Shown: positions 1-32,762 of the stretch, in pieces
Layout of the letters: each line of letters begins with the position of its first letter
Numbering within the stretch: the stretch's first letter is position 1
NCBI GenBank assembly: GCA_013150915.1
Contig: JAADJE010000014.1
Location: 1 to 32,762, forward strand
DNA: 32,762 nucleotides
Source of the DNA: Gammaproteobacteria bacterium
Lineage (GTDB): Bacteria > Pseudomonadota > Gammaproteobacteria > BMS3Bbin11
Direction of reading: 5' to 3'
Position numbers and translations under genes: made by a program
Notes under the pieces: generated by a model
Told to the model about the DNA's origin: nothing
The model's database searches: none
What the model saw: the letters and a program-made list of their open reading frames with translations, nothing else

Positions 1-51
1 TAACTTATTGATATTATTGCTGTTGATTGTTGTCAGCTGTTGTTTTGAACG

Positions 52-98
52 GACTCTTAATCAGCGGGTCGAAGGTTCGAATCCTTCACGGCCCACCA
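52..98 (+). tRNA. tRNA-Lys(CUU) 3' fragment (att-site remnant)
   Basis: The anticodon loop (CTCTTAA, anticodon CTT), variable region, T-arm (GAAGG-TTCGAAT-CCTTC), acceptor 3' strand and encoded CCA are all present. The acceptor 5' strand, D-arm and 5' side of the anticodon stem are absent; the sequence upstream is AT-rich and cannot pair. The 3' anticodon strand TCAGC would need GCTGA, but the window has ACGGA. This is what is left at the distal end of an integrative element that recombined in the anticodon-loop/3' half of tRNA-Lys. The intact tRNA would then lie off the left edge. It is not a functional tRNA. Confidence 0.85.
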
Positions 99-106
99 TA
101 TAAAAC

Positions 107-144
107 AAAGGCTTACAGCGTTTTCGCTTGCAGGCCTTTTTTTT
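107..144 (+). terminator. Rho-independent terminator after the tRNA-Lys fragment
   Basis: The arms AAAGGC and GCCTTT enclose an inner CAGCG/CGCTTG partial stem, and a run of eight T follows. It lies 9 nt after the CCA end. It looks like the native terminator of the tRNA gene, which suggests that this side is the original chromosomal flank of the tRNA. Confidence 0.8.
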
Positions 145-161
145 ATGCGTTACGTAGTTAT

Positions 162-217
162 ACGGGGTCAGGTCTATATTTTAGACTTTTAGTATAAATT
201 ATAGACCTGACCCCAAT
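162..217. repeat. 56-bp palindromic repeat, copy 1
   Basis: The perfect 15-bp arms GGGGTCAGGTCTATA (164-178) and TATAGACCTGACCCC (200-214) are separated by 21 nt. All 56 nt are identical to 1473-1528. The form is that of a REP-type or small non-autonomous palindromic element; similar GGGGTCAGGT...ACCTGACCCC repeats accompany REP-associated tyrosine transposases, but no transposase is present here. Confidence 0.85.
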
Positions 218-264
218 TTTAACATCAACCGGCAACATAGCATCGGGATCCCTGAAGCAGGCAC

Positions 265-354
265 ATGGTAAATCCTTTCATTAAAACCAAAAGAAGTTTC
301 TCAATGGCAATACCTGGACTGCTATTTCTTCTGGTGGGTGCTGGTTTTCTGTAG
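265..354 (+). CDS. Possible 29-aa hydrophobic peptide
   Basis: An ATG-to-TAG reading frame has a basic N-terminus (KTKRS) followed by one hydrophobic stretch (GLLFLLVGAGFL). There is no convincing ribosome binding site and no recognised family. It could be a single-span membrane micro-protein or a remnant of a longer gene. Confidence 0.15.
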   Translation: MVNPFIKTKRSFSMAIPGLLFLLVGAGFL

Positions 355-452
355 ATATCTATTCTTTACTTGCAGAAAACCCGAATTCACATAGTATAGT
401 CGATTAGCCACTGGAATATTTTTAGGCACTGCTTAGAGAGTAACTAGACTTC

Positions 453-771
453 ATGCGAATTTCAGGATACAAGTTTGGTAAGATAGTCATTGAAAATAAA
501 ACCTATACTTCCGACGTGATCATATTACCGGAGCAGGCAAGGGCATAACCGGGATATGACGGATCTCGACGATATTATGAGCGCAAAACCGGACGTACTA
601 ATTATTGGCACGGGTTATTATGGCCGCATGTGGGTGCCGGATGAAACCAGACGAGACTTGGGAGAGCAGGGCATAAAAGTTCGGCAGGCGAAAACAGGCG
701 ATGCTGTTTCTGGATTTAATGCCTTGCAAAAAAAATGTACGAGAATCGTTGCCGCGCTTCGTTTGACGTGA
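453..771 (+). pseudogene. Mth938/DUF498-domain protein, frameshifted
   Basis: The N-terminal half of an Mth938-like domain (MRISGYKFGKIVIENKTY, then SDVIILPE) starts at ATG 453 and hits TAA at 546-548. The rest of the same domain continues in another frame from about 541, passing through DLDDIMSAKPDVLIIGTGYY and ending in the family-typical VAALRLT before TGA at 769-771. Compared with the usual layout, a few residues of the WWR..G linker are also missing at the junction near 537-545. The molecular function of this small alpha/beta fold is poorly known in bacteria. The ATG at 556 in the second frame could still yield a 71-aa C-terminal piece. The gene lies inside the segment bracketed by the two 56-bp palindromes. 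A single-base sequencing error would not explain the missing linker. Confidence 0.75.
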
Positions 772-777
772 TGAATA

Positions 778-912
778 ATGAGCGACAATCGGGGACAGGC
801 CGTAATTTACCAGGAATATTTTGACTGGACAAAACAGATTCTAGACCCGCTTCGTGGTCTTCATGAGAAATTGGAAAAAATGTTTGATGTTGTTTGTGCG
901 AACAATCGATAG
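778..912 (+). CDS. Possible 44-aa protein
   Basis: An ORF begins 6 nt after the stop of the broken Mth938 gene and encodes MSDNRGQAVIYQEYFDWTKQ followed by an amphipathic LRGLHEKLEKMFDVV stretch. No family is recognised and the ribosome binding site is weak. It could be a genuine small helical protein or chance. Confidence 0.2.
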   Translation: MSDNRGQAVIYQEYFDWTKQILDPLRGLHEKLEKMFDVVCANNR

Positions 913-936
913 TGGAAAAGCATAGAGGGTCATAGA

Positions 937-1458
937 ATGCACCATAGAAAACGCCTTAGAAATCTCTTCAGAATGTTATTCGTATTCGCTGTAATGTCAA
1001 ATATCGTCTATGCGGAGAGCTTGCCCAAACAAGTTGTTTTACCTCTAAAGTTGGCCAGCCAGTCTGCTGATGCCGCCATGGCGCAATGCCGGCTCGATGG
1101 TTACAAGGTAAGTATCGCTGTCGTTGATAGATCCGGTATCCTAATGTACCAAATCAGGGATGACGGGGCCGGGGTACATACCGTTGATAGCAGCCGGCGC
1201 AAGGCCTACACTGCCGCAAGCATGGGGGCCCCTACACAATTCTTCGCTGAGCTTATCGCTCGTATTCCGGAGGTACAGGGGCTTAGGGATATGAATGACT
1301 CCATTCTGATTCTGGGAGGTGGGTTACCTGTAAAACTTTCGGGTGAGGTTGTGGGGGGAATTGGCGTAGGCGGGGCTCCCGGCGGTAAATTGGATGAAGC
1401 CTGTGCACGGGCTGGACTCAAGGCTATAAACGCGGACCTCTATGAGAAGGCTGAATAG
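937..1458 (+). CDS. Exported GlcG/HbpS-family protein
   Basis: This 173-aa protein has a basic N-terminus and hydrophobic segment (LFRMLFVFAVMSNIVYA, about residues 10-27) that read as a Sec signal peptide. One GlcG/HbpS (DUF336) domain follows: LKLASQSADAAMAQCRLDGY, then VSIAVVDRSG, the SSRRKAYTAAS helix, and the glycine-rich LILGGGLPVKLSGEVVGGIG to VGGAPGGKLDEACA end. Family members bind haem or small molecules, or occur as accessory proteins in glycolate and other catabolic loci; the role here cannot be deduced. The ATG at 937 has AGAGGG about 8 nt upstream. It stands alone between two palindromic repeats, with no catabolic neighbours. The family call is firm, the function open. Confidence 0.8.
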   Translation: MHHRKRLRNLFRMLFVFAVMSNIVYAESLPKQVVLPLKLASQSADAAMAQCRLDGYKVSIAVVDRSGILMYQIRDDGAGVHTVDSSRRKAYTAASMGAPTQFFAELIARIPEVQGLRDMNDSILILGGGLPVKLSGEVVGGIGVGGAPGGKLDEACARAGLKAINADLYEKAE

Positions 1459-1472
1459 CATCCGAACAAACA

Positions 1473-1528
1473 ACGGGGTCAGGTCTATATTTTAGACTTT
1501 TAGTATAAATTATAGACCTGACCCCAAT
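1473..1528. repeat. 56-bp palindromic repeat, copy 2
   Basis: This copy is identical to 162-217 (arms at 1475-1489 and 1511-1525). It ends 9 nt before the GTG start of the next gene and so occupies the place where a promoter or ribosome binding site would be expected. Confidence 0.85.
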
Positions 1529-1537
1529 GATTTATCA

Positions 1538-3577
1538 GTGAGAAAACTAACAATATATCTTCAGAATAAACGTCTACTAAAATACAGCGCGGCTTTTATC
1601 CTGCTTGCTGCAATACTTCTTCGCGCGTTGTTTATGTATGCCAGCCTTAATTATCTGCCGGTTACCACTGACGAAGCCATGAGTGTTCTGGCTGCCAAGC
1701 GGATTTGGGGCGGTACATGGCTGATTTTAATGCCGGGTACTCCCTATTTTTTTCCTTTCGAATCATACCTGCTTTCACCCCTTGTCGACTTGATGCCACG
1801 CAATGCAGTGGGTGTACGGTATCTGCCATTCATACTTGGTTCTATTTCAGTTATCGGATTTCTATACATCGCGAGACGATGCCTGCAAAAAGATAGCCGA
1901 TGGCCAGCCTATGCCTGGATACTTATTCCGTCCACATACATACTCATGTACCAGTCCGGTTACATTCCAACAAATTATGCGGTCACTGTAACATTCGCAT
2001 GGCTTGTCGTGTTGCTTTTTGATATAGGCCAAAAGCGTGCTCATCGTAACTTTTTGATCTTTGTTGTTGGCGTGCTTGGCGGACTTGCATTCAGCACACA
2101 TATCCTATCGATTGCCTTTGTATTTCCTGCATTTTTGTTCTTGTTCCTTGGTGACAATGCCAGACACATCGTAGCACGTACTGTATCCCTGTCAGCGGGG
2201 GCGGTGATAGGACTACTGCCCTTTCTACTGTCATTAATTGTTTACCCGGAAGCACACCGTGCCGTATCACAACTTACCCCATGGAATAAAATTCTTTATA
2301 AATTATGGAACCCAGGACTCACCGAGACCCTGCCAGGAGTACTTGGAATTAATCCAACGTTATTCCCTGATTTTGATGCTTACCTTAACCAGCCCCATTT
2401 TCTGCGAACTACCGTCGCTTACGTTTATCTGGCTATCTTAATCCTGGTTGTCGCAAACAGAACGATGCTGTTTATACGGCGTGTTCGTCTGCACCGCTGG
2501 CCCTCATTCGAGGTACATGATCTGTTTGTTGCGGCGTCAGTCATAGCGATCGTACTCTATTCAATGAACATGCGGGCACAATCGGAAACTTATCGTTACC
2601 TATTGATCCCAGCACTCTATTTCCCCTTTCTACTGGCTTACGCCTATTCAATTAGCCAATTCCACGTCAGAGTGGCCATCGGCATGTTTACCGTTTTTTT
2701 GTTGCTTTTTAATATAACGACCTCTGCAAGGATAATCCGTATATGGGGATTACCGCACTTTCCAGGAGAGATTGCCAGGACACCGCCCATCACCGAACTG
2801 ATTGCGACCCTCAAAAGAGACAATATAGACAGATGTTATGCAACATTTTGGCTGGCCTATCGGATTACATACGAGACAGACGAGGCAATCGTATGCTCAC
2901 CTCCATACAATGAACGTTTTTTAGGCTGGCCTCAACCTTACAAGCAATTGGTTGACCAGTCACAGAAGGCCCCATATGTTCTGTCAACCGGATTTGACAC
3001 ACGACTACCAGTCGCTACTTTTGAAAAGCATATGGCGGCATACAATGTGTCATACGAAAAAAGGAAAGTAGGCGCGTTCACTCTATACGAAAATTTTCTC
3101 CATCAACCCTCAATACATGATAAAACTGTCGCAACAACTGGTTATACGCTTAGCGGGACTCATAACGCATCAACACTCTCAAATTTAAGTGACGCTAGCG
3201 AAAACAGTGTATGGAATAGTGGTATTCGTCAACAAGCCGGCATGTGGTTACAGGCTGATTTCAGAAACAAGATAAAAATACAAAGGGTAACGTTGGTTTA
3301 TCCTTTCCTGTATCCTAAAATCCCGGATGATTTTGCCGCGAATACAATCAGGATTTATGGCAAGATCGACAACTCGTGGACTATCTTAGCGGACAACATT
3401 AAACATCAGTTTGACAGAATACGTTTCAAAGATGGTCGCCCCATTTATGGGGGTGCCCATCAGACAATCTGGTTTAATCCAGCCCTGGTGAGCGCCATCA
3501 AGGTCGAGATTCTTGTGCCCAGAGCCGGGAAGACCTGGAATATAGGGACGCTTGAATTCGGTGCATACAGAGAATAA
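1538..3577 (+). CDS. GT-C-type membrane glycosyltransferase with C-terminal beta-sandwich
   Basis: This 679-aa protein has a first membrane segment at about residues 15-37, then an external loop with an acidic pair (TTDEAMSVLAAKRIWGG) typical of GT-C lipid-phosphate-sugar transferases (ArnT/PMT-like). Eight to ten more hydrophobic segments run to about residue 400. The rest is soluble. The last ~150 residues (DASENSVWNSGIRQQAG... LQADF... IRIYG) resemble a discoidin/F5-8C-type galactose-binding sandwich. Such enzymes transfer a sugar from a polyprenyl-phosphate donor on the periplasmic face; donor and acceptor are unknown here. The start is GTG at 1538, because no ATG is in frame upstream and the frame must begin before the first membrane segment. 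No ribosome binding site is visible, since the 56-bp repeat ends 9 nt upstream, so expression may be altered. Confidence 0.7.
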   Translation: MRKLTIYLQNKRLLKYSAAFILLAAILLRALFMYASLNYLPVTTDEAMSVLAAKRIWGGTWLILMPGTPYFFPFESYLLSPLVDLMPRNAVGVRYLPFILGSISVIGFLYIARRCLQKDSRWPAYAWILIPSTYILMYQSGYIPTNYAVTVTFAWLVVLLFDIGQKRAHRNFLIFVVGVLGGLAFSTHILSIAFVFPAFLFLFLGDNARHIVARTVSLSAGAVIGLLPFLLSLIVYPEAHRAVSQLTPWNKILYKLWNPGLTETLPGVLGINPTLFPDFDAYLNQPHFLRTTVAYVYLAILILVVANRTMLFIRRVRLHRWPSFEVHDLFVAASVIAIVLYSMNMRAQSETYRYLLIPALYFPFLLAYAYSISQFHVRVAIGMFTVFLLLFNITTSARIIRIWGLPHFPGEIARTPPITELIATLKRDNIDRCYATFWLAYRITYETDEAIVCSPPYNERFLGWPQPYKQLVDQSQKAPYVLSTGFDTRLPVATFEKHMAAYNVSYEKRKVGAFTLYENFLHQPSIHDKTVATTGYTLSGTHNASTLSNLSDASENSVWNSGIRQQAGMWLQADFRNKIKIQRVTLVYPFLYPKIPDDFAANTIRIYGKIDNSWTILADNIKHQFDRIRFKDGRPIYGGAHQTIWFNPALVSAIKVEILVPRAGKTWNIGTLEFGAYRE

Positions 3578-3587
3578 ATAAAATAAG

Positions 3588-3606
3588 AAATAGGTTAAGC
3601 CTATTT
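3588..3606 (+). terminator. Weak hairpin terminator after the glycosyltransferase
   Basis: The arms AAATAGG and CCTATTT form a perfect 7-bp stem with a 5-nt loop. The 3' arm runs into a four-T stretch. It lies 11 nt after the stop codon. The stem is AT-rich, so its efficiency is uncertain. Confidence 0.45.
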
Positions 3607-3626
3607 TACAATGTAATAAACACTTT

Positions 3627-3654
3627 ACTGAGATGACGGAGGCACAATCTCAGT
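3627..3654. repeat. 8-bp inverted repeat between convergent genes
   Basis: ACTGAGAT and ATCTCAGT are separated by 12 nt. The hairpin lies between the convergent glycosyltransferase and hipA genes. It has no T-run on either strand, so it may be a structural or processing element rather than a terminator. Confidence 0.4.
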
Positions 3655-3735
3655 GTTCGTCAACAGTAACAATAATTCAGGTCTGGTCAACTGTTGTCTT
3701 GAACCCCTTTAAGGTTATGAGCGACTACTTACTTG

Positions 3736-5103
3736 TTAAAGGGATACCAATTTATTTTTAATGTCTAAATGAATATTTATCAGGTTTAATTTATTTTCTT
3801 TTGGCAGTGCTGATAAGGCCTCAATGCGTTTGTCGTAGTCGTCAGTGACCTTCACAAGTCTTTCAATGCTGTCGAATAGTATTGACCGGGTGATACCTAA
3901 ATTCTTACTAAAGTGGAGCAGTGCCGTTGAGAAATCTATAAAGCTCCCATCATCATTCATGTCACCGTAGTGACCAAAACTCATGCCGGGTGGGGTGAGT
4001 TCGTTGTGAATACTGTACGCGCGCATAGGTGTTGGGTCGTACACTGGACTAAATGCTGTTTCATTGTTTTTTTCGAGGAAGGACAGGTTTTCCAGGTGCA
4101 GGTCGCCGTTGCCGGTTAGCATCGCTAAGAGCAGTCGTTCAAGTAAATGGTGTTTTGCTTTAGCGCGGTCATTGACTAAGCCCACATACGGGTTATCGAT
4201 GGCACTGGCAATATGGTCATAACTGGTGCTGTAGTGATTTGTGATTTCATTGCTACCGGATGCAAGTACCGAATATACCGATTCCATAAATACTGTACCG
4301 CCTGTTCGAGTGCGGTCAAAGCGTTCGATTGCAAGTGCAGCTAACCCTTTAATTTTTACTGGCCAATAGCGTGGCACATCAAAACCTGCTTCACGATGCA
4401 CTTCTAACCCAAGCTGTTCTAGCTCAATGATGCCTGGATACTGGGCATTGTTTTCAAGTTTTAAAATAATGTCTGTACGATCGGTGTCACCAAATCGCGT
4501 AGGTAAACCAATTCGTCCATCCCATCCTGACTGGGCAATTGATAACATCAGTTTGGGGATGGCACCACCGACAGTAGGCGTTGGTCCCAGCAGGTCGATG
4601 AGAATTCCTGCATCATCATCAAACCAGGCCATAAATTCTTTTAAGCTGAAACCAAATTCATCATCGAGTTCAATCAGTCCTTTCTTTGATGGCGTGGCAT
4701 ACCACTGTATCGCTATTTCATCGCTTTCAAATACATCGAGATGTCCAATGGCGCCATGACCAGAGCGAATCAGAATATTCCAGTCGGTGTCGAAGCCTGG
4801 CTGGGTATCAAGGTTAATCTGTTTTAGATACTTCAGTACCAGTGCACGTTGAAAGTTGTGTTCACTGCGAGGTGGGACCAGGGCCTGCAATGGCGGCATC
4901 AGGTCAAAGTATTCGTTACGCTCACGTACAATCGTACTAGTGAAAAATTCCGGTGCGTAGACCAGTCCTAATCCCCGCAAACCAGTATCTGTATAACCCT
5001 CATCGTAGGTAAACCTGCATTCGATGTCAGTAACGGCAAGGGTCCCCATCTTAACAGGTTGTGGGCCTAGCCTGGTCCAGATAACAGCAGAGCGATCTTT
5101 CAT
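3736..5103 (-). CDS. hipA: HipA-family serine/threonine kinase toxin
   Basis: This 455-aa protein has the HipA layout. An N-terminal subdomain is followed by the P-loop-like VGGAIPKLML at 178-187 (HipA autophosphorylation loop region), an ATP-contact lysine in IILKLE (K215), the catalytic loop GNGDLHLENL at 331-340 (D334, N339) and the metal-binding YDPTP at 354-358 (D356). All kinase residues look intact. Characterised HipA toxins phosphorylate aminoacyl-tRNA synthetases such as GltX and induce dormancy; the target here is unknown. The gene lies 15 nt downstream of a small HTH gene in the usual antitoxin-toxin order and is probably co-transcribed and neutralised by that partner. Confidence 0.88.
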   Translation of the reverse strand: MKDRSAVIWTRLGPQPVKMGTLAVTDIECRFTYDEGYTDTGLRGLGLVYAPEFFTSTIVRERNEYFDLMPPLQALVPPRSEHNFQRALVLKYLKQINLDTQPGFDTDWNILIRSGHGAIGHLDVFESDEIAIQWYATPSKKGLIELDDEFGFSLKEFMAWFDDDAGILIDLLGPTPTVGGAIPKLMLSIAQSGWDGRIGLPTRFGDTDRTDIILKLENNAQYPGIIELEQLGLEVHREAGFDVPRYWPVKIKGLAALAIERFDRTRTGGTVFMESVYSVLASGSNEITNHYSTSYDHIASAIDNPYVGLVNDRAKAKHHLLERLLLAMLTGNGDLHLENLSFLEKNNETAFSPVYDPTPMRAYSIHNELTPPGMSFGHYGDMNDDGSFIDFSTALLHFSKNLGITRSILFDSIERLVKVTDDYDKRIEALSALPKENKLNLINIHLDIKNKLVSL

Positions 5104-5118
5104 GGCCTTGAAAGCACT

Positions 5119-5364
5119 TTAGAATAACTGACCTTTTCGTACCAGTGAGGGTATGTCGGTATTATCATCAACCCATATCAGCTTTTTACCTACGCTGCGG
5201 CCAAGCTCCGTCAGTGTGCTCAATTTTGCATCGTCGGCCTTTTTTAGCCGTGATAAAGACACTTCTCCCAATGAAGAGATTTCGGCCAGTTGTTTCTGGG
5301 TCATACCGTTGGCTTTTGCTTCCTGCAGTACTTCGAGTACCAGTTCGTGCAATGGGGTGTCCAT
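5119..5364 (-). CDS. hipB: HipB-like XRE-family antitoxin
   Basis: This 81-aa protein carries a helix-turn-helix (MTQKQLAEISSLGEVSLSRL, about residues 21-40) followed by a helix (KLSTLTELGRSVGKKLIWVD) and a C-terminal tail ending in LVRKGQLF. It is the standard size and position for the antitoxin of a HipBA pair, directly upstream of hipA. It is expected to bind HipA and repress its own promoter. A consensus-like promoter and three symmetrical sequence elements lie just upstream. The start codon has no strong Shine-Dalgarno. Confidence 0.83.
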   Translation of the reverse strand: MDTPLHELVLEVLQEAKANGMTQKQLAEISSLGEVSLSRLKKADDAKLSTLTELGRSVGKKLIWVDDNTDIPSLVRKGQLF

Positions 5365-5374
5365 AAATTACCCA

Positions 5375-5480
5375 ATATGATAATTGATGGGCGAATTATA
5401 CTAAAAATAATCGTAAATGTAAATATAATAATTAACAAAGATGTTAATTATTGTTTTATATTAGCTATTAATTATCATAT
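5375..5480 (-). promoter_or_regulatory. hipBA promoter with operator candidates
   Basis: Read on the minus strand, TTTACA (5418-5423), a 17-bp spacer and TATAAT (5395-5400) make a near-consensus sigma-70 promoter about 30 nt before hipB. Three symmetry elements surround it. AATAATTAAC and GTTAATTATT (5427-5452, 6-nt spacer) abut the -35 on its upstream side. ATATGATAATT (5375-5385) and its exact inverse AATTATCATAT (5470-5480) lie downstream of the -10 and upstream of the palindrome. This fits HipB autoregulation; binding is inferred. Confidence 0.6.
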
Positions 5481-5633
5481 AGGATAAGTATATTTCAATA
5501 AAAAACGAGAGGGATCGGTGCCGATAGCGGCAAAAACAAGAAAGAGATGAGCTGCCTCCCCTATGTTGTTTATGCCGATTTCTATGCGAGTTTAAGTAAA
5601 GAGCAGTGATCTTGACTGCCACGCGAATTCGAT
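5481..5633. other. Non-coding stretch upstream of hipBA
   Basis: This is the remainder of the 369-bp gap between the YVTN gene and hipB. No gene or repeat is recognised between the hipBA control region and the hairpin beginning at 5635. Confidence 0.5.
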
Positions 5634-5634
5634 A

Positions 5635-5720
5635 AAAACCCCACTTCGTCTGCCATCGCTCATCGGCAAGCGGTGAACCCGACGATCACCTCACGGGTTA
5701 GCCGCTGATACCGGGGTTTT
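5635..5720 (-). terminator. Branched hairpin terminator of the YVTN gene
   Basis: On the minus strand, 13 nt after the stop codon, AAAACCCC pairs with GGGGTTTT across 86 nt. A second stem lies inside: AGCGG-tg-AACCCG (5669-5681) against CGGGTT-ag-CCGCT (5694-5706). The minus-strand 3' side ends GGGGTTTTT, so it can act as an intrinsic terminator. The length and two-stem structure are unusual, and it might also be a mobile palindrome. Confidence 0.6.
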
Positions 5721-5733
5721 GCTCAGGTTGCCC

Positions 5734-7086
5734 TCAGTTGACGACAACCATCTGGTGGCCTTCGCCACGTACCTTAATTTTACCGATTACCTTGAATTGC
5801 TTCGCATCGATGACCCAGACAAAAGGTTTTTCCCTGCTGGATACGTAGATCTTGCCTGTGTTTCCAATCACCTTGACATGATACGGCGCTGGGTCGAGCT
5901 TCAGGGTTCGCACCTTTCCAGTTTTGACATTGACAGCTACTAGCTTGTTGTCCTTCTTCGTACTCGCGTATAAGGTCTCACCATCAGGGGAGATATCAAT
6001 ACCGTGGGGATTATTGCCAATGGTAAATGTTTTCACCACCTTGAGTTTTTCCAGGGAAACCTTGGATATCGTTCCACCACGGCTATTATTGGTATAGACG
6101 AACTTTTCGTCCGGAGACATCACGATGTGTTCCGGACCCTTGCCAACAATTATGTTTCTGCTGACAATCCAGTTTTTGGTGTCGATTACACTGAGTGTAT
6201 TATTCCCTGCATTACTCACGTACATCTGCTCACCGTCCTGGGAAAACGCGACATAGTTCGGTTGTGGCCCCGTATAGATGTTGCGAAATATTTTCTTCGT
6301 TGCCAGATCAATCAAACTGATCGTCCCGGCAGTTGTGTGAGCAGATACGGCATATTTCCCATCCGGTGTAACAAAGGTGTGATGTGCCATACCCCTGACC
6401 TTGATGGTAGCTTCCAGTTTGTTATCCGCTACACGAATCAGTGAAACTGTACTGATCCCCACAGCGGGAAGCAAACCGCCTGCAGAGGCTGCATGGTGCT
6501 TTTTGTGTTCCTTATCTGACATGCCTTTGGGTTTTGCCATCCCGGGCTGACCAGGTTTACTCGCACCGCCATGGTCTTTCATCGCAGGTTTAGCCATTGC
6601 CTTGGGTTTGCCACCCATTGCCGAATGACCCTGTGTCTTCATGCCAGCACTCGGCTGTGGATGATGTTTCGCATGATCCGCTGCCGATACACCGGCAGGT
6701 TTTGTCATCACCGATGGAACAGGTGCTGGCGCTGTTGTCTTTCCATACCCCGGCGCGGGTACGCGGGCAGAACCCGCCATCGTTGATGGGGCAGATTTTG
6801 ACATGCCCGTCTTGCCTGACATTTTTCCGTGTCCCCCCATTTTCGAGCGACCCGCGATCACCTCATCGTTGGAGCCCGCAACCAGATACTCACCATTTGG
6901 TGTCAATGACAGACCGTGAATATTTTTGAAGCCAGTGATCTTGCCAATTGCCTTGTCCGTTGCTGCATCCACGATAAGTATTTCATTCGCAGTACCCAGT
7001 GGTATATACACGGTCGGGCTTGCCAGTGACGTCAGCGGGGCCAACATAGCGCCCCCACCGAGTAGTAAAAATTTAAGTGTATTCAT
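5734..7086 (-). CDS. Exported YVTN beta-propeller protein with Met/His-rich insert
   Basis: The product is 450 aa from the ATG at 7086, chosen because AAGGTGA lies 7-8 nt upstream; a GTG three codons earlier falls within that Shine-Dalgarno. Residues 1-23 form a signal peptide ending LTSLASP. A seven-bladed-type propeller follows with repeated YVTN-like motifs (SPDEKFVYTNNSRGGTISKV, SPDGETLYASTKKDNKLVAV). Between the first blade and the rest, residues ~80-205 are a low-complexity insert rich in Met, His, Lys, Gly, Ala and Pro (GGHGKMSGKTGMSK, DHAKHHPQP, KEHKKHH). This looks like a metal-binding linker. Propellers of this type act in the periplasm as binding or redox-partner proteins; copper or another soft metal is a reasonable guess. 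It is monocistronic. Confidence 0.8.
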   Translation of the reverse strand: MNTLKFLLLGGGAMLAPLTSLASPTVYIPLGTANEILIVDAATDKAIGKITGFKNIHGLSLTPNGEYLVAGSNDEVIAGRSKMGGHGKMSGKTGMSKSAPSTMAGSARVPAPGYGKTTAPAPVPSVMTKPAGVSAADHAKHHPQPSAGMKTQGHSAMGGKPKAMAKPAMKDHGGASKPGQPGMAKPKGMSDKEHKKHHAASAGGLLPAVGISTVSLIRVADNKLEATIKVRGMAHHTFVTPDGKYAVSAHTTAGTISLIDLATKKIFRNIYTGPQPNYVAFSQDGEQMYVSNAGNNTLSVIDTKNWIVSRNIIVGKGPEHIVMSPDEKFVYTNNSRGGTISKVSLEKLKVVKTFTIGNNPHGIDISPDGETLYASTKKDNKLVAVNVKTGKVRTLKLDPAPYHVKVIGNTGKIYVSSREKPFVWVIDAKQFKVIGKIKVRGEGHQMVVVN

Positions 7087-7494
7087 GCGGATCACCTTTT
7101 AGTATTAGTAAAAATAAATGAGTAAATTGTCTGTTACCGATCGGTTACCATCAACCTTGCTGGTCGATCAAAACGTGACTTTTACTACTGAAGCCAAGTA
7201 TAAAACCTAGGTGTTACTTACAGGTCAAGCTATTTTAAAAAATTGTAACGACTACCAATGGGGTAAATCTTGACACAATAGATTAAATTTATCACCTACC
7301 TGAAGATTTTTCTCCATTAGATGATTTAACGGCCCTATAAAAAGCAGCGGAATCAGACTCGATAGAAGAGAGTTGTCAGGGACCTCCTGCCTTATTCGTC
7401 ATCGTGAGGAAGGTAGTGACAAAGAAGTCTCTAAGGAACCTCTGATCATTTAGCTTTTTTTTAAAATTATCATTCGGAATTAATCAGAGACTCC
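7087..7494. other. Intergenic region with palindrome and repeat element
   Basis: This 408-bp gap contains a 10-bp perfect palindrome ACCGATCGGT (7136-7145) about 50 nt upstream of the YVTN gene, a fragment resembling a dispersed repeat (CGTCATCGTGAGGAAGG near 7398) and the MITE-like element at 7433-7496. No coding potential is seen. Confidence 0.5.
7136..7145. promoter_or_regulatory. Palindrome upstream of the YVTN gene
   Basis: ACCGATCGGT is a perfect 10-bp palindrome flanked by GTT and TAC (GTTACCGATCGGTTACC). It lies 50 nt upstream of the YVTN start. It could be an operator; no regulator is identifiable. Confidence 0.25.
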
Positions 7495-7496
7495 TT
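7433..7496. repeat. MITE-like element, short copy (64 bp)
   Basis: It begins AAGGAACCTCTGAT and ends AATCAGAGACTCCTT, imperfect terminal inverted repeats matching those of the element at 11506-11638. There is no ORF inside. Its right end overlaps the stop codon of the PagL-like gene on the minus strand, where the hairpin could also terminate transcription. Confidence 0.6.
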
Positions 7497-8097
7497 AAAA
7501 CGGTAATTTGATACCAAACAACAATTTACTGGAGTTCAGTGGGTCATTCGGTTCTTTAAAGCCTCCGTTAGATAGATGATGGTATCGATACTCTACACTC
7601 AAACCGAACTTGCCCAACAGTAAGCCCAGGCCTATTCCTGCTTGATAGGAGCCTTTCAGACGGGAGCTGGTTCCAGGTATTTCCGCTTTTGTATAAACTG
7701 GCCCACCCCCTATTAAGATAAAAGGTTGCAAGCGCTGGCTTGCAATGAACGTCCAGTTCACATTCATGGTAAAACCAATCATGGCTGGCTCATCGGGGTC
7801 TCGCAACAGCGTCAACGGTATTTCTACCAGTACTGACTTACGGTTCAGGTACCAGGATTTCCCACGAGTCCTTGCCTGTGGATACGGGTGCCTCAGGATG
7901 ATGTCGGTAGTGTCTACTTTTTCCTGCGTGGCACCCCAACCGGGATGAGAACTGCCTGCACCGACTAGCAGGTACCAGTTATTATCGGAGAACTTTTCCT
8001 GTTTATCCGGATTATCACCCGCAAACCCCGGTGACGAAACAATAAAAGTGGCCAATAATGAGTATAGCCGCAGAAGAATGATTTGCCGATGATGCAT
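7495..8097 (-). CDS. PagL-like outer-membrane lipid A deacylase family protein
   Basis: This 200-aa protein has a signal peptide (residues ~1-26, ending SSPGFAGD) and alternating beta strands, and ends in LLFGIKLPF, a phenylalanine-terminated outer-membrane barrel signature. Residues 173-188 contain the PagL/acyloxyacyl-hydrolase motif HHLSNGGFKEPNDPLN, giving H174 and S176 of the catalytic site. The position equivalent to the third residue of P. aeruginosa PagL (Glu140, from memory) is Asn188, so 3-O-deacylase activity is not assured. PagL enzymes remove the acyl chain at position 3 of lipid A in the outer membrane. The stop codon lies within the end of a MITE-like element, but the protein appears complete. 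No strong Shine-Dalgarno is seen. Confidence 0.7.
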   Translation of the reverse strand: MHHRQIILLRLYSLLATFIVSSPGFAGDNPDKQEKFSDNNWYLLVGAGSSHPGWGATQEKVDTTDIILRHPYPQARTRGKSWYLNRKSVLVEIPLTLLRDPDEPAMIGFTMNVNWTFIASQRLQPFILIGGGPVYTKAEIPGTSSRLKGSYQAGIGLGLLLGKFGLSVEYRYHHLSNGGFKEPNDPLNSSKLLFGIKLPF

Positions 8098-8139
8098 CTG
8101 TGAACAGGATCTAGTCTATCAATAGTAACGGCTGTCTGT

Positions 8140-8562
8140 TTAGTTGCACTTTCCTTTCAGTACGGTGGTAATTGAATTCTTAAGATTCTCCATCCACGAA
8201 TTGGCATTCGGGTGAATCTTTTCTACCCCTGCGCTATCAATCGAATGCTTCAGGTTATTACTGCTTTTATATTTGATATCGAAACGGCTATTAGTGTAAT
8301 TAATATCAACCACCAGCGTATGTTTGCCACGAACAACAATCTTGCCCTGGGTGTAACCTGTTTGCTCATTAGACGGGATCCAGTTCTTGGCAGCCAGGCC
8401 GGTATTAATACCTTTCTTTACCTCAGACATGCTGAGGTCACATCCCCAGGATATCGAACCCGGGTTTAGCAGAGGTACTGCCCATCTTGCATTTGCAGTA
8501 TTAACGACTGATAGACTTCCAATAACAACCAGTAACAATCCGAATCCTGTTTTTTTAATCAT
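8140..8562 (-). CDS. Small exported protein of unknown function
   Basis: This 140-aa protein has a signal peptide (residues 1-25, KKTGFGLLLVVIGSLSVVNTANA). The mature part contains Cys41 and a terminal Cys139 that could form a disulfide, the pattern KIVVRGKHTLVVDINYTNS, then FDIKYKSSNNL, and a late IHPNANSWMENLKNSI helix. That combination recurs in small periplasmic proteins of proteobacteria for which I know no function. A strong GGAGG sits 9-10 nt before the ATG. The gene precedes the PagL-like gene on the same strand (42-nt gap), so the two may be co-transcribed, suggesting an envelope role. Confidence 0.6.
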   Translation of the reverse strand: MIKKTGFGLLLVVIGSLSVVNTANARWAVPLLNPGSISWGCDLSMSEVKKGINTGLAAKNWIPSNEQTGYTQGKIVVRGKHTLVVDINYTNSRFDIKYKSSNNLKHSIDSAGVEKIHPNANSWMENLKNSITTVLKGKCN

Positions 8563-8613
8563 TTATTTTTCCTCCATCCCTGTTCAGTTTCTGTTGATTA
8601 AAGGCAGCTCTCT

Positions 8614-8703
8614 GTGTCGTCCTTGCAAGAAATCTGCGGCGAAGCGGTCTCCAGTCCCTTATATCGATACTATGATACAGCTACGCTTTGCTCACAATGA
8701 CGG
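8614..8703. repeat. Degenerate dispersed repeat
   Basis: GTGTCGTCCTTGCAAG at the left and CTCACAATGACGGG at the right are imperfect inverted copies, and GCGAAGCGGTCTCC lies inside. This resembles the widespread CGTCATTGCGAGG...GAAGCAATCTC intergenic repeat of many Proteobacteria. Related pieces occur near 7398, 11543 and 22541. Confidence 0.5.
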
Positions 8704-8763
8704 GCAACACCAAATAGCAGAGACACCCTGATTGATTTATTGCCGACATCTATTATCCTTGAA

Positions 8764-9417
8764 CTATCTTATCTTATCCAGCATTCGATGGTTATGCGTC
8801 ACTGTAGCGTATATCCGACCGGCCCAGTACCAGTGTAGAAAAAGTGTTTCTGTAAGCAGTTTGCCTAACGACAAATCAATCGATTCTTCAGCTGCACAGG
8901 GTCGTGTTACAAAATCAAGTCCACGTGCGAGGGTTTGAAGGCGTTCAAGATGATACCGATTGCTAACCAGTACCACTTCATCAAACAAGCTAAACCAGCA
9001 TCGAGAATTCTTCATGTTTTCTAGTGTATTGGTGGATATCTCTTCCATTGAAATAGCGGTAGCAGGGATGTCCTGTTCAATCAAATATTGATTTCCTGCC
9101 TGAGCCTCACTGATACCCAGGCTAGGGCGCCCACCAATTATCCTGATAACAGCATCATCTGATTCACGATAAAGATTTACCACACGATCAAGTCTTAACC
9201 GGTAATCAGTTGAAATTTCTCCCTTTTTAAGCTGATGTCCGGGGACCGCAATAGCCGTGACATTATTGCTAGTATGTTGAGAAGTCATTGCGCGCTTCCT
9301 GACGCGGAGAAAAACAAATACATGGCTCAGGCCCAGTGTCAGTGTACCAACCAGGAGTGACAGAAATAGAGTGAACCTGGCATCACCATCAAATCCTTTT
9401 CGCCTCAAGTTTTTCAT
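8764..9417 (-). CDS. DUF218 (YdcF/SanA/ElyC-like) membrane-anchored protein
   Basis: This 217-aa protein has one N-terminal membrane segment (about residues 16-38, LFLSLLVGTLTLGLSHVFVF). A DUF218 domain follows: AIAVPGHQLKKG, RLRLDRVVNLYRE, the glycine segment IIGGRP, the family motif ISTNTLENMKNS near residue 130 and VVLVSNRYHLERL. Family members are linked to envelope and polysaccharide or lipid-carrier metabolism, with no settled biochemistry. It overlaps the upstream glycosyltransferase by ATGA (9414-9417), so the two are translationally coupled and probably work on the same glycan or glycolipid. A link with the neighbouring polyene locus is possible but unproven. Confidence 0.75.
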   Translation of the reverse strand: MKNLRRKGFDGDARFTLFLSLLVGTLTLGLSHVFVFLRVRKRAMTSQHTSNNVTAIAVPGHQLKKGEISTDYRLRLDRVVNLYRESDDAVIRIIGGRPSLGISEAQAGNQYLIEQDIPATAISMEEISTNTLENMKNSRCWFSLFDEVVLVSNRYHLERLQTLARGLDFVTRPCAAEESIDLSLGKLLTETLFLHWYWAGRIYATVTHNHRMLDKIR

Positions 9418-10145
9418 TTCTCTTTTGCGATAATTACTCGATAAAAACCAGGTAGGTTCATGCCCTTGCGAAATAGACGCCCAGCTACCATTTTTGTAAT
9501 TCGCATGATGTCATTAACCGATTCAAAATGGCTGGGGCGCATGGATTCAGTATAAATAGCGGGTATCTGTACGGCTTTAGTCCTGATTCCTTTTGAGCCT
9601 GCTTCAATAAGAATTTCACTTTCAAAAACAAAAGATTTATCACGGGACGTATCCAACTCGATACCTTTCAATAAACTTGCGGGGTAATAACGAAAACCTG
9701 ACTGCGAATCCTCAATTGGATAACCTGAAGCCCAGGCAATCCAGAAATTAGCAAAGCGGTTGGCCCTGTATCGCGATATTGGTATCGAATCCCGATCATG
9801 TAACCTGGATCCGATAATAATGGTGTCAGGGTTGTCTATGGCCAGTTGAACCAACTTCGGTATATCCTCGGGTCGATGTTGGCCATCACCATCAAGCGTT
9901 ATAACACCCTCAACACCCCTGGCCAGCGCTTCCTGCATTCCCCTCCAGAGAGAGGCCGCCTTGCCCATATTTGTTTCATTTCGAAGTAAACATACTGGCA
10001 GGCCCCGCAATACCCCACTTGTCTCATCACCTGAACCATCATCAACGACGATCACTTTTTCGCATTGAAGAATTGATCGCTCAGTGACATCGCGAATTGT
10101 GCCTTCTTCATAATAGGCAGGAATAACGACAGCGAATGAAATCAT
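9414..10145 (-). CDS. Family 2 glycosyltransferase (DPM/DPG synthase-like)
   Basis: This 243-aa soluble GT-A protein opens with FAVVIPAYYEEGTI. It then has the nucleotide-binding VVDDGSGDET (D35, D36), GKAASLWRGM and the DxD metal site LDGDGQHRPEDI (D85, D87), then DSQSGFRYYP near 155. The closest group is the dolichyl/polyprenyl-phosphate sugar synthases, without the C-terminal membrane domain some carry. It would transfer a sugar from a nucleotide donor to a lipid phosphate or lipid-linked acceptor at the cytoplasmic face. It is coupled to the DUF218 gene. APE loci often include such a glycosyltransferase; this one lies 1.5 kb from the operon on the other strand and may supply that step. 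Confidence 0.82.
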   Translation of the reverse strand: MISFAVVIPAYYEEGTIRDVTERSILQCEKVIVVDDGSGDETSGVLRGLPVCLLRNETNMGKAASLWRGMQEALARGVEGVITLDGDGQHRPEDIPKLVQLAIDNPDTIIIGSRLHDRDSIPISRYRANRFANFWIAWASGYPIEDSQSGFRYYPASLLKGIELDTSRDKSFVFESEILIEAGSKGIRTKAVQIPAIYTESMRPSHFESVNDIMRITKMVAGRLFRKGMNLPGFYRVIIAKEK

Positions 10146-10416
10146 AGTTCTATTTTCAACCCTTAACAGGCCTGACTAGAAAAACGGCCTTCTTCGTATT
10201 ACCTCATACCCTTTCGATATCATCGGTATGGGCGAGTGCAAGCCCAAAAGATCATGACTTTTATTGCGCAGGATAAAAACAATACACCAATTTTCATGTT
10301 TGCTCCTGGCAATATAAAATGGGATAAAATACCTCCGATAATACCACCTGATTATTTTTAATGTGCAGAGGGGTTTATGAAAAGGCCCCGTCGAACAACC
10401 CAGCTTAAGAAAATAC

Positions 10417-11262
10417 ATGTCATATATACAACGAATAAACACCTGCAACAACGCACGTCTCAAAGGCTATGTCCCTTTCATAATCAGTGGCCTGCAGGTG
10501 GGGTGGCTAAAGCCTCACTTTATCGAACAACTGGCCGAATGGTCGAATATTTTCCATCACGACGAAAAGTCGGTACAGCTCAATGACAACATCAAGGGTT
10601 TCAATGAACGCAGCGAAATGGTAGATAAGCTTATTCATGTACTGGTACAAAAGCAGATTATTAAGGCTTACCTTAATGAACCCTACCCAGTGACGGTGGG
10701 TGATCGCAGTGAGGCTATAATGACACTGGATAGAAGTGCCGTGTCATATTTCGGCATCCGCAGCTTTGGCCAGCACCTGAATGGTTACGTGCTAAAAAGT
10801 AATGACATTCACCTGTGGATAGCTCATCGTGCTAAAGACCGGTACATCGCCCCCGGCAAGCTGGACAACATGGTTGCCGGAGGCCTTCCCTGGTATACCA
10901 CATTAAAAGAAAATCTGATTAAAGAATGTGCTGAAGAAGCCGGCATGAACAAAGCTCTGGTAAGTCAGGCACAAGCGACAGGTACCGTCAGTTATATTGC
11001 GGAGTCAGTAAATGGCATCAAGCCTGACACCCTGTACTGTTACGATATTGAACTACCCGAAGACTTCGTGCCTGTTTGTACCGACGGAGAAGTCGAGTCA
11101 TTCGAATTAATCCCCGTCAATGAGGTCATGGAGACTGTCCGCAATAGTGAAGACTTTAAGCCGAATTGTAACCTGGTCATCATCGACTTTCTGATCCGTC
11201 ATGGTTTACTGGATCCTGATCAGGCGGGGTACGCTGAACTGGCACGCAAGCTCCACCAATAG
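10417..11262 (+). CDS. DUF4743-Nudix hydrolase
   Basis: This 281-aa protein has an N-terminal DUF4743 region (about 1-115, GYVPFIISGLQVGWLKPHF) fused to a Nudix domain. The Nudix helix spans 155-177 (GGLPWYTTLK, then LIKECAEEAGM). The first Glu of the classical signature is Thr and Arg is Lys, but the metal-binding E170, E173 and E174 are kept; these changes are common in the thiamine-pyrophosphokinase-associated branch that includes yeast YJR142W. Related eukaryotic proteins hydrolyse oxidised or damaged thiamine diphosphate analogues, a plausible but unproven role here. The start matches the family N-terminus, though no clear Shine-Dalgarno precedes it. The gene is monocistronic and divergent from the GT2 gene. 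Confidence 0.78.
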   Translation: MSYIQRINTCNNARLKGYVPFIISGLQVGWLKPHFIEQLAEWSNIFHHDEKSVQLNDNIKGFNERSEMVDKLIHVLVQKQIIKAYLNEPYPVTVGDRSEAIMTLDRSAVSYFGIRSFGQHLNGYVLKSNDIHLWIAHRAKDRYIAPGKLDNMVAGGLPWYTTLKENLIKECAEEAGMNKALVSQAQATGTVSYIAESVNGIKPDTLYCYDIELPEDFVPVCTDGEVESFELIPVNEVMETVRNSEDFKPNCNLVIIDFLIRHGLLDPDQAGYAELARKLHQ

Positions 11263-11505
11263 GCTCGGCATACCTCTCCAGGTACTTCTCTACCGTCCTC
11301 TGATCTCTGGATTCAATCTGATTATTCATGAATTAAAGATGTCCCCTTATTTACTGTCAGGGATTAATCGCTCGTCACCGGCCTGCGCCCGCTGCATACC
11401 GAGGGTCAATTGTACCCTACGGACATTTTCCACAGGATGACTGCTCTTTCCTGGCAGTCGCGAGCAACGAAACGCGGCGATCTCATGCCATACAATCAAC
11501 TACTT

Positions 11506-11638
11506 AAGGAACCTCTGATTTATTCACACTGCAAGGAACACACCGACGAAGCAATCTCTAAGTGGTTGATTACATTGTATGAGATTGCCATATTTCACTC
11601 TCAATGAGGTGTTTTTTTGAGTTAATCAGATGTTCCTT
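11506..11638. mobile_element. MITE-like element (133 bp)
   Basis: The terminal inverted repeats AAGGAACCTCTGATT (11506-11520) and AATCAGATGTTCCTT (11624-11638) match at 14 of 15 positions. The interior has no ORF and includes ACGAAGCAATCTC and GAGATTGCC, fragments of a dispersed repeat also seen elsewhere in the window. A shorter relative with the same ends lies at 7433-7496. It is non-autonomous; no cognate transposase is in the window. Confidence 0.7.
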
Positions 11639-11648
11639 GGGTTATAAT
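11617..11648 (+). promoter_or_regulatory. Candidate promoter of the polyene operon
   Basis: A perfect -10 TATAAT at 11643-11648 begins 5 nt beyond the MITE-like element, about 41 nt before the ACP start. The only -35-like sequence is TTGAGT at 11617-11622 inside the element, with a long 20-bp spacer, so the element may supply part of the promoter or an activator may be needed. The ACP ribosome binding region is GGAG (11677-11680) or AGGGG (11682-11686). Confidence 0.5.
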
Positions 11649-11689
11649 CGTCCGATATTACAACTGTATAAAAAGTGGAGTAGGGGTTA

Positions 11690-11950
11690 ATGTCGGAGTT
11701 TGAAAACGAAATAGCCGAGATGATTATTGAAGTATTGAATCTGGAGGATATCTCAGTGGATGGTATCGATGCAGAGGCGGCGTTATTTGGTGAGGGTCTT
11801 TGTCTGGATTCTATCGATGCACTGGAACTTGCGCTGGTAATCTCACAGCGCTACGGTTTTCAGGTTAAAGCCGATGACGCCGACAATAAAAATATTTTTA
11901 GCTCATTGCGTGCACTTGCCGGGCACATAGAAGCCAACCGAGCAGGCTGA
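11690..11950 (+). CDS. Acyl carrier protein of aryl polyene type
   Basis: This 86-aa ACP has the phosphopantetheine serine in GLCLDSIDALELAL (S41) and a family-typical C-terminal helix. The LDSIDALEL form is characteristic of APE carriers (ApeE/ApeF type). It would hold the growing polyene as a thioester during extension. It is the first gene of an eleven-gene operon, 8 nt from the next. Characterised APE loci have two ACPs (ApeE and ApeF); only one is found here, so it must serve both loading and elongation, or a partner is encoded elsewhere. Confidence 0.85.
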   Translation: MSEFENEIAEMIIEVLNLEDISVDGIDAEAALFGEGLCLDSIDALELALVISQRYGFQVKADDADNKNIFSSLRALAGHIEANRAG

Positions 11951-11958
11951 TTCATACA

Positions 11959-12588
11959 TTGAACAGGGAGATACAGTTATTTTTCCCCATCTTGCTGCTT
12001 ACTTATCCCGCAGTACTTCATTTCAGCATTTATTCGGGTCATGTTGATCTGGCGGTCACCTATCTCACGTTTCTGTTAAGTATCCCATTTCTGTGTGCCG
12101 TGCTCAGGTGGAGGAGGCCCGGCCCCTGGCAGATTGTCGCGATCGTCCTGGCAACAATTTTACTGATCTCAGCAGCGGGCAATGAATACTATATCGTTAA
12201 GTTAGTTCCATTAAGTGTAAATGGTATTTTACTGTGGTTTTTTGCCTCAACACTGCTTAATGGTAGCACCCCATTGGTAACCCGTTTTGCCAGCCTGATG
12301 CGGCAGGATATGCCGCCTGCTGTTCTGGTCTATACACGCTATGCGACGGTTGCATGGGTGATATACTTTCTGATGATGTTTATTATTTCATTGCTACTCG
12401 CTTTCTATGCGCCGATCGAGATGTGGTCTTTTTTCAGCAACATTCTTAGTTATATTCTGTTGTTGTTGATGTTCCTGGCTGAATTCACAGTGCGAAGAAT
12501 GTTGCTCCCTGAACATATGGACTATGGTTTTGTTGAGTTCATACAACGTCTACGGAAGCTGGACTTCAGGCGTGTCATTAAGCAGTGA
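11959..12588 (+). CDS. Polyene-cluster membrane protein (COG4648, ApeG-like)
   Basis: This 209-aa protein has about six hydrophobic segments (LFFPILLLTYPAVLHFSIYS near the start; later IVAIVLATILLISAAG, WVIYFLMMFIISLLLAFYA and ILLLLMFLAEFTVRRML). It ends in a short basic cytoplasmic tail, PEHMDYGFVEFIQRLRKLDF. Size and order between ACP and AMP-ligase match the COG4648 protein of APE loci, whose exact function is not established; it may anchor the enzyme complex. The start is TTG at 11959, 8 nt after the ACP stop; no ATG is available near the N-terminus. It overlaps the next gene by 4 nt. Confidence 0.7.
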   Translation: MNREIQLFFPILLLTYPAVLHFSIYSGHVDLAVTYLTFLLSIPFLCAVLRWRRPGPWQIVAIVLATILLISAAGNEYYIVKLVPLSVNGILLWFFASTLLNGSTPLVTRFASLMRQDMPPAVLVYTRYATVAWVIYFLMMFIISLLLAFYAPIEMWSFFSNILSYILLLLMFLAEFTVRRMLLPEHMDYGFVEFIQRLRKLDFRRVIKQ

Positions 12589-13910
12589 ACCCGTATCCGT
12601 TAATAGCCAGAAATGATTTCGACCGAGTCTGGATTATTACAGCAGAAGATCAGTTGACTGTCGGTGAAGTTTTGTTCCAGGCAAGAACCCTGTCACAGCA
12701 ATTGCCAGATCATCCATGCTGTCTTTTGCTTTGTGAACAACGCATCAATTTTATTATTGGTTTTCTGGCGGCTCTGTGGCGCGGGCAGACTGTACTGTTA
12801 CCGCCGAACCGCTTGCTTAACGTTACACTGTCACTGCTTGACGACTATCCTGATAGTTACTGTTTGACAGATACGGATGCTGGTGTCTGTGATGCAGAGT
12901 TATTTCGCTATGATTATGGCACGGCTGTGCAGGGTTCCATTACTGAGGTTCCTCTGATTGATTCCACACAGCAGGCCTGCCTGGTGTTCACATCGGGTAG
13001 CACTGGGAAGCCCGTAGCCAATGCAAAATTATGGGGCGACCTTGTTAGGGGAGCGAGGCTTTTACAATTACGTTACGGTTTTACCGAAAAAGACTATTTA
13101 GTGGCAACGGTGCCTCCACAGCATATGTATGGGCTGGAAACCACGGTATTACTACCGATGATGAATCCTGTATCTGTATACGGCGGTATGCCTTTCTTCC
13201 CGGAAGATATTCGCCAGGCACTGTCACTCTCCAGTAAGCCAGCAACCCTGTTTACTACCCCCCTGCACCTGAGAATTTGTGTACAGGCTCGGTTAAGTTG
13301 GCCTGAACTGCGCCAGCTTATTTCTGCTACCGCACCGCTGAGTAGAGAAGATGGAATTCGGGCTGAACGGGAATTTTGTGCAGGACTGGGAGAGATCTAC
13401 GGCAGTACCGAAACTGGTGCGATTGCCTCACGCAATACGGTCAATGAGCAAAGCTGGACTCTATATGATGATGTGAAACTACTGTTTGATGAGAGCGGTG
13501 TCAGAGTGCTTGCACGTCATCTACCGCATAGGCCAATCCTGTCAGACAGGATTGAAGCGCTTGATGATGAGCATTTCCTGATGTATGGACGTACATCAGA
13601 CATGATGAAGGTTGCGGGTAAGCGTGTCTCCTTAGCGGATCTGAATCACAAGCTCAATGCAATACAGGGTGTTGAAGACGGTGTGTTCATGCAAGTTGAG
13701 GCGGCATCAGGTGATGTTTCACGACTGTGTGCGGTGATTGTCTCGGCTGAGTTGTCTCAGGCCGATGTCATTAACGTCCTGAGACAGCAGATCGATCCGG
13801 TATTTCTACCCCGGCCGGTGTTTAAAGTTGATACACTACCTCGGAATGAAACAGGAAAAATACCGCGTTCAGAGATGGTCAAGTTACTGTCAATTCTAAT
13901 GGACCGATGA
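12585..13910 (+). CDS. AMP-dependent aryl acid:ACP ligase (ApeH-like)
   Basis: This 441-aa adenylating enzyme has a P-loop FTSGSTGKPV at 135-144, the adenine-binding YGSTETGA region near 270, and a compact C-terminal subdomain ending LPRNETGKIPRSEM with catalytic Lys425. It is shorter than typical acyl-CoA synthetases, as usual for APE ligases. It probably activates an aromatic starter (4-hydroxybenzoate type) as an adenylate and loads it on the ACP. The GTG start at 12585 overlaps the previous TGA (GTGA), and its own stop overlaps the following dehydratase start by 4 nt. No ammonia-lyase or chorismate lyase is nearby, so the aryl acid must come from elsewhere. Confidence 0.83.
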   Translation: MNPYPLIARNDFDRVWIITAEDQLTVGEVLFQARTLSQQLPDHPCCLLLCEQRINFIIGFLAALWRGQTVLLPPNRLLNVTLSLLDDYPDSYCLTDTDAGVCDAELFRYDYGTAVQGSITEVPLIDSTQQACLVFTSGSTGKPVANAKLWGDLVRGARLLQLRYGFTEKDYLVATVPPQHMYGLETTVLLPMMNPVSVYGGMPFFPEDIRQALSLSSKPATLFTTPLHLRICVQARLSWPELRQLISATAPLSREDGIRAEREFCAGLGEIYGSTETGAIASRNTVNEQSWTLYDDVKLLFDESGVRVLARHLPHRPILSDRIEALDDEHFLMYGRTSDMMKVAGKRVSLADLNHKLNAIQGVEDGVFMQVEAASGDVSRLCAVIVSAELSQADVINVLRQQIDPVFLPRPVFKVDTLPRNETGKIPRSEMVKLLSILMDR

Positions 13911-14257
13911 GCAGCGGTAAGAGGATACTCAGGCAAATTAGTTTTTCACCGGACCATCCGAGTCTGGCAGGGCATTTTCCCGGCAACCCGGTACTGCCAG
14001 GTGTGGTGATACTTGATTATGTCCGTCAGTGTATCGAGGAATGGAAACGCCTTACAGTTGATGCATCGTGCCTGAAGTCAGTAAAATTTTTATCCCCCGT
14101 ATTGATGAGTGACACTTGTGTACAAATTATGGATATAACGCTGGTCGACAAAAGTACAGATATTCTGCAAACCATAAAAATTGAATTCACTTGCCTGCAG
14201 AATGATAATTTGATTGCGCAGGGATTATGGGTATTCCAGGCTGATCGTTCTCAATGA
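13907..14257 (+). CDS. Hotdog 3-hydroxyacyl-ACP dehydratase (ApeI-like)
   Basis: This 116-aa FabZ/FabA-type single hotdog protein carries AGHFPGNPVLPGVVILDYV with the catalytic H23. It dehydrates the beta-hydroxyacyl intermediate so that each cycle leaves a conjugated double bond. In studied APE systems ApeI functions as a heterodimer with ApeP; the second partner here is the gene at 20117. It overlaps both neighbours by ATGA, so translation is coupled. Confidence 0.82.
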   Translation: MSSGKRILRQISFSPDHPSLAGHFPGNPVLPGVVILDYVRQCIEEWKRLTVDASCLKSVKFLSPVLMSDTCVQIMDITLVDKSTDILQTIKIEFTCLQNDNLIAQGLWVFQADRSQ

Positions 14258-15153
14258 GCCAGCCATGGGTTAGTCAGCCCGAACGCGGGAATATTTTCTG
14301 GTTAAACGTAATCGGCTGGATAGCACGCCACCTGGGCAGATCGGTGGCCTCTTTATTTCTCTATCCCATTACGCTGTATTTTTTTGCTACTTCTTCGGTG
14401 ACACGGCGGGCATCCAGGGAGTTTCTCCAGCGTGTACAGGGCGTGGAGGCTTCGGGGCTGGAAGTTTTTCGTCACCACCGCTATTTTGCAGCAACCATAC
14501 TGGACAGGGTCTATTTGCTATTGGACGAAGCGTCACAATTCAATATCGAGACATTTAATGCCGAAGAAGTCCTCGCATATATCGAGAAAGGACAGGGTTG
14601 TTTGCTGTTGGGTGCTCACCTCGGCAGTTTTGAGGTCTTACGTGCGACCGGTGTGCATGATTATCGCGAAACCTTTGAGTTGCGCATCCTGATGCGGGAG
14701 GAACAAAATCGGTCGATTACACAGTTTCTCAATGTCTTGGCACCTGAAGTAGCAAAAACGGTATTACCCATAGGCCGCCCGGACACAATGTTACGGGCCA
14801 AGGAATGCCTGGACGCTGGCGGGCTGGTGGCCATGCTGGCTGACAGGGTGATGGACGATGACAAGTGTATCAGTTGCCAGTTCATGGGTGAGGCCGCAAA
14901 TTTCCCAAAAGGGCCGGCCATCCTTGCGCTGGCCTTAAAAGTGCCTGTGTTTACATGTTTTGGTCTCTATCTGGGTGGCAACCGCTATCAGATTTATTTT
15001 GATTTACTCAGCGATGTTCCAGATGTGAAACGCGAAGACAGGCCGCAGGCGATAGAAGAGTTCACCTGCCGATATGCCAGAATACTGGAACAATACACCA
15101 GCATGGCTCCCTACAACTGGTTTAATTTTTATGACTTCTGGCAGCGTGATTAA
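14254..15153 (+). CDS. LpxL/HtrB-type lysophospholipid acyltransferase
   Basis: This 299-aa protein has an N-terminal hydrophobic stretch (SVASLFLYPITLYFFATSS) and the HX4E catalytic motif in LLGAHLGSFEVL (H122, E127), with the later DAGGLVAMLADRV and FPKGPAILALALKVPVF blocks typical of the LPLAT superfamily. In APE loci this protein, sometimes fused to a glycosyltransferase (ApeJ), is thought to move the polyene from ACP to a lipid acceptor at the inner membrane. Here it stands alone; the only glycosyltransferase of the right type lies outside the operon at 9414-10145. Its end overlaps the LolA-like gene by 23 nt. Confidence 0.8.
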   Translation: MSQPWVSQPERGNIFWLNVIGWIARHLGRSVASLFLYPITLYFFATSSVTRRASREFLQRVQGVEASGLEVFRHHRYFAATILDRVYLLLDEASQFNIETFNAEEVLAYIEKGQGCLLLGAHLGSFEVLRATGVHDYRETFELRILMREEQNRSITQFLNVLAPEVAKTVLPIGRPDTMLRAKECLDAGGLVAMLADRVMDDDKCISCQFMGEAANFPKGPAILALALKVPVFTCFGLYLGGNRYQIYFDLLSDVPDVKREDRPQAIEEFTCRYARILEQYTSMAPYNWFNFYDFWQRD

Positions 15154-15715
15154 ATATTTTCTGCTGGCAGGACTGTTTGTATATCTCCCTGCTCAGGCTG
15201 ATGAACTTGAAAACCTTATGCGGAGTATGGCGGCAGTAAAAAACCGTGTCGTTGTTTATAAGGAAGAGAAGCAAATGGAAGTGCTGGAAGACTCATTATA
15301 CAGTGAGGGCAGGCTTGAATTTATTGTCCCCAATAAACTGATTCGTTGCGTGATAAAGCCTGTAAAAATATGTTACACCATTGATAGCAGACAGCTGACA
15401 ATCGAAAAAGCTGGCAAGATACAAACGCGCAGTCTTGATAATTTCCCACTGGTTCGGGTTTTTGTCGAATCCTTTCGTGCTGTCCTCGCCGGTGACCTTG
15501 CTACGCTGAAAAAACACTATTCCATAATATTTACTGGTGATCTGGTGGCATGGGAAATAACGCTGCGCCCGAAAGACAAAAAACTCACCACGTATGTAAA
15601 AAAAATTGAATTATCAGGAGTGGGTGACGATATCCAGTCGTATATTGTTGAAGACAGTAACGGTGATCTTACACGTATGCAGCTTTACCAGACTGATTCT
15701 GAGGCGATTGAATAG
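15131..15715 (+). CDS. LolA-like outer-membrane lipid carrier (ApeL-like)
   Basis: The product is 194 aa from the ATG at 15131, with a signal peptide KYFLLAGLFVYLPAQA directly before DELENLMRSM; GTG at 15146 is an equally possible start. The mature part has the LolA-like half-barrel pattern (SEGRLEFIVPNKLIRCVIKP, then KICYTIDSRQLTIEKAGK). Such proteins shuttle hydrophobic cargo across the periplasm; here the likely cargo is the polyene lipid handed over by the MMPL exporter next door. The start region overlaps the acyltransferase; the longer frame back to 15074 would bury the signal peptide and is rejected. Confidence 0.75.
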   Translation: MTSGSVIKYFLLAGLFVYLPAQADELENLMRSMAAVKNRVVVYKEEKQMEVLEDSLYSEGRLEFIVPNKLIRCVIKPVKICYTIDSRQLTIEKAGKIQTRSLDNFPLVRVFVESFRAVLAGDLATLKKHYSIIFTGDLVAWEITLRPKDKKLTTYVKKIELSGVGDDIQSYIVEDSNGDLTRMQLYQTDSEAIE

Positions 15716-15717
15716 TC

Positions 15718-18120
15718 ATGGGGGTCAGGAAGCTACTCCTGATACGATTGACCTGGTTTATTCTCCTGACACTTGCTTTATTACAGGTGTTCATCAACAC
15801 ACAGGTACAGACTGATATTGCGAGTTTTATGCCTGCGGGTAAAAATGAGCAGCAGCGACAATTACTGGAAGAATTTCAGCAAGGGCCCGCGGCCAGGCTG
15901 TGGCTGATTGCCATTACTGGTGAAGCGAGTGATGCTGACGCGCAGCAGATTATCTCTCAAAGTAAGCAACTGGCCGCTAGTCTGCGAAGATCTGGCCTGT
16001 TCTCTTCAGTCGTCAATGGGTCAGTCGCAATCGGTGATAGACTTTCTAAGCGCCTGTTCAGTTATCGTTACTTACTTGATGATTCGATAGATGAAGATTC
16101 ATTCTCGGTGACGGAATTAAAACTCACTTTTCAGCAGCGCCTGGATGAGATGACCTCACCTTTTTCCAGTTTCAGCAAACAATTGCTTATCTATGACCCG
16201 ACTGCAGCCATGCGTCGTGTTTCAGTCCGTTTGCAGGGTAATCAATCAACGCTTGAGAGCCAGGATAAGGTCTGGTATTCGAGTAAAGAAAAGGAGGCGC
16301 TTCTGATTGTAAGCAGTAAAGAATCAGGCCGTAACATCGATGCGCAGAAGAAGGCATACAATCGTATCCTGAGTGCATTCGAGCAGGTTCAGGGGAGCAT
16401 AAACTCCTCCCTTATAGTGAGTGGCGAACCTTTGTTCGCCATTGCTGCACGGGATAGCATTCGCAAGGAAAGCCGACGGCTGTCCATAGCAGCAGGTGTT
16501 TTCATGCTGGCCTTTATGTTTTTTGTGTTTAGAAATGGGCCTCTGGTGTTATTGAGTTTGCTGCCATTAGGCGCTGGTCTGTTAATCGCTACTGCAGCGG
16601 TATCATTGCTGTATGGCAGTATTCATGGGATTACGCTGGCCTTTGGCATTACATTACTCGGTGTTGCGATTGATTACCCCGTGCATCTTTTTATGCATGC
16701 AAAAAAAACGGGCTCCCTGCAACAGGCCGCGACCAGGGTCTGGCCAATATTGAGGCTTGGTGTGTTGACGACGGCGCTGGGTTATGGCGCCATGATATGG
16801 ACAGGTTTTAGCGGACTGTCTCAGCTGGGTGTATTTTCACTGGTTGGCTTGATCACAGCAGCGCTGGCTACCCAGACACTATTGCCGGCTTTGAAGCGAG
16901 ATGTCTCCGGAGAAATACCCGTGTTACAGAGGCGAGTATTGTCTTTAATGAACAGCAGATTGTCGTCCCTGGCTGGCATCACTCTGCTTGTTTTCATATT
17001 AGTCAGTCTGCTTGGCCACAAATTCTTCTTGCCAGATGATATCTGGTCTCGTGATATCGCTGCATTGAGTCCGGTACCGGCAAAACTTATACAGCAGGAT
17101 CGTATGTTAGGTAGTCGTTTGGGGCTACCGGAAGTGACCAGCATGATTCGGGTTGGGGGGAGTGATGTTGAAGATGTCCTGAGAAAAGAGGAGCGGTTGA
17201 AACCTGTGTTGGAGCAGGCCATTCGGGAAAAAACTATCACATCATTTCGCTCAGCCGCAGAGCTGTTGCCATCCATACACAGCCAACAGCTTAGGCAATC
17301 ACAGCTACCCGATCGGGAGGCTTTATCCAGGCGGATGGACAATGCCTTACAGGACTTACCCTTTAAAGCAGCGAGTTTTAAGCCTTTTCTTGATGAAGTA
17401 GAAGAGTCAAAATCCCTGGCTATTCTAAAACCCACGGATATGCGGGGTACTGCCGTCGGGACGGCACTGGATGGCCTGTTATCAACTGGTGACCGGGGAG
17501 CTACAGGTCTCATTTATCTGACCGGGTTGCAAGACAACAAGGCAATAGAAAAAATAATCAGGGCAGCAGCATTGCCGCAGGTGACTTTTATCAATATCAA
17601 ATCCGCTACCAATGAACTGATGCAGGACTTTCGTCAGGAAATTCTGCTGCGGATGGCCTGGGTTGCTGTGATTATTGTGTTGGTGTTGTTGATGGGTCTT
17701 AAGAGTATCCTACAGAGTTTTAGGGTGATTACACCTGTGGCGTTGGCGGTACTGTTTGCCGCACTGGTGCCATTGTGGCTGGGTGAAGCCTTAAATATAT
17801 TCCATCTTGTTTCCCTGTTACTGGTTGCCGGCCTCGGTCTGGATTATGCGTTATTTTTTAACAGTATTCGTGATGATCAGGAAAATGCAGATACAGTCGT
17901 TTATTCATTAGTCATCTGTGCTATCTCAAGTCTGGCCGTTTTTGCTATGCTAGCGGTTTCGAATATACCCGTACTACACGCGATAGGAATCACTGTCACA
18001 AGTGGAGTCATTGCGGCTTTTGTATTGTCCTGGATGTTTTCGAGTATACAAAGGGGAAAGATGAAGGATGAAGGGGGGCATTGCAGGGAGCGTGCCTTTT
18101 CGGCAAAAGAACTTAATTAA
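15718..18120 (+). CDS. MMPL/RND-family exporter
   Basis: This 800-aa protein has one N-terminal membrane segment, a large periplasmic loop (~30-255), a cluster of five segments (~260-375) with GITLLGVAIDYPVHLFMH, a further segment and second periplasmic loop (~400-640), and a second cluster (~645-785) with LLLVAGLGLDYALFF. The two Gly-rich Asp-Tyr motifs (GVAIDYP and GLGLDYA) are the proton-relay signature of the family. It is expected to export the finished polyene lipid using the proton gradient, partnered with the LolA-like protein. The start lies 2 nt after the previous stop. Confidence 0.82.
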   Translation: MGVRKLLLIRLTWFILLTLALLQVFINTQVQTDIASFMPAGKNEQQRQLLEEFQQGPAARLWLIAITGEASDADAQQIISQSKQLAASLRRSGLFSSVVNGSVAIGDRLSKRLFSYRYLLDDSIDEDSFSVTELKLTFQQRLDEMTSPFSSFSKQLLIYDPTAAMRRVSVRLQGNQSTLESQDKVWYSSKEKEALLIVSSKESGRNIDAQKKAYNRILSAFEQVQGSINSSLIVSGEPLFAIAARDSIRKESRRLSIAAGVFMLAFMFFVFRNGPLVLLSLLPLGAGLLIATAAVSLLYGSIHGITLAFGITLLGVAIDYPVHLFMHAKKTGSLQQAATRVWPILRLGVLTTALGYGAMIWTGFSGLSQLGVFSLVGLITAALATQTLLPALKRDVSGEIPVLQRRVLSLMNSRLSSLAGITLLVFILVSLLGHKFFLPDDIWSRDIAALSPVPAKLIQQDRMLGSRLGLPEVTSMIRVGGSDVEDVLRKEERLKPVLEQAIREKTITSFRSAAELLPSIHSQQLRQSQLPDREALSRRMDNALQDLPFKAASFKPFLDEVEESKSLAILKPTDMRGTAVGTALDGLLSTGDRGATGLIYLTGLQDNKAIEKIIRAAALPQVTFINIKSATNELMQDFRQEILLRMAWVAVIIVLVLLMGLKSILQSFRVITPVALAVLFAALVPLWLGEALNIFHLVSLLLVAGLGLDYALFFNSIRDDQENADTVVYSLVICAISSLAVFAMLAVSNIPVLHAIGITVTSGVIAAFVLSWMFSSIQRGKMKDEGGHCRERAFSAKELN

Positions 18121-18127
18121 GCAGCAA

Positions 18128-19324
18128 ATGAATAAAAATATCTCACTTACGGCCTTTACCGTGACGACTGCCCTTGGCGCAGGTCTGTCGCCGAATCGTG
18201 AAGCCCTGAAACAATCACGAACCGGCCTGAAAAAGAATGGTTTCGCGGGGATCGAATTTGATACCTATATTGGTCAGGTTGATGGTGTTGATGATGTTAT
18301 TCTGCCCGAAGAACAGGCAGATTTTAACTGCCGGAATAATCGTCTGGCTGAGTTAAGTCTGCGTCAGGACGGTATTTTTGATGCAATCGATGAACTTAAA
18401 GTGCGTTATGGGGCGAATCGAATCGGTCTGTTTATCGGCACGTCTACATCCGGCATTCAGCAAACAGAGATGGCCTATGCCATGCGCGCATCTGAAACGG
18501 ATGAGCTGCCAGCCTGGTTCAAGTACGAGACGACACATGATGTCTTTTCACCTGCAACTTTTCTGGTCAACCGATTGGGTTTGTGCGGGCCATCACAGAT
18601 TATTTCAACCGCCTGCTCATCAAGTGCTCGTGTGTTTGCAGCGGCTGCGCGGCATATACATGCGGGTCTTTGTGATGCGGCCATAGTCGGTGGCGTTGAT
18701 AGTTTATGCCAGACGACGCTCTATGGTTTTAATGCTCTGCAGCTGGTCTCCAATAAGCTCTGTTGTCCGGCGGATGTAGACCGGGATGGCATCAATATTG
18801 GTGAGGCAGCCGGTTTTGTTCTGCTCGAGAAAGGGCATCAGGAGAATGCATTAAGCTTACTTGGGGTTGGCGAAAGTTCTGATGCATGGCACATGTCTAG
18901 CCCCCATCCACAAGGGGAAGGCGCGGTACAGGCTATGCAGCAGGCACTTACCCGCGCAAACCTTGAGCCTGCTCAGATTGACTATATCAACCTGCATGGA
19001 ACGGCAACACCGGTCAATGATTTCACAGAAGATCAGGCAATGATGACGGTGTTTTCGGGCAATAATCCCTGTTCATCTACCAAAGGATTTACTGGCCATA
19101 CGCTTGGTGCTGCCGGTATTGTGGGTGCTGTGTTTTCGTGTCTCTTTATTGAAGAGAATCTGCTGCCGATCAGCCTGAATACACAACGGATAGACAGTAA
19201 GATTCATTCGAATATAATGCTCGAGGCAAACTCAGAAACGAAGTCAGAGATTGATATTGTCATGAGCAACTGCTTCGGATTTGGTGGCAGTAATGCAAGT
19301 CTGATCATAGGGCGACCCACATGA
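18128..19324 (+). CDS. Beta-ketoacyl-ACP synthase (ApeO-like)
   Basis: The product is 398 aa from ATG 18128, 7 nt after the MMPL stop; an upstream in-frame ATG at 18068 would lie inside that gene. The complete Cys-His-His triad is present: C163 in STACSSSA, H290 in NLHGTATPVND and H324 in KGFTGHTLGAAG. The closing GFGGSNAS glycine loop is also present. It performs decarboxylative condensation for chain extension. The following gene is a Cys-less partial homologue, giving the KS:CLF pair seen for ApeO:ApeC. Its stop overlaps that gene by 4 nt. Confidence 0.86.
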   Translation: MNKNISLTAFTVTTALGAGLSPNREALKQSRTGLKKNGFAGIEFDTYIGQVDGVDDVILPEEQADFNCRNNRLAELSLRQDGIFDAIDELKVRYGANRIGLFIGTSTSGIQQTEMAYAMRASETDELPAWFKYETTHDVFSPATFLVNRLGLCGPSQIISTACSSSARVFAAAARHIHAGLCDAAIVGGVDSLCQTTLYGFNALQLVSNKLCCPADVDRDGINIGEAAGFVLLEKGHQENALSLLGVGESSDAWHMSSPHPQGEGAVQAMQQALTRANLEPAQIDYINLHGTATPVNDFTEDQAMMTVFSGNNPCSSTKGFTGHTLGAAGIVGAVFSCLFIEENLLPISLNTQRIDSKIHSNIMLEANSETKSEIDIVMSNCFGFGGSNASLIIGRPT

Positions 19325-20124
19325 AAACTGTCGGCATAGCCGGGATTGGTCTGGTCGCGCCGGGTATAGAATGCTGGGACAGCGGCAGAGATTTACTCGC
19401 ATCCGGGGGGCATTATGAAATCTCTGCTGAATTTCCGGTACTAAGGCCCTCTTCTCTTTCTGGCAATGAAAGGCGCCGCACTACTGACACTATCAAACTG
19501 GCTCTACAATGTGCACAGGATGCTATGGCTGACCAGTCTGTAGTAGGGGTTTCAGATCCTGAGCTGACATCGGTATTTGCCTGTTCCAGTGGAGATTTAA
19601 ATATTGTCGACCGGATACTTTCAACCCTGACCATGCCCGGTAAGCCGGTTTCTCCAACACATTTTCATAACTCCGTTCATAATGCACCAGCAGGCTACTG
19701 GTCCATTGCCTCGGGTTCACAAGCGCCGACAACCAGTATTGCAGCCGGAGAGGGAACATTCAGCGCCGGCTTGCTTGAAGCAATAACACAGATACTGGCA
19801 GATGATCACCCTGTTCTATTGATTGTTTATGATGCACTGCCACCTGCTGTATTACTTAAACACAGAAAAATAACGGTCGCTTTTGGTGTGGCGATATTAC
19901 TGGTGCCGGAAAAGACAAAGTATAGTCTATCGGTAATCATCCATGATGGGGAAGCCTGTTGCAGTAAAATGATAAATCCGGGCTTTGAGCGGTTACGACA
20001 GGCGAATCCTGCGGCCCAGTGTCTGCCTTTGCTGCAGAATCTTGCGCTACAACAATCTACAAGCCTCAAGTTTCCCTATCTACAGGGGCAGGGGCTCGTT
20101 CTGGATCTCACAATCAATGAATGA
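19321..20124 (+). CDS. Chain-length-factor-like partial ketosynthase (ApeC-like)
   Basis: This 267-aa protein corresponds to the N-terminal half of a ketosynthase (MKTVGIAGIGLVAPGI, then NERRRTTDTIKLALQCAQDA and FHNSVHNAPAGYWSIA). At the nucleophile position it has SIAAGEGTFSAG (about 139-150), with no cysteine, and the C-terminal histidine half is absent. That is the structure of the chain-length factor ApeC, which binds the active KS and sets polyene length without catalysing condensation itself. It is translationally coupled to the KS. Confidence 0.8.
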   Translation: MKTVGIAGIGLVAPGIECWDSGRDLLASGGHYEISAEFPVLRPSSLSGNERRRTTDTIKLALQCAQDAMADQSVVGVSDPELTSVFACSSGDLNIVDRILSTLTMPGKPVSPTHFHNSVHNAPAGYWSIASGSQAPTTSIAAGEGTFSAGLLEAITQILADDHPVLLIVYDALPPAVLLKHRKITVAFGVAILLVPEKTKYSLSVIIHDGEACCSKMINPGFERLRQANPAAQCLPLLQNLALQQSTSLKFPYLQGQGLVLDLTINE

Positions 20125-20569
20125 ACGGGATGAACGTTGCAGGCGAATACCGCATAGCGGGAGCATGTGTCTGTTGGACCGAGTACTGGAGTGGGATAAC
20201 AATACCATAATATGTGAGGCTGTCAGTCATAGAGATAAGGGTAATCCTTTAAGTTGTGATGGGGCCTTATCCTCGGTCGTCGCTATCGAATACGGTGCAC
20301 AGGCCACGGCGGTACACGGCAGTCTGCTCGGTGCAAAGGATGAAAGAACAGGGCAGGCATCCTATCTGGCCGCCGTACGCGATGTGGAATTCAAGGTAAG
20401 CTGGCTCCATGACATCGATCACCCACTAACGGTAAAAGCAGAACGTCTAATCGATGATGCAAACGGTATAATCTATCGGTTTAGTCTCTATGCCCTGTCC
20501 CGATTGCTGGTACAGGGGAGGTTTACGGTAATGATGTCTATGGACAGGAAAATCAGGGTGAAGAAATGA
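20117..20569 (+). CDS. Second hotdog dehydratase (ApeP-like)
   Basis: The product is 150 aa from ATG 20117, overlapping the previous gene by 8 nt. The N-terminus RRIPHSGSMCLLDRVLEWD carries the family His (H13) in PHxGxMxLLD, and ASYLAAVRDVEFKV and FSLYALSRLLVQGRF follow. In APE systems ApeP pairs with ApeI to form an active heterodimeric dehydratase, so the two genes at 13907 and 20117 probably encode one enzyme. The longer open frame upstream of 20117 is only read-through. Confidence 0.8.
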   Translation: MNERDERCRRIPHSGSMCLLDRVLEWDNNTIICEAVSHRDKGNPLSCDGALSSVVAIEYGAQATAVHGSLLGAKDERTGQASYLAAVRDVEFKVSWLHDIDHPLTVKAERLIDDANGIIYRFSLYALSRLLVQGRFTVMMSMDRKIRVKK

Positions 20570-21285
20570 AGCAGGCGCTGGTAACGGGCGGCAGTGGCGA
20601 TATTGGTGCGGCCATTTGCTATAAGCTGGCTCAGCAGGGGCTGCATGTCATTGTTCACGCAATGAATAGACCAGAGCATGCCGGGGATGTCACCGCTTCA
20701 ATTATTGCGTCCGGTGGTTCAGCTGAAGCCATCTGTTTTGATGTCAGTGATGCAGAGGCAAGCAGGAAGATTCTTGAGAGTAAACTGGCCAACCGCCCGA
20801 TTCAGATCATTGTCAGTAATGCTGGCATCCATGATGATGTGCCGCTGGCAGGTATGAGCTATGAGCAATGGCATCGCGTCATTGATGTCTCCCTGCACGG
20901 TTTTTATAATGTGACTCAACCCTTGTTGCTGCCAATGATGCGTACTCACTGGGGTCGTGTGATTGCGATTTCCTCCATCGCTGCCCAGTTAGGGAATCGT
21001 GGTCAGGCCAATTATGCTGCAGCCAAGGCGGGACTGCATGGTGCTGTTAAGTCGTTGTCACAGGAACTGGCTTCCCGCGGTATTACGGCTAATGTTGTGG
21101 CACCGGGAATTATCCAGGGTGAAATGACTGACAACCTGTTTGATAAAGAAACAATAAAAAAAATGGTGCCGGCACAGCGCGCTGGATTGCCGGATGAAGT
21201 GGCGGATCTGGTGGCCTTTCTTGCTTCAGATAATGCGGCATATATCTCAGGGCAGGTTATTGGCATTAATGGTGGGATCGTGTAG
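20566..21285 (+). CDS. FabG-type 3-ketoacyl-ACP reductase (ApeQ-like)
   Basis: This 239-aa short-chain dehydrogenase has the NADP-binding TGGSGDIG (residues 7-14), NAG at 85-87, the catalytic Ser in AISSIAA (136/137), and Tyr150 and Lys154 in NYAAAKAG. It reduces the beta-keto intermediate before dehydration. It is the last gene of the operon, overlaps ApeP by 4 nt and converges on the methyltransferase 48 bp away. Confidence 0.85.
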   Translation: MKQALVTGGSGDIGAAICYKLAQQGLHVIVHAMNRPEHAGDVTASIIASGGSAEAICFDVSDAEASRKILESKLANRPIQIIVSNAGIHDDVPLAGMSYEQWHRVIDVSLHGFYNVTQPLLLPMMRTHWGRVIAISSIAAQLGNRGQANYAAAKAGLHGAVKSLSQELASRGITANVVAPGIIQGEMTDNLFDKETIKKMVPAQRAGLPDEVADLVAFLASDNAAYISGQVIGINGGIV

Positions 21286-21333
21286 TTTATTTTTTGTACG
21301 GATGGGAGGCTTAATAAAAAAGAAAGAGATACA

Positions 21334-22416
21334 TCAAGCGGCAGGCTTACTGCATTCAAACAAGGTATGGCAGATGCCTATATTGTCGTGAATCTTGCCA
21401 ACATCGAGGCCTGCTGCATTGATACATTTTATTAACACGTCCGAGTGATACATCCTGGAGTTACCGCTGGCCATGGCGGTAAAGTACAGCGATGTATTGA
21501 CCAGCGAGTAGGCAGAAGCTTCATGTTGTTGCCGGTCCCAGCAGGTTTCTAAAATATAGAGGCGTGTATTGTCTCCCATAGCACTGGCGATGCGCTGCAG
21601 TATGTTGATGATGTCCTGTTTGCCGAAACAGGACAGAAACTGACTTAACCAGAAGGCATCAATACCTCTCGGAAAGCGTTGCGTCCTGTCCAGTAAATCC
21701 ATTGCCAGTGAATCAATGCGTTCAGTCAGGTTTGCTTCCGAGACGTTATTGATCGCATTCTGTAATTGATCAGGAAGGTCTACCATGGTGATGTGGATAT
21801 CAGGATTGTACTTTGCGGCAAGAATTGAAAATTTGCCTATATTGGCACCAACGTCCATCATTGTTTTTGGGCCAGGTTCAAAAATAATGGGAAGTACTAC
21901 CGGGTAGGCAGAATCCGAGTAAAAGTGGTCAAAGGCATACCAGCTATTTTTTATGTCTTCAGGAAGGTGAGGTAACGCCTGATAGAGTGTCTCCCATTGT
22001 TCCCCAAAAACACGCAGACCGGCTGGCTTTCCCCTCTTACATGCCTCATCAAGATGGTACATGCCCCGGTAGCAGATGTAATGATTGTAATCCATATTGT
22101 TACGGGTCATTTCATCATGCAGTAGATAAAAGCCCGTCTTGCTCAGGTGATACAATTCATCTTTATCAATATCAACGACACCGCAGCTCAAACCGCTCTC
22201 CAGTAGTATTTCTACGGCATAAAGGCTGAGCTTGAGTTTTTCAGCCACTTCATTTGCGGACACTCCGGCTTTATGTTCATCCAGCTGGGAGAGTATCCCG
22301 AGTTCACGCATCGTCCGCACGGCCTGAAAAACCAGTGGGGCATAGGCAATCTTCTGTGCCTCATAGATAGCATCATAGGCCGTGAGTGGCTTGTGTTTGA
22401 ACAGGTCTTTTTTCAT
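21334..22416 (-). CDS. SAM-dependent O-methyltransferase-like protein
   Basis: This 360-aa protein has an N-terminal winged-helix region (GILSQLDEHKAGVSANEVAE, about 40-110) and a class I methyltransferase fold with motif I MMDVGANIGKFSILAAKYNP near 190 and the acidic strand end MVDLP. The architecture matches the acetylserotonin/hydroxyindole O-methyltransferase group (PF00891-like). Methyltransferases accompany APE and xanthomonadin loci and can decorate the aryl head group. Its convergent position against the KR gene supports a role in the same pathway; substrate and site are unknown. GGAAAAAA precedes the start. Confidence 0.72.
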   Translation of the reverse strand: MKKDLFKHKPLTAYDAIYEAQKIAYAPLVFQAVRTMRELGILSQLDEHKAGVSANEVAEKLKLSLYAVEILLESGLSCGVVDIDKDELYHLSKTGFYLLHDEMTRNNMDYNHYICYRGMYHLDEACKRGKPAGLRVFGEQWETLYQALPHLPEDIKNSWYAFDHFYSDSAYPVVLPIIFEPGPKTMMDVGANIGKFSILAAKYNPDIHITMVDLPDQLQNAINNVSEANLTERIDSLAMDLLDRTQRFPRGIDAFWLSQFLSCFGKQDIINILQRIASAMGDNTRLYILETCWDRQQHEASAYSLVNTSLYFTAMASGNSRMYHSDVLIKCINAAGLDVGKIHDNIGICHTLFECSKPAA

Positions 22417-22781
22417 TTTTTTCCAGTTGGATTATTGTTGAAGCGCTAAGACGCAAAGACAGGCACTGTCTATGAAAAATATAATCGAGCCGTCATTGTA
22501 GGTGAAGTGTGGCAATTTTCTGTATCAGAATTCGTCAGATGAGATTGCTTCGTCCCTCGCAATAGCTAGCTGATAGGTGCCATGATGACAGGATGTCACT
22601 GAGCGGTCATGTGATTCTTGCCCTGATAAGGCAAGTTCCAAATCACAATCTGACATATCTAGAATTAATAGAGGTACCCCAGCTATCCTGTCCTTTTGAT
22701 AGCCTGAATGAGATGTTTATTTTTGTGCAGCAACATCTCCTGTTTCGAGTTTTCCTGCTGTTTTATTGTTGCTACGGGTCT
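22417..22781. other. Intergenic region with repeat and hairpins
   Basis: This 365-bp gap holds a fragment of the dispersed repeat (GAGATTGCTTCGTCCCTCGC at 22541-22560), a small hairpin CTTGCC/GGCAAG (22617-22635) and the 8-bp inverted repeat at 22710-22739. No gene is seen. Confidence 0.5.
22710..22739 (-). terminator. Hairpin downstream of the PhnD-like gene
   Basis: GAGATGTT and AACATCTC are perfect 8-bp arms around 14 nt, 42 nt after the stop codon on the minus strand. There is no following T-run, so it may stabilise the transcript end rather than terminate intrinsically. Confidence 0.35.
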
Positions 22782-23645
22782 TTATTTTCCAGCAGCCGCC
22801 GGCTGTTTGGTTTCATCTTCGTCCAGCTCAAAGCCCCAGAAATCACTTAATAAGAATCCGTATCCTTCATATTCAGCCTTGTCGGTAGCAACCATTTCCT
22901 TTCCACCTGCAAACCGCTTTCGTAGATTTTCTGTTGCCGCTACACCTTCCGGGCTAAGCAGGGCTGCCCGTATTTCCTGCTGGACATCATCAGGTATTTT
23001 TGGGCTTGCACTGATCGCCTGATGTGGCAGGCCTGTACTGTGAAACAATATCTGGGTTTGCTTTTTCTCATCCTTTTTATTGAGCCTATCGTAAACTTTT
23101 GCCGGTATGACCGCGGCATCGCATTTACCGTTAAGCATTGCTTTGTATACATTTTTAAAACCACGTACCACCACGATTCTTGGTTGTCTGGCCGGGTTTT
23201 GGAACTGATCCTGCATGGTTAATGTGGCGAGGTTGGGTGGAGCATGACCACAAATGGGTTTGCCAGCCAGATCCTGCAGTTTGGTTATTTTTGCATTGTC
23301 CTTTCTGGAGATCACTACGAATGCCAGTTTACCGGGTAGACGAACCAGGGGTGTATGTTGCAGTGCAGCGACCCGCCAACTGACAAAATGTGGGCCATCG
23401 AAGACCAGATCATATTTACCCAAACGCATCCCTTTCATATAAGAGAGCCAGTTGTCCGGGTGTTTATAGGTGAAGGTATGATTTGTTTTTCTGGTCAGGA
23501 AATCGGCTATGGGTCCGTACATTGCCTTGCCTTCTGCAGGTTTCTCACGTGGGGGGGAAGTGAAGAGAAATTCACCGGCTTGTGCTGTAGTCAGGCCCGA
23601 AAAGGCAATTAGAAGACTTGATACCAAAATTTTAATAAATTTCAT
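22782..23645 (-). CDS. PhnD-like periplasmic substrate-binding protein
   Basis: The product is 287 aa from ATG 23645, chosen because a Sec signal peptide follows directly (FIKILVSSLLIAFSGLTTAQA); an in-frame start 14 codons upstream would displace it. The mature protein has the type 2 periplasmic-binding pattern of the phosphate/phosphite/phosphonate group: FLFTSPPREKPAEGKAMYGP, YDLVFDGPHFVSWR, KLQDLAGKPICGHAPPNLAT, then YKAMLNGKCDAAVI. No ABC permease or ATPase lies nearby, so it may be an orphan receptor, a sensor input, or partner of a transporter elsewhere. The acidic C-terminus (ELDEDETKQPAAAGK) is a short extension. Ligand unknown. Confidence 0.72.
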   Translation of the reverse strand: MKFIKILVSSLLIAFSGLTTAQAGEFLFTSPPREKPAEGKAMYGPIADFLTRKTNHTFTYKHPDNWLSYMKGMRLGKYDLVFDGPHFVSWRVAALQHTPLVRLPGKLAFVVISRKDNAKITKLQDLAGKPICGHAPPNLATLTMQDQFQNPARQPRIVVVRGFKNVYKAMLNGKCDAAVIPAKVYDRLNKKDEKKQTQILFHSTGLPHQAISASPKIPDDVQQEIRAALLSPEGVAATENLRKRFAGGKEMVATDKAEYEGYGFLLSDFWGFELDEDETKQPAAAGK

Positions 23646-24337
23646 CGAGACACCCAATAAATAGTTGTAACTATTTGAAGTGCACATTTATTGATAGATT
23701 TTTTATCTACTGAGCACTTTTTATCATATATTTTTTATACTCATGATCACCGTGACGAATTGTGATGATCGCTAGCATGACTCAGTAATTACTTACAGTC
23801 AAGGTGATGTGTAGGTGACGACAGTACATGGAAGTTTGCAGCACATGACAAAGCTATCCAGCAGTGACGTACGATGTAAAATTTTAAGTGGATTGCTTAG
23901 ATGGAATTGAGCATCCATTCACAGCACAGGTGAAATACCAAATGGAGGATGTAATGAGGGTAATTTATCAATTCAGTATCGATAAGATTTATCCCGGATT
24001 CTCGTGCAGGACATGATTCGATGTATTTCATAATTAATTCATGGGTCTGTTTAAGGAAATCACCTCGTTGTATTTAATTACGACGAATTTCATAATTGAT
24101 CGTCGATTTATGCCCCCCCTAAAATTTCAGTAATATCAGTTTACTTATGAGCTGCTTTTATTAATGTCCAAATCTGGTATCGTTGCTCATGGACAAGTTG
24201 CATGTAGCCTTATTGGCTTTTTCATTTACTTGATGGCCATAAAAAAGCCACGATGTTACTTCAGCTTGACCACTAAACCGATGAGTTAAGTTGCACTTCA
24301 AAGCTAAATCCACAATACGAATTTTAAGGGAGGTTCC
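23646..24337. other. 692-bp gene-free region
   Basis: No credible gene is seen. An AT-rich stretch near 23690-23760 contains an imperfect inverted TGATCAC/GTGATGATC, and GGCTTTTT (about 24219) faces AAAAAGCC (about 24242) as a weak hairpin. A strong Shine-Dalgarno AAGGGAGG (24326-24333) ends the region. It probably holds the divergent promoters of its two flanking genes and could hide a small RNA. Confidence 0.45.
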
Positions 24338-25456
24338 ATGCAAGTCTTCAGGCCTATTGCTACACGTCTATTAAGTGACGCCGATATATCGATTAATGGT
24401 ATTCGTTCGCATGACATCAGGGTTCATGATGATCGTTTCTATCAAAACGTGTTGTTAAAGGGGTCTATGGGCCTGGGTGAAGATTATATGGATGGTGGGT
24501 GGGACTGCGAAGACCTTGAAGAGATGTTTTTTCGGCTCATCAACTCCGGTCTTGAGGACCGGATTCGGGGGCTTCCTGTAAACTTCTTGCCGAATTTATT
24601 TGCACAGCTTAAAAATCAGCAAACACGAAATAAGTCCTTAAGAGTTGCTGAGCGGCATTACAATATGGGTAACGATCTTTTTTTCAGTTTTCTCGGAAAA
24701 TATAAGAACTACAGTTGCGGCTACTTTAATGGGACGACTAAGTCTTTGGATATTGCCCAAGAACAAAAGATGGATCTTATCTGTCGTAAGTTAAGCCTGT
24801 CTAGCGGTGATCGCCTGCTCGATGTAGGAGGGGGTTGGGGTGAGATCGCTCGGTTTGCTGCAGATAACTATGGTTGTCATGTGACCAGTATCAATATATC
24901 AGATGAACAGATTGCCTATGGTCGCGAATACTGCAAAGATAGCTCTGTCAATATCCTCAAATGTGACTATCGCGATCTGGAAGGAGAATATGATAAAATA
25001 ATCGTCATCGCAATGCTTACCCACGTTGGGCACAAGAACTATCGGGCATTTATGGAGAAGATTCACTCTTGTTTGAAAGATGGCGGTAGTGCCCTGATCG
25101 AAACGGTAGGCAGTACTGTGGCCCGTAAGCATTGCGAGCCATGGACCAACAAATATATTTTTCCTGGCGGACTTATTCCCTCCATTAGCCAGCTTGGTGA
25201 AGCGATAGAGGGGCTTTTCGTAATTGAGGATCTTCATGATTTCGGACCTGACTATGTTAAAACACTTCGTTTGTGGAACAAAAATCTTCAGAAAGGCTGG
25301 CCAGGTCAGAGTGAGATATACAGCGAGCGGATCCGACGGATGTTCGAGTATTTTTTTCTTTCAGTAGCTGGGGCATTTCGGGCCCGAAGCTTACACAATT
25401 GGCATTTGGTATTAACTAAAAATGCGATTGATAAACCCAACTGTCGCGTAGTTTAG
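24338..25456 (+). CDS. cfa: Cyclopropane-fatty-acyl-phospholipid synthase
   Basis: This 372-aa protein has an N-terminal lipid-binding domain (about 1-100, LLKGSMGLGEDYMDGGWDCE) and a methyltransferase domain with HYNMGNDLFFSFLG, the active-site cysteine C127 in NYSCGYF, motif I LDVGGGWG (161-168), MLTHVGHKNY and the FPGGLIPS block. These are hallmark Cfa residues. It methylenates unsaturated phospholipid acyl chains using SAM at the inner membrane, usually on entry to stationary phase or under stress. The strong AAGGGAGG 4 nt upstream fixes the start. It is followed after 31 nt by the SAM-cyclase-AAA-TPR gene, so they may be co-transcribed. Confidence 0.88.
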   Translation: MQVFRPIATRLLSDADISINGIRSHDIRVHDDRFYQNVLLKGSMGLGEDYMDGGWDCEDLEEMFFRLINSGLEDRIRGLPVNFLPNLFAQLKNQQTRNKSLRVAERHYNMGNDLFFSFLGKYKNYSCGYFNGTTKSLDIAQEQKMDLICRKLSLSSGDRLLDVGGGWGEIARFAADNYGCHVTSINISDEQIAYGREYCKDSSVNILKCDYRDLEGEYDKIIVIAMLTHVGHKNYRAFMEKIHSCLKDGGSALIETVGSTVARKHCEPWTNKYIFPGGLIPSISQLGEAIEGLFVIEDLHDFGPDYVKTLRLWNKNLQKGWPGQSEIYSERIRRMFEYFFLSVAGAFRARSLHNWHLVLTKNAIDKPNCRVV

Positions 25457-25487
25457 ACAGGTTTGCAGATTCTTCGACAGGAGCATC

Positions 25488-28400
25488 ATGAAGGAGACTG
25501 AGTATTGGCTCAAGAGCATAGGCTTCGAGCGTTACAGCAAGCTCTTCAAGGAGCATGCGGTCAAATTCGAGCTACTTGCCCAGCTTAAAGACGATGACCT
25601 GAAAGAGATGGGTATCGCCCGATTGGATGATCGAAAGAAGCTGCTGCATGCAATCAATGCCCTGCGGGATAAGCTACCACAAAAAAATATTTCATCGCCC
25701 CCGCAGGAAAATCCTCATTCGATGCAGGATGATGAGGAGTTCCGGCAGGTAACCGTTTTGTATTCCAGTCTGGTTGATTCGACAGAACCCGCAAAAAAAA
25801 ATTCTCCGGAGGAATTCCGTACTATCATGCGGATCTTCCGTGATGCATGTGAATCGATCACATCCTACGAAGGCTGTATCTCAAAGTTTACAGGAGACGG
25901 TATTGTTGCGTATTTTGGTTGGCCCAAGGTGCATGACGATCATGCAGAACATGCGGTACAGGCAGGACTTGATCTGATAAAAACTATCCGGGAAATAGAA
26001 TTTCCCGGTATGCTCAAGCTAAGCGTACAGGTTGGGATTGCGACTGGAGAAGTTGTTATCGGTAATATCTTTGATGAGACAACCGTAGATGTTGGTGCCC
26101 TGTTGGGCGAGACGACCCGGCTCGCAGAAAGCCTCCAGTCCCGGTCAGAGCCAAATCAAATAGTACTCGACTCAGACACCAGAAACCTGATCGATCAGTC
26201 GTTTCAACTCTACGAACTGGGCGCACAACCGGTAAAAGGACACATTGAGCCAGTACAGGCATGGAGCGTCGTCGGTAAGACAGCCATCAAGACCGATTCC
26301 GAGGGGAAGGCCGCGCCTTTGGTGAAATTTGTGAACCGTAAGCATGAGCTTGCTGCCATGCTGAGGAGCTGGGAAAAAACCAAAAATGGAAATGGCCGAG
26401 CCATAGAGATACTCGGTGATTCAGGAATCGGCAAGTCACGGCTTATTGAAGTCTTTCTGGAACACATTGCGGAAGACGCTCCTTTGGTAATTCGCTATCG
26501 CTGTGCAAGTTTTCACGATAACAGTGCCCTGTTCCCAGTGATTCAACATTTGTACGGGTTGATAGGTTATTCCGGTAAGGAATCGCTAGACAGCGCATTC
26601 GATGTGATCGAAAGGATATCTGGCCTGGATTCATCAACGGATACCAGCGACCTTCGATTAATTGCCAGTCTGTTAAACCTGGACTTTGAGTCCCGTTATG
26701 GATCGATCGAGATCAACCCACAGGAGCGACAGAGACGGTCGCTTGAGGCACTGAAGCAACTAATATTGAAAATTGCCGGGTCGAAACCACTGCTTATTAT
26801 TGTCGAAGATAAGCACTGGCTAGATCCCACGACCAGTGAACTTATTCGTAAGCTTGTAAGTGATCTGGCTGTTCAAAAGGTGATGGTTATTACCACACAT
26901 CGGGCAGAGTATGATTCAGCTTTTCAGGCCAGTAAACATGTCGATCGCATACTTCTTCATTGTCTCAATAAAAAGGATGCTATCGAATTGGTGGAATCAA
27001 TCAATAATGGTTCTCTTACATCAGATGTCGTTGAGAGAATTGTTCACCTTGCCAACAGTGTCCCCCTGTACCTGGAGGAAATCACTCAGTCGACAATGGC
27101 GTCCTCCGATTCTATATCTATGCCACTTATTCCCACAAGCCTACGGGCATCCCTGATGGTAAGGCTGGATCGATTGAAAGATGTCAAAGAAGTCGCGCAG
27201 GCCTGTTCAGTTGTGGGTCTGGAATTCGAACTAAGTGTCTTACTGGCGATTATAGAATGGCCAAAAATCAAGTTAATCGAGGCGATTAATAAACTGGAAA
27301 ATATGGGTTTTGTGCGCAGGTGTCACACTACGGCAGGTATTAAATATGAATTCAAGCACACCCTAATCCAGGATGCCATATATAAAAGTATAGGGATCCA
27401 GGACAGAAAAAGGTTACATAAACGCGTGTCTCTGATTATGAGAGATCAATTAGAATATTCTGTGGCGGCTAACCCGGAACTTCTAGCCAATCACCTCCTG
27501 GCTGCTGGCAATTTGGAGGATGCGAATTTCTACTGGCTGCAAGCAGGGCGACGTGCAGTAGACGTTTTTGCCTATTCTGAAGCAATCACGCACTTCACCG
27601 CTGGACTAAAACATCTTTCATCTATGGCCGATGACAAGAAAAGGAAAGAACTTGAATTCGAACTCAGAGTGGGTTTGTGTACGCCTCTTATCGTCACGGA
27701 AGGTTACACCAGCCCCAAGCTAAATGAAGTCATTAATCGTGCCATCCATCTTAGAAAGGAGATCAGTAGTGTTCAGGGAATATATCCTGTGCTATACGGT
27801 AAATGGGCCTATCTATTGACATTGGGTCGCGGGCTCGAAGCATTGGCGATGGCCAGGGAATATTCTTTGCTGGCAGAACAACAAAATGATGAAGATGCGC
27901 TTTATATCAGGCACAGAATGCTTGGAGCATCAAACCTCTTCATGGGAAAATTGTCTACGGCGAGCCGGTATATAGGACTCGCAATCAAGCAATATGAAGA
28001 GAGCAAGCATGCAAGCTTTGCTACCTCGCAGAGTGTTGATCCTTATGTGGCATCACACTGTTTCGATAGCTTTAATAGTTGGTTATTGGGCCTGCCTGAT
28101 CGTGCTGTGGCCTCTACGAACTCAGCCTATCTCCATGCAACTCGACTCAAGCACCCGCACAGCATTGCAATGTCGATGTTTTTTCTTGCTATGGTGTATT
28201 TTTGTCGCAAGGAGCCCGATAAGGTTTACAAGTATGCACAGGAGTTGATCTCCCTGTCTGAGAAACACATGATCGGTAGTTGGCCTTCCCTGGGGAGGTC
28301 GTTGCTCGGTTGGGCGATGGTTAAAACCGGTGATAGCACTCGTGGTATGAAGAATATATATAAAGGTCTCGATCACGCACAGCGTATTGGGGTTTGTATG

Positions 28401-28796
28401 TGGGTACCGGTAATTACAGCCGGGCTGGTCGAAATCCTGATAGAAGCCGGTAGTATAGACAAGGCAGCCGAGCATCTTGTGCGGGTTAGGGAATATATGG
28501 AAAGCAGTGAAGAGCTGAACTACCTCGCAGAATTCGAGCGTCTGGATGGGGAATTACTTCGGGCTCGCGGTGAGGTGAGATCGGCTGAAAATGCGTTTAA
28601 CAAAGCGCTGGATGTGGCTCGGTCACAACAATCGCTTATGCTACAACTTCGAGCCGTCGTTAGCCTGGCGAGACTGTACCAGGATACGGACTGGAAGCAG
28701 GAAGTCGCTATCCTTGTAAAGCCCGTGCTAGACAAAATATCAGAGGGTGAAACAACACAGGATGTAAGGGCCGCACAGGACCTGCTTCTTCTCTGA
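25488..28796 (+). CDS. SAM-cyclase homology-AAA-TPR protein with degenerate cyclase site
   Basis: This is a 1102-aa soluble protein. Residues ~4-62 form a SAM domain (WLKSIGFERYSKLFKEHA). Residues ~85-245 form a class III nucleotide cyclase homology domain. Residues ~270-600 form an AAA/STAND ATPase with Walker A GDSGIGKSR (310-318) and Walker B LLIIVEDKHWLDP (435-447). A TPR-like helical C-terminus runs to the end. In the cyclase domain the second metal Asp (GDG, D137) is kept. The first metal Asp is Ser94 (VLYSSLVDST), and the Asn and Arg of the usual NLAARL are R211 and S215 (TRLAESL). Cyclase activity therefore seems lost, while the ATPase looks intact. Homologues are multidomain signalling proteins. 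ACAGGAG precedes the ATG. Confidence 0.82.
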   Translation: MKETEYWLKSIGFERYSKLFKEHAVKFELLAQLKDDDLKEMGIARLDDRKKLLHAINALRDKLPQKNISSPPQENPHSMQDDEEFRQVTVLYSSLVDSTEPAKKNSPEEFRTIMRIFRDACESITSYEGCISKFTGDGIVAYFGWPKVHDDHAEHAVQAGLDLIKTIREIEFPGMLKLSVQVGIATGEVVIGNIFDETTVDVGALLGETTRLAESLQSRSEPNQIVLDSDTRNLIDQSFQLYELGAQPVKGHIEPVQAWSVVGKTAIKTDSEGKAAPLVKFVNRKHELAAMLRSWEKTKNGNGRAIEILGDSGIGKSRLIEVFLEHIAEDAPLVIRYRCASFHDNSALFPVIQHLYGLIGYSGKESLDSAFDVIERISGLDSSTDTSDLRLIASLLNLDFESRYGSIEINPQERQRRSLEALKQLILKIAGSKPLLIIVEDKHWLDPTTSELIRKLVSDLAVQKVMVITTHRAEYDSAFQASKHVDRILLHCLNKKDAIELVESINNGSLTSDVVERIVHLANSVPLYLEEITQSTMASSDSISMPLIPTSLRASLMVRLDRLKDVKEVAQACSVVGLEFELSVLLAIIEWPKIKLIEAINKLENMGFVRRCHTTAGIKYEFKHTLIQDAIYKSIGIQDRKRLHKRVSLIMRDQLEYSVAANPELLANHLLAAGNLEDANFYWLQAGRRAVDVFAYSEAITHFTAGLKHLSSMADDKKRKELEFELRVGLCTPLIVTEGYTSPKLNEVINRAIHLRKEISSVQGIYPVLYGKWAYLLTLGRGLEALAMAREYSLLAEQQNDEDALYIRHRMLGASNLFMGKLSTASRYIGLAIKQYEESKHASFATSQSVDPYVASHCFDSFNSWLLGLPDRAVASTNSAYLHATRLKHPHSIAMSMFFLAMVYFCRKEPDKVYKYAQELISLSEKHMIGSWPSLGRSLLGWAMVKTGDSTRGMKNIYKGLDHAQRIGVCMWVPVITAGLVEILIEAGSIDKAAEHLVRVREYMESSEELNYLAEFERLDGELLRARGEVRSAENAFNKALDVARSQQSLMLQLRAVVSLARLYQDTDWKQEVAILVKPVLDKISEGETTQDVRAAQDLLLL

Positions 28797-28806
28797 AGAG
28801 ATAGGC

Positions 28807-28823
28807 GGCCTGATAGTCAGGCC
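28807..28823 (+). terminator. Hairpin after the SAM-cyclase-AAA-TPR gene
   Basis: GGCCTGA and TCAGGCC form a perfect 7-bp, GC-rich stem with a 3-nt loop, 10 nt after the stop. Only two T follow, so it is a weak intrinsic terminator at best. It lies between convergent genes. Confidence 0.45.
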
Positions 28824-28874
28824 TTCCGTCTCAGTGTTGTAAAAACATGTTGTTATTATTTCTAAGTTGATTAC

Positions 28875-29504
28875 TCACTGCGCGTACTCCTTGATAGCCT
28901 TAAAATCAACGATCTTAAAGTATTCTTTGAGTACTTCTGGCGACACCCTTTTATCACCATCAATTTTTACCAGGATCTTGTTGGCAACCATTGAAGTAAG
29001 AGAATTCTCGCGCTCATTGGCAATGGCTTTTTCACCATCGATGACGGTTAATTTGTTGTTCTGACCCATAAACAAAGGATTGGAAAACATCATACCCATT
29101 GTTTGAATAAGGGGTGAATCTGTTGTGATTGAGATTGTCAGTCCTATGACCTTGCCGTCAGTTTTTTTCGTATATCGTCTTTTGGCACTAATTCCACCAC
29201 CAAACATGCCAGCGGCCGCCGCACTACTTTTAGCTTTTCCTGCTTCCCAGCCGTTAAGTGGTTCAGGCAGGAGCTTGCTGACCAGTTCACCTTTTTTCTG
29301 CCTGATCAGTGTGGAAGCAGAATCGAGAGCAGTGATGGCCGTGTTGTAGTCATTTTTTTCATAGGCCTTTATCGCCTCCTCAATTTGGTCTTTGACATCA
29401 TCTGCCAGCAGCGTAGAAGAAAGGCTGAGAAATAGCGCAAGTGAGAGGGGTATCAGGGTAGACAGTGTGAGCGTGTTTGGCTTTCTTGTTAGAAGTAAGG
29501 GCAT
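28875..29504 (-). CDS. Exported protein of unknown function
   Basis: This 209-aa protein has a signal peptide (LSTLIPLSLALFLSLSSTLLADD). A helical TPR-like stretch follows (DQIEEAIKAYEKNDYNTAIT, then ALDSASTLIRQKK), then a segment with LPEPLNGWEAGKAKSSAAAAG and FGGGISAKRRY, and an alpha/beta C-terminal half ending FKIVDFKAIKEYAQ. I recognise no named family. GGAG lies 8-9 nt before the ATG. The gene diverges from oxyR, sharing a 135-bp promoter region that holds the palindrome at 29596-29610, so a role in oxidative or envelope stress is a context-based guess. Confidence 0.6.
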   Translation of the reverse strand: MPLLLTRKPNTLTLSTLIPLSLALFLSLSSTLLADDVKDQIEEAIKAYEKNDYNTAITALDSASTLIRQKKGELVSKLLPEPLNGWEAGKAKSSAAAAGMFGGGISAKRRYTKKTDGKVIGLTISITTDSPLIQTMGMMFSNPLFMGQNNKLTVIDGEKAIANERENSLTSMVANKILVKIDGDKRVSPEVLKEYFKIVDFKAIKEYAQ

Positions 29505-29595
29505 GGATAGCTCCGTGTGTTGTGATGGTTTTTATATTGAAAATAACCTGGAATTTTGATCATAAACTAAAAAGAAGAATACATGCCAGTACATT

Positions 29596-29610
29596 ATTGA
29601 TAATATCAAT
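29596..29610. promoter_or_regulatory. LysR-type box in the oxyR promoter region
   Basis: ATTGATAATATCAAT is a perfect 15-bp palindrome (arms ATTGATA/TATCAAT), 29 nt before the oxyR start, and contains a T-N11-A core. The pattern ATTGAT-N3-ATCAAT recurs before rubrerythrin at 30588-30602. It is probably bound by OxyR and could also affect the divergent exported-protein gene. Confidence 0.6.
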
Positions 29611-29639
29611 CGAAGACAAATGATCAATTTAGGTGACGT

Positions 29640-30581
29640 ATGACTCTGACAGAACTCCGTTACATTGTTGCAGTCGCCCGAGAGCGACATTTTGGGCGTG
29701 CGGCAGCGGCCTGTTTTGTCAGCCAGTCTACATTGAGTATCGGAGTTCGTAAACTGGAGGATGAGCTAGGTATGCCTTTGTTCGAGCGATCGCGAAATGA
29801 AGTGATGCTGACGGAAAAAGGTGAGGAGATTGTAGAACAGGCGCAGCGTGTGCTTGAGGAAATTGAGGTTATTAGGCAAATGGCCGAGTCGGGGAAAGGG
29901 CCATTGGTGGGCGCTTTGCGTATAGGTGCCATTTACACGATTGGCCCTTATCTATTTCCCGGATTGATACCGGTACTGCACGAACAGGCACCGGGAATGC
30001 CGTTAGTGGTGCAGGAAAACTATACCGCAAACTTGACAGTACTGCTTAAGCAGGGTCAGCTGGATGTCATCATCATCTCTTACCCTTATGAAGAGCCGGG
30101 GATAGAAACCTTACCCTTATATGATGAACCGTTTGTTGTTGTCGTTCCCTCCGCGCACCCCTGGGCAGGCAAAAAAACTATTTCACGTGAGATATTGCCT
30201 GAAGAAAATATCATGCTGTTGGGAGCAGGCAATTGCTTCCGTGACCAGGTTCTTGATTTCTGCCCAGATTGTTTGCAGGCCTCACAAAAAGATATTGGTC
30301 TGCAGCAGACCCTGGAAGGCAGCTCACTTGAAACTATTCGGCATATGGTGATGAGCGGCATTGGAATTTCAATTTTCCCTGTGACGGCTGCCGGTGCCCA
30401 TGAATATTCGCATCGGCTGCTTGCAGTCAAGCGGTTGTCGGGTAAACAACCTCTGCGTCGAGTCGCCCTGGCCTGGCGAAAAAGCTTTCCCCGCCGTTTG
30501 GCCATTGAAACCCTGACTATGGCCATCCGGCAAATTGATCTTCCCAGCGTAAAGATTCTGAAAGATATGCCCGAACAATAA
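29640..30581 (+). CDS. oxyR: OxyR, LysR-family hydrogen peroxide sensor
   Basis: This 313-aa protein has an N-terminal winged helix (LTELRYIVAVARERHFGRAA, then VSQSTLSIGVRKLEDEL) and an effector domain containing GAGNCFRDQVLDFCPDC. The cysteines fall at C199 and C208, exactly the positions of the redox pair in E. coli OxyR, so disulfide switching by peroxide is likely; C211 is an additional cysteine. AGGTGA lies just before the ATG. It is divergent from an exported protein and followed by a rubrerythrin gene on the same strand, a plausible target. Confidence 0.9.
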   Translation: MTLTELRYIVAVARERHFGRAAAACFVSQSTLSIGVRKLEDELGMPLFERSRNEVMLTEKGEEIVEQAQRVLEEIEVIRQMAESGKGPLVGALRIGAIYTIGPYLFPGLIPVLHEQAPGMPLVVQENYTANLTVLLKQGQLDVIIISYPYEEPGIETLPLYDEPFVVVVPSAHPWAGKKTISREILPEENIMLLGAGNCFRDQVLDFCPDCLQASQKDIGLQQTLEGSSLETIRHMVMSGIGISIFPVTAAGAHEYSHRLLAVKRLSGKQPLRRVALAWRKSFPRRLAIETLTMAIRQIDLPSVKILKDMPEQ

Positions 30582-30587
30582 GGGTTT

Positions 30588-30602
30588 ATTGATGAAATCA
30601 AT
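30588..30602. promoter_or_regulatory. OxyR-type box upstream of rubrerythrin
   Basis: ATTGATGAAATCAAT is a 6+3+6 palindrome with the same arms as the site before oxyR. It lies about 36 nt upstream of the -35 candidate, a position from which a LysR activator could act. Confidence 0.55.
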
Positions 30603-30623
30603 CAATATATTTGTTACATTCAA

Positions 30624-30653
30624 TTGGAACAATTCATCCAGTTTTTCTATTAT
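30624..30653 (+). promoter_or_regulatory. Candidate promoter of the rubrerythrin operon
   Basis: TTGGAA (30624-30629), an 18-bp spacer and TATTAT (30648-30653) form a moderate sigma-70 promoter with a leader of about 57 nt. The weak -35 fits activator dependence. Confidence 0.5.
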
Positions 30654-30716
30654 CTATTTCAGCGGGTAAAACCGTTGGATTAATTCACAGTAACAACCTT
30701 AATGAAGGAGTTAATT

Positions 30717-31136
30717 ATGTCACTAAAAAACAGTAAAACTGAACAGAACCTGAAAGATGCCTTCGCCGGTGAATCGCAGGCCAACCGTCGTTACCTGTAC
30801 TTCGCTGCAAAAGCAGATGTTGAAGGATATAACGATGTTGCAACTGTCTTTCGTTCAACCGCGGAAGGTGAAACGGGTCATGCCCATGGCCATCTGGAAT
30901 ATCTGGAAGAAACCGGTGATCCAGCAACAGGCCTGCCTATCGGTAGTACCTCGGATAACCTGAAGGCATCCATTGCTGGTGAAACCCATGAGTACACCGA
31001 TATGTATCCAGGTATGGCAAAAGATGCGCGCGAAGAAGGTTTCGATGAAATAGCCGATTGGATGGAAACTCTGGGTAAGGCGGAACGTTCACATGCCAAC
31101 CGTTTCCAGAAAGCCCTCGATACACTTGATGACTGA
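30717..31136 (+). CDS. Rubrerythrin (erythrin-type, no rubredoxin domain)
   Basis: The product is 139 aa from ATG 30717, which follows AAGGAG by 6 nt; an ATG at 30702 overlaps that Shine-Dalgarno and is rejected. It is a four-helix ferritin-like domain with di-iron ligand motifs in [46 protein letters not shown] and [11 protein letters not shown]. The C-terminal rubredoxin domain of classical rubrerythrin is missing. Family members reduce hydrogen peroxide in the cytoplasm; electrons must come from a separate donor, perhaps the Fe-S protein encoded next. An OxyR-type palindrome lies upstream. Confidence 0.87.
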
Positions 31137-31153
31137 TCAATTTGTTATTGAAT

Positions 31154-31180
31154 AAAGGGAGGGCGTGGTGCTCTCCCTTT
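31154..31180 (+). terminator. Hairpin between rubrerythrin and the Fe-S gene
   Basis: AAAGGGAG and CTCCCTTT are perfect 8-bp arms around 11 nt, 17 nt after the rubrerythrin stop. Only a TTT follows, so it probably attenuates transcription rather than ending it, giving more rubrerythrin than downstream product. Confidence 0.45.
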
Positions 31181-31225
31181 GGGCTCCTTTAATCAGTCAA
31201 TGAACAATCAGACAGGGCTAGAATA

Positions 31226-32578
31226 ATGGCAACAGTACCGAAAGAAGGAAATCTTCAGGCACCAACTCGGCATCCTGTTAACTGGAAGGATCCGGAGTTC
31301 CTTAATGAAGGTGCTCTTTATAAAGAGCTTGAGCGTGTTTACGACCACTGCCATGGATGCCGCCGTTGCGTCAGTCTTTGTCAGTCTTTTCCCGTGTTGT
31401 TTGACCTCGTTGATGAATCCCCAACCATGGAAGTGGATGGTATCGATAAAAGAGATTATATGAAGGTCGTTGATCAGTGCTACCTCTGTGATCTTTGTTA
31501 CATGACCAAATGTCCCTACACACCGCCTCATGAATGGAATATTGATTTCCCTCATCTGATGTTGCGTGCCAAGGCGGTAAAATTTAAAAAGGGTGAGGTA
31601 CGTAAACGCGATAAAATACTGACTTCTACCGATACCGTCGGCAGGCTTGCGGGTATCCCGATTGTGGTTAACATTGTCAATGCTTCGAACAAAAATTCGA
31701 GCATCCGAAAAGTATTGGAGAAAAAACTTGGAGTGAGTGCCCGTGCCCACGTACCTGAATACCATTCAAAGACCTTCCGTAAACAACAGGGAAGCCATAC
31801 GGGGATTCCAGCCGGAGTGGCAAAACCAGGTGAAAAAACCAACGGGAAGGTGGCACTGTTTGCAACCTGTTACGGCAACTACAATGAACCCAGAGTAGGC
31901 CGCGATATGGTCTCTGTTCTGGAGCACAATGGTATTCCTGTCACCCTGCTGGAGAAGGAACAATGTTGTGGTATGCCGAAGCTTGAGCTGGGTGATCTGG
32001 AATCTGTGGAAGCGGCAAAGAATGTCAATGTGCCTGCTCTGGCCGCGATGGTTGATGCCGGGTGGGATCTGATTTCACCCGTACCTTCCTGTACGCTGAT
32101 GTTCAAGCAGGAGTTGCCACTGCTGTTCCCTGATGATGCGGAGGTTAAAAAAGTAGCCGATGCATTTTTTGACCCATTTGAATATCTGGCGCAAAGAAAT
32201 AAAGAAGGGCTATTAAAAACGGATTTCAAATCAGCTATCGGCAAGGTGTCCTATCATGTCGCCTGCCATCAGCGAGTACAGAATATCGGGCCCAAAACTC
32301 GTGATGTATTGAGTCTCATCCCGGACATCGAGATCGATACTATTGAGCGCTGTTCCGGTCATGATGGTACCTATGGTGTGAAAGCTGAGACCTTTGATTT
32401 TGCAGTCAAGATAGGCCGTCCGGTGGCGAACAGAATCAAGAAAAATGAACCAGATTATTTCACCTCAGATTGTCCGATTGCTGGTCATCATCTGGGGAAT
32501 ATTCTCGGTGATAACAGTACACCTACACATCCAATGAGTCTGCTTCGTATTGCCTACGGGTTAGGAGATAAAAAATGA
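31226..32578 (+). CDS. Two-[4Fe-4S] oxidoreductase (GlpC/HdrD-like)
   Basis: This 450-aa protein has two N-terminal ferredoxin clusters: C42/C45/C48/C52 in CHGCRRCVSLC, and C85/C88/C91/C96 in CYLCDLCYMTKCP with a four-residue last gap. Two cysteine-rich CCG-type domains follow. The first has EQCCGMPKLELGD; the second has HVACHQRVQNIG and an altered ERCSGHDGTYG, where the CCG cysteine pair is CS. Such proteins pass electrons in GlpC and heterodisulfide reductase complexes. The order rubrerythrin, this protein, DUF3501 is a recurrent gene set, which suggests that it feeds electrons to the rubrerythrin. It overlaps the next start by ATGA. Confidence 0.82.
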   Translation: MATVPKEGNLQAPTRHPVNWKDPEFLNEGALYKELERVYDHCHGCRRCVSLCQSFPVLFDLVDESPTMEVDGIDKRDYMKVVDQCYLCDLCYMTKCPYTPPHEWNIDFPHLMLRAKAVKFKKGEVRKRDKILTSTDTVGRLAGIPIVVNIVNASNKNSSIRKVLEKKLGVSARAHVPEYHSKTFRKQQGSHTGIPAGVAKPGEKTNGKVALFATCYGNYNEPRVGRDMVSVLEHNGIPVTLLEKEQCCGMPKLELGDLESVEAAKNVNVPALAAMVDAGWDLISPVPSCTLMFKQELPLLFPDDAEVKKVADAFFDPFEYLAQRNKEGLLKTDFKSAIGKVSYHVACHQRVQNIGPKTRDVLSLIPDIEIDTIERCSGHDGTYGVKAETFDFAVKIGRPVANRIKKNEPDYFTSDCPIAGHHLGNILGDNSTPTHPMSLLRIAYGLGDKK

Positions 32579-32762
32579 AACAATTACAACGATCGGATCT
32601 TTATTCTCTGGAAAACTATGCCGTCATTCGTGATGAGTTTCGTGCCGAAGTAATGCTGCATAAAAAGAATCGCTTTATTCAGTTAGGGGAAAACCTGCGC
32701 CTGCTCTTTGAAGACAGGCTGACCATGCAGTATCAGGTACAGGAGATGTTGCGGATAGAAAA
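32575..32762 (+). CDS. DUF3501-family protein (partial, cut by window end)
   Basis: This is the first 62 residues of a frame that runs off the right edge: KQLQRSDLYSLENYAVIRDE, then FRAEVMLHKKNRFIQLGENL and LFEDRLTMQYQVQEMLRIE. This N-terminus is characteristic of DUF3501 proteins, short alpha-rich proteins almost always next to rubrerythrin and the two-cluster Fe-S protein. Biochemical role unknown. It is translationally coupled to the Fe-S gene. Confidence 0.78.
   Translation, partial: MKQLQRSDLYSLENYAVIRDEFRAEVMLHKKNRFIQLGENLRLLFEDRLTMQYQVQEMLRIE

Follow-up and report, generated by a model that had tools for sequence, protein, structure and literature searches.

A SAM–STAND–TPR protein with a degenerate class III cyclase domain in a gammaproteobacterium

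We describe a protein from a gammaproteobacterium that combines a class III cyclase homology domain (CHD) with the nucleotide-binding and sensor regions of a STAND ATPase, and whose CHD has unambiguously lost three of the four key catalytic residues in alignments. Hence, the domain is probably catalytically dead, and the switch in which it is embedded probably signals without making cAMP in this bacterium. The explanation that we favor, and regard as reasonably probable, is that of a TPR-sensor STAND ATPase with a dead class III cyclase effector, the CHD having been kept as a dimerization module. The gene lies in a stretch of 32,762 nucleotides (hereinafter the window), with its ATG at 25488 immediately preceded by AGGAG and its stop codon ending at 28796; a cfa gene ends 31 bp upstream on the same strand. 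The features are as follows:

24338..25456, plus strand: cfa, cyclopropane-fatty-acyl-phospholipid synthase (NF008686, 459 bits, above cut-off)
25488..28796, plus strand: SAM-CHD-AAA_16(STAND)-TPR protein of 1102 aa (ORF, Pfam domains, full-length model)
25494..25667, plus strand: SAM (sterile alpha motif) domain, residues 3-60 (PF00536, SAM_1, residues 6-60, E 5e-15; PF07647)
25734..26243, plus strand: CHD, residues 83-252, catalytically degenerate (PF00211, Guanylate_cyc, E 5e-17; AlphaFold2, Foldseek)
25767..25769, plus strand: S94 (AGT), where the first metal-binding Asp is expected (alignments)
25896..25898, plus strand: D137 (GAC), the second metal-binding Asp, kept (alignments)
26118..26120, plus strand: R211 (CGG), where the transition-state Asn is expected (alignments)
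26130..26132, plus strand: S215 (AGC), where the catalytic Arg is expected (alignments)
26325..26891, plus strand: AAA_16 / STAND nucleotide-binding domain (NBD), residues 280-468 (PF13191, E 2e-18; motifs)
26415-26438 and 26796-26810, plus strand: Walker A and Walker B, respectively, inside the AAA_16 / STAND domain
26913..27572, plus strand: helical, winged-helix-like and arm part of the STAND core, about residues 476-695, limits approximate (FKH..I/VQDA and PL(F/Y)(V/L)EE motifs; model secondary structure)
27573..28793, plus strand: TPR-like all-helical sensor region, about residues 696-1102 (paired helices in the model; weak PF17874)

The first-pass annotation, made from the letters alone, had read the gene as a pseudo-cyclase fused to SAM, AAA and TPR domains, and both the Pfam domains and the full-length model bear out this architecture, with the N-terminal SAM and the domain order of the SAM-CHD-AAA_16-TPR family; the Pfam match to PF17874 (TPR_MalT, residues 900-1068, E 9e-8) lies under the family cut-off. 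It had also named the four catalytic positions, and its numbering proved exact in the codons and in two kinds of alignment. A phmmer alignment to the solved structure of Cya2 (2w01) pairs S94 and D137 with Asp, R211 with Asn and S215 with Arg, and a MAFFT alignment with the relatives places them in the identical columns (FCDLVGST in the relatives vs YSSLVDST here; GETPNLAARL vs GETTRLAESL). Thus, the PF00211 domain and cyclase fold are present, but S94 leaves D137 as the only metal-binding Asp and R211 and S215 replace both the transition-state Asn and the Arg; K133 is retained beside D137. Misaligned catalytic motifs are ruled out as a cause, as three independent alignments agree, and no better alignment brings catalytic residues to nearby positions, so that the original pseudo-cyclase observation stands. 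As S94 and R211 are each at least two base changes from any Asp or Asn codon, a single sequencing error would not suffice to account for them; for S215, an Arg codon is a single change away.

Class III cyclase sites are built at the dimer interface, between two subunits (PMC7384201). A homodimer of the window protein would have both of its sites without one metal Asp, the Asn and the Arg, whereas a heterodimer with an intact cyclase would have one site without the first Asp and the other without the Asn and the Arg. Since the half contributing the metal Asp and the half contributing the Asn and Arg are both damaged, an intact cyclase as partner should not restore a site.

Comparison with relatives sets this protein apart. 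Class-, phylum- and collection-wide searches recovered no close orthologue, the best match being about 33% identical over the full length, which disposes of the possibility raised at the outset that the substitutions are shared by and conserved in orthologues. Rhizobia, Nitrospira and uncultured Alpha- and Gammaproteobacteria supply the best full-length matches. Nothing matched over the full length in the six genus members and the one further family member searched, and an uninformative scan of genome contigs with the single window protein as query returned no relative. Against the intact relatives of the same architecture the contrast is sharp: all four catalytic residues are kept in 75/75 full-length SAM-CHD-AAA-TPR homologues and in 96 of the 98 SAM-type proteins, the exceptions being the window protein and, with one catalytic change, a second-copy protein (L059) of an Arenicellales MAG. 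Among 147 CHD-AAA proteins, 21 of the 27 zinc-ribbon-type members are intact, and altered CHD residues occur in all ten BTAD-type proteins and in the one kinase-type protein; these frequencies are indicative only, because similarity to the window protein was the basis for collecting the survey sets, with one search using a CHD peptide pattern, and architectures were assigned by simple phmmer and motif rules. The BTAD-type proteins (L008, L010, L015, L049, L050, L051, L052, L055, L056 and L226) join a BTAD/SARP-type transcription-regulator domain to a degenerate CHD, an AAA_16 domain and helical repeats; Pfam, run on five of them, no longer recognizes the CHD in four. Their uniform alteration, at 10/10, implies that the loss of cyclase chemistry is recurrent here. 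A search of the literature on pseudo-cyclases found nothing direct.

The CHD has lost catalytic residues, apparently without losing its fold. Its AlphaFold2 model has a mean pLDDT of 90.9, although the intact relatives in the input alignment favor a cyclase-like fold, and it matches Cya2 (2w01) and CyaB (3r5g) with TM-scores of 0.91-0.92 (Foldseek, PDB). When computed per domain on one fixed tree, the terminal branch makes up 0.036 of the tree length for the SAM domain, 0.056 for the CHD, 0.052 for the NBD, 0.054 for the winged-helix region and 0.025 for the TPR region, with mean identity ratios of 0.69, 0.69 and 0.67 for the CHD, NBD and winged-helix region, respectively. As the branch share of the CHD is close to those of the NBD and winged-helix region, the domain overall has not diverged beyond the ATPase core. 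Wholesale decay of the CHD is likewise ruled out by the branch shares and identity ratios, both of which match the core. Where at least 95% of the relatives agree, the CHD nevertheless deviates at 12 of 36 sites, vs 8 of 63 in the other domains (Fisher p 0.02). The winged-helix region is also somewhat raised, at 5 of 27, pointing to a fast-evolving protein as a whole. The protein is among the longest branches in all domains but the TPR, its terminal branch measuring about 1.2 substitutions per site. We claim no excess of hits at catalytic over other conserved CHD sites (p 0.10). Taken together, the branch shares and the conserved-site deviations indicate a CHD under fold-level constraint that has yet lost conserved positions, the catalytic ones included. 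The lack of stops within the CHD is not evidence for its use, as an open frame is required in any case for the downstream ATPase.

The ATPase core, in turn, bears every expected motif: Walker A (GDSGIGKS, 310-317), Walker B (IIVED, 437-441), H443/W444/D446 and R472, with K316, E440, D441 and R472 agreeing with the family residues, just as the initial reading of apparently complete AAA motifs had suggested. The full-length model (pLDDT 86.5) has as its top PDB match PH0952 (6mfv), a STAND protein with a TPR sensor; the match spans 723 columns with an rmsd of 12.4, a high value that implies domain-wise rather than rigid agreement. An NBD with both Walker motifs, a winged-helix domain after it, and then an arm and a repeat sensor together place the protein, by architecture, among the STAND ATPases. 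Such proteins are closed when ADP-bound and open up into an ATP form that multimerizes; the repeats act as the sensor, and the effector sits at one end or the other (PMC6468293).

By analogy with MalT and PH0952, we advance the following mechanism. At rest, ADP would be bound in the NBD and winged-helix part, which the TPR sensor would keep locked; binding of an inducer to the TPRs would then permit exchange of ADP for ATP and assembly of the protomers. In the active relatives this assembly would join the cyclase domains and turn on cAMP or cGMP synthesis. In the window protein the CHD is predicted to fold and can probably pair, but should be unable to catalyze; it would serve as a dimerization element in the assembled scaffold, and the output might pass through protein–protein contacts of that scaffold and of the N-terminal SAM domain, the SAM-borne output being a guess. 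A dimerization or structural role is plausible given that the CHD keeps its fold and evolves no faster than the ATPase core. More tentatively, we offer a generalization that may well prove wrong, namely that the CHD of CHD-STAND-TPR proteins is an exchangeable effector, which repeatedly becomes a non-catalytic dimerization or coupling module once another output takes over; in the window protein the SAM domain would have become that output, yielding a cAMP-free, scaffold-forming switch that is possibly tied to membrane cyclopropanation.

This last point concerns the neighborhood. The cfa and cyclase genes form a unit of about 5 kb that is present here and missing in two genus relatives, and both gain by transfer and loss would fit. 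In one relative (G002) a non-coding gap, about 0.2 kb of it unaligned, lies between the homologues of 22782-23687 and 28875-29504, and in the other (G001) about 0.1 kb is unaligned at the syntenic site, vs the roughly 5 kb in the window; neither has a cfa or cyclase gene at these empty sites (in L165 and L167). The left flank, conserved in both, is a PhnD-like periplasmic binding protein gene (22782-23687, minus strand). The unit's GC of 0.44-0.47 resembles that of the neighboring genes, so composition does not mark it as foreign; no repeats clearly bound it, an Rfam scan of the window returned nothing, and promoter and terminator scans stayed at chance level. Farther upstream, 15074-22416 holds genes like those of aryl polyene or flexirubin-type pigment clusters (ketosynthases, a dehydratase, a 3-ketoacyl reductase, an RND-like exporter and an FlxJ-like methyltransferase), conserved from 15196 on in G002.

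A regulatory link to cfa, which the first-pass annotation had suggested, is possible: the short gap, the shared strand and the joint absence from the syntenic site in both relatives speak for it, whereas in the 29 loci fetched for the best cfa homologues in the class, the homologue never adjoins a relative of the window protein, and no other collected member of its family lies beside this kind of cfa. General co-occurrence with cfa is ruled out by these two surveys. The stronger proposal of a regulator or sensor dedicated to cfa, and thus to membrane lipid cyclopropanation, with the two genes traveling as one transferable unit, is compatible with the STAND-switch explanation, to which it would add a target, but we consider it doubtful. 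It could draw on the fact that no terminator-like site lies on that strand in the region (in a scan at chance level), and on two loci of related genomes (L040 and L045 in G116 and G232) with a CMAS-like gene directly downstream of a CHD-AAA-TPR gene; against this, the CMAS-like neighbors are only 23-26% identical to the window cfa, and no mechanism is seen. At the same two loci a protein-kinase-like gene lies upstream of the CHD-AAA-TPR gene.

Other cyclases of the genome, a draft of 97.7% completeness in 122 contigs, bear on the remaining alternatives. There are two further PF00211 genes: a CHASE2-type adenylate cyclase (L169, contig C51, 3576-5626, minus strand), split into two frames within the CHD by a short insertion relative to G002, and a gene (L003, contig C32, 850-1911, minus strand) whose CHD, judged by eye, has FVQ and TGE replacing both metal Asps but keeps the Asn and Arg in DVNLASR, and is followed by a hydrophobic segment. 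The frame break could be a true mutation or an assembly error. No class I cyclase was found in the genome, which does encode CRP/FNR-type cNMP-binding domains; an intact cyclase of class I or class III is thus not seen in the draft, with the proviso that the CHASE2 break could stem from assembly.

Such damage to the other cyclase genes would suit a relic in slow decay, in which the gene lost its selective value, CHD catalysis went first and the protein is now useless. Just one of the searched genus members has the gene; this, the empty syntenic sites and the long branches outside the TPR region point the same way. However, all 1102 codons are open despite the long terminal branch, over which many stops would be expected without selection, and the intact ATPase motifs, the intact CHD fold in the model and the ribosome-binding site further argue against decay; we hence regard it as unlikely. 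Quite improbable, in our estimate, is a nucleotide sensor, i.e., a CHD that gates the ATPase by binding ATP, cAMP or another nucleotide that it does not turn over. Other families do include nucleotide-binding pseudoenzymes, and the retention of D137 and K133 within a preserved fold is consistent with one; but the changes are common to no orthologue and so present no conserved replacement pattern. Of the two roles first suggested for the domain, dimerization therefore remains plausible on the strength of its fold and core-like divergence, and the sensor finds no support because the domain has lost the catalytic Arg and one of its two metal ligands. Finally, a CHD with unusual chemistry, or one active as a heterodimer with another cyclase as in soluble guanylate cyclase and mammalian adenylyl cyclases, which are class III heterodimers with one dead site, is very improbable indeed, since neither composite site should be complete with both the S94 and R211/S215 sides damaged, and the genome's other two class III domains are frameshifted or degenerate with no class I cyclase found.

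If the favored account is true, bacterial pseudo-cyclases would parallel pseudokinases and offer a way to ask what a CHD does in a STAND switch beyond cAMP. Proteins with cyclase domains are routinely annotated as adenylate or guanylate cyclases, a label that, to judge by the window protein and all ten BTAD fusions, can be wrong in STAND proteins, where the CHD may be kept for assembly. More interesting as a lead is the wider pattern of catalytic losses in CHDs that are fused to a BTAD or kinase effector.

Among known systems, the closest in domain order and length are the SAM-PF00211-AAA_16 proteins noted in root nodule bacteria and other Proteobacteria (PMC4653623), to which the window protein is about 29-33% identical over the full length and from whose catalytic residues, intact in all 75 full-length SAM homologues examined, it departs at three positions. 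The AfsR-like STAND regulators of BTAD/SARP-CHD-AAA-TPR type likewise place a degenerate CHD just before a STAND ATPase and helical repeats, but their N terminus carries a DNA-binding/BTAD effector and their CHDs are mostly further degraded, whereas the window protein has only the SAM domain. MalT and PH0952 share the NBD-WHD-TPR architecture and differ in having a DNA-binding effector and neither SAM nor CHD. The cyclase-ATPase-TPR part of TIGR03903 (TOMM_kin_cyc) aligns over residues 77-1062, albeit at 440 bits vs a cut-off of 705.75, and its kinase domain is absent here. One comparable mycobacterial protein, Rv0386, is reportedly an adenylyl cyclase. It belongs to the CHD-AAA-LuxR proteins (Mclx), in which a CHD is fused to an AAA/NB-ARC ATPase (PMC4452763) as in the window protein, but which, unlike it, carry a C-terminal LuxR DNA-binding domain.
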